A stretch of DNA of 64,000 bases from Enterococcus diestrammenae (GTDB lineage: Bacteria; Bacillota; Bacilli; Lactobacillales; Enterococcaceae): contig NZ_MAEI01000054.1 in assembly GCF_009933255.1 (NCBI RefSeq), positions 186,001 to 250,000 on the forward strand, in the 5' to 3' direction. Under the pieces are notes generated by a model. The model saw only the letters and a list, made by a program, of their open reading frames with translations, was not told the origin of the DNA and did not search any database. Both the position numbers and the translations under genes were made by a program. Positions 1 to 64,000 of this stretch are shown one piece after another (position 1 is the first letter of the stretch; every line of letters begins with the position of its first letter).

Positions 1-1029
1 CCTTGGACACCAGCTGACCCTCATTTGTACCAAGTGACCCTCACGGTGGATGAGGATCGCTTCACCAGTTATTTTGGCATGCGGAAGTTTTCTATTGGCA
101 AGCGCAATGGGGTAACGGTGCCGTTATTGAACAATCAGCCGGTATTTTTCAATGGCTTATTGGATCAAGGTTATTGGAGCGATGGCGGCTATACGCCCCC
201 TAGTGATGAGGCGCTGGTCTATGATATTCAGCAAATGAAGGATTTAGGATTTAATCTGCTGCGTAAACACATCAAAATCGAGCCGTTGCGGTGGTATTAT
301 CATTGCGATCGTTTGGGGATGCTGGTGTGGCAAGATTTTGTCAGTGGTGGGGGACCGGATTATCACCCGCTGGTCATTCTAGTGCTTCCTTTTATCGGTG
401 TGACTTTGAAGGATCATCATTATCGCTGGTTTGGTCGTCAGTTGGCAGCCAGTCGCCAGCAGTTTAGACAAGAGATGCATGATACGGTGAAACTGTTGCA
501 AAATGTCACCAGTCTAGCTGTCTGGGTTCCTTTTAATGAAGGGTGGGGCCAGTTTGACAGTCTTCCTGTGACAGCTGAACTACGACAGCTGGATCCAACA
601 CGTCTCATCGATACTGCCAGTGGCTACCATGACCAAGGAGCTGGAGATTTTCATAGTGCCCATGTCTATTTCAAGAAATTTCGCATGAAGCCGGATCGGA
701 AACAGCGCATCCAAGTGTTGAGTGAGTTTGGTGGCTATAGTCTCCCCGTGGTGGGTCATATGGCTTCTGACAAGCGTTTTGGGTATAAAAAGTTTCCAGA
801 CCAGGAGCGTTTTCTGACGGCTTATCTGAAACTTTTCACTGAAGAAGTATTGCCGGCTGTTTCTCAAGGGTTGGCAGGAACGGTGTATACTCAGGTATCA
901 GATGTCGAAGATGAACTCAACGGCTTAATGACTTTTGATCGGCGCGTGCTAAAAGTCGACGAAAATATTCTTCGCAAAATGAACCACACCATCGCGGCGA
1001 CCTTTCAACAACTGCATAAAGACAACTAG
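1..1029 (+). CDS. Glycoside hydrolase family 2 enzyme, 5' end outside the window
   Basis: This is the C-terminal part of a GH2-type glycosidase (beta-galactosidase, beta-glucuronidase or beta-mannosidase-like); the reading frame is open from base 1, so the true start lies upstream. What is visible is the end of the central Ig-like domain followed by the TIM barrel. The barrel has the family landmarks: the NGLLDQGYW entry strand, the GFNLLRKHIKIEP segment, FNEGWG with the general acid/base Glu, and VLSEFGGYS, where the Glu is the expected nucleophile. There is no C-terminal anchor, so a cytoplasmic enzyme acting on imported oligosaccharides is likely. The exact sugar specificity cannot be read from the sequence. 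A terminator follows directly. It may belong with the GH127 and GH120 genes further along. Confidence 0.88.
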   Translation, partial: PWTPADPHLYQVTLTVDEDRFTSYFGMRKFSIGKRNGVTVPLLNNQPVFFNGLLDQGYWSDGGYTPPSDEALVYDIQQMKDLGFNLLRKHIKIEPLRWYYHCDRLGMLVWQDFVSGGGPDYHPLVILVLPFIGVTLKDHHYRWFGRQLAASRQQFRQEMHDTVKLLQNVTSLAVWVPFNEGWGQFDSLPVTAELRQLDPTRLIDTASGYHDQGAGDFHSAHVYFKKFRMKPDRKQRIQVLSEFGGYSLPVVGHMASDKRFGYKKFPDQERFLTAYLKLFTEEVLPAVSQGLAGTVYTQVSDVEDELNGLMTFDRRVLKVDENILRKMNHTIAATFQQLHKDN

Positions 1030-1033
1030 CAGT

Positions 1034-1078
1034 AAACAGTCAGCTGGCCATCTGATGGTCTCCTGGCTGTTTGTTTTT
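1034..1078 (+). terminator. Intrinsic terminator after the GH2 gene
   Basis: An imperfect stem (AAACAGtCAG pairing with CTGGCTGTTT) is followed by a T-rich run. It starts a few bases after the GH2 stop codon. Confidence 0.75.
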
Positions 1079-1086
1079 AGTGAAAC

Positions 1087-1150
1087 TTGCCGAAAAAAGG
1101 GTCTCGTGCTATACTGAGTTTGTAATTATTGTGATATCAAAGTGATATCA
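1087..1150 (+). promoter_or_regulatory. Promoter and tandem TGATATCA operator of the SPFH operon
   Basis: A TTGCCG -35 box at 1087-1092 and a TATACT -10 box at 1110-1115 are separated by 17 bases. Just downstream of the predicted transcription start lie two perfect 8-bp palindromes, TGATATCA at 1132-1139 and 1143-1150, with an 11-bp centre-to-centre distance, that is about one helical turn. This arrangement suits cooperative binding by a small dimeric repressor; the ribbon-helix-helix protein encoded at 2239 is the obvious candidate. The binding itself is inference. Confidence 0.65.
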
Positions 1151-1175
1151 ACTCAAGCGTAGAGGAGGAATTGAA

Positions 1176-2201
1176 ACGAATGAAAAAATAGTTAATCAGC
1201 CAGCGACGGAAGAAACCTTGCTAAAAGCTAAAAATGGGATGCCCATGCTTTTATTGAATCTGGCGCTTATCGTCGTCTCGATTGCGATTTTTATCTGGGG
1301 TGTCATCCATATTGATCAGCAACAGACCCTGGCTGGGATTCTGATGGGGGTAGCAATTTTTTACTGGTGCCTACCGGTGTGGTTACTCTTTGCTGGGCTG
1401 CGAGTGGTGCATCCTAATGAAGCACTAGTGATGACCTTGTTTGGGAAATACGTAGGCACGTTGAAAGGGGCGGGTTTTTATTTTGTCAATCCTTTCATGA
1501 CCGCAGCACCAGTGCCAAAAGCGAGTCACTCTGAGCTTGCTGCAGGGGGAGAACTTGAAACCGAATCTGCTACAAGTGGGAAGAAAAACAACCCGGCATT
1601 AGTTAAAAAACGCCTCTCATTGAAAACGATGGCTTTGAGTAACAACAAGCAAAAGGTCAATGACAAATTGGGCAATCCCATCATCATCAGTATTGTAGTT
1701 ATTTGGCGAGTGGCCGATACGGCGAAAGCGATTTTTGATGTGGACAATTTTGTCGATTACCTATCCATTCAATCTGATTCGGCGTTGCGCAATATCGTGC
1801 GCCTCTATCCGTATGATGCCACTGATGATGAAGATGCCAACGAAAAGAGCTTACGAGGCTCTAGCATGGAAGTCAGTCAAAAGCTAGCAGAAGAAATTCA
1901 AAGCAAAGTAGATGTGGCAGGAATCGAGATTATCGAAGCTAAAATCACTCATTTGGCTTATGCGCCAGAAATCGCTGCGGCCATGTTGCAACGACAACAA
2001 GCTTCAGCTATCGTGGACGCCCGCCAACTAATCGTGGAAGGGGCCGTGGGGATGGTGGAAATGGCGATCGAAAAATTAAACGAGCAAAGCGTTGTGGAAT
2101 TGGATGAAGAACGCAAAGCTGCCATGGTCAGCAATTTGATGGTCGTCCTTTGTGGCAATCGGGATGCCCAACCGGTAGTCAATAGCGGCTCGTTGTATTA
2201 A
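1176..2201 (+). CDS. SPFH/band 7 membrane protein with ACG at the expected start
   Basis: The protein belongs to the SPFH (stomatin/prohibitin/flotillin/HflK) superfamily, which forms membrane-associated scaffolds. Two adjacent N-terminal hydrophobic segments (around residues 24-65) are followed by the band 7 domain, including VVHPNEALVMTLFGKYVGT, VDNFVDYLSIQSDSALRNIVR and an Ala/Glu-rich C-terminal coiled region. The start is odd. The reading frame is protein-like back to base 1176 (NEKIVNQPATEETLLKAKNG), where an AGGAGG at 1163-1168 sits 7 bases upstream, but the codon there is ACG rather than ATG. The first conventional start is TTG 1218, which has no ribosome binding site. An out-of-frame ATG at 1180 gives only three codons. 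A ribbon-helix-helix gene follows in the same operon. Confidence 0.82.
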   Translation, partial: TNEKIVNQPATEETLLKAKNGMPMLLLNLALIVVSIAIFIWGVIHIDQQQTLAGILMGVAIFYWCLPVWLLFAGLRVVHPNEALVMTLFGKYVGTLKGAGFYFVNPFMTAAPVPKASHSELAAGGELETESATSGKKNNPALVKKRLSLKTMALSNNKQKVNDKLGNPIIISIVVIWRVADTAKAIFDVDNFVDYLSIQSDSALRNIVRLYPYDATDDEDANEKSLRGSSMEVSQKLAEEIQSKVDVAGIEIIEAKITHLAYAPEIAAAMLQRQQASAIVDARQLIVEGAVGMVEMAIEKLNEQSVVELDEERKAAMVSNLMVVLCGNRDAQPVVNSGSLY

Positions 2202-2238
2202 ACTAGTAAGAAAGTATGGGGAAAAGGAGTGGCGGCAG

Positions 2239-2418
2239 TTGGATAACAAAAAAGCAAAAGCAAAAAAGCAAGTGCCACTCCGACTTTCGGCAGAATTGTA
2301 TGAGGATTTGGCAGCTTGGGCGGAAGATGAGTTTCGCAGTGTCAATGGTCAGATTGAGTATTTGCTGACGGAAGCAGTGAAACGACGCAAAAAAAGCGCC
2401 AAAAAATCGTCGGAGTAG
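2239..2418 (+). CDS. Small ribbon-helix-helix (Arc-like) DNA-binding protein
   Basis: A 59-residue protein starts at TTG 2239, preceded by an AAAGGAG at 2223-2229. After a Lys/Ala-rich N-terminus it has the beta strand QVPLRLSAELYEDLAAW and a helix pair ending EYLLTEAVKRRKK, which is the layout of Arc/MetJ-type ribbon-helix-helix regulators. The tail is Lys/Ser-rich. It lies 37 bases after the SPFH gene and before a strong terminator, so the two are most likely cotranscribed. It may bind the tandem TGATATCA sites at 1132-1150 and thus control its own operon; this is inference from the arrangement. No toxin gene is adjacent. Confidence 0.75.
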   Translation: MDNKKAKAKKQVPLRLSAELYEDLAAWAEDEFRSVNGQIEYLLTEAVKRRKKSAKKSSE

Positions 2419-2460
2419 CCCTTGGACAAAAGTGTGTTTGGGCAATGAATAGACAGGTAA

Positions 2461-2508
2461 AACGCCGGTGTCAGGCTGATAGCTCATCAGATACCGGCGT
2501 TTTTTTTG
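2461..2508 (+). terminator. Intrinsic terminator of the SPFH operon
   Basis: AACGCCGGT pairs with ACCGGCGTT around an inner stem (CTGATagcTCATCAG), followed by eight T residues. Confidence 0.9.
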
Positions 2509-2513
2509 CTCCT

Positions 2514-2570
2514 AAGTCTAATTATGTTTGGTTTTACGAACTCGCCTATTTCCGAGTCAAATCTAAACTG
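2514..2570 (+). repeat. Left-half copy of the palindromic repeat family B
   Basis: The stretch beginning AGTCTAATTATG and running through GGTTTTACGAACTCGC matches, with substitutions, the left arm of the full copy at 24885-25020 (AATCTAACAATG, GGCTTCACGAACTAGC). The central hairpin and right arm are missing. It sits directly after a terminator. Confidence 0.6.
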
Positions 2571-2689
2571 AACACTGATAGCTGATAATAGACATCTTGG
2601 TAAGGTTCGCCTTACTGCTTGTGAGTTGATGAAGGAAGAATCATCTTTTTTATAGATAAAGACTTATAAAAAAAGCTCCAAAAAGTCTG

Positions 2690-3285
2690 ATGGATAAGAA
2701 ATTAAGTGGCGTATCAAGCCGTCATTATGACGCCCGAAAAAGGTGGAATTTAGCTCCGTAAGCATTGATATGACGGTAGCTAGACCGGCAAATGCCAAAT
2801 ACAAAGCAATTTGTCATTTGCCTTTGAGCTTCAAACTTAGAGTAAGTGTCACAAGTGCCACCAACTCTAAGTAATTCATCTCAATCTTGAAAGCTACTGT
2901 CATCTCAATCCTACTGCGCAAAATTTCACCCTTTTCACGGTACATATGCTACCCAATAAGAAAATAATTTGCTGAATTTACGAAGCAAAGGGAATAAATC
3001 GATTATCGATAAAACAGGGCGGACTTGCTGGAGGAGAATGACTCGGGGTGTGGTGTTAAGGATGTTCGAGGGCTAAAAGACCATTGCGCATACAGTTGCA
3101 TCTAAGCAGAGAGCGCTAAGATGAACTAGCAAATTACTTGTTGTGTCCGATGTTTTTTGTTGGACTTACAACAAGTTTGACTTCGGCAAGGCAAATGACA
3201 ACTGTTCTTTGGTTGGCATTTACTGGTCCCATTACCACCAGAGTGATTCTCCGGAAGTAAGTCCGCCGGCTTTTGTATGTTATGA
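2690..3285 (+). repeat. Mosaic non-coding repeat family A, full copy 1
   Basis: This gene-free stretch is similar over almost its whole length to the reverse complement of 47535-48135, and from about 2905 to 3285 also to 37095-37445. Shared landmarks include ATCGATTATCGATAAAACAGG, GGAGGAGAATG, TGGTGTTAAGGATG, GCATACAGTTGCATCTAAGC, and ATTCTCCGGAAGTAAG close to the right end. It contains short hairpins such as CATCTAAGC/GCTAAGATG. Short open frames exist but are not conserved between copies, so I treat it as non-coding. I see no transposase and no target-site duplication. Confidence 0.75.
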
Positions 3286-3496
3286 AAAAGGTAGAACTTA
3301 GCGACCTAGGAATTGAGATAGCTGTAGCTGGATTGGGAAAGGCCAAACGTAAAAACGTGTTTGTTATTGCTAGTTTGTTCAGCCTTTCTTACTTGGAGTT
3401 AGTTTTTTCTTTAAGAGCAAACGGGATTTTTGCCGGATAATCTTCAAGACGTTATACTGATAGTATTTTGAAACGCAAGTTAAGGAGAGAGTGACA
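3286..3496. other. Gene-free spacer upstream of the Dus gene
   Basis: The first part (3290-3345) is a diverged internal repeat of 2740-2800: both carry the pattern GTAGAACTTAGC or GTGGAATTTAGC followed by ATTGAGATAGC or ATTGATATGAC and TAGCTGGA or TAGCTAGA. The end holds the Dus ribosome binding site AAGGAGA at 3482-3488. A plausible -10 TATACT lies near 3453. Confidence 0.5.
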
Positions 3497-4450
3497 ATGA
3501 CTAATTTCTGGCAAGAGTTACCAAAGCCTTTTTTTATATTGGCCCCGATGGAAGATGTGACGGATGTGGTTTTTCGCCATGTGGTGCAACAGGCGGGAGC
3601 CCCGGATGTCTTTTTTACTGAGTTTACCAATTCCGATAGTTTTTGCCATCCAGACGGGCTTGATAGCGTGCGAGGACGACTGGTGTTCACAGAAGATGAA
3701 CAGCCGATGGTGGCGCATATTTGGGGGGATAATCCGGATCATTTTCGCCAGATGAGCCTTGGTTTGGCGGAGCTGGGTTTTCGTGGGATTGACTTGAATA
3801 TGGGGTGTCCGGTGCCCAATGTGGCGGAACGAGGCAAGGGAAGTGGCTTGATTCAACGACCGGAGCGAGCCGCTGAATTGATTCAGGCAGCCAAAGCAGG
3901 CGGGCTACCGGTAAGTGTCAAAACCCGGATTGGCTTTACGGATATCAGTGAACTAGAGCCGTGGATTAGCCACCTTTTACGGCAAGATCTCGCCAATCTA
4001 TCGGTTCATTTGCGGACACGAGAAGAAATGAGTAAGGCGGCGGCTCACTGGGAGTTAATTCCTGAAATTGTCCGGTTGCGGGATACTCTGGCGCCACAAA
4101 CGTTACTTACCATCAATGGGGATATCCCCGATCGCCAAGCCGGGCTAGCATTGGCAGCAAAATATGGGGTGGATGGGATCATGATCGGGCGAGGGATTTT
4201 CAAAAATCCTTATGCCTTTGAAAAAAATCCGCAGCCCCATTCACAAGCAGAAATGCTGGATTTATTACGTTTACAATTGGACTTGCAGGACCAATACCAA
4301 GACCAATTACCCCGTTCCATCGTCGGTTTGCATCGCTTTTTCAAAATTTACGTGAAGGGTTTTCCCGGAGCTAACGATTTACGTATCCGTTTGATGGAAA
4401 CCAAATCCACAGATGAGGTACGCCAAGTGCTGGCGGAGTTCCAAGGATAA
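3497..4450 (+). CDS. tRNA-dihydrouridine synthase
   Basis: This FMN-dependent enzyme reduces uridine to dihydrouridine in tRNA D-loops using NADPH. The sequence shows the Dus TIM barrel: [13 protein letters not shown] at the N-terminus, [20 protein letters not shown] with the catalytic Cys, VSVKTRIGF, the SVHLRTREE strand in place of the usual IHGRT, LTINGDI, and [15 protein letters not shown] for phosphate binding. Its 317 residues are normal for the family. ATG 3497 is preferred over GTG 3491 because it lies 8 bases from AAGGAGA. It is a diverged branch, so I do not assign DusA, B or C. It is transcribed alone. Confidence 0.92.
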
Positions 4451-4503
4451 GCGATCCTAATTGCCAAAGTTTAGGAGCTGTTAATAACTTTCAAGTCCGA
4501 TTT

Positions 4504-4532
4504 TTGTCTCAAGTTTCGATCCGTGGTATGCT
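4504..4532 (+). promoter_or_regulatory. Promoter of the first Usp gene
   Basis: TTGTCT (4504-4509) and TATGCT (4527-4532) are separated by 17 bases. It gives a leader of about 110 bases that carries two copies of TGCTGGTGGGGGAA (4583-4596 and 4609-4622). Confidence 0.55.
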
Positions 4533-4648
4533 TAACTTGTAGAGGGAACGCTTTCTTAGTAAGGAGTGGTCCCGAAGCTGTTTGCTGGTGGGGGAAAGCT
4601 GTAGCCTCTGCTGGTGGGGGAAGGTGCAAAAAAAGGAGGGATTGGATC

Positions 4649-5080
4649 ATGGATGAGACCTATCAAAACATTTTGGTGGCGTTGGATGGTTCTCGCTTAG
4701 CAGAAAAAGCTTTTACGGAAGCAGTTCGCATTGCCTCGGCCAACAACGGTCGTTTGACGCTGATTTCCATCATTAATGACGCGGAATTAGCCACAAGTGC
4801 CTTTGCATTTTCGAAACTATTTGCTCAAGAAAAGGAACGAGCAGAGACCGAGTTATTGAAACGGATTCATGACGCTTCGCAAAAAGGTGTGATGGATGTC
4901 ATTCCTTTTGTCGAGGTGGGAAATCCAAAGCAGGTGATTATCAAATATGCCGCTGACAATGCCAGTGATTTGATCGTCATCGGAGCAACAGGAAAAGGGG
5001 CCATCACCCAATCCTTGGTGGGTTCCACGACGGCTTATGTGGTCAATCATGCCCCTTGTAACGTGCTAGTCGTACGCTAA
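4649..5080 (+). CDS. Universal stress protein, UspA family
   Basis: A single-domain Usp of 143 residues. It has the N-terminal NILVALDGSRLAEKAF strand/helix and the C-terminal ATP-binding motif VIGATGKGAITQSLVGSTTAYVVNHAPCNVLVVR, which matches the G-2x-G-9x-G(S/T) nucleotide-binding pattern. Such proteins are cytosolic dimers induced under stress or growth arrest; their exact role in Gram-positive cocci is poorly defined. ATG 4649 follows an AAAGGAGGG and is preferred over longer in-frame starts that would read through the leader. Two other Usp genes are at 14756 and 54672. It stands alone between its own promoter and a strong terminator. Confidence 0.93.
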   Translation: MDETYQNILVALDGSRLAEKAFTEAVRIASANNGRLTLISIINDAELATSAFAFSKLFAQEKERAETELLKRIHDASQKGVMDVIPFVEVGNPKQVIIKYAADNASDLIVIGATGKGAITQSLVGSTTAYVVNHAPCNVLVVR

Positions 5081-5088
5081 GCAATCAA

Positions 5089-5137
5089 CAAACAAGCCTA
5101 CTTCATCCTCAGGTGATGAAGTAGGCTTGTTTGTTTT
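5089..5137 (+). terminator. Intrinsic terminator after usp
   Basis: A long perfect stem (ACAAGCCTACTTCATC pairing with GATGAAGTAGGCTTGT) is followed by TTTGTTTT. Confidence 0.92.
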
Positions 5138-5264
5138 ACCGTCATCAGCTAGCTTTTCTCCACTTTTTCTATCTATCCTCTAACGACACTTCAGTTTTTT
5201 CTCGCTAAACTAGGGGTATCAAAAAGGTGAGGACAGTCTTAGCGGATTCACCAAATAGGAGGAA

Positions 5265-7181
5265 ATGATGACAGCAACAGCAAGAATGACCGGCCAGTTT
5301 TGGCAACAATATCAAAAAATCGTGGAAGAACATGTCATTCCTTATCAGTGGCAGGCATTGACGGATCAGCTAGAGGACACCGAGCCATCCCATGCCATCG
5401 AGAATTTTCGCTTGGCGGCAGGGCTTAGCGAAGGCGTGTATTACGGAATGGTTTTTCAAGATTCTGATGTGTACAAATGGTTGGAAAGTGTGGCTTATAG
5501 TCTGCGGAATCACCCAGATGCTGCTTTGGAGGCCCGAGCAGATGAGGTGATTACGCTGCTGGGTCAGGCCCAAGAGGCAGATGGTTATTTGAACACGTAT
5601 TATCAAGTGAAAGCTGGCTTAGAGCAGCGTTGGACCAATGTGCGAGACAATCACGAACTGTATTGTGGCGGCCATTTGATCGAGGCGGCAGTTGCTTATT
5701 TTGAGGTGACGGGGAAACGGGCTTTTTTGACCATTGCGGAAAAGTTTGCGGATTATGTCGATACGATTTTTGGACCAGAAGCAGGTAAGATCAAAGGCTA
5801 TCCTGGCCATGAGGAAATCGAGCTGGCTTTGGTTCGGTTGTATTTGGTGACAAAAAATGAAAAATACTTAAACTTGGCGACTTTTTTTGTCAATGAACGG
5901 GGCCAACAACCACTATTTTTCAATGAGGAAGCTGAAAAAGCCGGTCGGAATGCCCAAAGTTGGTGGCACGGGGATCATGAATACTCGCAAGCTCATGTGC
6001 CGATTCGTGAGCAAAAAGAAGCTGTGGGTCATGCGGTACGAGCGGTTTATTTTTATTCAGCAGTAGCGGATATTGCCCGTCTGCAGCATGACGACAGCTT
6101 GAAGCAAGCGGTAGAAACTCTGTGGGAGAATGTCGTCCAACATAAACTGTTTATCAATGGCGGTATCGGTGCCTCGGCTTGGGGAGAAGCGTTTGCCGCC
6201 AATGACGATCTGCCCAATGATACGACTTACAATGAAACCTGTGCCTCGGTGGGCTTGGCATTTTGGGCGAAACGGATGCTAGCCTTGGAGCCAAAAGGAA
6301 CATACGGGGATGTGCTAGAAAATGCTATTTACAATGGTTCGTTATGTGGGATGGACCTTAAAGGAGAGCGTTTCTTGTATGTCAATCCGCTAGAAATCAA
6401 TGGACCGAATGCTTGTCAACGCCATGATCATCGGCACGTGACCCCCAAACGGCAAAAATGGTTTAACTGTGCCTGCTGTCCGCCAAATTTGGCGCGTTTG
6501 ATTGGGGGTATCGGGGATTACTTTGTGACAGAAACCAAAGCCGGAGTTTATGTAAACTTATATGGTGCCAGCGAAACTACCGTAACCCTTGGAGGACAAG
6601 CGGTAAAGCTGACTCAAGAAACCTTGTATCCTTGGCAAGGAGCGATTCAGATTACAGTAACTACGGAGACACCTGTGACTGGCAAATTAGCCTTTCGTTT
6701 ACCTGCTTGGTCGCAAGAAAATTTCCGCTTGTTGGTGAATGGCGTCGCGGCTAGCTATCAAAATGAAGCGGGTTTTCTAGCGCTAACCCGTACTTGGAAT
6801 GACGGAGACGTGGTGGCACTGACTTTCGATATGACTCCGCGAAAAGTGTTTGCTAACTCTCGCATTACCGAAGACCTAGGGAAAGTTGCCATTACCCGGG
6901 GGCCTTTAGTCTACGCGGCTGAAGAAAAAGACAATGGTCCTCATCTAGGAACTCTGTGGGTAACGGCTGGGGAAATCGTGGCGACAGAAAATGGGGAGCT
7001 CTTGCCTCATGCTGTCTACCTCACAGTTCCTGGAAAACAGCTGCGTTCCCTAGACCAGGCGACGTATACCACGCAAGCCCCGACTTTGGAGGAGACCTCG
7101 ATTACCTTGCTGCCGTATTTCATGTGGGGCAATCGTGGGGAAGGCGAGCTGCGGGTGTGGTTGAATCAGCTGTTTTGCTGA
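5265..7181 (+). CDS. GH127 beta-L-arabinofuranosidase
   Basis: The 638-residue protein is a GH127 (DUF1680) enzyme, the family of Bifidobacterium HypBA1, which removes terminal beta-L-arabinofuranose. It has an (alpha/alpha)6 barrel (about residues 1-430) and C-terminal beta domains. The zinc and catalytic residues can be placed: Glu324 and Cys326 in NETCAS and the Cys404-Cys405 pair in FNCACCPPNLARL; by homology the first Cys of the pair is the nucleophile. There is no signal peptide, so it acts inside the cell. AGGAGG at 5257-5262 makes ATG 5268 an equally good or better start. It is transcribed alone; related substrates may be handled by the GH2 enzyme at 1 and the GH120 enzyme at 59606. 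Confidence 0.9.
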   Translation: MMTATARMTGQFWQQYQKIVEEHVIPYQWQALTDQLEDTEPSHAIENFRLAAGLSEGVYYGMVFQDSDVYKWLESVAYSLRNHPDAALEARADEVITLLGQAQEADGYLNTYYQVKAGLEQRWTNVRDNHELYCGGHLIEAAVAYFEVTGKRAFLTIAEKFADYVDTIFGPEAGKIKGYPGHEEIELALVRLYLVTKNEKYLNLATFFVNERGQQPLFFNEEAEKAGRNAQSWWHGDHEYSQAHVPIREQKEAVGHAVRAVYFYSAVADIARLQHDDSLKQAVETLWENVVQHKLFINGGIGASAWGEAFAANDDLPNDTTYNETCASVGLAFWAKRMLALEPKGTYGDVLENAIYNGSLCGMDLKGERFLYVNPLEINGPNACQRHDHRHVTPKRQKWFNCACCPPNLARLIGGIGDYFVTETKAGVYVNLYGASETTVTLGGQAVKLTQETLYPWQGAIQITVTTETPVTGKLAFRLPAWSQENFRLLVNGVAASYQNEAGFLALTRTWNDGDVVALTFDMTPRKVFANSRITEDLGKVAITRGPLVYAAEEKDNGPHLGTLWVTAGEIVATENGELLPHAVYLTVPGKQLRSLDQATYTTQAPTLEETSITLLPYFMWGNRGEGELRVWLNQLFC

Positions 7182-7224
7182 AGAAAAACAACACAGAGCG
7201 TTTGCCCATTTCTCTAGGACTTTC

Positions 7225-7397
7225 TTAATAGCAAATTATGGTGAGGTGCCAAATATCACGCACTGCCCCGATGAAGGATCAGCTGAGTCCCTTAACACGA
7301 TAAGTTAGACAATCTGTCATGTCGGGTTGATGAGTGGCATACAAAAAACTTCAACTACTAGCATCTCTCCGTGGGGCACTAGTAGTTGAAGTTTTTA
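7225..7397 (+). ncRNA. Candidate structured small RNA with its own terminator
   Basis: Between convergent genes lies a compact sequence with nested complementary blocks: GTGCCA (about 7245) with TGGCAT (7335-7340), CCCGA (about 7268) with TCGGG (about 7321), the hairpin AAGG/CCTT near 7277-7296 and GACA/TGTC near 7309-7320. It ends in the perfect terminator at 7343-7397. A possible promoter (TTGCCC, 18 bases, TAATAG) precedes it at about 7201-7230. No gene follows on this strand, so a riboswitch is unlikely and a small RNA is the better reading. I do not recognise a named family. Confidence 0.35.
7343..7397. terminator. Strong bidirectional terminator
   Basis: AACTTCAACTACTAG pairs perfectly with CTAGTAGTTGAAGTT, flanked by A and T runs, so it can stop transcription from the left and from mgtC on the right. 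Confidence 0.92.
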
Positions 7398-7401
7398 TTG
7401 T

Positions 7402-8115
7402 TTAATTTAAAATCCGGACTTTTAAAATTTCCGGGCTATCTGAAAGGTCCAGCATCAGTTGGTGTTCATCCAAGTCTCGCGGTAGGGTCATGGTGTAAAT
7501 CACAGAATAGGTGCGGAAAGCTTCATCGGCCACCCGCTTGACTTCTAAATCCATATTGTCGATGGTAATGCCTTTCGTCTTTAGCGTAGTCATTATAAAG
7601 GGGTGGGATTTGTCCCAATGCTCAAATTCTAAAAGCAAACGACGAGTACGTGGGGCGGGAACGACAAAGGCAACGAAGGTCAAAGCCCCTAAGATTACAA
7701 TAAAACCAATCAGTGTAATTTGATAAAAGCCCATGCCAGCAGCTAGACCGAGAGCGGCGATGGACCAGATGGAAGCCGCGGTGGTTAACCCGGTGACGGA
7801 TTGTTTGTTCATCACGATGGTCCCTGCTCCAAGAAAACCAATCCCGCTGACCACTTGGGCGATTAGACGAGCTTCATCGGTCCCTACCACCCCCACCATT
7901 TTCGGATGCGCTATGGCAAACTCGATGGAATTCCAAGAGATTTCCTGTTGGATCAAAGCAATCAAAGTCGCTCCGACACAGACGAGAATATGGGTTTTCA
8001 TACCAGCAGGACGGCTTTTGTATTCTCGTTCGTAACCGATGGCGCCCCCCATGATGATGGCCAGAGCTAAACGAAATAAAATTTCTAACATACTCAAGTG
8101 AAATTCAGCTACCAT
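7402..8115 (-). CDS. MgtC/SapB family membrane protein
   Basis: The protein has about five N-terminal membrane segments with the MgtC signature: LAIIMGGAIGYEREYKSRPAGMKTHILVCVGATLIAL and GIGFLGAGTIV, then TGLTTAASIWSIAALGLAAGMG. A cytosolic C-terminal domain of about 75 residues follows, resembling the ACT-like tail of longer MgtC relatives. MgtC proteins are linked to growth in low magnesium and to control of membrane potential; the transported ligand, if any, is unknown. ATG 8115 is chosen because GGGGTGA lies five bases upstream; a GTG nine bases further out is possible. No magnesium riboswitch is visible upstream. Confidence 0.88.
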   Translation of the reverse strand: MVAEFHLSMLEILFRLALAIIMGGAIGYEREYKSRPAGMKTHILVCVGATLIALIQQEISWNSIEFAIAHPKMVGVVGTDEARLIAQVVSGIGFLGAGTIVMNKQSVTGLTTAASIWSIAALGLAAGMGFYQITLIGFIVILGALTFVAFVVPAPRTRRLLLEFEHWDKSHPFIMTTLKTKGITIDNMDLEVKRVADEAFRTYSVIYTMTLPRDLDEHQLMLDLSDSPEILKVRILN

Positions 8116-8190
8116 CTTCTTCACCCCTTCACTTCCATCTTAGCAAATTCTTTCCCGTTACGAAAGCTAGAGGTTAGGCAGGCTAGCTGA

Positions 8191-8625
8191 TTAGTGGCGG
8201 TCGTGATCATGGGAAGATTTCGCCAGAGGGAGTTTTTCCGTCAAGAACAGTTCCCAAATAGAGAAAACCAAAGCGGTGCCAAACGCTGCTGGTAAGGTGA
8301 TGGTCACGCGTTGGGTAAAGCCAGCTACCAAAAACATCAACAAGACGTTTAAAGAGCTATCCAATAGCACATACAATACTTGATCTTTCACCACTTTCGA
8401 ACGGGCCAAATGGTACTCCAAAAAGCCGGTGACGGGAGTGAAAAAGACACCTAATAAAATCACGAGAAACATAAAGCCAATCAAACTACCGTGGGTGGCA
8501 TAGCGGGCCCCTAGCAGATTTAAGATACTGGCCCCTAAAACAGATAAGATAAACGCCGTCATCAGGCTACCAAACATGGCTGTCAGCAGCATTTTCGGCG
8601 GAACTTTTTTTGGTTTGCGAAACAT
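8191..8625 (-). CDS. Small four-helix membrane protein of unknown function
   Basis: A 144-residue protein starts at ATG 8625 after GAGGGATGAC. Four hydrophobic segments are visible: LLTAMFGSLMTAFILSVLG, LIGFMFLVILLGVFF, VLYVLLDSSLNVLLMFLVAG and ITLPAAFGTALVFSIWELF. The N-terminus is basic (FRKPKKVPPK) and the C-terminus ends in a His-rich HDHDRH. Length and topology are reminiscent of the YrvL family, but I cannot confirm this by sequence. It is separated from mgtC by 75 bases and may share its transcript. Confidence 0.7.
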   Translation of the reverse strand: MFRKPKKVPPKMLLTAMFGSLMTAFILSVLGASILNLLGARYATHGSLIGFMFLVILLGVFFTPVTGFLEYHLARSKVVKDQVLYVLLDSSLNVLLMFLVAGFTQRVTITLPAAFGTALVFSIWELFLTEKLPLAKSSHDHDRH

Positions 8626-8783
8626 CTTGTCATCCCTCAATTTTTCAAAAATTAGGTTTATTATAGCAGATGAGGCTAGATAAACAAGTCGTTGGAAAAA
8701 AAGTCGCCAAAACTCCGGAAAAATAATGGGAGTTCTGACGGCTTTTGTCATGTTCCTTATTCGATAGAAGGAACGCGGCGTCT

Positions 8784-10283
8784 TTAGATAAAACGCATCT
8801 GATCATTGTGCCGGAAATAGGCCTCCTGTAGCCAAGTGTAGAGATAGCTCGCTTCTTCGTCTTTAGTGGTGATATTCCACAAGTAAAAGGGAATCTCGGG
8901 ATAATCTTGCTTGAAAACAGCCGTTGAAGCGATTACCAAATCGTATTTATCGGCATCGGCGGGACTAAAGGCCTCGGCGTCGACAAAATAGATGGCTCGC
9001 AACAGTAGTAAAATACGATCGTGAAGAATACTATTGGGCTCCACGACGACCCCAACTTTTAGCTTAGTCCAGGTCATATGCTCCATATAATAAGGACGTA
9101 GAATATGCCCAAAACTCTTTTCGATGACTGGAAATAAGCTGCGATAGTGCAAATAAGGGGTGACCTTCTCACTGGCAAAAAAAGTCCGTACTTGTTCATC
9201 AAAAATTCGGTTGGAGCTAGAGACTTCTTCTTCTTGTACCAAAAAATAGTGGAGATTGGGAAAGGTCCCGCCGTAAACCCAAATACCGGCAGCCGCTTGG
9301 GTCATATTTAAGTGTAAGACTTGGCGTTTTTCTGATGGAATATCGCCGCTGAAATAGTACTCTTCAAAATAATGCAAAAAATCATCTGCTAAGCTTACCA
9401 ACAAGGGGACTTTTTCTTGTAACATAACTTTTCGTGCAGGAATCAAAGGTGACTTTGGATTGACGAAATTGGGACTGGTGACGGTGTTGATCAAGATACT
9501 GCCGCTTTCTTGCCACAAGATGTCTTCTGAAATCAGCGGATTGTCTTGACACAGGGTTAGATCAAACAAAGGGTTCTCCAAAAAGATGCTTCGTGCCCGT
9601 AGATTCTCTTGGTTACGATGGCCTTGTTGTAGGCGAAAGTACTGAATGATCAGCTTGAGCTTATAAATTTTGTAACTGATGTAATGGTGTTCTTCGGGGA
9701 TTTGCGCCACGAGCTTCGGCAAAAGGGCATCATCAATTTCGTAAGGTTCAAAAATCGTGGTATCCCCTTTTGTTCCCATCCAAAATAAGTAAAAGAGACA
9801 TTGCCGCAACATCAGCTCATCTTTTGTTTCCAAAGAGGCATTGGTGACGCTTAGATGGACCCCATATGTTTTTAAATATTTTTGCAGTCCCCGGAGATTT
9901 CGCGTCAGGGTGGACTGACTGACATAGTGCTTGGTCAAAAAATCTTTCAACTGTGGATCGGGTGTGGTTAACAACCAGAGTAAAAACTGAAAGGCGATGG
10001 ATTGTTTCCGCAACATAATGAAACGGAACTCCGTCAAGCTGACGGTGACTTGATCTAAAGGGAGGTTTTTCGATTGCCGAAAATGAGCCGCTTGCGTTTT
10101 ATCAATGTCTTCCATGATTTCGCTGATGCGTTCCAAAGTGTATTTTATTTTGCTATAGGAACTATCCATCAAAGTAGCTAGGTCACGAATGGGATAGTTT
10201 TTTCGGGGGAGTTTACAGAGCTTATCGTAAAGGCGGTAATACTCCAGCTGAGTTTTTGTGAACATCAAGCTTTCATAACGCAT
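8784..10283 (-). CDS. Mga-like transcriptional regulator
   Basis: The 499-residue protein resembles the Mga/AtxA class of virulence regulators. An N-terminal winged-helix (YYRLYDKLCKLPRKNYPIRDLATLMDSSYSKIKYTLERI) and a second HTH (DFLTKHYVSQSTLTRNLRGLQKYLKTYGV, around residues 113-141) precede a PRD-like middle region. The C-terminal part (KLKVGVVVEPNSILHDRILLLL, YDLVIAST) resembles a PTS EIIB fold. Such proteins activate surface-protein genes in response to carbohydrate status. ATG 10283 has AGAGGGA upstream. The divergently transcribed neighbour at 10683 encodes a secreted protein, the usual type of Mga target. Confidence 0.85.
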   Translation of the reverse strand: MRYESLMFTKTQLEYYRLYDKLCKLPRKNYPIRDLATLMDSSYSKIKYTLERISEIMEDIDKTQAAHFRQSKNLPLDQVTVSLTEFRFIMLRKQSIAFQFLLWLLTTPDPQLKDFLTKHYVSQSTLTRNLRGLQKYLKTYGVHLSVTNASLETKDELMLRQCLFYLFWMGTKGDTTIFEPYEIDDALLPKLVAQIPEEHHYISYKIYKLKLIIQYFRLQQGHRNQENLRARSIFLENPLFDLTLCQDNPLISEDILWQESGSILINTVTSPNFVNPKSPLIPARKVMLQEKVPLLVSLADDFLHYFEEYYFSGDIPSEKRQVLHLNMTQAAAGIWVYGGTFPNLHYFLVQEEEVSSSNRIFDEQVRTFFASEKVTPYLHYRSLFPVIEKSFGHILRPYYMEHMTWTKLKVGVVVEPNSILHDRILLLLRAIYFVDAEAFSPADADKYDLVIASTAVFKQDYPEIPFYLWNITTKDEEASYLYTWLQEAYFRHNDQMRFI

Positions 10284-10682
10284 CGAATCCCTCTTTTCTA
10301 AAATGTTATTTGTACTTATTATAACATGGAAAAAGATGTCTTGGTCAATGAATAAACCGGCAGTTTCATGGGCTTTTTTGAGGGTATTTAAAAAAAAGTA
10401 AAGTCATTTCCTAAAACTCTTTTTCTTTTTGTTATTTATTATAAAAAAAGTTCTTTTATTTTTTAATAGAAGAGTGATTTAAATGAAATATAGCTATTTT
10501 ATGTCAAGATAGAATGAGTTTTTCTGCGTTTTTTTGCGATTTTTTGAAAAGTTGCAAAATCAGCGAAAATTACTCCGCTGCCCCTATAATCTGAAATATA
10601 GAAATGAAAAGTTTCAGAAAAAATGGAAAAGCGCAGCCTATCAAATGTTGGCAGCGGCATCCGTTAGAAAATAGGAGAGCGT
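10284..10682. other. AT-rich divergent regulatory region
   Basis: This spacer between the Mga-like gene and the secreted sortase-like gene is AT-rich, with several A and T tracts (10385-10480). A good -10 box TATAAT lies at 10585-10590, but no acceptable -35 box is found 16-18 bases upstream, as expected for an activator-dependent promoter. No open frame of interest is present. Confidence 0.5.
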
Positions 10683-11957
10683 ATGAAAAGAAAATATCTA
10701 GTAGGATTGGTTGCATTGTTGTTAGCTGCTGCGAGCAGTGTCGGCTTGTATCAATTATATGCAGGAGCCGAAGAAAAAGTAGAAACCAGTTTTCGGCCTA
10801 ACGTGGTGATCGATGCTTCTGATTATCCGCAGTTAACGGCCCAACAGTTAGTTCAATTAAGCCAAGCAGACGAAAGCGGGACCGTTACTGCTGTCAGCTT
10901 TTCCGATGAAGCAGCGATGAGGGATTTGCAACCGGGGATTTATACCGCAAACGTAGCTATCCAGATAAGTTTCAATCAAGAAATCACGCGTACCGTCACC
11001 ATCAACGTCTGGGATAAACAAGGGCCTGACATTACCGTACCAAAGACAGTAACAGTGACCACTGGGGCTGAGTTTCCGGTAGAAAAATACTCAGTTTCAG
11101 ACGCAGTCGATGGGAAAATCGCCAGTGAAGACTTGTCAGTCACGGGTTACGATGCCAATAAATTGGGGCAACAAAGGGTGACACTGGCGGCGACAGATCA
11201 GGCGGGCAACAAAACGACTGCCCACGTATCCGTGAAGGTCCTGGCAGCTGAAGCAGATACCTCGCTAACCGCTGCTAATGAAGAGAATGACGCTAGCGAA
11301 TCTCCCGAAACTTCGGAAGCAGCAACTGCTGAATCTAATGAAACAGTCGCAAGCACAAGGGCTACAACCCCTGAAGCAACCACGACAACTAGTGAAGACG
11401 AAGCTACTACGACTGTAACAGAGGCGACAAGCACTTCCCAATCAGAAATCAAAGAAGAAGTAGAAACCGAAGCTACAACCGAAACTACAACGGAAACCGC
11501 CACCGCCGTAACGACCAATGAAGAGACTGAAACGACAGCCTCCGCTAACGAAGAAGCCTCTGTGGCAATAGAGACTTCTGTTTTGAAATTTGCAGGCGTG
11601 ACTGTTCCCTTTGGTCAAAGCAATGGTGCCAGTGCCGCCCCTGGATCGGGTGCGGGGACCTGGATGGGTTCGGGTTCGGTTTCCGATGGGGCACCGACCC
11701 ATTTTATCGGACACAATCCTGGTGATTTTGCTGGGGTTATGAGTTTAGATGTGGGATCGACTATTACAGTGGTGGATGCTAGTGGTGCTTCACGGACCTA
11801 CACGGTATATGAAGTGTTAGATGTCACAGATGAAGGCTATAACAATCGTAATTTGCAAGATGATGTCCTACCCCGAATGCTGTATGACGGGGGCGAACGC
11901 ATCAGCTTGCAAACGTGTATTTCTGATACCGTTAATCGTTGTGTACTGGCTCGTTAA
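10683..11957 (+). CDS. Secreted protein with Ig-like domain, Thr/Glu-rich linker and sortase-like C-terminus
   Basis: The protein has 424 residues. A signal peptide (MKRKYLVGLVALLLAAASS, residues 1-30) is followed by an Ig-like fold of the DUF5011/Big_3 kind (about 113-185, with VSDAVDGKI and VTLAATDQAGNKTTAHVSV). Then comes a low-complexity Thr/Glu/Ser/Ala linker (about 187-295). The last 125 residues look like a sortase barrel: THFIGHNPGDFAGV with a candidate His, SLQTC with a candidate Cys, and a C-terminal NRCVLAR supplying Arg. There is no LPXTG motif. Whether it is an active transpeptidase is unproven. ATAGGAGAG supports ATG 10683. The Mga-like neighbour probably controls it. Confidence 0.75.
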   Translation: MKRKYLVGLVALLLAAASSVGLYQLYAGAEEKVETSFRPNVVIDASDYPQLTAQQLVQLSQADESGTVTAVSFSDEAAMRDLQPGIYTANVAIQISFNQEITRTVTINVWDKQGPDITVPKTVTVTTGAEFPVEKYSVSDAVDGKIASEDLSVTGYDANKLGQQRVTLAATDQAGNKTTAHVSVKVLAAEADTSLTAANEENDASESPETSEAATAESNETVASTRATTPEATTTTSEDEATTTVTEATSTSQSEIKEEVETEATTETTTETATAVTTNEETETTASANEEASVAIETSVLKFAGVTVPFGQSNGASAAPGSGAGTWMGSGSVSDGAPTHFIGHNPGDFAGVMSLDVGSTITVVDASGASRTYTVYEVLDVTDEGYNNRNLQDDVLPRMLYDGGERISLQTCISDTVNRCVLAR

Positions 11958-11966
11958 ACAAGCAAA

Positions 11967-12380
11967 TTAATCAAAGTCGTCCCAACAAGGCTCAGGTAAC
12001 CCTTGTTGCCGGGCGGCTTTTTTAGCGCTGTAAAAGGCGAGTTTGGCAGTGATATGCCGTTGATTTTCCAAAAGCTGTTGCAATTGGGTTTCGATGGCAG
12101 CGGATTGTTGGGCCAACAAGTTCACCAAGGCTTCATAATCTTCCGTCACATCTTCGTGATAGAAAAATTCTTGAATCTGACTGATGGACATCCCCGTCTG
12201 CTTGAAACACTGAATCGCTCCCAAGCGCCCAAGATGCTTATCTTCGTACAGTCGATGTTTGCCATTGCGGCGGATATCCTTCAATAATCCAACTTCTTCG
12301 TAATAACGCAGGGTGGATGCTGGTAGACCAAAGTGCTGGCTGACTTCGCGAATGGTGTAAGTTTTGGCAATGCTTGTCAT
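11967..12380 (-). CDS. MerR family transcriptional regulator
   Basis: A 137-residue regulator with the N-terminal MerR winged helix (YTIREVSQHFGLPASTLRYYEEVGLL, then RNGKHRLYEDKHLGRLGAIQCFKQTGMSI) and a C-terminal coiled-coil dimerisation helix. There is no cysteine cluster of the metal-sensing type; two Cys are present at IQCFKQ and near the end (EPCWDDFD). The family resembles AdhR/NmlR-type regulators of reactive carbonyl or electrophile response. It is divergent from two aldo/keto reductases, whose promoter has the MerR-type 19-base spacer (12438-12468). GGGAGGT precedes ATG 12380. Confidence 0.92.
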   Translation of the reverse strand: MTSIAKTYTIREVSQHFGLPASTLRYYEEVGLLKDIRRNGKHRLYEDKHLGRLGAIQCFKQTGMSISQIQEFFYHEDVTEDYEALVNLLAQQSAAIETQLQQLLENQRHITAKLAFYSAKKAARQQGLPEPCWDDFD

Positions 12381-12437
12381 GATAGACCTCCCAAAAGTCG
12401 GATGTTTCTTTTGATAAAAAAGATTTTTCGAAACCGC

Positions 12438-12468
12438 TTTACTTAAAGTGTACTTGAAGTGCTATAGT
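12438..12468 (+). promoter_or_regulatory. MerR-type promoter and operator
   Basis: TTTACT (12438-12443) and TATAGT (12463-12468) are separated by 19 bases, the overlong spacing that MerR activators correct by DNA untwisting. The spacer holds a near palindrome, ACTTAAAGTGTACTTGAAGT (12441-12460). Confidence 0.8.
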
Positions 12469-12632
12469 ATGTAAAGAGGAAGTCGTCAAGGGCGGAAGAT
12501 AGCTTCGGCGAGGAGAAGTTTCGGCGATAATCTGTGAGTCATTTCGTGATAAAACCCCTCACGCATTGTCTCTCATCGTATCCCTCAACTTCTGACCACC
12601 GCTCTTCATCAGACTAAATAAGGAGGAAGATT

Positions 12633-13619
12633 ATGTATCTCGCAAAGGAAAATCGTTATGACCAGATGCAATACAATCGAGTAGGGAAATCTGGTCTGAA
12701 ATTGCCAGCTATTTCGCTGGGATTGTGGCACAATTTTGGCGACGTCGACAAAATGACCACTCAAAAAGAGGTGATTTTTACCGCTTTTGACAATGGCATC
12801 ACCCACTTTGACTTAGCAAATAATTACGGGCCGCCAGCCGGTTCAGCAGAAACCAACTTTGGACGGATTTTGCGTGATGATCTGAAGGCTTATCGGGACG
12901 AAATGATTATTTCCTCGAAAGCTGGTTATTATATGTGGCCAGGACCATATGGGGAGTGGGGTTCAAAGAAAAACTTGATCGCCAGCTGTGATCAGAGTTT
13001 GCAACGAATGGGTTTGGATTATGTGGATATTTTCTACCATCATCGTCCAGATCCCGAGACACCGATTGAAGAAACCGCTCATGCCTTGGATCTTCTGGTG
13101 CGTCAAGGAAAAGCGTTGTATGTGGGAGTTTCCAACTATTCCCCAGAGCAAACCGCAGCTATTAGCAAGCTTTTCAAAGAATGGCAGACGCCGTTTGTGA
13201 TTCATCAGCCGCAATACAATATGTTCAACCGTAGTATCGAAGAAGGGTTGACGGATGTCTTGGCTGAAGAGGGCTTGGGGTCGATTGTCTTTAGCCCGCT
13301 AGCACAAGGCTTGTTGACGGATCGTTATTTGGATGGGATTCCAGCTGATTCTAGGGCGCATCGTTCCGACAGTCCCTTTTTATCAGAGGATCGTGTGGAA
13401 GAAACCATCGGCAAAGTCCGTCAGTTGAACCAAGTGGCGCAAGATCGTGGCCAGACATTGGCAGAGATGGCTTTGGCGTGGAACTTGCGCTTGCCGGAAG
13501 TCTCTAGCGTGTTGATTGGCGCCTCACGGGTGAGCCAATTGCAGGACAACTTGAAAGCTTTGGATAACTTGGACTTTGCACCGGAAGAATTAGCTCGTAT
13601 CGCTGCCATTTTGAAATAG
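12633..13619 (+). CDS. Aldo/keto reductase (L-glyceraldehyde 3-phosphate reductase type)
   Basis: The 328-residue NADPH-dependent reductase is of the YghZ/Kv-beta type, enzymes that reduce toxic aldehydes such as methylglyoxal and L-glyceraldehyde 3-phosphate. Visible features are the N-terminal YNRVGKSGLKLPAISLGLW, THFDLANNYGPPAGSAE with the catalytic Asp/Tyr, SKAGYYMWPGPYGEWGSKK with the catalytic Lys, and DYVDIFYHHRPDPETPIEET with the His. The C-terminal part has the cofactor segment FSPLAQGLLTDRYL and VSSVLIGASRVSQLQDN. AAGGAGGAAG precedes ATG 12633. It heads a two-gene operon under the MerR promoter. Confidence 0.93.
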   Translation: MYLAKENRYDQMQYNRVGKSGLKLPAISLGLWHNFGDVDKMTTQKEVIFTAFDNGITHFDLANNYGPPAGSAETNFGRILRDDLKAYRDEMIISSKAGYYMWPGPYGEWGSKKNLIASCDQSLQRMGLDYVDIFYHHRPDPETPIEETAHALDLLVRQGKALYVGVSNYSPEQTAAISKLFKEWQTPFVIHQPQYNMFNRSIEEGLTDVLAEEGLGSIVFSPLAQGLLTDRYLDGIPADSRAHRSDSPFLSEDRVEETIGKVRQLNQVAQDRGQTLAEMALAWNLRLPEVSSVLIGASRVSQLQDNLKALDNLDFAPEELARIAAILK

Positions 13620-13646
13620 CAACTACGAAATTTAGGAGGCAACACC

Positions 13647-14615
13647 ATGAAATACCGTAACTTAGGAAAATGTGGCTTGAAAGTCAGCGAAATCGCAGTT
13701 GGTAGTTGGATGACAGATGTTTCTGATGAAGTCAAACAAGCAGAAGCGGCAGCGACTTTGAAGTTAGCTTATGAAAAAGGAGTCAACTTTTTTGACTGTG
13801 CCGATGCCTATAGCGGTGGGGCAGCAGAACGCTTTTTGGGCAGCGTCTTAAAAGAATTTCCACGGAAAAATCTCGTTTTGTCCAGTAAAGTTTTCTTCCC
13901 AACTGGGGATGGCCCTAACGATCGCGGATTGTCACGCAAGCATATTATGGAATCCATCGACAGTACCTTGGCGAATATGCAAACCGATTATTTGGATATG
14001 TACTTTTGCCATCGTTTTGATCCCACCACGCCTTTGGAAGAAACCTTGCAAGCTTTAAGCGATTTGGTAGATGCTGGTAAAGTTTTATATTATGGTGTCA
14101 GCGAATGGACGCCGGTGCAAGTTTTGCGGGCACAATTGATCATTCAAGAACGCGGCTTGCATCCAATGAGCGTCATCCAACCGCAATACAATATGACGGA
14201 TCGCTACATCGAACACGAAATGATGGATGTCTGCGAACAATTCGGCATGGGGATTGTACCATTTTCACCATTGGCACAAGGTTTGTTGACAGGAAAATAC
14301 CGTAAAGGACAAGCAATTCCTGCTGGCTCCCGAGCAACCTATCAAGATCAAATTCAAGCATTATTGACAGAAGAAAACTTGGATCGAGTGGAAGAACTCG
14401 TCAAAATGGCAGACTCCCTGGATACCGATTTGGCCAGCTTCTCCTTGGCATGGGCCTTGCGGGATCGACGCATTTCCAGCTTGATCACCGGCGCGACGAA
14501 AGCCAGCCAATTGGAAAACAACTTGAAAGCCTTGGAAGTGGAAATTCCCACTGAGTACTTTACGAAGATTGACGAGTTGTTTGGCTTCAAAAAATTCCAT
14601 CGACAAGTAGGGTAA
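13647..14615 (+). CDS. Aldo/keto reductase, second gene of the MerR-linked operon
   Basis: A 322-residue aldo/keto reductase with the potassium-channel beta-subunit type fold. It shows YRNLGKCGLKVSEIAVGSWM, NFFDCADAYSGGAAERFLG (Asp/Tyr), LVLSSKVFFPTGDGPNDRG (Lys), DYLDMYFCHRFDPTTPLEET (His), IQPQYNMTDRYIEHE, and SSLITGATKASQLENNLKALE. It starts 27 bases after the previous gene with AGGAGG, so the two are cotranscribed. Two different reductases under one MerR control suggest broad carbonyl detoxification; the real substrates are unknown. Confidence 0.93.
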   Translation: MKYRNLGKCGLKVSEIAVGSWMTDVSDEVKQAEAAATLKLAYEKGVNFFDCADAYSGGAAERFLGSVLKEFPRKNLVLSSKVFFPTGDGPNDRGLSRKHIMESIDSTLANMQTDYLDMYFCHRFDPTTPLEETLQALSDLVDAGKVLYYGVSEWTPVQVLRAQLIIQERGLHPMSVIQPQYNMTDRYIEHEMMDVCEQFGMGIVPFSPLAQGLLTGKYRKGQAIPAGSRATYQDQIQALLTEENLDRVEELVKMADSLDTDLASFSLAWALRDRRISSLITGATKASQLENNLKALEVEIPTEYFTKIDELFGFKKFHRQVG

Positions 14616-14625
14616 GCAATGGCAT

Positions 14626-14676
14626 AAAAAGGCTGTCTTAGGCACAAGGGGAAACTGTGCCTAAGACAGCTTTTTG
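14626..14676 (+). terminator. Terminator of the aldo/keto reductase operon
   Basis: AAAGGCTGTCTTAGGCACA pairs with TGTGCCTAAGACAGCTTTTT. Confidence 0.93.
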
Positions 14677-14700
14677 TCTGGATTAATAAAGCGAAAACAC

Positions 14701-14744
14701 AAAAAGGTTGCCCTCCTAGAAATGACGTGAGGGCAACCTTTTTG
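14701..14744 (-). terminator. Terminator of the second usp gene
   Basis: AAAAAGGTTGCCCTC pairs with GAGGGCAACCTTTTT. The symmetric A and T runs make it usable in both directions. Confidence 0.9.
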
Positions 14745-14755
14745 GTTAAGCAAAA

Positions 14756-15226
14756 TTAGTCTGCTTTTTTGACTTCTTCGTTTTCTAAATCAGTACGGAC
14801 AACTAAGACGTCACACGCTGCATTGCGAATGACATATTCAGAGACGGAGCCGATGAAGAGGCGTTCAACCGCGTTCAGCCCGGTAGCACCTAGCATGATC
14901 AAATCCACATGGTGTTCTTGTGGCAATTGTTTTGCAATGATTTGTTTGGGAGCGCCATATTCGATGACGGTGGTGATTTGGTCACAGTCTTGTTCTTTTG
15001 CGTAAGCCAAGTATTCGTCAAGGGTTTGTTTCGCCATTTCGGTAGCTTGTTCGGCTAGCATGCCGTCAAATGAAGAGACGGTTTGGAAGGCACGGGTGTC
15101 TATTACATGGGCGATAATCAGTTTCCCTTGGTTTCGTTTAGCGACGTTGACCGCTTTTTTGAAGGCCAATTCAGCTTCGTTTGAGCCGTCGACGGCCACC
15201 ATGATGGTTTTGTATTGTTGTAACAT
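14756..15226 (-). CDS. Universal stress protein, UspA family
   Basis: A 156-residue Usp with IMVAVDGSNEAELAFKKAV at the N-terminus and the nucleotide-binding motif LIMLGATGLNAVERLFIGSVSEYVIRNAACDVLVVRTD near the end. The motif keeps G-2x-G-9x-G-S, so ATP binding is likely. AAAGGAGTG lies upstream of ATG 15226; longer in-frame starts are unlikely. It is the second of three Usp genes in this window and is transcribed alone. Confidence 0.93.
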   Translation of the reverse strand: MLQQYKTIMVAVDGSNEAELAFKKAVNVAKRNQGKLIIAHVIDTRAFQTVSSFDGMLAEQATEMAKQTLDEYLAYAKEQDCDQITTVIEYGAPKQIIAKQLPQEHHVDLIMLGATGLNAVERLFIGSVSEYVIRNAACDVLVVRTDLENEEVKKAD

Positions 15227-15343
15227 GTCATTCACTCCTTTAAAGTTGTCATCCTTTTTCATCGAGTCAAAGCTGCCAAAGTACGGCAACTTTCACGCTT
15301 TACAACTTTATTGTAGACCACTTGCCGCTAAATACAAAAGATT

Positions 15344-15625
15344 TTACTTTGGCTGTTTCATTTTTCCAGAAAAGCGAATGCTGAAAGTCAAAGTGATAAG
15401 CAAGGCGATAAACAAATAAGCAAAGGCAATCAGCTTGGTTCCCCAAATTGCGACAGGAATGCCCACTAGCGCAACAATGAAATAGCCGAGGCCGAAACCG
15501 TGCAAAAATTGCCGGTGCTCAGGCGTATCGCCAATCAAAGGCAAGAATAGTCGGGGCTTTTTCAACAAACAAAAGCCTATCACAGCTAACAACAGGGCAA
15601 AGATACAAATAAAGATGGTAATCAT
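15344..15625 (-). CDS. Small three-helix membrane protein, unknown function
   Basis: A 93-residue protein starting at ATG 15625, nine bases from GGAGGAAAA. Three hydrophobic stretches (ITIFICIFALLLAVIGFCLL, FGLGYFIVALVGIPVAIWG, LIAFAYLFIALLITLTFSI) and a basic tail (RFSGKMKQPK) indicate an integral membrane protein. I do not recognise the family. It lies between a usp and an antiterminator-PTS operon, transcribed away from the latter. Confidence 0.65.
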   Translation of the reverse strand: MITIFICIFALLLAVIGFCLLKKPRLFLPLIGDTPEHRQFLHGFGLGYFIVALVGIPVAIWGTKLIAFAYLFIALLITLTFSIRFSGKMKQPK

Positions 15626-15764
15626 AGGTTTTCCTCCAAGTTTGCGGTGGTCAGTGTGCTTCTCCGCAGTCATTGACACTATTGTACCAAAGATTGCAAG
15701 ACTTGCCACTGACAGAGGTGCGTAGGTGTTCGTGGGGAAAAATAAAAAAATTTGCAAATTGGTA

Positions 15765-15793
15765 TTGACCTTTTGAAACGTTTTCTTTATACT
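15765..15793 (+). promoter_or_regulatory. Promoter of the antiterminator/PTS operon
   Basis: TTGACC (15765-15770) and TATACT (15788-15793) have the ideal 17-base spacing. GAAACGTTTTC at 15775-15785 within the spacer is a partial match to a catabolite-responsive element. Confidence 0.8.
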
Positions 15794-15815
15794 AGCGTTT
15801 GTAAATAATATTATT

Positions 15816-15904
15816 TCATGTGACTGGATCATACCAGGCGTGGAAAGACACTCTCCAAGGAAGCAGAGCATGTGGACTGGAGACGGTTTTTCTACGCCTT
15901 TTTT
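15816..15904 (+). promoter_or_regulatory. RAT-type antiterminator and leader terminator
   Basis: The leader before the BglG-type gene has the small hairpin CTGGATCATACCAG (about 15824-15837). It overlaps a terminator whose stem is AGGCGTGGAAAGAC (15836-15849) with GTTTTTCTACGCCT (15886-15899), followed by T residues. The overlap is what BglG/GlcT-type control requires: protein binding to the upstream hairpin would prevent the terminator. The RAT sequence is not the classical bgl consensus. Confidence 0.75.
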
Positions 15905-15952
15905 GTGGACTAGGCATGGCCAGTACAGGTTTTACTCTGCAGAGGTGCCAAA

Positions 15953-16810
15953 ATGAAAATCAGAAAAATCTTGAATCAAAATGCAGTCCTAATCGATGAC
16001 GACGGTCAAGAGAAGGTTGCAATCGGCAAGGGAATCGGCTTTAACAAGAAGCGCAACGATTTGGTGTTTGCCCGGGAAGTGGAGCGCATGTTTGTCATGG
16101 CACCGGATAGCCAGATGAAGTTGCAAAATTTGTTGAACCAAATCGATGAGAAATTTCTCTTTGCGGCTGAACATATCGTCAATCACGCCGAACTCGTATT
16201 GATGGAAAAACTAAACGAACATGTGTTGATTGCCCTGACGGATCACTTGGCTTTTAGTGCTGAGAATATCAAAAATGGCATCATTGTCCGTAATAAATTA
16301 TTGAAAGAAATTGAAGTTCTCCATCAAGAAGAATTTGGAATTGCACAATGGGCGGTAGAGTATCTGAACAATGAACTGCAGATTCCTTACAGTTATGATG
16401 AAGCGGGGTATATCGCCATTCATCTCCATAGTGCCCGTCGCGGGGAGCAAAACAATCATCGCATTATTCGGGAAGTGACCATCGTTTCAGATACGATGGG
16501 ATTGATCGCCCAAGAGCTGGGAATCGATTTGTATGCCGAGGAGATGGGGTTGAATTACTCCCGTCTGGCCAATCATCTGCGGCTACTCTTGGAACGCTAT
16601 CAAAAACAGCAGTACGCCGTTTTGGATGAAGAAATCATTGAGATGGTTCGGGTGAAATATCCCGAAAGCTATGCCATTGCCAAAAAAGTCCGGGTGATGC
16701 TGATTAAACAGTATCAACTGGCGACATCAAGTGAAGAGTTGGGTTACATCGCCATACATATCGAGCGATTGCGGAAAGCAACCCAAAAAGAAGAGGAGAA
16801 AAATTCATGA
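15953..16810 (+). CDS. BglG/GlcT family transcription antiterminator
   Basis: The 285-residue protein has an N-terminal RNA-binding CAT domain (MKIRKILNQNAVLIDDDGQEKVAIGKGIGFNKK, residues 1-55) and two PRD domains. PRD1 has its conserved His in LTDHLAFSAEN and IAIHLHSAR; PRD2 has HLRLLLERY and GYIAIHIERLR. In this family PTS-dependent phosphorylation of the PRD histidines sets activity, so the protein stays off when its EII is idle and allows read-through of the leader terminator when substrate is transported. Its gene overlaps the PTS gene by four bases (ATGA), so it likely controls its own operon. Confidence 0.93.
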   Translation: MKIRKILNQNAVLIDDDGQEKVAIGKGIGFNKKRNDLVFAREVERMFVMAPDSQMKLQNLLNQIDEKFLFAAEHIVNHAELVLMEKLNEHVLIALTDHLAFSAENIKNGIIVRNKLLKEIEVLHQEEFGIAQWAVEYLNNELQIPYSYDEAGYIAIHLHSARRGEQNNHRIIREVTIVSDTMGLIAQELGIDLYAEEMGLNYSRLANHLRLLLERYQKQQYAVLDEEIIEMVRVKYPESYAIAKKVRVMLIKQYQLATSSEELGYIAIHIERLRKATQKEEEKNS

Positions 16811-18783
16811 AAGCATATTTACAACGTATTGGTCGTTCGTTGATGTTACCTGTGGCTACTTTGCCAGTAGCGGCCCTATTCATGGGTATCGGGTACTGGA
16901 TTGACCCTAGTGGTTGGGGTGGCAATAATATTTTAGCTGCCTTTTTAATCAAAGCTGGGGGCACGATTTTAGATAATCTGGGGATTTTGTTTGCTGTCGG
17001 TTTGGCTTACGGGATGTCAAAAGACAAAGATGGCGCAGCCGCTTTGGCTGGTTTGGTTGCCTTTTTGACACCGATGACCTTAGTGAATAGTGCTGCTGTG
17101 GCTTTATTTACCAAAGTGGATGTAGAAAACGTTAACGTGGCTTTTGGCGCCATCAACAATAAAAACGTCTTTATCGGGATTTTAGCTGGTTTGGTAGCTG
17201 CGGCTTTATACAATCGTTTCAGCGGCGTGAAATTGCCGATGGCTTTATCCTTCTTTAGTGGCAAACGGGCAGTGCCGATTGTTACCGCCGGAGCGATGTC
17301 CTTGATTTCAGCCTTATTAATTTTTATTTGGCCTCCTGTATACAACGCGTTAGTATCCTTCGGGGAATTGATCTCTAGCATGGGACCATTGGGAGCTGGT
17401 CTGTATGGCTTCTTCAACCGTTTATTGATCCCAACTGGATTGCACCATGCGTTAAACAATGTGTTCTGGTTCAACTTGGCAGGGATTGATGATATCAGTA
17501 AATTCTGGGCTAGCGAAGGAACCAAAGGGATTACCGGGATGTACCAAGCTGGCTTCTTCCCAGTGATGATGTTTGGTTTACCAGCTGGGGCTTTGGCCAT
17601 TTACCAATGCGCTCGTCCGGAAAAGAAAAAAGTAACAGCTTCCTTGATGGTAGCTGCGGCTTTCGCTTCATTCTTCACCGGGGTAACAGAACCTCTTGAA
17701 TTCTCCTTCATGTTTGTCGCTTGGCCTTTGTATGTGGTTCATGCGGCTTTGACAGGGATCTCCATGTTTGTGGCTGCCTTCTTCCATTGGACAGCTGGGT
17801 TTAACTTTAGTGCTGGCTTTATCGACTTCTTCTTGAGTCTGCGAGTACCGATTGCCAACAAACCTTACATGTTAATCGTCTTCGGTTTGATCATGGCAGT
17901 GGTTTATTACTTCACCTTCTTGTTTGTGATTAAGAAATTCAATTTGATGACTCCTGGTCGCGAAGAAGTGGAAGAAGAAGCTGCTGAAGATATCGATCCT
18001 TTTGTTGCCAGTGGTGATGACAAATTTGCTACGATGGCTAATCAAATCTACAACGCTCTTGGTGGTGCAGCCAATGTGACGTCGATCGATAACTGTACAA
18101 CTCGTCTGCGTTTGCAAGTCAAAGATACCGAAACAGTGGATCAAAGCAAAATCAAACGGACGGGTGTTCCTGGTGTCAAAGTAATCGATGGTCAAAATAT
18201 TCAAGTTATCGTCGGTACTGAAGTGCAGTTTGTCGCTGACGAAATGAAACAATTGCATCATGGTGAGGCTAGACCTGCAGCGACTGTTGTGGAAACAGCA
18301 GAAGTAGTCGAAGAAAACTCACCGATTCAAGACGTATTTGCCGTCAGTGATGGGGCGATTAAAGACATCACCACCGTCAGTGACGATGTCTTCTCCCAAA
18401 AAATGATGGGTGACGGTTTTGCTGTTGCTCCAAGTGATGATGCCGTCTTTACACCAATGGCTGGGACTATCACGACGGTCTTCCCAACAAAACATGCAGT
18501 GGGGATCAAAACGGATAACGGTTTGGAAATTCTCGTGCACATGGGGATTGACACAGTCAGTCTAAAAGGTGAACCATTTGAAGTCTTCGTTACGGAAGGG
18601 CAAAAAGTGGGTCGCGGCCAATTATTAGCCAAAATGGATCGTGAAAAAGTCTTAGCCAATGGCAAACAAACGGACATCATGGTAGTTTGCACCAACAGCG
18701 ATCAGCTACAAGCTTTGAAAGTGACACCAAAAGAGGTTGTAGCCAATGAAATCGTGGGTACAATCGAAAGCAAAGCGGAATAA
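16807..18783 (+). CDS. nagE: PTS EIICBA permease, N-acetylglucosamine (NagE) type
   Basis: A 658-residue single-chain PTS permease. The membrane EIIC domain (about 1-375) has LPVATLPVAALFMGIG, NRLLIPTGLHHALNNVFWF and GVTEPLEFSFMF. EIIB follows (about 405-480) with the phosphorylated Cys in DNCTTRLRL. EIIA is at the C-terminus (about 520-658) with the active His in LEILVHMGIDTV. The domain order and the IIC sequence are closer to NagE than to PtsG; glucose or a related sugar cannot be excluded. The product imports and phosphorylates the sugar at the membrane. It is translationally coupled to the antiterminator upstream and followed by a repeat and a terminator. Confidence 0.9.
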   Translation: MKAYLQRIGRSLMLPVATLPVAALFMGIGYWIDPSGWGGNNILAAFLIKAGGTILDNLGILFAVGLAYGMSKDKDGAAALAGLVAFLTPMTLVNSAAVALFTKVDVENVNVAFGAINNKNVFIGILAGLVAAALYNRFSGVKLPMALSFFSGKRAVPIVTAGAMSLISALLIFIWPPVYNALVSFGELISSMGPLGAGLYGFFNRLLIPTGLHHALNNVFWFNLAGIDDISKFWASEGTKGITGMYQAGFFPVMMFGLPAGALAIYQCARPEKKKVTASLMVAAAFASFFTGVTEPLEFSFMFVAWPLYVVHAALTGISMFVAAFFHWTAGFNFSAGFIDFFLSLRVPIANKPYMLIVFGLIMAVVYYFTFLFVIKKFNLMTPGREEVEEEAAEDIDPFVASGDDKFATMANQIYNALGGAANVTSIDNCTTRLRLQVKDTETVDQSKIKRTGVPGVKVIDGQNIQVIVGTEVQFVADEMKQLHHGEARPAATVVETAEVVEENSPIQDVFAVSDGAIKDITTVSDDVFSQKMMGDGFAVAPSDDAVFTPMAGTITTVFPTKHAVGIKTDNGLEILVHMGIDTVSLKGEPFEVFVTEGQKVGRGQLLAKMDREKVLANGKQTDIMVVCTNSDQLQALKVTPKEVVANEIVGTIESKAE

Positions 18784-18827
18784 TTTTCACTTGTGAAAAT
18801 GGCTGCTCAAGCCGATTTTCCCCAAAG

Positions 18828-18968
18828 TAGCTCAATAAGAAAGGCTGAACGAACTCGTTCAGCTCTCGAGAATTAAGGCGAAACTGACACATGATGTTCT
18901 TTATCATGAGTCGGTTTCGCCTTAATTCCGAAGAGAGCTAGTTCGTGAAGCCAGACATTTCTAGAATT
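18828..18968 (-). repeat. Palindromic repeat family B, full copy 1
   Basis: Read on the minus strand this matches 24885-25020: GTCTGGCTTCACGAACTAGC on the left, TTCGTTCAGCCTTTCTTATT on the right, and between them a long hairpin with arms GAATTAAGGCGAAAC and GTTTCGCCTTAATTC (18870-18930). The outer arms also pair in part (AGCTCTC/GAGAGCT). It lies in the 3' region of the PTS gene. Confidence 0.75.
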
Positions 18969-19017
18969 GGTATTATGGGATTTTTACTTGTGAAAGTTTT
19001 ATAATACCTCAGTTAGT

Positions 19018-19069
19018 GAAAAAGCACCTCTTTTTCCTTCGTAATTGAAGAAAAGAGGTGCTTTTTTTT
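19018..19069. terminator. Strong terminator downstream of the PTS operon
   Basis: AAAAAGCACCTCTTTT pairs with AAAAGAGGTGCTTTTTTTT. The symmetric runs suggest activity in both directions. Confidence 0.9.
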
Positions 19070-19197
19070 CGAAAATCAGGTTTGTAATGACAGAGGGTCT
19101 ACACGTTACATCCGCCATCCACCACACATCAAGTTTTCGAGACGTCCTTCCTCGAAAACAGACAATCCTCGCTCGCTTTTTATACGCCACGAAAAAC

Positions 19198-19233
19198 AAA
19201 AAAAAGCCTCCCACCTAAGTGAGAGGCCGCATT
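19198..19233 (-). terminator. Terminator of the putative 6S RNA
   Basis: On the minus strand GCCTCTCACTTAGGTGGGAGGC forms a compact hairpin followed by eight or more T residues. Confidence 0.88.
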
Positions 19234-19235
19234 CA

Positions 19236-19441
19236 GTTAGAATGGGTAATATCCGTCGATGCCGTTCTTCGTCTTATAGTATTGATCCCGCAATGATCAG
19301 CAGGTGGGTTCCACGGTGAAGGCCTAAAGCTACCAAATGATAAGGCATGCTAGCAGTCTGCACACAAGACGGATCCCGAGGTATCAATAAAGATGTTCGG
19401 TCAACACACAGAAAAGACAACTCGTACATCACAGAATTCCC
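19236..19441 (-). ncRNA. ssrS: Probable 6S RNA
   Basis: A gene-free transcript of about 205 bases plus terminator, with a clear minus-strand promoter. Its ends pair with small bulges (AAGUGGGAAU near the 5' end with AUUACCCAUU near the 3' end), as in the 6S closing stem. Complementary blocks such as GGGAUCC and GGGAUC flank a central region. 6S RNA mimics an open promoter and sequesters the housekeeping RNA polymerase in stationary phase. Position next to rarA on the same strand agrees with the usual location in Firmicutes. I identified it by layout and partial pairing, not by a covariance model. Confidence 0.65.
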
Positions 19442-19447
19442 ACTTAC

Positions 19448-19476
19448 ATAGTAGCACGTCCCTTGAAAGTCTGCAA
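19448..19476 (-). promoter_or_regulatory. Promoter of the putative 6S RNA
   Basis: On the minus strand TTGCAG (19476-19471), a 17-base spacer and TACTAT (19453-19448) precede the RNA by about seven bases. Confidence 0.75.
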
Positions 19477-19551
19477 TAAAAAACTCCTATTTTTGAAAGC
19501 GGATACTTGCTGATTTTCGAGACGAGTCAACCGTTTGTAGGTACTTTGCCG

Positions 19552-20847
19552 CTAGTTTTTCTTGGAATTGGTGTGCTGTTGGCGCCATTGTTGGATGCGT
19601 TGATACTGTTGTCCTAACGCTTGCTCGTATTTACCAGTGGCTTTTGGCTGGTAGTAGGAAGCGTTCTTGAGTTTGTCTGGTAAATACTGCTGATCTACCC
19701 AGGCGTTTTCAAAATCATGGGGGTACTGATAGCCGATGCCCCGACCGAGGTCTTTGGCCCCTTGGTAATGGCTGTCCCGCAAATGATCTGGCACAGCGCC
19801 AGCATTTCCTTCCCGGATATCAGCAAGCGCTGCATCCACCGCTACGTAGGCGGAGTTGGATTTTGGCGACAGGCAGAGATCCACGACAGTATCTGCTAAG
19901 GGAATCCGCGCTTCCGGTAAACCGAGGCGTTCGGCAGCTAAAACGGCATTGACCGTCCGAGCGGCTGCCGCAGGATTGGCCAGACCGATGTCTTCATAGC
20001 CGATAACCATCAAGCGGCGACAAATAATCGCCAAATCGCCGGCTTCCACCAAGCGAGCAAGGTAATGGAGGGCAGCGTTAACGTCGCTGCCGCGGATGGA
20101 CTTTTGGAAGGCGGAGATGACGTCATAATGGGCATCACCATCTTTGTCATGGGTCAAGGCTTTACGTTGGAGGCATTCTTCCATGACGGTTAAGGTCAAA
20201 TGAATGATGCCATCTGCTTCTGGAGGTGTCGAACGAACGGCCAGCTCAAGGCCGTTTAAGGCACTACGCAGGTCGCCGTTGGTGGCACGAGAGAGGTGCC
20301 GCCGTGCCGTTTCCTCGATTTCTACCGGATAGTTACCTAAGCCGCGTTCTTTATCTGCCAAGGCTTGGTCGACGGCAGTCAAAATATCGCTTTCTGTTAA
20401 AGGTTTGACTTCAAAAATTTGCGTCCGGCTACGGATTGCGGGATTGATGGTAATATAGGGATTTTCCGTCGTGGCGCCGATCATGATGATCCGGCCTGAT
20501 TCCAAGTGAGGCAGGAGAAAATCTTGTTTGGTTTTGTCCAAGCGATGGACTTCATCTAATAGCAAAATCACAGTTCCGCTCATTTTGGCTTCTTCAGCGA
20601 CGATTTGCAGGTCCTTTTTAGTATCGGTAGCGGCATTCAGCATCCGAAAGGCGTATTGGGTCGAACCAGCAATCGCTGAGGCAATACTGGTTTTCCCTGT
20701 GCCAGGAGGACCGTAGAGAATCATCGAGGAAAGCATCTTGGCGGTCACCATACGACGAATGATTTTTCCAGGTCCAACCAGGTGCTGTTGTCCCACCACT
20801 TCATCCAGATTGCGAGGGCGCATCCGGAAGGCTAAAGGTTTTTCCAC
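19552..20847 (-). CDS. rarA: Replication-associated recombination protein A (AAA+ ATPase)
   Basis: The 431-residue protein is RarA/MgsA (relative of eukaryotic WRNIP1), acting at stalled replication forks. The AAA+ core shows LAFRMRPRNLDEVVGQQHLVG, Walker A YGPPGTGKTS (around residue 48), Walker B LLLDEVHRLDK, and sensor 1 GATTENP. The C-terminal clamp-loader-like oligomerisation region has GSDVNAALHYLARLVEAGDLAIICRRL and the closing PHDFENAWVDQQYLP. Length is normal. AAAGGAGG lies upstream of ATG 20847. The gene is monocistronic and upstream of the 6S RNA on the same strand. Confidence 0.95.
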   Translation of the reverse strand: MEKPLAFRMRPRNLDEVVGQQHLVGPGKIIRRMVTAKMLSSMILYGPPGTGKTSIASAIAGSTQYAFRMLNAATDTKKDLQIVAEEAKMSGTVILLLDEVHRLDKTKQDFLLPHLESGRIIMIGATTENPYITINPAIRSRTQIFEVKPLTESDILTAVDQALADKERGLGNYPVEIEETARRHLSRATNGDLRSALNGLELAVRSTPPEADGIIHLTLTVMEECLQRKALTHDKDGDAHYDVISAFQKSIRGSDVNAALHYLARLVEAGDLAIICRRLMVIGYEDIGLANPAAAARTVNAVLAAERLGLPEARIPLADTVVDLCLSPKSNSAYVAVDAALADIREGNAGAVPDHLRDSHYQGAKDLGRGIGYQYPHDFENAWVDQQYLPDKLKNASYYQPKATGKYEQALGQQYQRIQQWRQQHTNSKKN

Positions 20848-21025
20848 TTGTTTTCCTCCTTTCTTGATGAGCTTTACCTTCAGTATAGCACGGGAGTTTC
20901 AAAGAGCCGACGAAAGGCCTCTTTTTCTGAGCCAAAAGTATTGATTTGGCGTAATTGCCACTTATCCCATCCCCCTTGCTAGTAAGGAACCCCTGAATCG
21001 TGTAGAATAGGCTTTGGTGAGGAAG

Positions 21026-21667
21026 ATGACGAGTAGTTTAGTAGAAGCCCAGAAAATCTTTGGCACGAGTAGTACAGTGGCTGTGGCTCGCTATTTGGTG
21101 GGGATGTATCTGGAACATCGCTTGCCAGATGGCAGTAAGCTTGGCGGTTGGATCGTGGACTGTGAAGCATATCTCGGCCCCGAAGACGAGGCGGCCCATA
21201 GTTATGGGATGCGTCAGACGCCACGGGTGCGGGCGATGTATCAGGAGCCGGGGACGATTTATCTCTATCAAATGCACACCCATCTGATTTTGAATATGGT
21301 GACGCAACCTGCCGGCCAGCCTCAAGGGGTGATGATCCGGGGGTTAGAACCGGATCCGGCTTCTTTAGCCCAAATGAGTGGAAATCGTGGGGGCAAAACG
21401 GGTGCAGCGATTTCAGATGGACCGGGAAAACTGATTGAAGCGTTAGGGGTGACGCCCGACTTCTATGGGCAATCGATTTTTTCTAGTGACTTACATATTT
21501 GTCCAGAGAAAAAGCGTCAACCGCGGAAAATTTTGGAGCTGCCGAGAATCGGAATTCCCAACAAAGGCAAGTGGACGCAGCTGCCACTGCGTTTCGTCTG
21601 TGAAGGCAATCCGTATGTAACCAAACAGAAAAAAGCTGACGTGGCCGCTGATCACGGCTGGCAATAA
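21026..21667 (+). CDS. DNA-3-methyladenine glycosylase (AAG/MPG family)
   Basis: The protein of 213 residues is of the mammalian-type alkyladenine DNA glycosylase family, which excises alkylated purines in base-excision repair. Family motifs seen are VARYLVGMYLEHRLPDG, WIVDCEAYLGPEDEAAHSYGMRQTPR with the catalytic Glu, GTIYLYQMHTHLILNMV, GVMIRGLEP, and GPGKLIEALGV. The start is uncertain: ATG 21026 has GTGAGG only three bases upstream, and GTG 21017 or TTG 21014 would add three or four residues. The upstream spacer holds the divergent promoter shared with rarA. Confidence 0.92.
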   Translation: MTSSLVEAQKIFGTSSTVAVARYLVGMYLEHRLPDGSKLGGWIVDCEAYLGPEDEAAHSYGMRQTPRVRAMYQEPGTIYLYQMHTHLILNMVTQPAGQPQGVMIRGLEPDPASLAQMSGNRGGKTGAAISDGPGKLIEALGVTPDFYGQSIFSSDLHICPEKKRQPRKILELPRIGIPNKGKWTQLPLRFVCEGNPYVTKQKKADVAADHGWQ

Positions 21668-21720
21668 ACCGAGAGCTGCTTTTAGAAAAGTGTAGACTCT
21701 CAAAAATGGAGGAAAAAACA

Positions 21721-22209
21721 ATGGCAAAAGCAACCATGTTAACTTATTTAGATGAGCAATTAACCAAACAACTACCGGATTACGATGTGGCCATCGATTG
21801 GGATGTCAAAAATCACAGTGTGGAGTTGGTGATTCGCTTGTTTGCCGAAAATCCAGCGCAACTTCATCTAGATGATGCAGAAGGCGTGGCATCAGAAGAA
21901 GCAATCATCGAGTTTGAAGATGGCATTTTATTGGTGGACCCGAAAAAGTCCAAGTACGACGTGGCAGATTACTTGGCCGTTTATCCTTACGAAGGGAAAA
22001 AAGGTCTGCGCCAAGGGGAATTGGACGCCTTAGTCACTTACCTAAAAGAGGTCATGGATGAGGGCTTGAGTGATTTGATGGACTTTTTAAATGACGATGA
22101 TGCAGCGGAAGTTTTCGAGTTGCATTGGGATCGAGAACAGTTTGCCGAGTTGGTGCGGTCAAATGAAGTAAAAGGCTTAACGACTTATCTGCCTTATCCT
22201 GCCTATTAA
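21721..22209 (+). CDS. DUF3013 family protein
   Basis: A 162-residue acidic cytoplasmic protein. Asp/Glu-rich segments (FEDGILLVDPKKSKYDVADYL, DLMDFLNDDDAAEVFELHWD) and the lack of membrane or signal sequences fit DUF3013, a family found mostly in Lactobacillales and often placed before prmA, as here. Function is unknown. ATG 21721 is preferred over ATG 21706 because GGAGG falls inside the longer version and is well placed for the shorter. Confidence 0.85.
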   Translation: MAKATMLTYLDEQLTKQLPDYDVAIDWDVKNHSVELVIRLFAENPAQLHLDDAEGVASEEAIIEFEDGILLVDPKKSKYDVADYLAVYPYEGKKGLRQGELDALVTYLKEVMDEGLSDLMDFLNDDDAAEVFELHWDREQFAELVRSNEVKGLTTYLPYPAY

Positions 22210-22292
22210 GAAGTGAGAAAGTAGCGATCAAGCAACGAGAAAAAGTTGCCAAAGGATTGGCATAAGGTAACAACCAGAAAGAGGACAAACAC

Positions 22293-23267
22293 ATGAAATG
22301 GTATGAAGTAAAAGTTGAAACGGCTAGCGAATCTGTGGAAGCCGTTGCCAATATTTTGATGGAAGCTGGGGCCAGTGGTGTCGCGATTGAAGATGCATTG
22401 GATGCCCAAAATTGGCAGAGTGATGCCTTTGGTGAGATAGCTGACACCAGCGCCTTGACCGATTTGACGGAAGGCGCTCGGGTGGCTGCTTATTTTCCGG
22501 AGACGATTTTTTTGCCGGAAATTTTGCCTTTTATGAAAGAGACGATTGCCCAATTGCCAGAGTTTGGTTTGGCCCTTGGGAAAAATGAAATCACCGTGAC
22601 GGAAGTTTCCGATGGGGATTGGGCGACGGCTTGGAAGAAATACTATCATCCGGTGGGGATCAGTCGTTATTTGACTATCGTCCCTAGCTGGGAAGAGTAC
22701 GAAGCCAGTCACCCCGACGAAAAAATTATTCGTCTGGATCCGGGGATGGCCTTTGGTACCGGGACTCATCCGACGACTCGTCTGACTTTGCAAGCGCTGG
22801 AAGTAGTGCTGCGGGGCGGAGAGACGGTCTTGGATGTGGGGACTGGTTCTGGGGTGTTGAGTATTGCCAGCAAGCATCTCGGTGCTGGCTTAGTTCATGC
22901 CTATGATTTGGATGAAGTCGCTGTACGCTCGGCACGGGACAATATGGATTTAAACCCAGTTGCCGCAGATGTACGAGTGGCTGCCAATGACTTGCTAAAC
23001 GGCGTGGAGCTGGAAGCTGACGTGATTGTCGCTAATATTTTAGCGGATATTATTTTATTGATGATTCCTGATGCTTACCGTCTGCTGAAACCAACTGGAC
23101 GTTTGATCGTTTCGGGGATTATTCAAGAGAAAAAAGACCAGGTTATCGCTGCGATGATCGCTGCCGGTTTCCAAGTGGACCAAGTCTTCAATCAACGAGA
23201 CTGGTATGCGATTATTTTGAAAAAAGCCACGGAAGACGATGCTGCCCTTGATCCGACAGCTGGTTGA
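22293..23267 (+). CDS. prmA: Ribosomal protein L11 methyltransferase
   Basis: PrmA trimethylates lysines and the N-terminus of ribosomal protein L11 with S-adenosylmethionine. The 324-residue protein shows the small N-terminal substrate-recognition domain (KWYEVKVETASESVEAVANILMEAGASGVAIED), the linker, and the Rossmann methyltransferase domain: RLDPGMAFGTGTHPTTRL, motif I VLDVGTGSGVLSIASKHLGA, and VIVANILADIILLMIPD. The length is typical. It sits in the order DUF3013, prmA, rsmE that is usual in lactic acid bacteria. Confidence 0.96.
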   Translation: MKWYEVKVETASESVEAVANILMEAGASGVAIEDALDAQNWQSDAFGEIADTSALTDLTEGARVAAYFPETIFLPEILPFMKETIAQLPEFGLALGKNEITVTEVSDGDWATAWKKYYHPVGISRYLTIVPSWEEYEASHPDEKIIRLDPGMAFGTGTHPTTRLTLQALEVVLRGGETVLDVGTGSGVLSIASKHLGAGLVHAYDLDEVAVRSARDNMDLNPVAADVRVAANDLLNGVELEADVIVANILADIILLMIPDAYRLLKPTGRLIVSGIIQEKKDQVIAAMIAAGFQVDQVFNQRDWYAIILKKATEDDAALDPTAG

Positions 23268-23304
23268 GGATAACGGGCTACTTGAGATGAGGAAGTGAAT
23301 TGTT

Positions 23305-24060
23305 ATGCAACGTTATTTTATGCAGTCGAATTATCAGCCGCAAGCAGACTATGCCCTGACAGGAGAAATTTTTCATCACATGATTCGCGTGATGCGCATG
23401 AAACCGGCGGAGCGAGTCTATCTGGTATTTACCGATCAGACCACCATCATCGCAGAAATTACCGAAGTAAGAGAAGAGCAAGTGCTGGTCAAAGAAGTTG
23501 CCAAAGAGGTGCAAGAAAAAGAACTACCCCTAGCGATCACCATTGCTTCTGGTTATCCAAAAGGCGACAAGCTGGAATGGATCGTCCAAAAAGGGACGGA
23601 GTTGGGGGCAGCGGGCTTTATCGGTTTTCCTGCGCAAGCCTCAGTGGTGAAATGGGATAGTAAAAAACTTGCGAAAAAAGCCCAACGCTTGGAGAAAATC
23701 GCCCAAGAAGCGGCAGAACAATCCCAACGACAAGTGACCCCTATCGTCAAATTATTGGAAAACAGCGGTCAGTTGTACCAGTTGTTGGCGCAGTTTGATG
23801 TGATCCTCGTTGCCTATGAAGAAAGTGCCAAAGCCGGCGAAGGAGCTCAATTGGTACAAGTCTTACAAGAAGCGGCAGTAGGTACTCGGATTTTGGCAGT
23901 CTTTGGGCCAGAAGGGGGCATTATGCCAGCTGAGATTGAAAAACTCACCGCTGCTGGCGGGCGGCTATGTGGTTTAGGTCCGCGGATTTTACGGACGGAA
24001 ACGGCACCGTTGTATCTATTGAGTGCGGCTAGTTTTTATCGTGAGTTATTGGTAAAGTAA
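23305..24060 (+). CDS. rsmE: 16S rRNA (uracil-1498-N3)-methyltransferase
   Basis: RsmE methylates U1498 at the ribosomal decoding site. The 251 residues hold an N-terminal PUA-like domain (GEIFHHMIRVMRMKPAERVYLVF) and a SPOUT knot with ILAVFGPEGGIMPAEIEKL and LGPRILRTETAPLYLLSA, the deep-trefoil S-adenosylmethionine site. GAGGAAGTG lies upstream of ATG 23305. The gene follows prmA by 37 bases and is likely cotranscribed. Confidence 0.95.
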   Translation: MQRYFMQSNYQPQADYALTGEIFHHMIRVMRMKPAERVYLVFTDQTTIIAEITEVREEQVLVKEVAKEVQEKELPLAITIASGYPKGDKLEWIVQKGTELGAAGFIGFPAQASVVKWDSKKLAKKAQRLEKIAQEAAEQSQRQVTPIVKLLENSGQLYQLLAQFDVILVAYEESAKAGEGAQLVQVLQEAAVGTRILAVFGPEGGIMPAEIEKLTAAGGRLCGLGPRILRTETAPLYLLSAASFYRELLVK

Positions 24061-24093
24061 AAGGTTGGAATTTCGTTGATGGAGGAGAAATTG

Positions 24094-24765
24094 GTGAAAA
24101 TCAGTGATGTGGTTAGTTTGCGGATACTGGATCCGGCGATGCGAGATTGGGAGCTAAAAGATGCTTTAACCGCCGCTAGGCAACAGCCAGGTTTGCAAGA
24201 AATTGTGGTACTACCGGTACATTTACGCCGGGCGAAGCAACTTTTGCTAGGTACGGATATTCGTCTGGGGACTGTTGTTGATTATCCCCTAGGTTGCGGA
24301 ACGGTAGCTAAAAAAGCCTTTGAAGTAGGAAAAAGTTTTCAAGAAGGGGCTGACTTTTTGGAGCTTACGGTCAACGGGGATGCCTTGTTGCAACAACCGG
24401 AAATGGCTGCAGAGTTAGAGCGAGCGTTGACACCTTTAGCCAGTGCTTGGGGAGAAATCCGCACCCGCGTCGATTCCCGTGAGATCACGGAGTTGACTAA
24501 AATTTATCTAGGGCGCGCCATGAAAGAGTGGGGCTGGCCTTGCCTGGTTTTAGGACAAGGGACGTCCATTGAAAATGCCTTTCACGATGCTACCACGATT
24601 GCTTATGAAGGTGGCGACAAGCTGAAGCTACAGATCAATCTGGAAAGGATTACCCCTGAGGACCTGCAAGAGTTGGTAAACCGAGGCGTGGCCCGGGTAG
24701 GACTTACTCGTTTCGAAGACTTAAATTTGCAACAAGAACTGCGGCAGATCTGGCCGGTTGATTGA
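24094..24765 (+). CDS. DeoC-like protein lacking the Schiff-base lysine
   Basis: The protein of 223 residues resembles deoxyribose-phosphate aldolase (DeoC): IRLGTVVDYPLGCGTVAKKAFEV matches the DeoC strand and loop that normally reads TVIGFPLG, and ADFLELTVNGDALL corresponds to its next strand. The KTSTG loop that carries the catalytic lysine in true DeoC is replaced by LGQGTSIENAF, so ordinary aldolase activity is doubtful. GTG 24094 is chosen because GGAGGA lies seven bases upstream; TTG 24091 or ATG 24079 are possible. It is 33 bases after rsmE. The actual function is unknown. Confidence 0.65.
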   Translation: MKISDVVSLRILDPAMRDWELKDALTAARQQPGLQEIVVLPVHLRRAKQLLLGTDIRLGTVVDYPLGCGTVAKKAFEVGKSFQEGADFLELTVNGDALLQQPEMAAELERALTPLASAWGEIRTRVDSREITELTKIYLGRAMKEWGWPCLVLGQGTSIENAFHDATTIAYEGGDKLKLQINLERITPEDLQELVNRGVARVGLTRFEDLNLQQELRQIWPVD

Positions 24766-24809
24766 AAAAGCCGCTACCACCGTGTATAATAATGACAATC
24801 ATTTCAGAG

Positions 24810-24839
24810 AGTACTGCTTGGGATACAGTAGTACTTTTT
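24810..24839 (+). terminator. Terminator of the prmA-rsmE operon
   Basis: AGTACTGCTT pairs imperfectly with CAGTAGTACT and is followed by TTTTT. Confidence 0.75.
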
Positions 24840-24846
24840 GATAGAC

Positions 24847-24877
24847 AAAAAAGATCAAATTATCAAGGTGATCTTTT
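24847..24877. terminator. Second adjacent hairpin terminator
   Basis: AAAAGATCA pairs with TGATCTTTT immediately after the first terminator. Confidence 0.65.
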
Positions 24878-24884
24878 ATCATAC

Positions 24885-25020
24885 TAATCTAACAATGTCT
24901 GGCTTCACGAACTAGCTTATTTCGGACTGAAGGTGGCACTGGCGCATGAGCAAAAGCCTCATGTGGCGGGTCCGCCTTCAGTCGCGAGAATTGGAGATGT
25001 TCGTTCGGCCTTTCTTATTT
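24885..25020 (+). repeat. Palindromic repeat family B, full copy 2
   Basis: It begins AATCTAACAATGTCTGG and ends TTCGGCCTTTCTTATT. The centre is a hairpin, ACTGAAGGTGG with CCGCCTTCAGT plus inner CATGAG/CTCATG. It shares both flanks with the copy at 18828-18968 but the hairpin sequence differs with compensating changes that keep pairing. It lies between the DeoC-like gene and relA. Confidence 0.75.
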
Positions 25021-25094
25021 TATGCAGGCTTTGAGGAGTAGCGAGGCAATAAGTGCCCTCCTTCTCCTCAAAATCAAGAAGGAGGGACTGTAGC

Positions 25095-27305
25095 GTGAGT
25101 AAAGAAATCGTATTGACCGGCCCCGGCGTCATCAAATTGGTGCAGGGCTACATGAGTCCCGAGCATGTGGCCTTTGTCGAAAAGGCGTTGAATTATGCGA
25201 CTGCTGCCCATGATGGCCAGTTTCGTAAATCTGGCGAACCATATATCATCCATCCGATTCAAGTAGCGGGGATTTTGGCAGAATTACACATGGATCCCCA
25301 CACCGTCGCCACTGGTTTTTTGCATGATGTGGTGGAGGACACGGATGTGACGCTGCAAGATTTGACCGCTGAGTTTGGCGAAGATGTGGCTATGTTGGTG
25401 GATGGCGTCACCAAGTTGCGCAAGATTAAATACAAGTCCCATGAAGAGCAATTGGCAGAAAACCACCGCAAGATGTTGTTGGCCATGGCACAAGATTTGC
25501 GGGTCATCATGGTGAAATTGGCAGACCGCCTTCACAATATGCGGACGTTGAAGCATTTGCGAGAAGACAAGCAACGCCGCATCGCCAAAGAAACGATTGA
25601 AATATACGCTCCTTTGGCTCATCGATTAGGGATTAGCCGTATCAAATGGGAATTGGAAGATACCGCCTTGCGTTATCTTAATCCGAAACAGTATTATCGC
25701 ATCGTTCATTTGATGCAATCCAAGCGGACCGAGCGGGAGGCTTATGTAGCCGAAGCTGTCGAAGAAATCCGCGTGGCGACAGAAGAGCTGGATATTTTTG
25801 CCGAAATCTACGGTCGCCCGAAACATATTTATTCCATTTATCGTAAAATGGTGGATCAGAAAAAGAAATTCGATGAGATTTATGACTTGTTAGCGATTCG
25901 CGTCATCGTAGACTCCATCAAGGATTGTTATGCCGTTTTGGGAACGATTCATACCAAATGGAAACCGATGCCGGGACGTTTTAAAGACTACATCGCGATG
26001 CCAAAAGCCAATATGTACCAGTCGCTGCATACGACAGTCATTGGCCCTAAAGGCAACCCAGTCGAAATCCAAATTCGGACCCATGAAATGCATGAGATTG
26101 CCGAATTTGGGGTGGCAGCACACTGGGCGTATAAGGAAGGCCGGACGGAAAAAGTCACCGAAGAAGCCATTCCCCGCAAACAAGTAGGATGGTTCCAAGA
26201 AATTTTGGAACTGCAAGATGATGCCTATGATGCCCCTGAGTTTATGGAAGGGGTCAAAGGCGATATCTTCTCTGATAAGGTGTATGTCTTCACTCCTAAA
26301 GGCGATGTTTCCGAGTTACCAAAAGGCTCGGGGCCGCTGGATTTTGCCTACAATATCCATACTGATATCGGCAATAAAACTACGGGGGCCAAGGTCAACG
26401 GCAAGATGGTACAGCTGGATTATAAACTAAAAAATGGCGACATCATCGAAATCTTAACCTCGCCGAACTCCTTTGGCCCAAGTCGGGATTGGTTGAAGCT
26501 AGTCACTACCAGCAAAGCGAAAAATAAAATCAAACGCTTCTTCAAGACGCAAGACCGGGAAAGTAACATCCAAAAAGGGCACGATACCTTATACCGTACC
26601 TTGATGGAGATGGAATTTTTACCCAAAGAGATGCTGACTAAAGACAAGTTAAAAGAGGCTTGCGAGCATTTCAACTACCAAGAAGAAGATGACCTTTATG
26701 CGGCGGTAGGCTATGGCGAGTTGTCGGCCACCTCTCTTGCCAATCGTCTGACGGTGGAAGAGCGGAAGCAACGGGAAAAAGAGAAAAAAGAACAACAAGT
26801 CCAAGAGTTAGTGAACCAACCCCAAGAGAAAAAAGAAAAGATGAAGGTGCGCCATGAAGGAGGTATCGTCATTGAAGGGGTGGACAACCTATTGATCCGG
26901 ATCAGCCGTTGTTGCAATCCGGTGCCAGGGGATGCCATCGTCGGCTATATCACGAAAGGTCGGGGGATTTCGATTCACCGAGCAGATTGTCCCAATGTTC
27001 GCGGGGCTGCCGCCCAACCTCGTCTGATTGAAGTGGAATGGGAAGATGCAGGGAATAGCTCGAAGGAATATGATGCGGATTTGGAAATCTACGGCTATGA
27101 TCGCAGTGGCTTACTCAATGATGTCTTGATGACAGTCAATGCCATGACCAAGCGGCTGCAAAGCGTCGAAGCCAAGTCCAATAAAGACAAGATGGCGACT
27201 ATTCGCCTGACAGTCAGCATCCAAAACTTGAACCATTTGAAATCAATTGTCGATAAAATTAAGCAAATACCGGAAGTTTATAGTGTCCGGCGTACTCGGG
27301 GGTAA
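25095..27305 (+). CDS. relA: Bifunctional (p)ppGpp synthetase/hydrolase
   Basis: Rel makes and degrades the alarmone (p)ppGpp during amino acid starvation. The 736-residue protein has the HD hydrolase domain (FLHDVVEDTDVTLQDL, VKLADRLHNMRTLKHL, YAPLAHRLGI), the synthetase domain (SIYRKMVDQKKKFDEIYDLL, MPKANMYQSLHTTVIGP), TGS (SDKVYVFTPKGDVSELPKG), the zinc-finger/CC region (RISRCCNPVPGDAIVGYITKGRGISIHRADCPN) and a C-terminal ACT domain. Both catalytic halves look intact. GTG 25095 follows AAGGAGGGA; a GTG 42 bases earlier would place the ribosome site inside the gene. It is followed after three bases by dtd. Confidence 0.96.
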   Translation: MSKEIVLTGPGVIKLVQGYMSPEHVAFVEKALNYATAAHDGQFRKSGEPYIIHPIQVAGILAELHMDPHTVATGFLHDVVEDTDVTLQDLTAEFGEDVAMLVDGVTKLRKIKYKSHEEQLAENHRKMLLAMAQDLRVIMVKLADRLHNMRTLKHLREDKQRRIAKETIEIYAPLAHRLGISRIKWELEDTALRYLNPKQYYRIVHLMQSKRTEREAYVAEAVEEIRVATEELDIFAEIYGRPKHIYSIYRKMVDQKKKFDEIYDLLAIRVIVDSIKDCYAVLGTIHTKWKPMPGRFKDYIAMPKANMYQSLHTTVIGPKGNPVEIQIRTHEMHEIAEFGVAAHWAYKEGRTEKVTEEAIPRKQVGWFQEILELQDDAYDAPEFMEGVKGDIFSDKVYVFTPKGDVSELPKGSGPLDFAYNIHTDIGNKTTGAKVNGKMVQLDYKLKNGDIIEILTSPNSFGPSRDWLKLVTTSKAKNKIKRFFKTQDRESNIQKGHDTLYRTLMEMEFLPKEMLTKDKLKEACEHFNYQEEDDLYAAVGYGELSATSLANRLTVEERKQREKEKKEQQVQELVNQPQEKKEKMKVRHEGGIVIEGVDNLLIRISRCCNPVPGDAIVGYITKGRGISIHRADCPNVRGAAAQPRLIEVEWEDAGNSSKEYDADLEIYGYDRSGLLNDVLMTVNAMTKRLQSVEAKSNKDKMATIRLTVSIQNLNHLKSIVDKIKQIPEVYSVRRTRG

Positions 27306-27308
27306 ACC

Positions 27309-27761
27309 ATGCGCGCAGTGATTCAACGAGTTTCAGAAGCCCGTGTCACCATTGATGGTGCCGTGGTGGGGGAAATCGGTCAAGGCTTCGTGGTGCTATT
27401 AGGCATTCACGAAGAAGATGGGCTGGAAGATGTTAGTTATTTGGTCCGCAAAATCAGCATGATGCGGGTTTTTGAAGACGATGAAGGCAAGATGAACCGG
27501 TCGTTGGCCTCTTTAGCAGATGGCGGGGCAATCTTGAGCATCTCTCAGTTCACCTTGTATGCTGATACGAAAAAAGGCAATCGGCCAAGTTTTGTCAAAG
27601 CTGCCCGCCCGGAAGTTGCCATTCCACTTTATGAAGCCTTCAATCAAAAGTTGCGAGATGCCGGCTTGACCGTGGCGACAGGGGAATTTGGTGCAGATAT
27701 GAAAGTTGCCTTGGTGAACGATGGGCCGGTTACGATCATTATTGATACGCGGGAAAAGTAA
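27309..27761 (+). CDS. dtd: D-aminoacyl-tRNA deacylase
   Basis: DTD removes D-amino acids, and glycine from tRNA-Ala, from mischarged tRNA. The 150-residue protein has the two cross-subunit active-site motifs: [17 protein letters not shown] and the [10 protein letters not shown] form of the Gly-cisPro motif. ATG 27309 lies only three bases after the relA stop, an arrangement common in Firmicutes. Confidence 0.96.
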
Positions 27762-27834
27762 ACCTTAGCTAAAAGCTAATTCTTTAAAAAATGCAATTTG
27801 TTCTGTTGTTGCAGTGACTTAGTAGCTGTGAAGC

Positions 27835-27886
27835 AAAACCGTTTCGTTGATTATCAAAACGATAATCGGCGGAGCGGTTTTTATTT
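27835..27886 (+). terminator. Terminator of the relA-dtd operon
   Basis: AAAACCG and GATTATC pair with GATAATC and CGGTTTT, followed by a T-rich run. Confidence 0.85.
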
Positions 27887-28085
27887 TACACTAAGCTCTT
27901 ATAAGTTTTAGCCTAGCTAGAATCCCATTTTACCAAGGGTTATCGAGAAATTTCTAATTTTTTGATGACATGAAAATGGTGAATTTACCTTCGAGGACTT
28001 GGATTGATGGTAGCCGGTAACTTTCGTGAAACAGCCGGGCACTCTTATTCTTATCCGGATATTTATCGGAAAGTTTGTTATTTAA

Positions 28086-28116
28086 CCTTGACCTAGGTCA
28101 AGGCATTGGATAAGAT
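28086..28116 (+). promoter_or_regulatory. Promoter overlapped by a perfect 18-bp palindrome
   Basis: CCTTGACCTAGGTCAAGG (28086-28103) is a perfect palindrome. Its TTGACC (28088-28093) also serves as a -35 box for TAAGAT at 28111-28116 with 17-base spacing. The rest of the spacer from 27890 shows no gene. The palindrome is the best candidate operator for the PH-domain operon that follows. Confidence 0.7.
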
Positions 28117-28177
28117 GCAAGGAAGGTGTAAGCAACACAAAAGGAAAAAGAAATAAAAAGAGTTGGAGGTTGAAGTC

Positions 28178-28669
28178 ATGGAATATCCGATTTTACCGAA
28201 ACAGATGCCAGCGCGAATCAAGAAAGTATGGCAAAAGAGCAATCTATTAGCAACGGGGATCTTTGTTATCATTGGAGCTGTCGTGACGGGAATTCTTATA
28301 GCGACGGGCCACTTTAAAGGGGTGCCGCTTTGGTTGATTATCGGTTACTTTTTGTTGGTTTTGCTTTTGTTTATTATACGGCAAGTCTTGATTCCTTATC
28401 GTTATTATTTTCATCGCTATGAGATTACTCCTGAAGATTTGGCATTTCAGGAAGGGTATCTGTTTCGCAGCATTACTTATGTGCCCATCAATCGTATCCA
28501 ACACGTAGAGACTGAGCAGGGCCCTTTTTTGCGCAAGGAGAATCTGATGGAAATCGTGATTCACACGGCAGCGACAGACCATCACCTGGCGGGACTGGAT
28601 ATGGAGGAAGCCATGGCGTTGCGGCAACAAATCATCGATATGGTAAAGGTGGCGAAAGAAGATGTCTGA
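28178..28669 (+). CDS. PH domain-containing membrane protein, YdbS type
   Basis: The 163-residue protein has two transmembrane segments (LLATGIFVIIGAVVTGILIATG and WLIIGYFLLVLLLFIIR) followed by a bacterial PH (bPH2) domain: YYFHRYEITPEDLAFQEGYLFRSITYVPINRIQHVE. In Bacillus the YdbS-YdbT pair is linked to resistance to antimicrobial peptides. ATG 28178 has GGAGG upstream; TTG 28163 is not supported. The gene overlaps the next by eight bases. Confidence 0.88.
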   Translation: MEYPILPKQMPARIKKVWQKSNLLATGIFVIIGAVVTGILIATGHFKGVPLWLIIGYFLLVLLLFIIRQVLIPYRYYFHRYEITPEDLAFQEGYLFRSITYVPINRIQHVETEQGPFLRKENLMEIVIHTAATDHHLAGLDMEEAMALRQQIIDMVKVAKEDV

Positions 28670-30149
28670 AAAACGCCGCTTTCATCCACTGGCCTTAGTT
28701 ATTTATCTATTTAACAATATCAAAGCCTTCTTTTTTATCTTTATCGCCCTCTTTTTTCAGACCAAAATTGGTGAAGGGGTGAGCTGGCTATTGATTGGTG
28801 GCCTTGCTTTGGTGCTCACTATTTTTGCGATGGTGCGCTATTTTAGCGAATACTATCAGATTTCCCCCGAAAAAGTCGTGATTTACAAAGGTGTATTCCG
28901 CAAATCGGAGACGGATATTTTTTATGAACGGATGCAGACCATCAAGGAACGCCAGTGGTTCTTTTTCCAACCCTTTCATGTGACGCAAGTGCTGATTGAA
29001 ACTGCGGGTGGGGGAGCAAATAAGGCGGAGGCCTCCTTGGTGGCAGTGCCGGAAGCCCTGTTGTCGCAAATCGAAGGCTACCGCAATTCTGTATCTAAGC
29101 AGGGGGAAAATGAGGCTTTAGTGGCTGAACTGGCGGAGGATAACGATAGGGTGGATTCTCAGATACCAGTTGCTACTACAACAAAATCGCCGGAATATAT
29201 CTACCAGGTGACAAACCAACAGATTTTTTGGTTTGGGATCACGGATTTGAGTATGCTTTTTGCTGCATTTACCATCCTTGTTTTCATCCAAGAACTGGTT
29301 CCTGAAGGCTGGATCGATCGGGCAGCGGATCTCTCTGTCAATTTGCTGAAAGCGGGCTGGTTGATGGTTTTAGCCTTTGGAGCCGTCATTTTGCTAATCT
29401 TGATGGTCTTCTCTTTGGTGAAAAACTTCCTGCAGTACTACAATTTTCAAGTTAGTCGCACAGGGGATACGTTGACGATCGAAAGCGGCTTACTCGAGCG
29501 GCGGGTTCAAAAAATTCCTCTAGCAAAATTGCAGGGAATTAAAATCAATCAACAACTGCTGCGAAAAGTCTTAGGTTTGTCTTCGGTGCAACTTTTACTA
29601 GCTGGGGGGCAAGAAACTGAGGGGGACTCCGGAGAAAGCAAAGCCTTGTATTTTTTGCCGATTATCCAGGAGAAAGAACTCTATGGGGTTTTAGACTTTT
29701 TGTTGCCAGATTGGGATTTTAATCAGCCCACTATCCAGTATGTATCCCGCGGGAAGCTGTTTTACTTTTGGCGTTGGCCCGTTTTGATCATGGTACCAGC
29801 GACCCTCGCAGCTTTTTTTGTCCATCCTGCAGCTGGTGGGGTGATGACACTGGTGACAGTCATGGCGTTGGTTGCCAGTTTTCTTGATTGTCATTACCAA
29901 GGATATAGCCTGCAATCGGAAAAGCGCTTGTGTATCCAGAATTTCGCGGTGATCACGAAAACTTTGACCTTTGTGGAACGTCCGAAAATCCAGGCTTTTG
30001 CGGAAAAAAGTAGCATCTGGCTGTACCCAAAACAGATTGGCCACGTGGCACTGACTGTCAAAGAAGGCACAGGGAATTTGCAGCTGCATCTGAGATTTAT
30101 CGACTATGCTGCCGTTGAAGAACTAAAGCATTTCTTTAGAAGAAAATAA
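28662..30149 (+). CDS. PH domain-containing membrane protein, YdbT type
   Basis: A 495-residue protein with repeated units of paired transmembrane helices and bPH2 domains. The first PH unit is ISPEKVVIYKGVFRKSETDIFYERMQTIKE, the second VSRTGDTLTIESGLLERRVQKIPLAKLQGIKI, and a third, weaker one lies near the C-terminus. Hydrophobic pairs occur near residues 15-55, 185-255 and 365-410. It is translationally coupled to the YdbS-type gene, so both probably form one membrane complex. Its role is inferred from the Bacillus pair. Confidence 0.88.
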   Translation: MSEKRRFHPLALVIYLFNNIKAFFFIFIALFFQTKIGEGVSWLLIGGLALVLTIFAMVRYFSEYYQISPEKVVIYKGVFRKSETDIFYERMQTIKERQWFFFQPFHVTQVLIETAGGGANKAEASLVAVPEALLSQIEGYRNSVSKQGENEALVAELAEDNDRVDSQIPVATTTKSPEYIYQVTNQQIFWFGITDLSMLFAAFTILVFIQELVPEGWIDRAADLSVNLLKAGWLMVLAFGAVILLILMVFSLVKNFLQYYNFQVSRTGDTLTIESGLLERRVQKIPLAKLQGIKINQQLLRKVLGLSSVQLLLAGGQETEGDSGESKALYFLPIIQEKELYGVLDFLLPDWDFNQPTIQYVSRGKLFYFWRWPVLIMVPATLAAFFVHPAAGGVMTLVTVMALVASFLDCHYQGYSLQSEKRLCIQNFAVITKTLTFVERPKIQAFAEKSSIWLYPKQIGHVALTVKEGTGNLQLHLRFIDYAAVEELKHFFRRK

Positions 30150-30157
30150 GTTTTTCA

Positions 30158-30197
30158 AAGATCTACCCCAAGCGTATAGCTAGGGTGGGTCTTTTTG
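30158..30197 (+). terminator. Terminator of the YdbS/YdbT operon
   Basis: AAGATCTACCC pairs with GGGTGGGTCTT, followed by T residues. Confidence 0.85.
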
Positions 30198-30226
30198 TAT
30201 AATGAAACCAAAAGGAGGCGTATCTT

Positions 30227-30748
30227 ATGAATAAGACTATGTACTACCAAGAAGTTACCTTGCCAAAACTGGCGCTGACTTTGCGCATCGGAGCAACAGC
30301 TGAGGCACTGCTCTATATCAGTCGCGTAAATCCAGAGGAAATGACACACTATTTTCCTGGCTACCAGTTTTTGTCAGAGGCGGCTAGTGAATCAGCTGAG
30401 GTGCTTTTAGCAGAAGCGCGGCAACAACTCTTGGACTACGATGCCGGTATTCGCCAACAATTTCAACTGCCTCTTCATTTTATTGGCACGGACTTTCAGC
30501 AACAAGTATGGCAACTGCTCCTCCAACAACCCTATGGTCAGCTGACTACCTATAGTGCTTTGGCGCAACAACTGGGACGCCCTACCGCTGTACGAGCAGT
30601 AGCCAATGCCGTAGGGCGCAATCCCTTGATGATTGTCGTGCCTTGTCACCGAGTGGTAGGGAAAAACGGGGAATTAACCGGCTACCGGGGAGGAATTGAA
30701 AATAAACGGTCGTTATTGATTAGAGAAGGATTATCGGAATACAGATAA
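30227..30748 (+). CDS. ogt: Methylated-DNA-protein-cysteine methyltransferase
   Basis: The suicide repair protein removes O6-alkyl groups from guanine. The 173 residues include the Ada-like N-terminal fold and the C-terminal domain with TTYSALAQQLGRPTAVRAVANAVGRNPLMIVVPCHRVVG, where the Cys of PCHR accepts the alkyl group, and GYRGGIENKRSLL. AAAGGAGG precedes ATG 30227. It is transcribed alone. Confidence 0.95.
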   Translation: MNKTMYYQEVTLPKLALTLRIGATAEALLYISRVNPEEMTHYFPGYQFLSEAASESAEVLLAEARQQLLDYDAGIRQQFQLPLHFIGTDFQQQVWQLLLQQPYGQLTTYSALAQQLGRPTAVRAVANAVGRNPLMIVVPCHRVVGKNGELTGYRGGIENKRSLLIREGLSEYR

Positions 30749-30814
30749 TAGCCAGTAAAGTATGAAAAAGGTGAGACAGAAAAAGTCAGTTGTATTATAA
30801 TTAAATTGTTAGAT

Positions 30815-30829
30815 TGTAAACGCTATACA
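30815..30829 (+). promoter_or_regulatory. Catabolite-responsive-element-like dyad before pckA
   Basis: TGTAAACGCTATACA is a partial match to the CcpA site with CG at its centre, one base longer than the consensus. A site here would agree with glucose repression of a gluconeogenic enzyme. TATAAT at about 30795 could be a -10 box. Confidence 0.4.
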
Positions 30830-30857
30830 TTTAATAATCGAATGGAGGAATCATTAT

Positions 30858-32507
30858 ATGGCAACTGTCGGTACTTTTTCCCATGGGGACATCACTCCAG
30901 ACAACAAACTCTTTTCTAGCTTTAAGACGTTGGTCGAGTCGGCTTTTTACGGCAATAATGTCGAATTGGTGGCAGACTTAAAGACGGCTTATGAGTTGGC
31001 AAAAACTGCACCAGGAGCAGTCGTTACGGATATGCCTGTGGCTCACACCGAAGACTTGGCCTTACCTGCTGATGCGAAGGTCATCGTTTTTAACGATGGC
31101 AAAGTTACTGGGCGGACAGCGGCAGCGCGCCGTGTTATTGGACAGCCGGGTATCGAGAAAACTCTTTATGAAGGCGTGTTACGGGATGCGCTGTTACAAG
31201 GTACCCATAAGAAGTTTTATCGGGGTGAAGTGATTGTCGGTTTGGATAGGGACTTTATGGTAAAAGCCCATGTGATGTTACCAGAGCACTATGAAACCAA
31301 TTTCTATTCTTATTTGCTAAACTTCCAGATCGCTACTAAGGAGTGGTTGTCTGATTACCAAAATTCCAAAGCTTATCCAGAAAATGATATCTTTTTGTAT
31401 GTGGATCCGGATTGGCGTCACCCGGATTTTCCTCATGGGTTGGCCTTGTTTGATCCCGAGCACAATGTCGCTGCGGTTTTGGGCTTGAATTACTTTGGGG
31501 AAATGAAAAAAGCCACCTTGACCTTGGCTTGGGCGACGGCTCATCGCAATGGCTATGTCGCTTGTCACGGGGGCATGAAACAGTATCAATTGCCGGATAA
31601 AAAATTCACCATGGCGGCTTTTGGTCTTTCTGGTTCAGGGAAATCCACCATTACTTTGGCGAAACATGGGGACAAGTACCAAGTGAAAGTCCTTCATGAT
31701 GATGCCTTTGTGATCAACAAAGAAGATGGCTCTACCACGGCTTTGGAACCGGCTTACTTCGATAAAACTCAGGATTATCCATTGACTGATCCGGCGGTGG
31801 CTTACTTCATCACCTGTCAAAATGTCGGGGTGACTTTGGACGACGAAGGCAAGAAAGTCATCGTCACCCAAGATATCCGTAATGGCAATGGTCGGACGGT
31901 GAAATCTCGCTATGTGACCCCAAACCGGGTGGACCATCTACGCTCCGCCATTGATGCGATTTTTTGGATTATGAAAGATGACAGCTTGCCACCAGTGGTG
32001 AAACTAGATGACCCAACGTTAGCTGCGGTCTTTGGTTTGACCTTGGCGACGAAACGGACAACTGCCGAAAACGTGGTGGGTAATGTGGATATGGATAAAT
32101 TGGTGATTGAACCTTATGCCAATCCATTCCGGGTCTATCCGCTGGGCCAAGATTTTGCGGATTTCAAAGATTTATTTGAGCAAAATCACACCGCTTGCTA
32201 TATCTTGAATACTGGTTTTTACAAAGGCAAAAAAGTCAAACCTGCCGATACGCTGGGGTCCATCGAAAAAATCGTGGAAAACGCAGCCGAATTTGTTCCA
32301 TTTGGCCCACTAAAAGGCATGAGCTACTTGCCAGTGGCAGGCTTCGATGTGGACTTCGATGATCCTGAGTATGTCGCAGCCTTGCGGACCCGGATGCAAA
32401 GCCGGCTAGACTTTATCTTGGAACAAAAAACGGCGATGGCTGGTTACAACGCTTTGCCAGAGGAAGCCGCGAAGTTGATACAAAAAGTGATCAACGACTT
32501 GACCTAA
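30858..32507 (+). CDS. pckA: Phosphoenolpyruvate carboxykinase (ATP)
   Basis: PckA interconverts oxaloacetate and phosphoenolpyruvate using ATP/ADP. The 549 residues show the kinase P-loop FGLSGSGKSTITLAKH, the metal site VLHDDAFVI, and RNGNGRTVKSRYVTPN near the substrate Arg. Length fits the ATP-dependent class. A good GGAGG precedes ATG 30858. In fermentative cocci the enzyme may work in gluconeogenesis or in CO2 fixation to oxaloacetate; the sequence does not decide. The gene is monocistronic. Confidence 0.95.
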   Translation: MATVGTFSHGDITPDNKLFSSFKTLVESAFYGNNVELVADLKTAYELAKTAPGAVVTDMPVAHTEDLALPADAKVIVFNDGKVTGRTAAARRVIGQPGIEKTLYEGVLRDALLQGTHKKFYRGEVIVGLDRDFMVKAHVMLPEHYETNFYSYLLNFQIATKEWLSDYQNSKAYPENDIFLYVDPDWRHPDFPHGLALFDPEHNVAAVLGLNYFGEMKKATLTLAWATAHRNGYVACHGGMKQYQLPDKKFTMAAFGLSGSGKSTITLAKHGDKYQVKVLHDDAFVINKEDGSTTALEPAYFDKTQDYPLTDPAVAYFITCQNVGVTLDDEGKKVIVTQDIRNGNGRTVKSRYVTPNRVDHLRSAIDAIFWIMKDDSLPPVVKLDDPTLAAVFGLTLATKRTTAENVVGNVDMDKLVIEPYANPFRVYPLGQDFADFKDLFEQNHTACYILNTGFYKGKKVKPADTLGSIEKIVENAAEFVPFGPLKGMSYLPVAGFDVDFDDPEYVAALRTRMQSRLDFILEQKTAMAGYNALPEEAAKLIQKVINDLT

Positions 32508-32848
32508 TTTTGTGGTGTCAAACACTCGGCTGAAAGCCAGATTTTGCGAAGACATTTGCTAAATCTTAAGAATGACGGTTCGGGCATTTCACCTAAACGA
32601 CGATGATCGGCAACAAATCCTTCTATAACAGGGGCGGATTGATATAGCAGGGGAGGGCTATCTGGCTTTTTCGACAAGATAACAGTCAAAAACCGGCAGA
32701 TTCTTCGCTTTATCTGCTAAAACATGGTAGGCTTAATGTAGATAAAGTCGAAGTGAAGGAGGCGCCTTTTAGCAAAACCGGAGTTTCGACGTTTGTATCT
32801 TAAATGGTTTTTATGTTGGTAAGACATCAATTAAGGAGGCTTTCAAAA
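32508..32848. other. Gene-free spacer between pckA and a small acidic protein
   Basis: I find no gene and no convincing terminator. An 8-base inverted pair, AGCCAGAT (32535) and ATCTGGCT (32660) followed by TTTT, is too far apart to call. The ribosome binding site AAGGAGG of the next gene is at 32833-32839. Confidence 0.4.
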
Positions 32849-33088
32849 ATGGTAGACGATCAAGACGACAAATTGAAGAAATTGGCAGAAGAAGCCAAGG
32901 ACGATGATTCCTTTAAAAAGATTGATGATTTGGAAAAAGAATTGAATTTGGATGAGGAGTCTGATACCGAAGACTCCGACAACGAAGATAAACCTGAAGA
33001 AAAGAAAACGGTTATTGAAAAAGTCATTGAAGAAACCCCTGCTGCCGGATTGATCAATAATAATCCATTAGATGGCAGACGGCCTTAA
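32849..33088 (+). CDS. Small highly acidic protein, unknown function
   Basis: A 79-residue protein, about one third Asp or Glu, with a charged helix (DDKLKKLAEEAKDDDSFKKID) and a central acidic block (DEESDTEDSDNEDKPEEKK). The end (PAAGLINNNPLDGRRP) is different in character. There is no signal or membrane segment. AAGGAGG ten bases upstream and a strong terminator right after support it as a real gene. I do not recognise the family. Confidence 0.65.
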   Translation: MVDDQDDKLKKLAEEAKDDDSFKKIDDLEKELNLDEESDTEDSDNEDKPEEKKTVIEKVIEETPAAGLINNNPLDGRRP

Positions 33089-33093
33089 TTAAG

Positions 33094-33153
33094 AAAAAAC
33101 TGCACCTAGCGGAATGATGGGCTCCCCGTCAGAAACGCTAGGTGCAGTTTTTA
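33094..33153 (+). terminator. Terminator after the acidic protein gene
   Basis: AAAAACTGCACCTAGCG pairs perfectly with CGCTAGGTGCAGTTTTT. Confidence 0.92.
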
Positions 33154-33177
33154 TATGTCGCTGGTCTCTAGATTGGC

Positions 33178-33350
33178 GAATACCAACGAAAAGCGTGTTC
33201 GTTTTTACCATTGGGCTTCAAACATAGCGTAAGGGCACAAGGACTACCAAAACGAAATCCATTCAACCAGAAGAACAGCGTTTAGCTAGTCGGGCGTGCT
33301 AGAGAGGCTAGTTGCTAACTTGATATGTTTGAGCAATCAGTGACGGAACT
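33178..33350. repeat. Degenerate partial copy of repeat family A
   Basis: TTGGGCTTCAAACATAGCG then TAAGGGCACAAGG and CTACCAA (about 33209-33251) align with TTTGAGCTTCAAACTTAGAG then TAAGTGTCACAAG and CCACCAA in copy 1 (2823-2866). The bases before (CCAACGAAAAGCG and CGTTTTTACCA) correspond to the hairpin-like stretch at 2797-2822. The remainder is too diverged to align by eye. Confidence 0.5.
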
Positions 33351-33376
33351 TGGACTAAGACGTGGCTTCACCAGGT

Positions 33377-34957
33377 TTATTGGATGGTGAGGTTGCCATT
33401 TTTACTGGTGGCTAGCAATTCATAGAGGGGGCGGCTGCCCATGCTACCTACCAGATGATTGCCGTGGCTGATTTTCTTAGTATAGTCCCCCAAGTGTTTC
33501 ACCTGACCGTTGATGGTGTGGAGATCGAAGTGATAGCTTGCTTCAGGGGTGAATCCAACCGCGATATTGCCGTCTTTGGTGGTCATTTCCAGTGGTTGAG
33601 TTAAGCTTAGGCCAGTACCGCGAATCGTTCCGGATTTGGTTTTCAAAAGGCCCCCACCTTGAAGCTGTTGAAAATGCAGAGAACCACTTTTGGTTTCACC
33701 ATAGATTGCCGGACATTGGCTGTTTTTGAGGCTGAGATTGCCAGACTTGGTGTGTCCTGCCAGTCGGTGTGCAGTAAGCTGGTTCAATTTCAAACTACCG
33801 CTTTTAGCTGAAGTCACCACTTCATGATAAGCGCCGTTTGTCAGGCGTAAACTACCGCTTGTTGTGCTAGCTTTTAGAAGTTCGCTGTCGCTGTCGGTGA
33901 CTCTCAGGGCTCCCGATTTTGTAGTGAGGGTAGCGGAGTTGCTGGAGAGATGGGCGACATCTAAGCTGCCACTAGTCGCGCTAGCCGTCAGTGTCTGGCT
34001 ACTGATTTCCCGAGCAATCAATGTCCCCGATTTCAAATGCAGTTGGCAAGTCGTCAAGTCGGTCAAACCACCCAAAAGAAGGCGGCCGCTGTTATTTACG
34101 ACTTGCAATTGGCCTGCAAAATTCACCGGAAAATAGACGGTGAGATAGCTCTTCATGCCTTTAGCCACAGCCGGTCGGGGGCCTTCTGTAAAGCGCAGTT
34201 GTCCCCCTAGCTGATAACGACTAAAGAGATCCCCATTGTCCAGCGCCAGTTGCTCGATAATATGAAAGTCTTCGTCTGTTCCTGCAAATAGAGCGAGGTT
34301 GCTATCGGTAAACCCATCGAATACCACACTTTTGACATTGGCGCCGGGGAGGTCATACTGGAGGGAAGTCCAATTTTTCTTCTCCTGGGTAGCCCACCAA
34401 GCATCTTCTAAGCTGGCGGCATTTTCGAGATGAGCGTGGACAAGCAGCGGCTCACCAAAGGCTGCTCCTACTAGTCCTAGAAGTTCATCTTTTAACGGGG
34501 GCATCTTCTCTAAAAGCTGTTGGCCCAGCTCCTTCCAGTTGCCGGCGTTAGCTTGTGGGGGAAGGTCGCGTTCAGTAGCGAAAGCTTCGGTCGTTTCCTC
34601 AGTTGGCGGTTGGTTTTGTGGTTCCTCATGAGAGCCGGTTTCTGAATTAGTCAGAGAAGCAGCTGATTTTGCGACAGCCTCATCGTTTTTTTGAAAGAAG
34701 GGGTCACCGGTATAGGTGTAGACTGGAGGCTTCTTGTTAGTGATGGTGGCCAAAACGGTCTTGATTTTGGCTTCATCAGCAAAAGCCATTGCGATGGCAT
34801 CTGTAAAATCAGCACCAGCTACGAGTTCTTCCAACACCTTGGTTTTTAGCTGGGCAGCAATGGTTTGATAATAAGCTTCCGTAGCTGAACTACTTTCATA
34901 ATCTTGGAAAATATTGTCTAAACGTTGGGTAATCTGTTGTTCTGTTTGGCTAGCCAT
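33377..34957 (-). CDS. DUF4097 beta-strand repeat protein
   Basis: The 526-residue protein has an N-terminal helical region (about 1-80, ITQRLDNIFQDYESS and LEELVAGADFTDAIAMAFADE) like those of HAAS/DUF1700-type proteins, a Glu/Thr/Gln-rich spacer (85-140), and a long C-terminal beta-solenoid (about 260-526). The solenoid is built from repeats of the pattern T-x-SGSL-x-L (KSGTLIAREISS, TSGSLDVAHLSS, KSGALRVTD, TSGSLRLTNG, KSGSLKLNQL, KSGNLSLKN). No signal peptide or membrane anchor is seen, so it is probably cytosolic. Function unknown. Confidence 0.82.
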   Translation of the reverse strand: MASQTEQQITQRLDNIFQDYESSSATEAYYQTIAAQLKTKVLEELVAGADFTDAIAMAFADEAKIKTVLATITNKKPPVYTYTGDPFFQKNDEAVAKSAASLTNSETGSHEEPQNQPPTEETTEAFATERDLPPQANAGNWKELGQQLLEKMPPLKDELLGLVGAAFGEPLLVHAHLENAASLEDAWWATQEKKNWTSLQYDLPGANVKSVVFDGFTDSNLALFAGTDEDFHIIEQLALDNGDLFSRYQLGGQLRFTEGPRPAVAKGMKSYLTVYFPVNFAGQLQVVNNSGRLLLGGLTDLTTCQLHLKSGTLIAREISSQTLTASATSGSLDVAHLSSNSATLTTKSGALRVTDSDSELLKASTTSGSLRLTNGAYHEVVTSAKSGSLKLNQLTAHRLAGHTKSGNLSLKNSQCPAIYGETKSGSLHFQQLQGGGLLKTKSGTIRGTGLSLTQPLEMTTKDGNIAVGFTPEASYHFDLHTINGQVKHLGDYTKKISHGNHLVGSMGSRPLYELLATSKNGNLTIQ

Positions 34958-35239
34958 AAGCTACCACCTTTCCTTTGTGACAAGTCTTTCTTTTATAGTA
35001 CCAAGCTTGGTCGCAAAAGACCTCATGCTTGAGACTGAAATCTTAGTTTGAGGAAATTACCAGAGGAAAAAAGGTGGTCAGTAGCGTTTCCGGTGTTTTT
35101 TTGATACTCTTGGGTCAGGAGCAAAATCAGCCGAAAGCCGGATGACTTTTGCGGTTCCGCTCGTTAGGGTTAGTTAGTAAAAAGTTGGCTTGTGGCATTT
35201 TCCTCCACAAGCAGATGAATCTCGTGAGGAGGGATGATC

Positions 35240-35914
35240 ATGGCAAAAATCATGGTGGTGGAAGACGAGGGCGTCATTCGCCAATTATTAATGGAAGAGT
35301 TGAAAAAATGGCAATTTGAGGTTTTTGGTACAACCGATTTTCAGGAGGTCTTCGAGGATTTCCAAACACAAGAACCCCAGTTGATTTTGTTGGATATCAA
35401 TTTGCCGGTGTTTGATGGGTATTATTGGTGTCGTAAAATTCGAGAGGTTTCTCAGGTGCCGATCATTTTCATCTCCAGTCGCAATACCAACATGGATATG
35501 ATCATGGCCATGAACATGGGGGCAGACGATTTTGTGACGAAACCCTTTGAAATCGATGTGCTGATCGCCAAAATCAATGCTTTACTGCGGCGTTCCTATA
35601 ACTATTCCAGTGGTACGACTGAGACCTTGAGTCACAACGGCCTGACCCTCAATGTGGACAATAGCACAGCTGAAGTGGCAGAGACGGTGATTGATCTTTC
35701 CAAAAATGAATACCGGCTCTTATATATATTATTGAAAAATCAAGGAAAGATTCTTTCTCGGGAAAAATTGCTGCGGGCGTTGTGGGATGATGAACGCTTT
35801 GTGGATGACAATACCTTGACGGTAAATATCAACCGTTTGCGGCGAAAAATCGATCAAGCTGGTCTGACTGGTTATATCGAAACGAAAGTCGGCCAAGGGT
35901 ACTTGATTCCCTAA
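35240..35914 (+). CDS. OmpR-family response regulator (BceR/GraR-like)
   Basis: A 224-residue regulator with an N-terminal receiver domain (MVVEDEGVIRQLLMEELKKW acidic pair, phosphorylated Asp in LLDINLPVFDGYYWCRKIR, KPFEIDVLIAKINALLRR) and a C-terminal winged helix (LSKNEYRLLYILLKNQGKILSREKLLRALWDDERFVDDNTLTVNINRLRRKI). The closest known class controls responses to cell-wall antibiotics. ATG 35240 lies six bases from AGGAGGG. A hairpin (GGCTTGTGG/CCACAAGC, 35188-35213) lies in the leader. It is followed by its sensor kinase. Confidence 0.93.
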   Translation: MAKIMVVEDEGVIRQLLMEELKKWQFEVFGTTDFQEVFEDFQTQEPQLILLDINLPVFDGYYWCRKIREVSQVPIIFISSRNTNMDMIMAMNMGADDFVTKPFEIDVLIAKINALLRRSYNYSSGTTETLSHNGLTLNVDNSTAEVAETVIDLSKNEYRLLYILLKNQGKILSREKLLRALWDDERFVDDNTLTVNINRLRRKIDQAGLTGYIETKVGQGYLIP

Positions 35915-35950
35915 TCAAAATCTGGAGCACAGGGGAATGGTGGTGACAAG

Positions 35951-36976
35951 ATGAGCTTTTGGCGTTTTTTGAAGGATCAAAAACTAGTAGCAGCGGGCTG
36001 GCTGTTATTTGTGCTGTTGACTATTTTTGTCATTTGGCTATCGCCAGGATTGCCCTTAGACTGGGGGACGGTAGGTTATTTGGCACTAATCGAAGGCGTC
36101 TTGTTGATAGTATTATTGGTGTATCACTATTTTTCCCGGCGAGTTTGGTGGCAAAAGCTGGCGTTGCATAAAGAACAAAGTGCCATGCAAAATTATTTGA
36201 CCGGGGCACGGCGGGAAGATGAACAGCTGCAACAAGAGTACATCAATCAAGTAATCAGAGAACACCAGTCCATGATGCAAGAAATCGTAGCCGGTCAAGA
36301 GGAACAAAAGGATTATATTGATTCTTGGGTCCATGAAATCAAAGTACCGCTAGCGGCTTCTCAGCTGTTACTACGGTCGCTAGAGTTTGATATTCCGGAT
36401 GACAAATACATGATGTTGGAAAATGAATTGGGAAAGATCGATGGCTATGTGGAACAAGTCTTGTATTTTTCTCGTTTGGATAATTTTTCAAAGGATTATT
36501 TGATCAAGGATACCTCATTAAAAGAGGTATTACTGCCGGTTTTGCGAAGTAACGCCAACTACTTTATCCAACGAAAGATTCGCTATGAAGTCTTGGGGGA
36601 GGATCAAAGTGTGCTGACTGATGGCAAATGGCTCGGCTTTATTTTGCAGCAACTAGTGAGTAACGCTATCAAATACACACCTTCTGAGGGCAAAATCACC
36701 CTGATTATTGAAAAAAAGGCGAAAGGGGTCCAACTCTCAGTGAAAGATACCGGTATCGGCATTCCCTCTGAAGACTTGGGACGAATCTTTGACAAAGGTT
36801 TTACCGGGCAAAATGGGCGCTTTTCAGAAACCCACGCCACGGGTTTGGGCTTGTATCTGGCGCGCAACCTCGCCAACCAGCTCGGTTTGGAACTGACAGC
36901 TAAATCGGTGGTAGGGGCAGGCACCACTATGAGTTTGTACTTCCCTTACCTCGCCTTTTACCAAGAGCAGAAATGA
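35951..36976 (+). CDS. Intramembrane-sensing histidine kinase (BceS/GraS-like)
   Basis: The 341-residue kinase has two N-terminal transmembrane helices (about 13-30 and 39-58) with only a few residues between them, so no extracellular sensor domain, as in BceS-type kinases. The cytosolic part has the H box (DSWVHEIKVPLAASQLLLRSL), N box (LQQLVSNAIKYTPSEG), and G boxes (VKDTGIGIPSEDLGRIFDKGFTG, THATGLGLYLARNLANQLG). Such kinases usually sense through a BceAB-type ABC transporter encoded beside them, but none is present here. Confidence 0.93.
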   Translation: MSFWRFLKDQKLVAAGWLLFVLLTIFVIWLSPGLPLDWGTVGYLALIEGVLLIVLLVYHYFSRRVWWQKLALHKEQSAMQNYLTGARREDEQLQQEYINQVIREHQSMMQEIVAGQEEQKDYIDSWVHEIKVPLAASQLLLRSLEFDIPDDKYMMLENELGKIDGYVEQVLYFSRLDNFSKDYLIKDTSLKEVLLPVLRSNANYFIQRKIRYEVLGEDQSVLTDGKWLGFILQQLVSNAIKYTPSEGKITLIIEKKAKGVQLSVKDTGIGIPSEDLGRIFDKGFTGQNGRFSETHATGLGLYLARNLANQLGLELTAKSVVGAGTTMSLYFPYLAFYQEQK

Positions 36977-37022
36977 TTTTTCGCCTGCTTGCCGACAATC
37001 AACAGAAAATGAAACGTTTTTG

Positions 37023-37062
37023 AAACCAAACTTTGGCGAATTTGCTGATGTTTGGTTTTTTT
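37023..37062 (+). terminator. Terminator of the two-component operon
   Basis: AAACCAAAC pairs with GTTTGGTTT, followed by T residues. Confidence 0.85.
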
Positions 37063-37094
37063 GTATAGGCACTTTCAAAGCGACTGTCAATCCA

Positions 37095-37445
37095 ATGCTA
37101 TTCCGCTAAATCTCCTCTTTTTCACGGGACACATGGGACCTTACGAGAAAGGAATTTGTTGAATTTACGAAGCCAAGGGAATCAATCGATTATCAACAAA
37201 ACAGGGTGGACTTGCCAGAGGAGCATCTCTCGAGTTGTGGTGTTAAGGATGTCTGAGGACTAAAGAAGTATATCCCATACAGTTCACCTAAGCGGCAATC
37301 ACTAAGGTGAGCTAGCAGATTATTGGTTGCTGTTCCCTTGGTTTTTGGCGGGTTGACAACCAGTTTGGCATTTGCCAGTACTGCTAAAACTTGAGGTATT
37401 CTCCGGAAGCAATTCTGCCCAGTTTTCTTGTGTCATGCATTTTTG
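37095..37445 (+). repeat. Repeat family A, partial copy 2
   Basis: This copy matches the right portion of copy 1 (about 2905-3285) in the same orientation: TTTTTCACGGGACACATGGG, TTGTTGAATTTACGAAGCC, AATCGATTATCAACAAAACA, TGTGGTGTTAAGGATGTC, GAGCTAGCAGATTATTGGTT and ATTCTCCGGAAGCAATTCTG. The left portion is missing. The sequence from 37446 to 37769 holds no gene; GTAAAACGATTTCA near 37600 is a weak match to a CcpA site. Confidence 0.72.
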
Positions 37446-37769
37446 GATAGACCATCTGAACACTCTTGGTTCGCATAAAAATGCTAGTGGAGACGATAGT
37501 CGGGGTGGTCTTCTTTTCATGAAGAATCTTTAAGAATTTATTAAATAGGCCTTTTTCAAGAATGATTTCAGGAAAATTCCAAAAAAATATACTTGTGGGT
37601 AAAACGATTTCACTGTTACACTACCAAAGTATGTCTTAAAGAAAGGTTTTTCAAAGATATTTTTCGCTGATGAATCCGGGTTAATCCGCTTGATTTGTAG
37701 GCTTTTGAAAAGGGCTCAACAAGAGTACCAAAAAAGACAACAAGACAATTTTAAAAGGAGCGTTTTAGT

Positions 37770-38642
37770 ATGGAATTATTGATTGCCTTGGTGCCCATGG
37801 TGGCGTGGGGAAGTATTGCATTGGTTAGCGGTAAAATGGGTGGTTCAGCCAACCAACAAACATTGGGGATGACGATTGGGGCCCTGTTATTTTCTTTAGT
37901 GGTGTTTTTCGTGATGCAACCCACGATGTCGACAGCGGTCATCGTCTTTGGTTTTTTATCAGGGATTTTTTGGAGTATCGGCCAAAAAGGACAGTTTCAA
38001 GGAATGCACTACATGGGAATTTCTGTCGGCCTGCCGTTGTCTACCGGAATGCAGTTATTTTTGAATACGATTGCGGGAGCGGTATTGTTCGGTGAATGGC
38101 GTAAAGGCGGTGATTTCCTATTGGGGGGGATCGCGTTGGCCTTATTAGTCTTGGGCTCTTACTATACTTCTCGACGGGACCCAGATCGGATGAAAAATTT
38201 GCCAGAAGACCAGAAGATGTTTGATTTTGGTAAAGGATCCCGGGCCTTATTGATTTCGACTTTGGGATATGGGGTTTATACAATTATTATCACTTGGGCC
38301 AATTTGGATCCAGCTGCCGTGATCTTGCCACAAAGCGTGGGGATGGTTGTCGGTGCCTTGTTATTTACATTGAAGGATATTCAGTATAATCGCTTTGTTG
38401 TTAAGAATATGACGGCTGGTTTGTTATGGGGGATTGGGAATATCTGTATGTTGGCAGGAATTCAATCCCTAGGGCTAGCGGTTAGCTTCTCTTTGTCTCA
38501 GATGGGGATCATCATTTCCACTTTGGGGGGCATTTTCTTATTGGGTGAACGCAAAACCAAAAAAGAACTGGTTTATGTTATTTTAGGTTGCTTTTTTGTT
38601 ATCTGTGGTGGTATTCTTTTAGGATATATGAAGAGTATCTAA
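37770..38642 (+). CDS. GRP/RhaT family sugar uptake protein (GlcU/RbsU-like)
   Basis: A 290-residue membrane protein with ten predicted helices of the glucose/ribose porter (GRP) family in the drug/metabolite transporter superfamily. Landmarks are LIALVPMVAWGSIALVSGKMGG, SGIFWSIGQKGQFQGMHYMGISVGLPLSTGMQL, LFGEWRKGGDF, TAGLLWGIGNICMLAGIQSLGLAVSFSLSQMGIIISTLGGIFLLGERKT. GlcU members take up glucose in a PTS-independent manner; RbsU members handle ribose. Sequence alone does not decide. AAAAGGAGCG precedes ATG 37770. The amino acid permease gene starts 43 bases after it. Confidence 0.88.
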   Translation: MELLIALVPMVAWGSIALVSGKMGGSANQQTLGMTIGALLFSLVVFFVMQPTMSTAVIVFGFLSGIFWSIGQKGQFQGMHYMGISVGLPLSTGMQLFLNTIAGAVLFGEWRKGGDFLLGGIALALLVLGSYYTSRRDPDRMKNLPEDQKMFDFGKGSRALLISTLGYGVYTIIITWANLDPAAVILPQSVGMVVGALLFTLKDIQYNRFVVKNMTAGLLWGIGNICMLAGIQSLGLAVSFSLSQMGIIISTLGGIFLLGERKTKKELVYVILGCFFVICGGILLGYMKSI

Positions 38643-38685
38643 TAGATGAAAAGGCCTTTAAGGAGTGTTTGACCTTGGAGGAATG

Positions 38686-40074
38686 GTGAAAAAAAGTATG
38701 GATTTGTTTCGTAAAAAGACCTTTGAAACTGCTGCTCGTGGCGATATGAACCGCACTTTGACATTGAAAGATTTGATCATGCTAGGGATTGGCGCGATTA
38801 TCGGTACTGGGATTTTTGTGATCACCGGTCAAGCCACCGCTTTGTACGCCGGTCCAGCGTTGTCACTTTCATTTGTGGTAGCGGCAGTAGTTGTTATCTT
38901 ATCGGGCTTGTGCTTTGCCGAATTTGCCTCACGGGTTCCGATTCTTGGTGGCCCTTACGCCTACCTCTATGTCGTATTTGGTGAAGTGGTGGCTTGGTTT
39001 GCCGGTTGGTTTTTAATTTGTGAATTTATGTTGGCCGTCTCATCGGTGGCATCCGGCTGGTCGGGTTATCTGCAGGGGTTCTTGAGTAGTATCGGCATTG
39101 ATTTGCCCACGGCTTTGACGGCAGGCTACAATCCGGAAAAAGGGACGTATATTGATTTAATTGCGGCAATCGTGGTGGTTTTTGTGACTTTCTGGGTGAC
39201 TCAAGAAGCCAAAAAAGCGCTGCGCTTAAACAACGCGATGGTTTGGGTGAAATTCGCCATTATCTTATTGTTTATTCTAGTGGGGATTTTCTTCGTCAAA
39301 CCGGGGAACTGGCAGCCCTTTACGCCTTTTGGTGCCAAAGGGATTTTTGACGGTGCCGCGCTGGTGTTCTTTGCTTTTCTGGGCTTTGACGCGGTCTCCA
39401 TGGCAGCCGAAGAAGTGAAAAATCCTCAGCGAGATGTGCCGCGGGGAATCGTCGGCTCGATTGCCATTGCAACGATTTTGTACATCATCGTGACGTTGAT
39501 TTTATCGGGGATCGTTCCTTTTGAGAAGCTCAATGTTAGCGATCCAGTGGCTTTTGCTATGCGGTATGTCGGCCATAATTTTTTAGGTAGCGTGATTTCT
39601 ATCGGTGCGATTTTGACTTTACTGACGGTGACGATTTCGATGATGTATTCGTTGGCACGACTACTCTATGCCATCAGTAAAGATGGGTTACTCCCTAAAT
39701 TCATGCAAGAAATCGATCCAAAGCACCATACGCCAAAGAAGGCCACTTGGGTAGCCGGGGCCTTTGCCTTGTTCTTCGCAGCGGCTTTTCCGTTGAATAT
39801 CTTGGCAGAGCTTACCAATATCGTGGCCTTGTCTTATCTGGCCTTGATGGCTTTGGGAGTCTTGAAACTACGGAAAATGATGGGACCACCGAAAAAAGGC
39901 GAGTTTAAGGTGCCTTTTGTGCCAGTCTTGCCAGTTTTATCCGTGGCCAGCTGTCTTTTCTTGATAACTCGTTTAGAAGCTGTGACATGGCTGGTTTTCG
40001 CCATAACCTTGTTAATCGGTGCGTTGATTTATTTTGGATATGGTTATAAAAATAGTGTTTTGCATCAAAAATAA
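38686..40074 (+). CDS. APC family amino acid permease (YfnA/CAT-like)
   Basis: The protein has 12 hydrophobic segments and the APC superfamily signature LTLKDLIMLGIGAIIGTGIFVITGQATALYAGPALSLSF, then LCFAEFASRVPILGGPYAYLYVVFGEVVAWFAGW and FFAFLGFDAVSMAAEEVKNPQRDVPRGI. It resembles cationic amino acid transporter-like permeases. The start is uncertain: GGAGG at 38677-38681 favours GTG 38686 or ATG 38683, while family N-termini agree with ATG 38698 (MDLFRKKTFE). GTG 38665 is also open. The substrate is unknown. The gene could share a transcript with the GRP transporter. Confidence 0.9.
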   Translation: MKKSMDLFRKKTFETAARGDMNRTLTLKDLIMLGIGAIIGTGIFVITGQATALYAGPALSLSFVVAAVVVILSGLCFAEFASRVPILGGPYAYLYVVFGEVVAWFAGWFLICEFMLAVSSVASGWSGYLQGFLSSIGIDLPTALTAGYNPEKGTYIDLIAAIVVVFVTFWVTQEAKKALRLNNAMVWVKFAIILLFILVGIFFVKPGNWQPFTPFGAKGIFDGAALVFFAFLGFDAVSMAAEEVKNPQRDVPRGIVGSIAIATILYIIVTLILSGIVPFEKLNVSDPVAFAMRYVGHNFLGSVISIGAILTLLTVTISMMYSLARLLYAISKDGLLPKFMQEIDPKHHTPKKATWVAGAFALFFAAAFPLNILAELTNIVALSYLALMALGVLKLRKMMGPPKKGEFKVPFVPVLPVLSVASCLFLITRLEAVTWLVFAITLLIGALIYFGYGYKNSVLHQK

Positions 40075-40127
40075 ACGATGGGGAAGGATTTTCGAGTAGG
40101 AGAATCCTTCCGCCATCGTTTTTTTAT
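40075..40127. terminator. Convergent terminator
   Basis: Two stacked stems, ACGATGG/CCATCGT and AAGGATT/AATCCTT, followed by a T run. It abuts the stop codons of both the permease and the convergent regulator gene. Confidence 0.9.
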
Positions 40128-40708
40128 TTTTTGTATCGGAGGCTGATGACGATACCCGCCAAGGCTGCCACTTGTAAGACCCAGTAGATAAGGCCAGCGT
40201 AAGGTAGGGTGAAAAGGGGCTCAGCAAAACGCAAGGTCAGGGTTAAGAATATGAGTATGAAGCTTGTTGATAGCCACAGATTTAAGCGTCTGGCTTGGCG
40301 AATAATCCAATAAAGCCATAGGGAATAAAGCAACACACCCCAACGCGTAAATAGATAGAGCCAATCCCAAAGCTGTTCTTTAAAATCATGTTGGGTAAGC
40401 TCTAGCAAAATTAACAAACCCAATAGAATGATAAAGGGTGCCATACTGTTGGCAAGTTTACGCTTTAGATAGGTGAGATCGCGTTTATCGGCTTCGATTT
40501 TTTGCATATAGGCCGCATCTCCTTTGAGCATCCGATCCAAAGAAAGTTGGTAATAATCGGATAGTTTAACCAGTGTCGGAATGTCTGGAAAGCTTTTGCC
40601 AGTCTCCCAACTTGAAATGGCTTGTCGGGTCACATTCAGGTGTTCAGCTACAATCTGCTGAGTCAGTCCTAGCTCGGTTCGTCGTTGTTTGAGTATCTCT
40701 GCTAACAT
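40124..40708 (-). CDS. XRE-family regulator with membrane domain
   Basis: A 194-residue protein. The N-terminal helix-turn-helix (LAEILKQRRTELGLTQQIVAEHLNVTRQAISSWETGKSFPDIPTLVKLSDYYQLSLDRML, residues 1-62) is followed by a charged linker and four hydrophobic segments (from APFIILLGLLILLEL to WVLQVAALAGIVISL). Such membrane-anchored HTH proteins are common in enterococci, but targets are mostly unknown. ATG 40708 follows AGGAGGA; a longer in-frame start is not supported. Confidence 0.88.
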   Translation of the reverse strand: MLAEILKQRRTELGLTQQIVAEHLNVTRQAISSWETGKSFPDIPTLVKLSDYYQLSLDRMLKGDAAYMQKIEADKRDLTYLKRKLANSMAPFIILLGLLILLELTQHDFKEQLWDWLYLFTRWGVLLYSLWLYWIIRQARRLNLWLSTSFILIFLTLTLRFAEPLFTLPYAGLIYWVLQVAALAGIVISLRYKK

Positions 40709-40830
40709 GATATGTCCTCCTGAGACTAGTGTAGCTGAATCCCCCAAAAAAGACGAGAAAGTCTTGGTTGCTTGGGGTAAAAAATCTCGCAATAGTTGCT
40801 TGCATCCTTGATAAATCAGTCTTTTATCCC

Positions 40831-41628
40831 TTAAAAGTCCGTTTTTGGTAGACGAGGTTGAACAATCATGCGTCCGTTACTGTAAGGGTGAATCGCAATC
40901 GGCTTTTGATAAAATGCTGTCAAAACCTCTGGGGTCATCAACTCAGCGCGGGGCCCCTGGCGAACAATCTGACCGTCGCGAATCATCAAGACGTGGCTAA
41001 TGAAGTCCGGAATTTCTTCGGTATGATGCGTCACTAGTAAGACAGTGGGGGCGTTGGGTTGGGCTTTGATCTGCTGGATACGGGCGAGTAAATCTTCTCT
41101 GGCAAAAAGATCCAGACCATTACAAGGTTCATCCAAAATCAATAATTCTGGTTTAGCCATCAATGCTCGGGCAATCAAGACCAACTGTTTTTCCCCTTGA
41201 GAGAGGACTTGATAGCTTTTACCCAGTAAGGATGCTCCTCCTAGTGAAGCCAACAACTCTCGAGCGGTACGCAGATCGGCTGCGGGATAAGCCTGCCAAA
41301 TACCAATCGAGGCAAACTTTCCTGAGAGGACGATTTCTTCGGCAACATCATTTTGATAAAACTTGTGCTGCAAGATATTAGAAACCCAGCCGATGCGTTT
41401 GGTCAAATCAGGAATATTGGTCTTGCCGAAAACTTCACCGAGTACGGTTAACTTACCACTAGAAGGCCAAAGATTACCGGCAATCATCTGGAGCATTAAG
41501 GTTTTGCCAGCACCGTTGAGGCCGAGAAGCCCCCAGTCTTCACCGGAGTGGATTTGCCAGTTAATATCAGTCAAAAGCGGGGTGCCGCCTTTGGACAAGT
41601 TGATGTGTTCAAAGGATAGAATAGTCAT
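40831..41628 (-). CDS. ABC transporter ATP-binding protein, YlmA-like
   Basis: A 265-residue ATPase with Walker A GLNGAGKTLML, Q-loop, signature LSQGEKQLVLIARALM, Walker B LLILDEPCNGLD and the H-loop His in LVTHHTEEIPDF. It resembles stand-alone ATPases of the YlmA/ModF type. No permease gene is adjacent and the protein has no membrane segment, so its partner, if any, is elsewhere. An AGGAGG lies upstream of ATG 41628. Confidence 0.9.
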   Translation of the reverse strand: MTILSFEHINLSKGGTPLLTDINWQIHSGEDWGLLGLNGAGKTLMLQMIAGNLWPSSGKLTVLGEVFGKTNIPDLTKRIGWVSNILQHKFYQNDVAEEIVLSGKFASIGIWQAYPAADLRTARELLASLGGASLLGKSYQVLSQGEKQLVLIARALMAKPELLILDEPCNGLDLFAREDLLARIQQIKAQPNAPTVLLVTHHTEEIPDFISHVLMIRDGQIVRQGPRAELMTPEVLTAFYQKPIAIHPYSNGRMIVQPRLPKTDF

Positions 41629-41826
41629 GGCGCGCCTCCTAAAGGTCAGCTTTTTCTTTATAGTAGCAGAAAAAAGCGCAGGGATTCAAAAATTTGCCGA
41701 TTTCTGAAGTTTAGAATCTGATGAAAGTTTTCAGAAAAAGTAAAAAAGTACTTACGAGAAAGAAAAAAATCTGCTATGGTAAATTTATCAGTAAACCAAA
41801 AATAACGCAGTGAGATGTACACAGCA

Positions 41827-41871
41827 GTGGAGGTCGTAACGAGTTGATGGAATGACCACCACGGCTTTTTT
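41827..41871 (+). terminator. Leader terminator before the DUF2798 gene
   Basis: GTGGAGGTC (41827-41835) pairs with GACCACCAC (41853-41861), followed by GGCTTTTTT. AACGCA upstream and TTGCGT downstream could extend or compete with the stem. Being 46 bases before the start codon, it can act only if transcription begins upstream, so attenuation is possible. Confidence 0.6.
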
Positions 41872-41917
41872 GCGTCTTATGGGTTTTTCTGGTAAGAAAA
41901 GAATTGGAGGAAGAGTA

Positions 41918-42400
41918 ATGCCCCGTAACAAAAGAGAAAGTTTGATTTATACTGTATTGATGTGTGCCTTTATGGTGCTGTGGATGAGCATTTATAATGT
42001 TGCTTTGCATAATGGTGAGCTGAGTTGGCAAGTGGTAGAAGAAGCCTGGTTGGGCTTTCCGATTGGTTTTGTCGTAGCGATGTTTTGTGACTGGTTTGTG
42101 GTTTCGGGTCCGGCAAAAGGTGTGGCTTTTGGCAAGTTGTTGAAACCTCACCATGGCGATCTTCGCAAAGTCATCACGGTTTCTTGTTGTATGGTGTTGC
42201 CGATGGTTTTCATCATGTCCCTTTATGGCGCATTGGAAGTGGCAGTTACGACTCAGCAATGGTCCAAGCTCTTAATGATGTGGTTGACCAATATTCCCAT
42301 CAATTTGATCATGGCTTTGCCTTTGCAACTGTTGATCGCAGGGCCTATCGTCCGCAAGCTTTTCCGAACAGCTTTTCCAGAGGGGAAAGTTTTGGCATAA
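41918..42400 (+). CDS. DUF2798 membrane protein
   Basis: A 160-residue integral membrane protein with four helices in two similar halves: SLIYTVLMCAFMVLWMSIYN and LGFPIGFVVAMFCDWFVVSGPAKG, then VISC-like VSCCMVLPMVFIMSLYG and TNIPINLIMALPLQLLIAGPIVRKLF. This two-fold repeat is typical of DUF2798. Function is unknown. GGAGGAAGAG precedes ATG 41918. Confidence 0.85.
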   Translation: MPRNKRESLIYTVLMCAFMVLWMSIYNVALHNGELSWQVVEEAWLGFPIGFVVAMFCDWFVVSGPAKGVAFGKLLKPHHGDLRKVITVSCCMVLPMVFIMSLYGALEVAVTTQQWSKLLMMWLTNIPINLIMALPLQLLIAGPIVRKLFRTAFPEGKVLA

Positions 42401-42442
42401 GCTATAGATTGTAGATAGGCGTCTTAATGACCGAATCTGGCA

Positions 42443-42483
42443 AAAAAAGAAGCTTCTCTCAAAATTGGGAGAGGCTTCTTTTC
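42443..42483. terminator. Bidirectional terminator
   Basis: AAGAAGCTTCTC pairs with GAGAGGCTTCTT, with A and T runs on the two sides. It serves the DUF2798 gene and the convergent acetyltransferase pseudogene. Confidence 0.88.
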
Positions 42484-42501
42484 GCATCTAATAGTAGACA
42501 A

Positions 42502-43152
42502 TTATTTCCCCTGAAACTGTTCTTTCACTTTATGGTAGGCAGCTTGTTGGGCGGCCCATTTTTGTTTGTCAGCTTCACCAAGTTCGCGGATGACACGAGC
42601 GGGATTGCCACCGACAAGGACGTTTTCTGGCACATCTTTGGTAACGACGGCACCAGCAGCGACGATACTATTCTTCCCGATGGTTACACCAGGGAGAATC
42701 GTAGCTTGGGCGCAAATCCAAACATTGTCACCGACTGTGATAGGCAGGCCAAATTCTAGTCCTGAATTGCGAATTGCGGCATCAGTGGGGTGGCCGGCAG
42801 TATAAAAGCCCACCCGTGGTCCAATCATGACGTTGTCGCCAAATGTAATGGTGTTGACATCGATGAAAATCGGATCGACATTGCAATAGAAATTTTCACC
42901 TAGATGAAGATGGCTACCAAAATCTACGTAGAGGGGGGGATGGATGAAATAGCTTTTGCCGTGGGAGCCCACCAACTCACCTTCTAGACGGACGATTTAA
43001 TCAAAATCATTGAGGGGAACTTGGTTGATTTGCTGGGTTAATAATTTGCCCTGCATATCGCCAATCCCGGGAAGGACGGACTGTTCAGGGGGCAAGTCTG
43101 AGGCCAGGTATAGTTTGCCAGCCATCATTTGTTCATAATCAAAATTTTTCAA
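42502..43152 (-). pseudogene. maa: Maltose O-acetyltransferase split by an in-frame stop
   Basis: Read from TTG 43152 (GGAGG upstream), the frame gives the N-terminal maltose/galactoside acetyltransferase motif NFDYEQMMAGKLYLASD and continues to codon 51. A TAA at 42999-42997 then interrupts it. In the same frame the rest follows: the left-handed beta helix with FIDVNTITFGDNVMIGPRVGFYTAGHPTDAAIRNSGLEFG, where the His is catalytic, and the hexapeptide repeats ending AAGAVVTKDVPENVLVGGNPARVI. There is no frameshift, so a single nonsense change explains it. A restart at TTG 42975 or GTG 42972 near AAGGTGAG is possible but would lack the acetyltransferase N-terminus. Confidence 0.8.
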
Positions 43153-43313
43153 GGGAGAACCTCCTAGAATTTTTAACTGTCAGAAAAGCAACCTGTGGCA
43201 AGAAGGCTTGCTTTTGCTGGAGTGAGGCAAGGTTTGCCGCAAGCCAGCTTTTTATGTAGCCGCTTTCTGACTCGACGTCTTATTATATGCCTTCTGCTTT
43301 TAAGATACGAGCA

Positions 43314-43347
43314 CAAAAAAAGCCCTACACCATTTTGGCGTAGGGAG
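43314..43347 (-). terminator. Terminator of telA
   Basis: On the minus strand CTCCCTAC pairs with GTAGGGC(T), followed by seven T residues. Confidence 0.85.
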
Positions 43348-43361
43348 GAGAGCTTGTGGAG

Positions 43362-44570
43362 TTAACGGCCGTTGTTGGAAGTCAGTTCTAAGAGTTTGTT
43401 TTTGAGATCTTCTTCCATGGTGCCCAATTCGATTTCGGCAGCCCGGCGTTTTTCCTTACCTTCTTGTTGGATACGCAAGGTTTCTTGGAGGGTTTCCACT
43501 AAGTCGTTTTGGGTCTTTTGCAAGGTTTCGATATCCACGATGCCCCGTTCATTTTCTTTAGCAGTTTCGATAGCAGAGACTTTCAACATTTCCGAGTTTT
43601 TCTTCAAGAGATCGTTGGTGGTCTCTGAAACTTGGCGCTGAGCAGTCACTGCGTCTTTTTGGCGTAACAAGGTGAGGGCAATCACCACTTGGTTTTTCCA
43701 CAATGGAATCGCCGTGTTGATGGAGGCTTGGATTTTTTCGGCCAAGGCTTGGTTGGTGTTTTGAATCAAGCGAATTTGTGGGGCTTGTTGGATCGTGATT
43801 TGCCGTGCCAACCGCAAATCGTGGGTCCGTTTGTCCAAACGATCCAAAAATTGGCCGTAGTCATTGACGATTTGGACGTCCATCTGGTCGCCGGAAGTTT
43901 CGGCTTTTTTCATGGCTTCGGGAATGATCGTCGTTTTTAGTTCTTCGGCTTTCAATTCTCCAGCAGCGATATAGATATTCAGTGCATCGAAGTAGTCTTT
44001 ATTTTTGTGGTAAAGCTGTTCCAACATCAGGTTGTCTTTTAACAAGCCGTCTTTTTCTTTGTCTAATTTAACGGCGATTTTATCGATTTGCGCGCCCATT
44101 TTTTGGTATTTGGCAGTGATCTCATAGATGGATTGTTTAACTTTGCCAAACATCCGCTTGAAAAGACTACCTTCCCCAGCCCGTAACTCATCAGGGTTGG
44201 CTTCGTTTAGGCGATACATCAATTCGGTCAAACTATCTCCCACAGGTCCAATATCATTGGCTTGGACATGGTTTAACATGGATTGGGAAAATTCGCTGAG
44301 TTTTTGTTGAGCAACAGCCCCATAGGTGATGACCCCTTGTTGGTCGGTGGCATCGATTTTTGCGGCTAGTTCTTTGGCTTGAGCTTGGCGTTCTGGTGGC
44401 AATTTATCCACGAGACGGTCGGCTTTTTGTTGTTCTTGTAGGGCGTTGATTTCTGTTTTTTGGGTTTCTGTCAAAGAGCCGACTGGTGTAGTGAAGGGGC
44501 TATTTAGTAAGTCCTCCAAAGTCGAATCCACGTTTTGTGTGGGTTGTTGGGGTACATTGTTTTCTGTCAT
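43362..44570 (-). CDS. telA: Toxic anion resistance protein TelA
   Basis: A 402-residue largely helical cytosolic protein of the TelA/YaaN family (tellurite and cell-envelope stress resistance). Visible parts: a Gln/Asn-rich N-terminus, [21 protein letters not shown], the central [45 protein letters not shown], and [29 protein letters not shown], the family signature. The C-terminus is a coiled coil. ATG 44570 has GGAGGAATG upstream. It follows xpaC on the same strand, as is normal in Firmicutes. Confidence 0.94.
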
Positions 44571-44713
44571 GTTCATTCCTCCAATGGTATGGGCGCTACT
44601 AGTGGAAAAGATCCTGTAGGCCAGTTTCACTCAAATACGTTGCTTTGGCTATCAATTTGCTAATTGTTATGAGAAAGGATGACGCCCTCCCGACTTAGGA
44701 GAAGCGCTGATTC

Positions 44714-44744
44714 GAAAAAAGCTAGCGCAGAGGCTAGACTTTTT
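44714..44744 (-). terminator. Terminator overlapping the xpaC stop codon
   Basis: On the minus strand AAAGTCTAGC pairs with GCTAGCTTTTTT. The stem includes the stop codon of xpaC, so this may limit read-through into telA. Confidence 0.7.
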
Positions 44745-45411
44745 CCACCGTTGTGCTATTTATATTATCCCGTTTTAGGCTCTGTTTGGCAATGGAAAGC
44801 TCAATATCCATATCTTCTAAATCATCTGCCACAAACTGTTGGTAGTCTTGGGCGATTAAGGAAGCCATTTGGTCGATAATCTGGGAGCTTTCTTCAATCT
44901 TTTCGTAAGTCTCTTTGCTCTTGATCTCGTGGCTGTTAATCTCGATAAACTTGTCCGTCAGTTCCACCATGTTTGGTAGATGAGTGTACAAGAAATGGTT
45001 GGCACAATGAAGTTTTTGTGGTTCCTTCACCAATTCCTTAAACAGTGCTTTGGAGGCCCGTAAAGTATCGTGGCGCAAGTCGATGGCTTTCAACTTAGCA
45101 CTTTTATTGATATTGTCTTGGAGTTGTTGAATTTGGACCTTGGTTTGGCTCATAGTATCCCGGAAAAAATCAATCTCACTGGTACTCATGCCACTGTCCA
45201 AGTAGTGCTGCTCTTTTTCTTTTGAAAGCAGTGGGACGACACTTTTGGGTACCACCTTTTTCGGTGCCGAACCTTTCAGCCCCAAAACTACTAACAAGAC
45301 GCCGCCGATGACTAAAAGAAAGGGCAACGAGTTGTTGGAATAACGCAGCATGTCCCATAATAAAAGGGCAATGGGGACGCCAACGATAGAATATAAAACA
45401 ACTTTTTTCAT
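44734..45411 (-). CDS. xpaC: XpaC family protein
   Basis: The 225-residue protein has two N-terminal hydrophobic segments (VVLYSIVGVPIALLLWDML and LPFLLVIGGVLLVVLGL) and a cytosolic coiled-coil domain with LDSGMSTSEIDFFRDTMSQTKVQIQQLQDNI, the XpaC signature. The family is annotated for hydrolysis of 5-bromo-4-chloroindolyl phosphate but its real role is unclear; it is nearly always paired with telA, as here. ATG 45411 follows AGGAGGAT. Confidence 0.9.
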   Translation of the reverse strand: MKKVVLYSIVGVPIALLLWDMLRYSNNSLPFLLVIGGVLLVVLGLKGSAPKKVVPKSVVPLLSKEKEQHYLDSGMSTSEIDFFRDTMSQTKVQIQQLQDNINKSAKLKAIDLRHDTLRASKALFKELVKEPQKLHCANHFLYTHLPNMVELTDKFIEINSHEIKSKETYEKIEESSQIIDQMASLIAQDYQQFVADDLEDMDIELSIAKQSLKRDNINSTTVEKV

Positions 45412-45797
45412 AGGGATATCCTCCTGAATGTGGTACCGACTCCTTGTCAATGAGGAGGCAACATCAAATTTGCCATCATCATGGGAGAAGCTCGGTGACG
45501 AGGGGTGTCCTCGTGGTTATCTTGTATAGCGAGTAAAGCTTAGCCGTCTCTTGTTGACTACAAAATCATTTTAGCACGCAGCTAGGACAAAAAAAATCAG
45601 ACTAAGGGTTGATTTTTCCAATTTAGTAAAAACATAAGATTTCTTATGACGATTTTAACGGCACATTTTCAGAAAAACGTGTATACTAACAGTCAAAGCG
45701 CCTGCCTAAAAGATTTTTCATGACCTTTGTGTTGGAAATCTGGCAGTGGCAAACTGTCTCTTTTAGATAGAATAACAAAACAGAAAGTGGGAGTGAA
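45412..45797. other. Divergent spacer between xpaC and nudF
   Basis: No gene is seen. A small hairpin ACGAGGggtgtCCTCGT lies at about 45499-45515 without a T run. A TATACT at 45682-45687 is a plausible -10 box for nudF. The nudF ribosome binding site is a weak GGGAGTG. Confidence 0.4.
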
Positions 45798-46376
45798 ATG
45801 CTTTCGTTTGAAGACTTTGAAGAAAAAACGATTAAACGCCAAGAACTTTTTCATGGCAAGATTATTGATGTGGTCCTCGATGATGTCGCCTTGCCGATGG
45901 GAGGAACCGCCCAACGTGAGCTAGTCTTTCACCATGGCGGTGTCGGCATTTTGGCGATAACGCCTGAAAACAAACTATTGCTTGTCCGGCAGTTTCGTAA
46001 ACCATTGGAACAGGTTAGTTTAGAAATTCCTGCGGGCAAAATCGATCCCGGTGAAGGTCAGCATCCTGAAGTAACCGGTTCGCGGGAGCTAGAAGAAGAA
46101 ACTGGCTATCGCCCCGGCGAGTTGGTGCACGTGGCTTCCATGTATCTGTCCCCAGGTTTTTCCAATGAAATGCTCCATATCTATCAAGCCTTGGACATGG
46201 TAAAAGTGGAAAATCCCCGGGCAATGGACGAAGACGAAGTGATCGAAGTCTTGCAATTGACCCTAGACGAAGCCAAAGCCGCGGTGGCCACTGGGGAAAT
46301 CTGTGATGCCAAGACATTGTATGCCATCCAATATTGGGAACTGGCCCTGGCTAAAGGACGTGATGCTTATGAGTAA
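45798..46376 (+). CDS. nudF: ADP-ribose pyrophosphatase (Nudix hydrolase)
   Basis: NudF hydrolyses ADP-ribose to AMP and ribose 5-phosphate. The 192-residue protein has an N-terminal domain-swapping beta region (FEEKTIKRQELFHGKIIDVVLDDVALP) and the Nudix box starting at GKIDPGEG and ending RELEEETGY, preceded by the LEIPAGKI strand, with a downstream SPGFSNEMLHIYQA typical of ADP-ribose enzymes. It overlaps the next gene by eight bases and heads the nudF-macP-mtnN operon seen also in streptococci. Confidence 0.93.
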   Translation: MLSFEDFEEKTIKRQELFHGKIIDVVLDDVALPMGGTAQRELVFHHGGVGILAITPENKLLLVRQFRKPLEQVSLEIPAGKIDPGEGQHPEVTGSRELEEETGYRPGELVHVASMYLSPGFSNEMLHIYQALDMVKVENPRAMDEDEVIEVLQLTLDEAKAAVATGEICDAKTLYAIQYWELALAKGRDAYE

Positions 46377-46743
46377 GAAGCCTTTGATTACCCGCTCGGC
46401 TTTGCGTTCTCGCAAAAAACAGCTTTCTGAGCAGGAGGAATCTCTGCTGTTTGATGCGGAGAATCAAGGGGAAGAACGGAGCCAAAAAACCTTCCGCATC
46501 TCACGCAAACAGTCAGTGCCTACTCAAAAAATCACTGATAAGCAAGCAAAAAAAGAATTGGCACAAGCGGAAAAGCAAATCGACAACTTTTATCGAAAAG
46601 AAAAGAAGAAGACCAAGCCTCTAAAAAAATCTCGTAGCCTGGAAAACCAACGCTCACGGGATTTGAACGGTTTTTTGACCGGGGCTATCATCGTGGTTTC
46701 CCTATTGATTGTCGTGGTAATGTTGGCGACCTTCTTCTTATAA
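46369..46743 (+). CDS. macP: MacP-like cell-wall synthase accessory protein
   Basis: The 124-residue protein begins MSKKPLITRSALRSRKK, then a long charged, Lys/Glu/Gln-rich cytosolic segment, and ends in a single transmembrane helix (FLTGAIIVVSLLIVVVMLATFFL). Topology, N-terminal PLIT motif and position between nudF and mtnN match MacP of Streptococcus pneumoniae, a phosphoprotein that activates the class A penicillin-binding protein PBP2a. The assignment rests on synteny plus general layout. Ser/Thr residues in the charged region could be StkP-type kinase targets. ATG 46369 overlaps the nudF stop. Confidence 0.75.
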   Translation: MSKKPLITRSALRSRKKQLSEQEESLLFDAENQGEERSQKTFRISRKQSVPTQKITDKQAKKELAQAEKQIDNFYRKEKKKTKPLKKSRSLENQRSRDLNGFLTGAIIVVSLLIVVVMLATFFL

Positions 46744-46791
46744 AAATCAAGAAAATTACCGGTGAAGTTTTCCGGTGAATGGAGGATAATT

Positions 46792-47487
46792 ATGAAAATT
46801 GGAATTATCGGCGCGATGGATCAGGAAATCAAAATCCTCAAAGAACAGATGGAAAATCCCGTCTCTTGGGAACGGGTGGGGGCATTGTTTGTATCTGGTG
46901 GCATTGGTCGCCATGAAATCATCTTAGTGCGCTCGGGCATTGGCAAAGTGGCGGCGAGTACCATCACGAGCCTTTTGATTCAAAAATATGGCGTCAATAT
47001 GGTCATCAATACGGGCTCTGCTGGTGGCATCGGTGAAGGCCTACAAGTGGGCGATCTCGTAATTTCTGAAAAACTAGCTTATTTCGATGTGGATGTCACT
47101 GGGTTTGGCTATGAATATGGCCAGTTACCAGCGGGGATGCCGTTGTATTTTGAAGCTAGCAAGTATTTGATCAGCGAAATGACCAAAGCCGCTGAAGCTA
47201 CGAATCACCAAGTTCATAAAGGCTTGATCGTGACAGGTGATACTTTTGTCAATGATCCTGCCAAAGTAGCTGAAATCAAAACTCATTTTCCAGATGCTTT
47301 AGCCAATGAAATGGAAGGGGCTGCCGTAGCGCAAACCGCCTTCTTGTTTAAGATTCCTTTCTTAGTTGTGCGGGCCGTCAGCGATACAGCGGATCACGAT
47401 GCAGCCATGACCTTCGATGAGTTTATCGACGAAGCTGGTAAACGCTCGGCTGAAATGGTTTTGGCATTTGTGCGCCATTTGGTTTAA
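46792..47487 (+). CDS. mtnN: 5'-methylthioadenosine/S-adenosylhomocysteine nucleosidase
   Basis: MtnN (Pfs) cleaves adenine from methylthioadenosine and S-adenosylhomocysteine and feeds methionine salvage and AI-2 production. The 231 residues show KIGIIGAMDQEIKILKEQM with the catalytic Glu, GIGKVAASTITSLLI, VINTGSAGGIGEGLQVGDLVIS, NEMEGAAVAQTAF and VRAVSDTAD with the catalytic Asp. TGGAGGAT precedes ATG 46792. It is the third gene of the operon. Confidence 0.96.
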   Translation: MKIGIIGAMDQEIKILKEQMENPVSWERVGALFVSGGIGRHEIILVRSGIGKVAASTITSLLIQKYGVNMVINTGSAGGIGEGLQVGDLVISEKLAYFDVDVTGFGYEYGQLPAGMPLYFEASKYLISEMTKAAEATNHQVHKGLIVTGDTFVNDPAKVAEIKTHFPDALANEMEGAAVAQTAFLFKIPFLVVRAVSDTADHDAAMTFDEFIDEAGKRSAEMVLAFVRHLV

Positions 47488-47534
47488 TCTATTGAGTTAG
47501 AAGTGAAATCCTGACCTTTTCTTATTGAATATAA

Positions 47535-48135
47535 AAAAGCCAGCCGGTCTTGCTTCCGGAGAATCCCTCGGGTGGTAGTGGGACCGGTAACTGCCAACCA
47601 AAGTACAGCTGTCATTTTGCCAGCTCATCTTAGCGATTTCTGCTTAGGTGAGCTGTATGCGATATGCTCCTTCAGCCCTCGGACATCCTCGATACTACTA
47701 CCCGAGGCATTCTCCTCCAGTAAGCCCGCCTGTTTTATCTATAATCGATTATTGGATTTGTGACCTAAGACTAGCATTTTTCTTCATTGGAAAGGTAGCA
47801 GAATATCGTAAAAAAGATGAAATTTTGCGCAGTAGGATTGATATGACAGTAGCTTTCAAGATTGAGATGAATTACTTAGAGTTGGTGGCACTTGTGACAC
47901 TTACTCTAAGTTTGAAGCTCAAAGGCAAAGCTAAAGGTTCATTTGCGCATACAGTTACATCTAAGCAGAAAGCGCTAAGATGAACTAGCAATGACAAATT
48001 GCTTTGTATTTGGCATTTTCCGGTCTAGCTATCGTCATATCAATTCCTATGGAGCTAAATTTCATCTTTTTATGACATCAAAATGACGGGATGATACGCC
48101 ACTTAATTTCTGAACATCAGGTTTTTTGGAGCTTA
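47535..48135 (-). repeat. Mosaic non-coding repeat family A, full copy 3 (inverted)
   Basis: This 600-base gene-free stretch is similar to the reverse complement of copy 1 (2690-3285). It has TTCCGGAGAAT at its left end, CATTCTCCTCCAGTAAGC, TAATCGATTATT, AAAATTTTGCGCAGTAGGATTG, GTGGCACTTGTGACACTTAC, AAAGCGCTAAGATG and GGGATGATACGCC ACTTAATTTC. Compared with copy 1 it lacks the block corresponding to 3128-3195. It lies after mtnN and before the isochorismatase gene. No transposase or conserved frame is seen. Confidence 0.75.
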
Positions 48136-48287
48136 ATTTTTTTATCAACTAGAAAGGTCGGGATTTTTTTATCTGTCAAGACACTTCTGTTCGAAATACC
48201 CACAAAAACTTGGTATACTAGGAGAAAATATTCTGGTAATGCGAGAGTGTACTGCCATTGCACTGCCAGTTAACAGGAGGAAGCTGA

Positions 48288-48833
48288 ATGAAAGCCTTAC
48301 TTTCTATTGATTATACTTATGATTTTGTTGCCACCGACGGCAAACTGACTACTGGCGCTGACGGGCAAGCCATCGAGGCAGCTCTCGTGCAAGCTACTAA
48401 GGAGTTTATCGCAGCCGGTGATTTTGTGGTGTTTGCTATCGATGCCCATGACCCTACCGATGATTTTCACCCAGAAAATAAGCTGTTTCCACCCCACAAT
48501 GTGATTGGGACCAGTGGCCGTCAGCTGTATGGCAGTTTGGCCCCTTTATATGAGGCGCATCAAAGGGATAAAAACGTCTACTGGATTGATAAGCGTCATT
48601 ATTCTGCCTTTAGTGGCACGGATTTGGATATTCGTTTGCGGGAACGGGGGATTACGGATATTTATTTGACTGGGGTTTGTACAGATATTTGCGTGTTGCA
48701 TACGGCAGTCGATGCTTATAATTTAGGCTATCGGATTCATGTCTTGCAATCGGCGGTCGCTAGCTTTGATCCGGTGGGGCATAAGTGGGCCTTGCAGCAT
48801 TTTGCCAATACTTTGGGTGCGGAAATCCTGTAA
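48288..48833 (+). CDS. Isochorismatase-family hydrolase, nicotinamidase-like
   Basis: A 181-residue cysteine hydrolase. It has the catalytic Asp in LLSIDYTYDFV, the Lys in WIDKRHYSAFSGTDLD, and the nucleophile Cys in YLTGVCTDICVLHTAVDAYNLGYRI. Metal ligands are suggested by VVFAIDAHDPTDDFHPE. This pattern agrees with nicotinamidase (PncA), which converts nicotinamide to nicotinic acid in NAD salvage, but related amidases cannot be ruled out. An AGGAGGAAG precedes ATG 48288. It is transcribed alone. Confidence 0.88.
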   Translation: MKALLSIDYTYDFVATDGKLTTGADGQAIEAALVQATKEFIAAGDFVVFAIDAHDPTDDFHPENKLFPPHNVIGTSGRQLYGSLAPLYEAHQRDKNVYWIDKRHYSAFSGTDLDIRLRERGITDIYLTGVCTDICVLHTAVDAYNLGYRIHVLQSAVASFDPVGHKWALQHFANTLGAEIL

Positions 48834-48983
48834 TTGTCAAAAAATCAAATAAAACATCCGATATTTTAAAAGGACATATCTTTCGCCAAACGCTAGTTTT
48901 TTAGCTATACTCAGGACAGAGGGTGAGACGCTGCGGCCACGGTTTGTGGCAAGGAATCTCATGCCAAAGAGGAGGAAAAAAAC

Positions 48984-49289
48984 ATGGGTATTTTTGATCG
49001 TTTGAAAGACGGTTTTGATATGTCTGATATCCCAGGTATTATCAGTGATTTACAAAAAGATGGTGGCGTAGATTTAGGTTCTTTGATGAGTGGCGATTTC
49101 TTGAAACAATTCACCAACTTCTCAAATATGGGTGATATGCTTGGCAAATTAGGCATTAGCGATGCTAGCCAAATTACCGAATTGTTGCAAGACAAATCGA
49201 AAAAAGCAGAAGCTGACAAAGTTGTTGATGAAAACAGTCAATTTTCCGATATGGCGGAAATGGTCAAAGCTGCGTTGCAAAAGAAATAA
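48984..49289 (+). CDS. Hypothetical 101-residue protein
   Basis: A small, mainly helical protein without signal or membrane segments, starting at ATG 48984 with GAGGAGG upstream. It has repeated helix-like units with Gly (GIISDLQKDGGVDLGSLMSGDFLKQF, MGDMLGKLGISDASQITELLQ) and a charged C-terminus. Codon use and the strong terminator support expression. I do not recognise the family with confidence; the Gly/Leu pattern faintly recalls DUF937-type proteins. Confidence 0.7.
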   Translation: MGIFDRLKDGFDMSDIPGIISDLQKDGGVDLGSLMSGDFLKQFTNFSNMGDMLGKLGISDASQITELLQDKSKKAEADKVVDENSQFSDMAEMVKAALQKK

Positions 49290-49296
49290 GACGAAT

Positions 49297-49343
49297 AAAC
49301 GTCTCTCAACTGTTGGTAATCCCTTAGTTGAGAGACGTTTTTT
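49297..49343 (+). terminator. Terminator after the 101-residue protein gene
   Basis: AAACGTCTCTCAACT pairs with AGTTGAGAGACGTTT, followed by T residues. Confidence 0.92.
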
Positions 49344-49441
49344 ATCGCTTGAAATTAGCCTTTCAACCTAGCCTTGATACAAGGGTCTGAGTTGAGAGGC
49401 TATTTCGTATATTGCCAGCTAGTTGGTAGCCAGCTGCTAGT

Positions 49442-51346
49442 TTACCAGATATGCACGCGTTTTTCTGGTGGCAAGTACATTTTATCTGTTGGTTCGATTT
49501 GGTAGGTGCTGTAGAAATCGTCAATATTTGCCAGTTGGACGTTGGCTCGCAACTTAGCCGGAGCGTGGACATCGATGGCCAAGAGGAGTTGTTGGTATTG
49601 CTCCCGCGCTTTGGTGCGCCAGATTTTGGCCCAGTTGGTGAAGAAATCATCTAAGGAAACATCGCCGTCGCGTTTGGCAGCTGCTAGGGCGCAGCTCAAA
49701 CCGCCAGCATCGGCGATATTTTCTGAAACGGTCAAGGTCCCGTTGACTTTGCCACTTGCAAACTCGATCCCATCAAACTCGGCGATCATGCCTTTTGATA
49801 GTTCTTCAAAGTGGCGCAAATCAGCTTCAGTCCACCAGTTGTTCATATTGCCAAATTCATCAAATTTGGCGCCATTGTTGTCAAAGGCATGGGAGATTTC
49901 GTGGGCGATAACGGCACCGATTCCGCCGTAGTTGGCGCTAGCGGATTGTTCCAAATTATAAAAGGGTGCTTGCAGAATCGCTGCCGGAAAGACGATGACG
50001 TTTAAGAAGGGATGATAGTAGGCATTGACGGTAGCGGCGCTCATTTCCCACTCATCCCGGTCTTTTTCTTGACCATATTTGCTAAAGTTGTCTTCTCGCA
50101 CGATCCGAGAAAAAGCCAGGGCGTTTTCGATCAGCGTGCCGCCAGCTTCTTTGGTTTTGGTGATGAACTTGTCATAATAAGCGGGAATCTTTTCGGGATA
50201 CCCCACATGAATGCCTAGCGTGTTTAGTTTTGTGATGGCTTTTTGACGGGTCTCATAAGAAAGCCAAGTATTTTTTTCCAGACGTTCTTGATAGATCCTA
50301 ATCATGGTGTGCACCATATGTTCGACATCGGCTTTGGCTTTTGGTCCAAAATATTTGCGACCATAATAACTGCCCACCACCTGACTGAAGCGCCCATTTG
50401 CTAAGTAAAAGGCGGCTTTTTTAGGTGCTTTGGCTTCAGTGATACCAGAGAGATAACGGCCATAGGTACCACCAAGTTGGCGCAACTCTTCACTTAGATA
50501 GCCAGTATAGCCAAGAGCGACTTGCATCAGCAGCCAATGTTTAAGTAATACAAAGTTTTCTGGCGTCACGATGCTGTCCAAGGCTTTAAAATACTCCGGT
50601 TCAGTGATGATGATTTTTTCTGGTTGGGTGCCGACTAGGGTTTCGGTGAGTTTGCCTAAATCCAATTGACTAGAGTAGGCACGAAATTCGCCAAAGCTTC
50701 GAGGATTGTAGTTTTTGCTATAGTCGGCATTTTCTTCAGAACTGCGTACATGGGGGACAATCAAGGCATCGAAAGCTTGCGCATCTGCCATGATTTTTTT
50801 GGCTTCTGCTATCTCATAGCCCATCTTGTTTAGCACTTGGACCGTCATCTCAGAGAAGACTTCCATTAAGTTTTGGCCTTGGGGATGGTCAGCTTCATAG
50901 TAAGTTTTATCTGGCAAAATCGTCCCAGCCGGTGCAGCAAAAAACGTGTTAAACTTGGTGTTTTTCATGTCTTGGTCGACTTCCACCGCAAAAGGTAAAG
51001 GCAGGCCGGATAAGACCCAATCAGCCAGTTGCCCATCTAAATCGGCTAAATTTGACAAACTCGCAACCCGGTCTAATAGTGGTTGAATCGGGGTGGCTCC
51101 TAGTTTATCCCGCATCTCGTAGTCGTTAGCCAGTTGGTAATAAGCGATGGCGTCTTGCATTCGACCAGCGGGGATTGTTTCTGGATGGGCGACAAAATGG
51201 TCAAACTCCGCCATCAATTGTTCATCGATACCATCCACCAAATCTTGAAAGCCGCCAGTCGCCGGTTTGTCTGCCGGGATTTCAGCGGTTTTCAGCCAGT
51301 CGCCGTTGACATATTCGTAAAAATCTTGTTTTTGTAATGAAGTCAT
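49442..51346 (-). CDS. pepO: M13 family endopeptidase PepO
   Basis: PepO is a neprilysin-like zinc metallopeptidase cleaving oligopeptides. The 634-residue protein has the zinc motif HEISH in VIAHEISHAFDNNGAKFDEFGN (around residue 480), NAYYHPFLNVIVFPAAILQ upstream, the third zinc ligand Glu in ENIADAGGLSCALAA, and the family end YLPPEKRVHIW. The start FYEYVNGDWLKTAEIPADKP is the usual M13 N-terminus, and no signal peptide is seen, so it is cytosolic as in lactococci. AAAGGAATT precedes ATG 51346. Confidence 0.96.
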   Translation of the reverse strand: MTSLQKQDFYEYVNGDWLKTAEIPADKPATGGFQDLVDGIDEQLMAEFDHFVAHPETIPAGRMQDAIAYYQLANDYEMRDKLGATPIQPLLDRVASLSNLADLDGQLADWVLSGLPLPFAVEVDQDMKNTKFNTFFAAPAGTILPDKTYYEADHPQGQNLMEVFSEMTVQVLNKMGYEIAEAKKIMADAQAFDALIVPHVRSSEENADYSKNYNPRSFGEFRAYSSQLDLGKLTETLVGTQPEKIIITEPEYFKALDSIVTPENFVLLKHWLLMQVALGYTGYLSEELRQLGGTYGRYLSGITEAKAPKKAAFYLANGRFSQVVGSYYGRKYFGPKAKADVEHMVHTMIRIYQERLEKNTWLSYETRQKAITKLNTLGIHVGYPEKIPAYYDKFITKTKEAGGTLIENALAFSRIVREDNFSKYGQEKDRDEWEMSAATVNAYYHPFLNVIVFPAAILQAPFYNLEQSASANYGGIGAVIAHEISHAFDNNGAKFDEFGNMNNWWTEADLRHFEELSKGMIAEFDGIEFASGKVNGTLTVSENIADAGGLSCALAAAKRDGDVSLDDFFTNWAKIWRTKAREQYQQLLLAIDVHAPAKLRANVQLANIDDFYSTYQIEPTDKMYLPPEKRVHIW

Positions 51347-51560
51347 GGAAATTCCTTCTTTCTTGTTTGCTCACACGCGAGCTTGTGATTATTCCTCGGA
51401 AGTCGGATAAGCGCCAGCTCCTGTGCCAATTACCCCCATTATCGTACAGGTTTCATTATTCTACAAAGATTTTGCTGTTTCTGCTAAATGATGGTTGCGG
51501 TCCTTTGCTGGAGCAACTAGTGGCATCAAACAGAAAAATACGTGAAAAAACTAACCAAAT

Positions 51561-51618
51561 CAAAAACACCAATCCTTTCGATGAGAGATTAGACACATCG
51601 GAAAGATTGGTGTTTTTG
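51561..51618. terminator. Bidirectional terminator downstream of prs
   Basis: CAAAAACACCAATCCTTTCG pairs almost perfectly with CGGAAAGATTGGTGTTTTTG. Confidence 0.9.
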
Positions 51619-51658
51619 TGGATCATCTTGCTGGCTCTACTTTTTATTTTAGTAGCAA

Positions 51659-52630
51659 TCAATCAAAACATTTTTCTTCTAGTTTAAACAACGGACTCAT
51701 GGGTTTGTTTTCATGGATGACTTTGACTGCGTCCCCCATCAATTCGCCACAGCTGATGTATTCCATGTTGCTTGGGTGGCGTTCTTCAGCCGTTAAACAA
51801 GAATCGGTGACACACAAGGTTTTGATCTCGGAGTTTTCGATCAGTTCTTTGGCAGGTGGGGACAACAAAGCGTGGGAGGCACAAGCGTAGACTTCTTTGG
51901 CACCAGCATCTTTCAAAAACTTGGCGGCTTTAGCTAAAGTCGCCCCGGTGTTTAAAATATCATCCACCATGATACAAGTCTTGCCTTTGACATCCCCGAT
52001 GACGTAGCCACCATTTGGATCGCTTTCTTCTTGGTCGACGATCGCTAGGGTGGTATTTAAGTATTCTCCGAGACTGCGAGCGCGTTGGACACCGGAGTTT
52101 TTCGGTGAAACGACGACATAGTCATCACCAGTCATTTTTTGATCGCGATAGTAGCGCGCAAATAATGGCATGGTGAAGAGATTGTCCACTGGAATATCGA
52201 AAAAGCCTTGGACTTGGACGGTATGGAGGTCGAGGGTCAAGACCCGAGTCGCACCAGCTTCTTGGAGGAGATTGGCGATCAATTTAGCTGTGATCGGTTC
52301 GTGAGGTTTGGCTGTGCGGTCTTGGCGGGCATAGGCGTAGTAGGGCAAAACGACATTGATCGTCTTGGCACTGGCCCGTTTCAATGCATCGATCATGATC
52401 AATAGTTCCATGTAATAGTCGTTGACGGGTTGGTTAGTGGCTTGCACGAGATAGACGTGAACCCCCCGTACCGTTTCTTCAATACTGATGGAAATCTCAC
52501 CATCTGAAAATTGTTTGATGGCACAATCTCCTAGCTTGACCCCAAAAGTCGCAGCAATCTTTTCAGCTAACGGGGTATTCCCATTTAAGCTAAAAATTTT
52601 CAGTGGCTTTTCTTCGTAATTAACGCCCAT
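51659..52630 (-). CDS. prs2: Ribose-phosphate pyrophosphokinase, second type
   Basis: The 323-residue protein has the PRPP synthetase fold that makes PRPP from ribose 5-phosphate and ATP: FSDGEISISIEETVRGVHVYLVQ, LPYYAYARQDRTAKPHEPITAKLIANLL, LDLHTVQVQGFFDIPVDNL. Two hallmark loops differ from the main enzyme: the ribose 5-phosphate strand reads VVSPKNSGVQRAR rather than SPDHGGVTRAR, and the PRPP loop reads VDDILNTGAT rather than IDDIIDTAGT. Lactic acid bacteria often carry such a second Prs. Whether it is fully active or regulatory cannot be told. GGGAGG lies upstream of ATG 52630. Confidence 0.9.
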   Translation of the reverse strand: MGVNYEEKPLKIFSLNGNTPLAEKIAATFGVKLGDCAIKQFSDGEISISIEETVRGVHVYLVQATNQPVNDYYMELLIMIDALKRASAKTINVVLPYYAYARQDRTAKPHEPITAKLIANLLQEAGATRVLTLDLHTVQVQGFFDIPVDNLFTMPLFARYYRDQKMTGDDYVVVSPKNSGVQRARSLGEYLNTTLAIVDQEESDPNGGYVIGDVKGKTCIMVDDILNTGATLAKAAKFLKDAGAKEVYACASHALLSPPAKELIENSEIKTLCVTDSCLTAEERHPSNMEYISCGELMGDAVKVIHENKPMSPLFKLEEKCFD

Positions 52631-52713
52631 TTTGTCAATCGTCCTCCCAAATAATCGTGAATTTTCTTTATTCTAACACAAAATAACCTGAAAATGTGTT
52701 GAAACTTTCGTAA

Positions 52714-53265
52714 TTAAGGTAAGGAAACGGTACCATTGCCCCAATCAGCGGGAATCACTTTGCGGTAATTGCCCCAATTGTCATGGACTTTGTAATAGCG
52801 TTTGCCTGCTGTTGTTTCCATAAATGCGTAGGCAGTGACCCAATGATTGCCATAGGTTGAGCCTTTTGCTTTGAGTAAACCCACGACGACAGGCTTGCCT
52901 TGTTGCAGGCGTTTGGTGGTACGATACCAGCTACCTACCATGGTGGCGCGGGGACGATAGGGTAGATGAAAATAACTAAAATATTTCGAAAGGCCATGAG
53001 CAACTTGATAAGCAATTGTCGGCATTTCGTGGGGCTGTATCAAAATCCGCAGAAACTCTGACAAAGTCTTGCCATCTGGCTCACCTTTTTTGCGAAGGGT
53101 GGGGGGAATCATGCTTTCCTCCACATGATCTTGATAATAGGCCAACAAAACCGCCGTGGCATGGGTCCCACACAAATAACCAGCATGGGTAATCCAATCT
53201 TTATAAGGTTTAAAAAGCTGTTCATCAATCCCAATCCATTGATCTTTTGGATAGTTCGTGGTCAC
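52714..53265 (-). CDS. C39-like papain-fold peptidase protein
   Basis: A 183-residue protein with a candidate catalytic Cys in GYLCGTHATAVLLAYYQDH, His in TYGNHWVTAYAFME and Asp/Asn in YKVHDNWGNYRKVI, the order found in the Peptidase_C39-like family. There is no signal peptide and no adjacent ABC transporter or bacteriocin gene, so a role in leader-peptide cleavage is not supported. GTG 53265 is chosen because AAAGGAGG lies eight bases upstream; TTG 53271 is too close to it. Function unknown. Confidence 0.75.
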   Translation of the reverse strand: MTTNYPKDQWIGIDEQLFKPYKDWITHAGYLCGTHATAVLLAYYQDHVEESMIPPTLRKKGEPDGKTLSEFLRILIQPHEMPTIAYQVAHGLSKYFSYFHLPYRPRATMVGSWYRTTKRLQQGKPVVVGLLKAKGSTYGNHWVTAYAFMETTAGKRYYKVHDNWGNYRKVIPADWGNGTVSLP

Positions 53266-53546
53266 AGTCAAGGCCTCCTTTGGCTTTGGAACTTCGAGTT
53301 ATTTCTATTATAGCGGAAATCATAGAAAACCGATATCAAAGGCCTTTAGCTGAAATCAACGGCTTGGCGAACGAATTTCTTGCTATCTAATTCTTATGGG
53401 GTGGCTTACTAAGGCCTTTTGCTTTTGGGAAAAAGGCTTGTACAAAAATGGCGAGGTATTTAGAAAGCTAATACCAGCTATTGAATTAATTCATTGTACA
53501 GAGGGGAAAGCCTTGCTCTACACTGATTGTGGCTGACTAAAAACAG

Positions 53547-53599
53547 AGGCGTGCCATCGGAGTAGAAGGTAAGCTATGAGTTATTGGCACTGCTTTTTT
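53547..53599 (+). terminator. Leader terminator before the YeiH gene
   Basis: AGGCGTGCCA (53547-53556) pairs imperfectly with TGGCACTGCT, followed by six T residues. It lies 40 bases before the start codon of the exporter gene within a 374-base spacer, so it is placed for attenuation. The rest of the spacer (53266-53546) holds no gene. Confidence 0.6.
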
Positions 53600-53639
53600 C
53601 TGTAAGTCTTCAGCCATTTAGAAGGAGGAGAGCACTTGT

Positions 53640-54638
53640 ATGTTTGAAATTTTTAAAAAGAGGGGATTTTGGATTGCCTTTGCTAGCACGTTAGTTTGTT
53701 CCTTGCTAGGAAAATATTTATCCTTACTTCCTGGGTTGAGCCTGATTGGCGCATTGGTTATTGCTTTGTTAATCGGGATGTTGTGCCAAATTAGTTCACC
53801 ATTGATTTATGCCAGTGTGGATGGGATTGGCTTTATTTCTAATAAGTTTTTGCGTCTTGGTATTATTTTATTAGGGTTTCGTTTAAATCTGGTATCCTTA
53901 GCGGAATCCGGGATCAAAACCATCGTCATGGCGTTTGTCGTCGTGTCATTTACGATTGCCGTGGTTTACTTTTTCTGTCGCTTGTTGAAGGTGGACAAAG
54001 AATTGAGCTTCTTGGCTAGCTTTGGTTGTGCCATCTGTGGCGCCGCTGCGGTTATGGGGATTTCACCACAAGTCAAAGCCGACAAGGACAACTCCGTACT
54101 AGCGGTGGCAGTCGTTTGTATCATGGGTACGGTCTTTACTTTAGTCGAGGTAGCGTTATTAAAAGTCTTGCCTTTTACGGATGTGCAGTTTGGGATTTTG
54201 AACGGTGCCTCCTTGCATGAAATCGCCCATGCCGTGGCTGCTGGTGGGGCCGGTGGGACGGTGGCTTTGGACAATGCCATCATCATGAAATTATCGCGGG
54301 TTTTGTTGTTAGCCCCAGCTGCTATGATTGTCGGTGCCCTCTATCAAAAACGTCATAAAAAGGACACCGATGAAAAGCAAAAATTACCAATTCCTTGGTT
54401 TATGGTGGGCTTCTTGTTGACCAGCGCCTTTGGAAGTTTTGGTCCTTTGTCACAAGGCGTGATCGATCAACTCGTCGCTTTGGCATACATTTTCTTGGGG
54501 ATGGCGATGGCTGCCTTGGGGATGAGTGTCAACTTCAAAGTCATCATCGCTCGCGGCCGCAACGTCTTTATCGCATCATTTTTGGGTTCGGTTTGCTTAT
54601 TGTTGTTAGCCGGAGCCGGTGCCTACTTGTTCTTTTAA
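53640..54638 (+). CDS. YeiH family (UPF0324) putative sulfate exporter
   Basis: A 332-residue membrane protein with about ten helices. It has the family features LIGALVIALLIGMLCQISSP, FLRLGIILLGFRLNL, SFGCAICGAAAVMGISPQVKADKDN, GASLHEIAHAVAAGGA, MKLSRVLLLAPAAMIVGAL and the final LGMSVNFKVIIARG. Members are annotated as putative sulfate exporters (YeiH/TauZ), but direct evidence is limited. AAGGAGGAGAG precedes ATG 53640. It is followed after 33 bases by a Usp gene and likely shares its transcript. Confidence 0.9.
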   Translation: MFEIFKKRGFWIAFASTLVCSLLGKYLSLLPGLSLIGALVIALLIGMLCQISSPLIYASVDGIGFISNKFLRLGIILLGFRLNLVSLAESGIKTIVMAFVVVSFTIAVVYFFCRLLKVDKELSFLASFGCAICGAAAVMGISPQVKADKDNSVLAVAVVCIMGTVFTLVEVALLKVLPFTDVQFGILNGASLHEIAHAVAAGGAGGTVALDNAIIMKLSRVLLLAPAAMIVGALYQKRHKKDTDEKQKLPIPWFMVGFLLTSAFGSFGPLSQGVIDQLVALAYIFLGMAMAALGMSVNFKVIIARGRNVFIASFLGSVCLLLLAGAGAYLFF

Positions 54639-54671
54639 TAAAGTGTTTACTACGAGAAAGGAGCAATTGTC

Positions 54672-55109
54672 ATGTCAACGATTTTACTGACGTTAGATTC
54701 GTTAGCTGGTGTGACCAGCTATTTGGAAAAAAGCTTTGAAATGATCCAAAAATTGCAAGGAGAAAACGTCTTGTTGCTGGATATTTTGGATACAGCTGAA
54801 TTGGAACTAGCTGAGGCGCAAGATGACGATTTCTTGCCAGCCCTGGAAAAATCCAAAGAAGCAGCGCTAGAAGCACTTTTGGCCCAACTGCAAACCCGCT
54901 ATCCTGAGGTGGCGATTGAAGCTAGTCTTCAAACCGGTAATCCCAAACGCAAGATTATCGATGAGGCTAAACGGTTAAATGCGGAGCTAGTGATTAGTGG
55001 TAGCCATCAATACTCGAACTTAGAATATTTGTTGTCTCATGGTTCGGTGGCAGCTTACTTGGCAAAACATTTGCCTTGCGATTTGCTGATTTTGAAGGGT
55101 GAAGTATAA
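54672..55109 (+). CDS. Universal stress protein, UspA family
   Basis: A 145-residue Usp that is more diverged than the other two. The N-terminus is STILLTLDSLAGVTSYLEKSFEMIQ, with the usual DGS replaced by DSL. The C-terminal motif is LVISGSHQYSNLEYLLSHGSVAAYLAKHLPCDLLILKGE, which lacks the first glycines of the ATP-binding G-2x-G pattern, so nucleotide binding is doubtful. AAAGGAGCAA precedes ATG 54672. It appears cotranscribed with the YeiH gene. Confidence 0.85.
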   Translation: MSTILLTLDSLAGVTSYLEKSFEMIQKLQGENVLLLDILDTAELELAEAQDDDFLPALEKSKEAALEALLAQLQTRYPEVAIEASLQTGNPKRKIIDEAKRLNAELVISGSHQYSNLEYLLSHGSVAAYLAKHLPCDLLILKGEV

Positions 55110-55118
55110 GTGTAAGCA

Positions 55119-55164
55119 AAAAAAGAGGCTTACGATGACGACTGTCATTGTAGGCCCTTTTTGT
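55119..55164 (+). terminator. Terminator of the YeiH-usp operon
   Basis: AAAGAGGCTTACGATGAC pairs with some mismatches to GTCATTGTAGGCCCTTT, then T residues. Confidence 0.75.
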
Positions 55165-55298
55165 TACCATAAGCACCTGCTCAAACCACCAATATTTTGC
55201 CAAGAACTTTTCCCCTATGCTAGAATGATTAAGAAAGTAATACTAGTTTTAGTAACCAGATCAAGGGCTCACGACAGGGGCAAAAAGGGGACGTAAAC

Positions 55299-56441
55299 AT
55301 GAACGGTTATTTTGATCACGGGGCAACGACGCCACTACGGCCAGAAGTCATCACTGAGATGCAACGGATTTTGACTGAGGTTTTTGGCAATCCCTCAAGT
55401 ATCCATGGCTACGGACGACAAGCGGCCATGGAACTGGAGCTGGCGCGGGATGTCATCAGTCACTCATTGGGGGTAAAATCCCATGAAATTATTTTTACCA
55501 GTGGCGGGACAGAAGGGGACAATACGGCAATCATCGGTGTGGCAGAAGCCCATCGTCAACAAGGTCGTCATTTGATCACCACCGCTATCGAGCATCCGGC
55601 AGTGCTAGAAACGATGCATTATCTAGAGACGCGGGGCTTTGAAGTGACCTATTTGCCTGTGGATGAAAAAGGTCAGCTGCAAGTATCAGATTTGGCACAA
55701 GCCTTGCGACCAGATACGACCCTTGTTTCCATCATGTATGCCAACAACGAAACAGGCAATTTACTACCTATCTCAGAAATCGGCCAGTTGTTAAAAGATC
55801 ATCCAGCGGTCTTCCACACTGATGCGGTGCAGGCTTATGGCAAAGTCGCGATTGCACCCAAAGAGCTAGGAATTGATTTGTTGAGTGTTTCCGCCCACAA
55901 AATCAACGGACCAAAAGGCGTGGGTTTCCTGTATAAAAGTGATCAGACGATGTTACCGGCGCTGCTTCATGGTGGCGAGCAGGAAGAAAAACGCCGCGCG
56001 GGTACCGAAAACTTGCCGGGAATTTGCGGGATGGCTAAGGCTGTTAGCTATTTGACACCCGCTGTACAAGAGGAAAATTGGGCAACCTATGACCATTTTG
56101 GTAAGCTATTGACCAATCGTTTGACCGAAGCTGGTGTGAAATGGGCGTTAAATGGTGATTTTGAACATAAATTACCCCAGACATTGAATCTGCATTTTCC
56201 TGGTGTCAGCAATGATTTGTTGCTGATGAAACTGGATTTGCTGGGGATGGCGATTTCTACAGGTTCAGCTTGTACCGCCGGCAATGTCGAACCGTCTCAC
56301 GTGCTAGAGGCGATGCATGGTGAAAAGAGTCAAGTTACCAAAGAATCCATTCGTATCAGCTTTGGCTATGGCAACACGGAAGAAGCGGTGCTAGAGTTGG
56401 CTGACAATCTCGTGAAACTAGTCTTGGATGTCCAAAACTAG
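55299..56441 (+). CDS. Cysteine desulfurase (NifS/IscS class)
   Basis: The 380-residue PLP enzyme takes sulfur from cysteine for tRNA thiolation or Fe-S clusters. It has YFDHGATTPLRPEV, FTSGGTEGDNTAIIG, HTDAVQAYGK, the PLP lysine in SVSAHKINGPKGVGFLY, and the persulfide Cys in ISTGSACTAGNVEPSHVL. The order with DUF1831 next is usual in Lactobacillales, where the enzyme is thought to supply sulfur to MnmA; mnmA itself is not beside it here. Confidence 0.93.
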   Translation: MNGYFDHGATTPLRPEVITEMQRILTEVFGNPSSIHGYGRQAAMELELARDVISHSLGVKSHEIIFTSGGTEGDNTAIIGVAEAHRQQGRHLITTAIEHPAVLETMHYLETRGFEVTYLPVDEKGQLQVSDLAQALRPDTTLVSIMYANNETGNLLPISEIGQLLKDHPAVFHTDAVQAYGKVAIAPKELGIDLLSVSAHKINGPKGVGFLYKSDQTMLPALLHGGEQEEKRRAGTENLPGICGMAKAVSYLTPAVQEENWATYDHFGKLLTNRLTEAGVKWALNGDFEHKLPQTLNLHFPGVSNDLLLMKLDLLGMAISTGSACTAGNVEPSHVLEAMHGEKSQVTKESIRISFGYGNTEEAVLELADNLVKLVLDVQN

Positions 56442-56557
56442 CGATTTTGGCTAGCAAAAATCACTAGCAACTTATATAATTATCAGTAAGCAACTAAATC
56501 GCTTGCAAGCTTGTGCAAAGCAAAGCTGTTAGCTAGAACATACACGAGGTGAAAACA

Positions 56558-56902
56558 ATGGCATTTCAAGAAAAGGCAACAGTATTAGGTTGCCCCGTCA
56601 ACTACCAACTGGCACCAGAGGCAAAGCGCTATACCCTAAGAGACAACGGCTTTACGGAAACCAACGGCCGCAATTACCAACTGATTCGTCCCTTAGAAGC
56701 AACGCCTCAAAGTAAAGAAGGCTTTAAACTAAAAATTACAGTGGACCAAGACATCAAGACTTTAAAAATGTCTATCACCACTGCCAACGGTTTGAAATCC
56801 GTCAATATCTTCAAAGATGACAGTCACAAAATGCTGCAAGATAAGTTTTATTTCTTGATGGATGGCTTTATTAGCCGGGGCTTGTTTGTCAAAGTAGACT
56901 AA
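56558..56902 (+). CDS. DUF1831 family protein
   Basis: A 114-residue cytosolic protein: FQEKATVLGCPVNYQLAPEAKRYTLRDNGFTETNGRNYQL and a C-terminal MLQDKFYFLMDGFISRGLFVKVD, typical for DUF1831. Family function is unknown but it is almost always next to a cysteine desulfurase, so a role in sulfur transfer is likely. ATG 56558 is chosen with AGGTG upstream; a GTG nine bases earlier overlaps that site. Confidence 0.88.
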   Translation: MAFQEKATVLGCPVNYQLAPEAKRYTLRDNGFTETNGRNYQLIRPLEATPQSKEGFKLKITVDQDIKTLKMSITTANGLKSVNIFKDDSHKMLQDKFYFLMDGFISRGLFVKVD

Positions 56903-56910
56903 AGCAAATG

Positions 56911-56943
56911 AACACCGCGAGAGTTTTCTCGGGGTGTTTTTTT
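56911..56943 (+). terminator. Terminator after DUF1831
   Basis: AACACCGCGAGA pairs with TCTCGGGGTGTT, followed by seven T residues. Confidence 0.9.
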
Positions 56944-56944
56944 A

Positions 56945-57020
56945 TGATAAAGAACCTCATGTGTCAGTTCCGCCTTCATTCTCGAGAGCTGAACGCGTTT
57001 GCCTTGCTTTCTTATTAGAG
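56945..57020 (+). repeat. Right-half copy of palindromic repeat family B
   Basis: TGATAAAGAACCTCATGTGTCAG, read through CCGCCTTCATTCTCGAGAGCTGAAC and TTTCTTATTAGAGC, matches the loop, right stem arm and right flank of the minus-strand copy at 18828-18968. The left half is missing; the copy starts directly at the end of the DUF1831 terminator. Confidence 0.7.
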
Positions 57021-57040
57021 CAATGTGTCGGCCAAATTTT

Positions 57041-57080
57041 TGACAAAACGTTTGTCACCGCTGTCAGCCTCCTCTATACT
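57041..57080 (+). promoter_or_regulatory. Promoter with overlapping palindromic operator
   Basis: TTGTCA (57052-57057) and TATACT (57075-57080) have 17-base spacing. The palindrome TGACAAAACGTTTGTCA (57041-57057) covers the -35 box, so a repressor binding there would block the promoter. It has some likeness to a CcpA site. Confidence 0.75.
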
Positions 57081-57122
57081 TAAAGTAAAGAACAGCAAGA
57101 GTGAAGATACAGGGGTGAGCAG

Positions 57123-57971
57123 ATGAAATCAGTGACAATTGGTGACCGGCAGGTGGGACCGATTGGCTTAGGAACGTGGCATATGGGGGACCAGCCACAA
57201 ATCCGAAGTCAAGAAATCAAGGCGTTGCAAACGGGATTAGACGCGGGAATCACTGTGATTGATACGGCGGAGATGTATGGGGAAGGACGCTCAGAAAGTT
57301 TGGTAGGAGAGGCGATACAACCTTTTAAACGAGAGGATTTGTACTTGATTTCGAAGGTTTATCCTTGGAATGCTTCAAAAACGCAACTACCCATCAGTTT
57401 AGATCATAGCCTGAAACGCTTAGAAACCGATTATTTGGATTTGTATTTGTTGCATTGGTCTGGCGACGTCCCTTTGGAAGAAACAGTGCTGGCGTTAGAG
57501 ACGGCGAAAGCGGCGGGAAAAATTCGTGACTGGGGTGTTTCCAATTTTGATACGGCTGATATGGAAGCTTTGTGGCGGATTCCTGGTGGCGATCGGTGTG
57601 TGACGAATGAAGTCTTGTATAACTTGGGGTCGCGGGGGATTGAGTATGATCTCAAACCTTGGATGCAACGGCAAAAGCTCCCTGTAATTGCCTATTCTCC
57701 CATTGCTCAAGGGGATAGTTTGGGAGATGATTTTTTGGCGAATAAATTGTTGCAAGATATCGCAGCCGCACATCACGTCTCGATTTTTCAATTGTTGTTG
57801 GCCTGGAGTATTCGCGAGGGTCAAACTTTGGCGATTCCCCAATCCGGCAGTGCGGACCATGTTTTGGACAATCTAAAAGCAGCGGATTTGGTATTGACAG
57901 AAGCAGAGTGGCAGGCCCTTGCCAAAGCCTATCCAAAACCGACCCAAAAACAACCGTTAGCCATGCTTTAA
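57123..57971 (+). CDS. Aldo/keto reductase
   Basis: A 282-residue NADPH-dependent aldo/keto reductase, third in the window. It shows GPIGLGTWHMGD, TVIDTAEMYGEGRSESLVG with Asp and Tyr, DLYLISKVYPWNAS with Lys, YLDLYLLHWSGDVPLEET with His, and the C-terminal cofactor region LAIPQSGSADHVLDNLKA. Substrates are unknown. The promoter carries a palindromic operator. ATG 57123 has GGGGTGAG upstream. The phosphoesterase gene follows after 40 bases and may be cotranscribed. Confidence 0.92.
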   Translation: MKSVTIGDRQVGPIGLGTWHMGDQPQIRSQEIKALQTGLDAGITVIDTAEMYGEGRSESLVGEAIQPFKREDLYLISKVYPWNASKTQLPISLDHSLKRLETDYLDLYLLHWSGDVPLEETVLALETAKAAGKIRDWGVSNFDTADMEALWRIPGGDRCVTNEVLYNLGSRGIEYDLKPWMQRQKLPVIAYSPIAQGDSLGDDFLANKLLQDIAAAHHVSIFQLLLAWSIREGQTLAIPQSGSADHVLDNLKAADLVLTEAEWQALAKAYPKPTQKQPLAML

Positions 57972-58011
57972 TCGGCAGCCAATCATCGACAACCATAAGG
58001 AGGTCCAACCG

Positions 58012-58623
58012 ATGAAATTTTTTACGTCAGATACCCATTTTTTTCATGAAGACCTCTTGGGAAGTCACGATTTCGCGCCACGCCCCTTCAAGACGGTGAT
58101 GGAAATGAACGAGACCATCGTTACCCATTGGAATCAGGTGGTGAAAGTTACTGACATCGTCTATCATTTGGGGGATATCGCTATGCATCCTGACTACGAG
58201 CAGGGCTTTCCCGCTATTTTGGACTTATTGACTCGTCTGAATGGGGAAATTCACTTTGTCAAAGGAAATCATGATAATCGGGCTTTTCTCAAATACTTGG
58301 CCGCCCATGATCCAGGAGGAGTCAAGGCAGGCCGCCCCAAGTTTTTCTTTCATGATGTGGGAGTCTTGTTGAAATTTGACCACCATCAGTATTATTTGAC
58401 CCATTATCCAATGCTTTTAGGCATCACGAAAAATATCCGCAACCTTCATGGGCATATTCACCACGCCAGTGTCCCGATTAAAGAAGACTTGAATGTCGGC
58501 GTGGATGCGCCAGAGCTGGCGTATCTACCGGAGCCACAACCTTTTGGCGCACCGATTTCGGAAAATCAAATCGGGATCATTGCCAAAGCCAAGGCGGAAG
58601 AACTAGCGAAATTGCGCATGTAA
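58012..58623 (+). CDS. Calcineurin-like metallophosphoesterase
   Basis: The 203-residue protein has the metallophosphoesterase motifs in order: DTHFFHED, GDIAMH, KGNHDNR, HYPML and LHGHIHH. It resembles the small phosphodiesterases of the YfcE/ligase-associated type. There is no signal peptide. Its substrate is unknown. AAGGAGG lies upstream of ATG 58012. Confidence 0.9.
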   Translation: MKFFTSDTHFFHEDLLGSHDFAPRPFKTVMEMNETIVTHWNQVVKVTDIVYHLGDIAMHPDYEQGFPAILDLLTRLNGEIHFVKGNHDNRAFLKYLAAHDPGGVKAGRPKFFFHDVGVLLKFDHHQYYLTHYPMLLGITKNIRNLHGHIHHASVPIKEDLNVGVDAPELAYLPEPQPFGAPISENQIGIIAKAKAEELAKLRM

Positions 58624-58662
58624 AAAAAGGACCAGCTAGGCGAATAAGTTTGAAAAGACCTA

Positions 58663-58711
58663 CCAAAAAGCTACCGAACTCCTAGAAAACTAGGGGATTG
58701 GTAGCTTTTTG
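58663..58711. terminator. Bidirectional terminator
   Basis: CAAAAAGCTACC pairs with GGTAGCTTTTTG around an inner hairpin CCTAGaaaaCTAGG. It separates the phosphoesterase from the convergent AraC gene. Confidence 0.92.
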
Positions 58712-58714
58712 CAG

Positions 58715-59470
58715 TTAGGATTGACGCTGGGCAGAAGGGGGCTGACCACAAACTTTTCGGTAATTGCGATTAAAGGTACGCAAAGACTCGTAGCCACATT
58801 GGTGAGCAATTTCGGCAATCGCTAGCTGGGTGTTAGCCAATAAATCCCGCGCCTGACTGATACGCAGGTAATTCAGATAGTCATTGAATCCCATGCCGGT
58901 TTTTTGGATGAACAGTTTCGAGAGGTATTTATAATCATAATTGAGCTGAAGGGCGAGCTGTTGCAAGGTGACCGGTTCTTGATAATGGGTCATCAGCCAG
59001 CTTAGCATCTGGGGCAATAATTCCCCGCTCGTGGTGGTGAGAGCGGGCTTGAACTCACAGGTGGTTAGCAGGTGATGACACAGATCATAGGCCCAGGCTT
59101 TCATTTGAAATAAGCTCATGGCAGCAGGTAATTGACGCTTTCGGGCAGCAGCTGGTAGGCGATTGGTCAGGGGGACTTGCTGTTGTACTTGTTGATGAAA
59201 GTCTGGCAGTAGTTCAGGAGAAAGGATCAAGACGGCCAGCTCGGTATCCGGTTGTGCTTGAAAACTATGGATTTGATTGCTAAAGATAAAGCCACAATCC
59301 CCCGGGACAAGCTGTTCTGTGTGTTCTTCTACCGTCAATGCTAGGGTGCCGGCTTGCACCACCAAGATTTCATAAGCTCGATGAAAATGGGAAGGAAAAC
59401 TTTCACCGGTGAGATGGAGTTGATGATACAAGATGTCGGGTTCCAAACCAAAATTTTGAAAGAAATGCAT
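58715..59470 (-). CDS. AraC family regulator
   Basis: A 251-residue regulator with an N-terminal cupin-like sensor (HLTGESFPSHFHRAYEILVVQAGTLALTVEEH, QLVPGDCGFIFSNQIHSFQ) and a C-terminal double HTH (TLQQLALQLNYDYKYLSKLFIQKTGMGFNDYLNYLRISQARDLL, IAEIAHQCGYESLRTFNRNYRKVCGQPPSAQR). It is divergent from the GH120 beta-xylosidase, so it is a good candidate for its control by a xylo-oligosaccharide. GGAGGAACC precedes ATG 59470. Confidence 0.92.
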   Translation of the reverse strand: MHFFQNFGLEPDILYHQLHLTGESFPSHFHRAYEILVVQAGTLALTVEEHTEQLVPGDCGFIFSNQIHSFQAQPDTELAVLILSPELLPDFHQQVQQQVPLTNRLPAAARKRQLPAAMSLFQMKAWAYDLCHHLLTTCEFKPALTTTSGELLPQMLSWLMTHYQEPVTLQQLALQLNYDYKYLSKLFIQKTGMGFNDYLNYLRISQARDLLANTQLAIAEIAHQCGYESLRTFNRNYRKVCGQPPSAQRQS

Positions 59471-59605
59471 AGGTTCCTCCTTTTTTCAACTGTCCAAATG
59501 ACGAATAGTGTCTAGTGGAGAACGATTTTTACCCTGTTTATTATACCGCTTTCTTCGTAAAATAAGACTAGCAAAATCATGTTTAGACGAAAAGAGGAAG
59601 ATCCG

Positions 59606-61528
59606 ATGCAAACTTATCATGTTGCGAAAAATGGCAGGTTGTCCAATCCAGGTACCTCGGCGGCCCCGTTTTTGACGATTCAACAAGCCGCAGAAGTCGC
59701 TCAAGCAGGAGACACTGTCTTGGTTCACGAAGGCATCTACCGGGAATGGGTCCGGCCTCGGCAAGCGGGAATCAGCGAGTTTCGGCCCATTACGTATCAA
59801 GCGGCTCCCGGCGAAAAAGTGCAGATCAAAGGCTCAGAAATCATTAGTCAATGGAAACAAGTCACAGGGAGTGTCTATCAAGCAGTCATCCCCAACACCT
59901 TCTTTGGCGAGTTTAACCCATACAAAGAAGTAGTCTGGGGTGACTGGATGACGGAAACCACCCGCGTCGCCCATCTGGGAGAGGTCTACCTCAACGGCCA
60001 AGCGATGTACGAAGCCACTAGCCTGGCGGGTGTCCACACGCCTGTCTCACGAGCAACGGTGGAAGAATTTTTCGTCTTTGTGGATGTAGCCGAGCGCTAT
60101 CCCGAAAGGCTTCAATACACCTGGTACGCCGAGGTGGATGAGGAAAACACGACGATTTACGCTAATTTTCAAGAGGTGAATCCTGCCGAAGCCCTCGTGG
60201 AAATCAATGTGCGACCAGCGTGTTTCTATCCAGAAACCAATGGCATGGATTATATCGTCCTGCGAGGCTTTGAAATCAGTCAAGCTGCCTGCAAATGGGC
60301 CCCTCCTTCTGGTGATCAACCGGGAATGGTGGGACCGCGTTGGAGTCGTGGGTGGCTGATTGAGGATAATCTGCTTCATGATGCCAAATGTTCGGCCATC
60401 AGTCTCGGGAAAGTTGCGGAATCCGGGGATAATTACTACAGTCGTCGGAAAGACAAACCGGGTTACACCTATCAGTTGGAATCCGTCTTTACCGCCGAAG
60501 ACCAAGGCTGGAGCAAAGAGCGTATCGGCAGCCATACTATCCGCCGTAACGAGATTTACGATTGCGGTCAAAACGGGATTGTCGGTCACTTGGGCTGTGT
60601 TTTCTCGAAAATCTATGACAACCACATCCACGATATTTCCATGAAACGGGAGTACCGTGGCTGGGAAATCGCAGGAATCAAGCTTCATGCCGCAATTGAT
60701 GTAGAAATTCGCCACAACCATATTCATGATTGTTCTTGCGGCACTTGGTTGGATTGGCAAACGCAAGGTACCCAGATTACCAAAAATATCTACTACGATA
60801 ATGGGCTGGATTTCTTTGTAGAAGTCAGTCACGGTCCCTACTTAGTGGCTAATAATGTCTTCGGTTCGCGCTTTGCTCTGCGAAACTTCTCTCAAGGTGG
60901 GGCCTATGTCAATAATTTGATTGCCGGCAACATCGATTGGGAGGATGTACGGGATCGAGCCACACCGTATCATCTGCCCCACAGTACCAAAGTCAAAGGC
61001 TATGCCGTGGTTTATGGTGGCGATGATCGCTGGTATAATAACCTCTTCATTGGACGCCCGGATGCTGATTATGTAGGGACAAGTAAATACGACGGCCATC
61101 CCACTTCTTTGCAAGCCTTTATCGATGAAGTCCAATCCTATGGCCCAGTGGATGTGGAACGTTTCCAACAAATCAAAGAACCGGTCTATATTGGCAATAA
61201 CCTTTATTTGGCTGGAGCCACGGCCTTTGAGAAGGAAACGGAGCCTGTATTGATGACGGACTTTGCAACTAAGCTGGAGATTCGCCGAGACAATGAAGGG
61301 ACTGTTCAACTGACGGTTACTTTGCCAGAAAACTTCCGCCAACACCAAGTCGAAATGCAAACAAGCGCTAGTTTGCCCCGTACTCGTCTGACAGATGGGG
61401 AATACGAAAATTCCGATGGTCGTCCAGTAGTCATCGACACCGACCTTTTGGACCAAGCCTTTCAACAAATTTGTGGGCCTTTGCAACACTTGCAAGGTGG
61501 GGAAAACCATGTGACGATTTGGAAGTAG
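59606..61528 (+). CDS. GH120 beta-xylosidase
   Basis: The 640-residue protein is similar throughout to GH120 XylC of Thermoanaerobacterium saccharolyticum, which releases xylose from xylo-oligosaccharides. It has a right-handed parallel beta-helix with an inserted beta domain: NGRLSNPGTSAAPFLTIQQAAEVA, FFGEFNPYKEVVWGDWMTE, EIAGIKLHAAIDVEIRHNHIHDCSCGTWLDW. The catalytic pair is conserved at the right spacing: Asp383 in WLDW as nucleophile and Glu406 in FFVEVSHGPY as acid/base, 23 residues apart. No signal peptide, so substrates must be imported. AGAGGAAG supports ATG 59606. Confidence 0.92.
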   Translation: MQTYHVAKNGRLSNPGTSAAPFLTIQQAAEVAQAGDTVLVHEGIYREWVRPRQAGISEFRPITYQAAPGEKVQIKGSEIISQWKQVTGSVYQAVIPNTFFGEFNPYKEVVWGDWMTETTRVAHLGEVYLNGQAMYEATSLAGVHTPVSRATVEEFFVFVDVAERYPERLQYTWYAEVDEENTTIYANFQEVNPAEALVEINVRPACFYPETNGMDYIVLRGFEISQAACKWAPPSGDQPGMVGPRWSRGWLIEDNLLHDAKCSAISLGKVAESGDNYYSRRKDKPGYTYQLESVFTAEDQGWSKERIGSHTIRRNEIYDCGQNGIVGHLGCVFSKIYDNHIHDISMKREYRGWEIAGIKLHAAIDVEIRHNHIHDCSCGTWLDWQTQGTQITKNIYYDNGLDFFVEVSHGPYLVANNVFGSRFALRNFSQGGAYVNNLIAGNIDWEDVRDRATPYHLPHSTKVKGYAVVYGGDDRWYNNLFIGRPDADYVGTSKYDGHPTSLQAFIDEVQSYGPVDVERFQQIKEPVYIGNNLYLAGATAFEKETEPVLMTDFATKLEIRRDNEGTVQLTVTLPENFRQHQVEMQTSASLPRTRLTDGEYENSDGRPVVIDTDLLDQAFQQICGPLQHLQGGENHVTIWK

Positions 61529-61533
61529 TTGAA

Positions 61534-61569
61534 AATAGACGCCAGAAACTTATCTGACGTCTATTTTTT
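61534..61569 (+). terminator. Terminator of the GH120 gene
   Basis: AATAGACG pairs with CGTCTATT, with an inner AGA/TCT, followed by T residues. Confidence 0.82.
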
Positions 61570-61677
61570 ATGGTGTTTTATTGATTTTCCCAGTGGTAAA
61601 CTAAGGAAAGAATCCTCGCCTTAGTAAAATGACAACTGTAAACCATCGTATCTGTTTGTGAGAGAAAGGAAAAAAAG

Positions 61678-62613
61678 ATGACCCTCTTTACACCACAACA
61701 ACAAAGTGTTCGCATCACGGCTTTTTATGCGATTTCATTGAGAGAATTTTCCATGGCGCCTCATCATCATGAGGCTTGTGAGATTATGTTGGTGACGAAA
61801 GGCCACTGCCAGGTGTTGGTAGGGGAAACCGAAGTCGAGCTGCATCCCAATGAGTTTGTCTTTCTTGACCAAAATATCCGACACCAGCTGACCATCAAGG
61901 AATCCGAGCCTTGCAATCTTTTGAATCTTGAGTTCTTGCCTACACCAAATCTTGCCTCAGACAGTCTATCGATTCGCCGGGCGACTGAGGTTTCCGCGAG
62001 CTTTCAGCAGCTTTGTCGTCGCCCAGAAAAATATCCCTTAGTGGCAAAAGATAGCCGTAGTTTGAGCAGTAGCCTCAAGGCGCTGATCCATCTGCTGACC
62101 ACCTATCCACCCCAAGCCGGTTGGGATGAGGAGACGGCTTATATTGGAGAATTGTTATTTAATCGCATGTTATTGGAGCTGTGTCATTGTCTAAATAGTG
62201 ATGAAAAACCCCAGGGTAGTCAACACTTGAATGCTGCCTTGAAGTACATCCGGGAGCACTTGACGGAAAACTTGCGAGTGCAGCAGATTGCCGAAGCGAT
62301 TGGCATCAATAAATCCTACCTACACTTGCTATTTTCCAAGCAGCTAAATATTACCGTCAATGACTATATCAATCGGGAACGCATCAAACTGTCTTGTTAT
62401 TTGTTAACCACCAGTGATCTGCCCTTAGTCGAAATCGCCCTCCAATGTGGCTTTAATAGTCGCCAACACTTTGCTGGCACTTTCCGCAAGTTTTTCGACA
62501 TGACGCCACGGGATTACCGCAAGCTACATCAAGGGGACAAAACGATGGCTAACTCCGGCGGGCAATATCGTTTGGAACAGGATTGGCATTGGATTCGGAT
62601 GGGAAATGGATAA
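61678..62613 (+). CDS. AraC family regulator
   Basis: A 311-residue regulator with an N-terminal cupin (SMAPHHHEACEIMLVTKGHCQVLVGETEVELHPNEFVFLDQNIRHQLTI) and a C-terminal AraC domain (NLRVQQIAEAIGINKSYLHLLFSKQLNITVNDYINRERIKLSCYLL, LVEIALQCGFNSRQHFAGTFRKFFDMTPRDYRK). It follows the GH120 gene but has its own terminator-separated unit. It may regulate this or another sugar locus. GAAAGGAAA precedes ATG 61678. A 30-residue tail follows the DNA-binding domain. Confidence 0.9.
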   Translation: MTLFTPQQQSVRITAFYAISLREFSMAPHHHEACEIMLVTKGHCQVLVGETEVELHPNEFVFLDQNIRHQLTIKESEPCNLLNLEFLPTPNLASDSLSIRRATEVSASFQQLCRRPEKYPLVAKDSRSLSSSLKALIHLLTTYPPQAGWDEETAYIGELLFNRMLLELCHCLNSDEKPQGSQHLNAALKYIREHLTENLRVQQIAEAIGINKSYLHLLFSKQLNITVNDYINRERIKLSCYLLTTSDLPLVEIALQCGFNSRQHFAGTFRKFFDMTPRDYRKLHQGDKTMANSGGQYRLEQDWHWIRMGNG

Positions 62614-62671
62614 TTGTACGGATTTTGCGTTATTTGAATTTGAAGTAGACGTGAAAGAGAATGATAAATAG

Positions 62672-62719
62672 AAACAAGCTGAAATCCTTTTTGTATGAAG
62701 GAAGTCAGTTTGTTTTTTT
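62672..62719 (+). terminator. Terminator after the AraC gene
   Basis: AAACAAGCTGA pairs with TCAGTTTGTTT, followed by T residues. Confidence 0.85.
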
Positions 62720-62825
62720 GTAGTGATATGTAAATGGAAAATTTGATAATCAATTGGTTCTTGGTTTATTAATTTCAAGACGCAATGGTATAATTTTTGG
62801 TATAGGTAGAAAGCGGGGGAGTAAG

Positions 62826-63836
62826 ATGAAAAAAATAGATATTGCCATGCTACTTTTGCTATTAGGTGGTCTTTCGGGATGCCGGGAAACAAGTTCACCA
62901 GTTGCATTCTCCTCAGAAGAGAGTGCTGTTGCAGGTACCACTACAGAATCAAGTCAAATTTCTGAGACAAGTACTAGTATGACAAGCTCAAAAGAAAATG
63001 CGTCAAGCTCGTCAGTACCTCAAGTAAGTACGACAACTAGTTACACCGTGGAATCTACAACTACAGAAAGCACAGACTCAAGTGTCATAGAAGCGAATGC
63101 TCAAGAACCATTATGGAATAAAGGGAAATCTACGGCATTAGCTAGTTTTATGAGTGTATGGGAAAAATCTATGAATCAACATTATCAAAGCTATCGACCG
63201 GGACAGCCAACAGATTTATATGGCGTGTTATTACCAGATAGCATTTTACCAGCTGGGGATTGGCAGATGGTCGTCGATAACCGGCCAATGAGTGTAGTAT
63301 GGTCAGAAGATGGTCTGAAAGCCGAACCATATCAGTTGCTGTCAGTCAATTCAGATACTGAGTATGCACAACAAACAGGGGCATTTGATAGCCATGTTTA
63401 TTTCTTTATGATTTATGAAGGTCAGCCGAAAGTGTTTATTACCCAGCAAAATCAAGGAAATACTGATAACTATCTTTATTTTACTGAAACAGAAAATGCT
63501 GAATTACGGCAAGGATTTTCAGACATTTTCATGACAGGGACTACGACTCTGATAGACAGTTTGCAAGGGGCTGCGGCTATGACAGAAGGAGATCCTAGTT
63601 TAATAACAGATCTAGATTCAGCTTATGAGTACTTGAAGGACAAAAATGGGAATAATCCCGACTACGTATATTCGGCCATGGATGAAGGAATAGATGGCTA
63701 TGGTCATTATTGGGAACTAAAAGTAGCCAGCCAGAGTGTTCAAGCCGATGGTGGCACCGGGACTTTAGCACGAGTAAAAGTGTATGAGGATGGCGTGCTA
63801 CGAGATGCAGTGAGTGGGGATATGATAAGCGAATAA
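62826..63836 (+). CDS. DUF4767 lipoprotein
   Basis: The 336-residue protein has a lipoprotein signal peptide (MKKIDIAMLLLLLGGLSGC, lipobox LSGC with Cys19), a Ser/Thr-rich linker (about 20-95), and a C-terminal DUF4767 domain: LWNKGKSTALASFMSVWEKSMNQHYQSYRPGQ, VLLPDSILPAGDW, YFTETENAELRQGF. It should be anchored to the outer face of the membrane; its function is unknown. The family is common in Lactobacillales. GGGGGAGT precedes ATG 62826. A longer upstream frame would put the signal peptide in the interior and is rejected. Confidence 0.85.
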   Translation: MKKIDIAMLLLLLGGLSGCRETSSPVAFSSEESAVAGTTTESSQISETSTSMTSSKENASSSSVPQVSTTTSYTVESTTTESTDSSVIEANAQEPLWNKGKSTALASFMSVWEKSMNQHYQSYRPGQPTDLYGVLLPDSILPAGDWQMVVDNRPMSVVWSEDGLKAEPYQLLSVNSDTEYAQQTGAFDSHVYFFMIYEGQPKVFITQQNQGNTDNYLYFTETENAELRQGFSDIFMTGTTTLIDSLQGAAAMTEGDPSLITDLDSAYEYLKDKNGNNPDYVYSAMDEGIDGYGHYWELKVASQSVQADGGTGTLARVKVYEDGVLRDAVSGDMISE

Positions 63837-64000
63837 TATAACTATGGATAGTAAAATGAATGCTAATCAAAAAACGTATAGATAGTACGTACAGTTATTG
63901 TGAATAGAAGATTACGCTTAAATCCTATTTGAACTTGTGGTATCGTTCTGAGCTCTATATGAATAAATTTTCTTTTATCATGTTTCTTGTACAAAAAAGT

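Follow-up and report, generated by a model that had tools for sequence, protein, structure and literature searches.

Family A, a modular palindromic repeat of Enterococcus diestrammenae, is a probable non-autonomous mobile element targeted to terminator tails

We analyzed a window of 64 kb (bases 186001-250000 of contig 54) in the 3.16-Mb draft genome of E. diestrammenae, the host, in which a first-pass annotation had described a dispersed repeat, family A. Loci, genomes and contigs are labeled L, G and C, each with a number; the window copies at 2.7 kb (copy 1) and 47.5 kb (copy 3) are L001 and L073, respectively. Copy 1 adjoins a gene for a Dus-family protein, the closest named relative of which was from E. 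asini (87% identity, in a comparison from which the host's own records were possibly excluded). The repeat proved to be real, and all four window places named earlier were recovered (Table 1). Copy 1 was present with slightly different limits, 2651-3276 (+) by module matches instead of the 2690-3285 given at first. The 37-kb copy was incomplete as claimed, lacking everything 5' of the right arm of rod A, the 47.5-kb copy was indeed inverted and complete, and the degenerate piece placed near 33178 scored 62 against the rod A consensus, compared with 22 for the best of 300 shuffles. The description of the repeat as free of open frames held for copy 1, which no frame of at least 80 aa spans; the inverted copy contains a predicted 111-aa frame on the + strand (47648-47983).

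Table 1. Family A features in the window (limits of the rod A remnant and of copies 2 and 3 are approximate)
Feature	Position	Strand	Basis or remark
Copy 1, whole element	2651..3276	+	blastn, module scan
F5, AT-rich 5' segment, copy 1	2655..2737	+	module scan
Rod A, copy 1	2735..2941	+	arms 2735-2787 and 2887-2941; inner hairpin 2835-2873
Linker, copy 1	2941..3011	+	module scan
Rod B left arm, copy 1	3011..3072	+	module scan, fold
Cassette X1, copy 1	3072..3131	+	module scan, fold
Cassette X2, copy 1	3134..3191	+	module scan
Rod B right arm and T-rich 3' end, copy 1	3208..3274	+	module scan, fold
Second rod A, partial left arm, immediately 3' of copy 1	3284..3333	+	
Degenerate rod A remnant	33168..33265	+	rod A consensus score
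Copy 2, 5' side truncated	37074..37429	+	starts near the T-tract of the terminator 3' of a histidine kinase gene
Copy 3, complete, inverted	47535..48142	-	extra inverted X1 in rod A; absent in 7/8 same-genus genomes

The module scan of 40 copies revealed a non-coding element of about 600 nt with a fixed mosaic order of F5 (~90 nt, AT-rich), rod A (~205 nt), a linker (70 nt) and rod B. Rod B consisted of a left arm (61 nt), one to three cassettes of ~58 nt (X1, X2) and a right arm (69 nt); the blocks first described as shared and boundary-like, GGAGGAGAATG and ATTCTCCGGAAG, are its two arms. Where both arms were present in order (28 copies), the cassette content was X1 (12 copies), X2 (5), X1X2 (6), X1X2X1 (4) or X2X1 (1), a 29th row, L063, being a tandem and left out of this count. 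Rod B measured close to 204, 266 or 324 nt in most copies and was shorter or longer than this in a few, and the 3' end of the element is the rod B hairpin followed by a T-rich tract. An inverted X1 lay within the rod A part in 12 of the 40 copies, directly behind the left arm in 9 of those. Rod A was absent from L056, L063 and L068 and inverted in L047, and in the collapsed copies L062 and L326 its left arm was joined straight to the 3' end. Recombination or secondary insertion may have moved X1 and X2 into and out of the rod loops.

Many copies per genome had been predicted, and a blastn search of the first copy against its own genome had been proposed as a check. With window 2560-3440 as the query, this search returned at least 105 pieces in at least 40 places (40 of 153 candidate stretches scored), and all 40 places were retrieved with their flanks and used for the anatomy above. 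A covariance model of rod B (R1) gave at least 112 matches, both strands counted (150 of 1222 candidates scored), and a 19-base pattern of the 5' end gave 56 matches at up to 3 mismatches and 42 at up to 2; the reversed pattern gave 11. When places within 1 kb were merged, their number rose from at least 40 by blastn to at least 70 with model matches (E up to 1.1e-5) and at least 88 with pattern matches (up to 2 mismatches), many of the 88 being partial or degenerate.

To define the landing site, we scored the sequence upstream of the copies for intrinsic terminators (hairpin plus T run). In a scripted test, 23 of 26 copies had a terminator immediately 5' of F5 (L029, at a contig end, was left out), and three of these 23, L059, L069 and L075, look weak or odd; a stricter first test gave 19/26 copies vs 15/300 random positions. 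Further 5' ends found by pattern were behind a terminator in 15 of 17 cases (of 30 fetched pattern loci, the 17 that lie outside the 40 copies). Among control sites, random positions in the window scored positive in 62 of 600 cases and T runs in 138 of 463, and the pooled 5' ends (38/43) differed from the random positions with a Fisher P of about 1e-28. Between the end of the hairpin and a point 2 nt inside the 5' motif lay 7-11 nt in 13 of the 15 pattern positives and 14 and 16 nt in the other two. Among 13 fetched copies without F5, a looser search found an upstream terminator-like hairpin of -8 kcal/mol or below in 11; at L028 the scripted hairpin falls in a gene, and by inspection a terminator ends just before the copy. 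The failures of the scripted test were L063, the 5' end of which adjoins rod B of another copy, and L001 and L073, two of the three window copies; the hairpin upstream of F5 in copy 1 is weak (-2.8 kcal/mol, T6). The failure of L001 and L073, the three doubtful positives and the 30% of T runs that generally score count against terminator targeting.

The hairpin sequences vary between copies, indicating that the terminators belong to the host site, and their stems are complete at the 5' flank; the element mostly lies on the strand on which its terminator acts. Of 39 copies, 36 shared their strand with the nearest upstream frame (binomial P 3.6e-8; one of the 40 copies has no upstream frame), the exceptions being L016, L073, which has neighbors on the opposite strand on both sides, and L001, possibly wrongly, a short + frame ending at 2418 having been passed over. 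Downstream frames were on the same strand in 22 copies and on the opposite strand in 18. Landings behind another element also occurred: family A behind family A (L063), family A behind a second palindromic family, B (L322), and family B behind rod B (L057), and partial rod A pieces trail L001 and L007. The position of most examined copies behind the terminator of another gene suggests a mobile element that uses terminators as landing sites.

Occupied and empty orthologous sites were then compared between species, and relatives lacked the element at matching gene pairs. In 7 of 8 same-genus genomes, the matches of the genes flanking the 47.5-kb locus were separated by 26-63 nt, vs 811 nt in the window, and G006 carried 535 nt of other sequence (the sequences from seven genomes were viewed). 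At the 37-kb locus, the gap was 85-129 nt in 6 of 8 genomes vs 800 nt in the host, where unrelated extra sequence is present too; it was 1482 nt in G006, and the upstream gene differs in G007. The host's terminator and ensuing element at C16:5.4-6.1 kb correspond in E. asini to 78 nt that include a terminator, and the spacing in the other four genomes was ~182 nt (G003), ~460 nt (G006) or more than 2 kb (G009 and G002). E. asini was rejected as an empty site for the 2.7-kb copy, other genes being present there.

No obvious terminal duplication had been seen at first, and the flanks agreed: left and right flanks were no more alike than shuffled pairs in 20 copies (P = 0.27, with some left ends misplaced) or in a cleaned set of 16 copies (P = 0.40), with which a 2-bp TA duplication is still compatible. 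These values bear on a classical DDE-type MITE, in which the rod arms would be the inverted repeats and the T-tract or TA the target. Rods A and B are each palindromic and many 5' and 3' boundaries read as a T-tract and then TA, as such an element would have them; however, the outer ends form no clear inverted repeat, flank likeness is no better than shuffled, and DDE-type elements are not expected to insert in one fixed orientation behind terminators, and we consider this explanation unlikely. Untargeted insertion followed by selective survival, with copies lasting only downstream of terminated genes, is quite unlikely. Placement downstream of genes could alone reflect tolerance, as argued for pneumococcal repeats in an excerpt of PMC3049150, but tolerance alone predicts neither the near-constant spacing between 5' end and T-tract nor an orientation matching the upstream gene. 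We therefore favor as probable the explanation that family A is a non-autonomous mobile element targeted to terminator tails; the mobile-element option, one of several raised by the first-pass annotation, draws support from the dispersal of the copies, from empty sites at orthologous loci, from tandem copies and from the constancy of the landing site.

The folds of rod A, rod B and X1 are backed by compensatory changes. The rod A fold (21 copies) comprised 66 pairs with 96% of cells paired and 19 pairs changed on both sides, and its 93 double-changed cells compared with a shuffled mean of 30.5 (0/500 shuffles reached 93). The rod B fold (12 copies) comprised 56 pairs with 92.7% paired, 11 pairs changed on both sides vs 5.0 in shuffles, and 14 double-changed cells vs 7.0. 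For X1 (37 distinct sequences, several species), 97.3% were paired and 44 cells were double-changed vs 9.8, in an alignment fitted to its model. Related copies inflate all of these double-change counts. GU vs AC cells, an indicator of which strand folds, numbered 27 vs 27 in rod A, and in rod B, where the fold had been chosen on this strand, 50 vs 23 by cells and 26 vs 21 by columns. The palindromes are thus maintained, but not clearly as RNA; with no clear GU/AC strand bias, they could be kept as DNA, and an RNA role is possible too. The earlier option of a structured RNA family thus stood as regards maintained folds and not as regards the strand signal of wobble pairs. Functional structured RNAs or 3'-UTR elements under selection, spread by recombination rather than transposition, are very unlikely: strong folds with compensatory change and placement 3' of genes on the same strand speak for them, whereas the wobble strand bias is absent in rod A and by columns in rod B, module content is highly variable, truncated and collapsed copies are common, and orthologous loci of relatives lack the element.

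We also assessed the spread of the element. By blastn, matches were present in 3 of 59 genomes including the host, the other two with fragments only, and the rod B model, under stricter filters, matched in 5 of 105 genomes of the host's family. Outside the host, which has full-length rod B matches, a single such match came from E. gallinarum (E 3.5e-29), where 3 of 5 stretches start behind a terminator by inspection; E. asini gave one weak full-span match (E 7e-4), the right half of which resembles the right arm by eye, and the remaining model matches were X1-type pieces. A 77% similar piece was found in 10 of 72,556 plasmid records, all of E. faecium, and adjoined an IS982-type transposase gene in the two records inspected; plasmid searches with the X1 context of two relatives (E. 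gallinarum and G005) gave no match. X1-type palindromes were present in 34 of the 105 genomes of the host's family (host included) and in 20 of 45 named ones, with counts of 11 in E. avium, 10 in E. raffinosus, 8 each in E. asini and E. gallinarum, 7 in E. canis and 5 in E. hulanensis. Of 20 X1 sites fetched from E. avium and E. raffinosus, 14 belonged to another composite element with a different body, 172-335 nt long (12 copies with the right end found) and behind a terminator in 12 of 14; L274 and L285 resemble a single orthologous site shared by both species. The 5' ends of this E. avium-type element scored above all 1000 shuffles against the family A end matrix (mean log-odds -6.4 against -15.7), and shared ends were rejected in favor of a loose likeness only, the mean being negative.

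Other palindromic elements were observed alongside. Family B, the second dispersed family, occupies window 18834-18965, 24888-25019 and 56944-56999; it resembles the E. avium-type element in its 3' end (GTTCAGCCTTTCTTAT) and in its GGCTTCACGAACTAGC arm, and its copies also adjoin family A (L057, L322 and L314). A 6S RNA (RF00013) at window 19246-19440 (-) adjoins a family B copy. In E. asini, L195 (G007:C2:329361-329627) carries four X1-type palindromes in series at ~70-nt spacing, and L177, L181, L186 and L189 are other composite hairpin elements with X1 and an internal terminator-like stem. L256 (G006) is a further composite hairpin element with similar outer arms and a terminator-like stem inside.

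As a visible mover, neither a group II intron nor a Y1 transposase was found intact in the host genome, which counts against the favored explanation. Remnants of known insertion sequences, proposed as a point of comparison, were covered in part, through two protein families: the draft assembly, which may miss an intact Y1 copy, held one IS200-type Y1 domain only (L219, C9) with two in-frame stops, and the sole RVT_1 match was truncated. One group II intron was found (L220, C15; RF02004, 170.7 bits); its reverse transcriptase frame is truncated, and by inspection the intron does not follow a terminator. The Rfam comparison, also proposed earlier, found no family above the gathering score in the element, group II introns included. 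Phage origin was rejected, with no match among 50,697 phage records; 16 exact 16-mer matches in viral contigs look like chance, with best whole-element scores of 32-39 vs 610 for a real copy.

Group IIC introns enter the genome on the 3' side of intrinsic terminators and in a single orientation. Family A resembles them in this terminator-side, single-orientation insertion, but has no group II family match. IS200/IS605-type elements (Y1/HUH), including REP/RAYT, have terminal hairpins, a fixed flank, no target duplication and single-strand chemistry; the likeness is one of such described features, and the difference is that the only Y1 domain found in the host carries two stops. EFAR of Enterococcus faecalis is built up from many types of sequence and inserts into stem-loops, deleting most of the target stem. 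Family A shares the modular assembly of palindromic units with EFAR, whereas it leaves the terminator stem whole. EFAR is cited as an enterococcal MITE in an excerpt of PMC3733652, and Efa-1 appears in an excerpt of PMC2267715 as a 163-nt element that has two neighboring stem-loops and is present in 65 (18) copies; by description, both are like family A in being enterococcal, modular and variable in length, with paired stem-loops. BOX of Streptococcus pneumoniae and S. suis comprises two end modules with a variable number of modules between them, folds like an RNA and occurs in clusters and as nested insertions (excerpt of PMC3049150); its modular arrangement is matched by description in the 28 copies in which rod B arms flank variable cassettes. 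Family A differs from BOX in its genus, its two rods, its two cassette kinds and its fixed distance behind terminators. We file it, by these descriptions, as a variant of the modular hairpin-repeat kind beside BOX and EFAR, and its best reading is a BOX/EFAR-like non-autonomous mobile element that enters behind a hairpin and T-tract in a single orientation.

Four features taken together, namely spacing that hardly varies, one orientation, no detected target duplication and a hairpin-T 3' end, lead us to infer a putative enzyme that would act in trans, recognize a hairpin and T-tract, probably as a folded single strand, cut 3' of it and join the element there. Single orientation, absence of target duplication and tandem copies would then follow from one rule, because rod B plus TTTCT resembles the target. 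Taken alone, the single-strand cut-and-join step is doubtful. It is likewise possible, though doubtful, that an enterococcal class of cassette-like elements moves as folded single strands, with an enzyme that would cut behind any hairpin and T-tract, a hairpin of this sort at the 3' end of the element, each insertion thereby rebuilding the landing site and terminators serving as genome-wide docking sites for unrelated bodies under one rule.

Modular repeats such as BOX and EFAR are not known to have an established mover, and a fixed, testable landing rule permits a concrete assay with cloned terminators as targets. These results also suggest that mobile DNA has rebuilt many enterococcal genes at their 3' ends.
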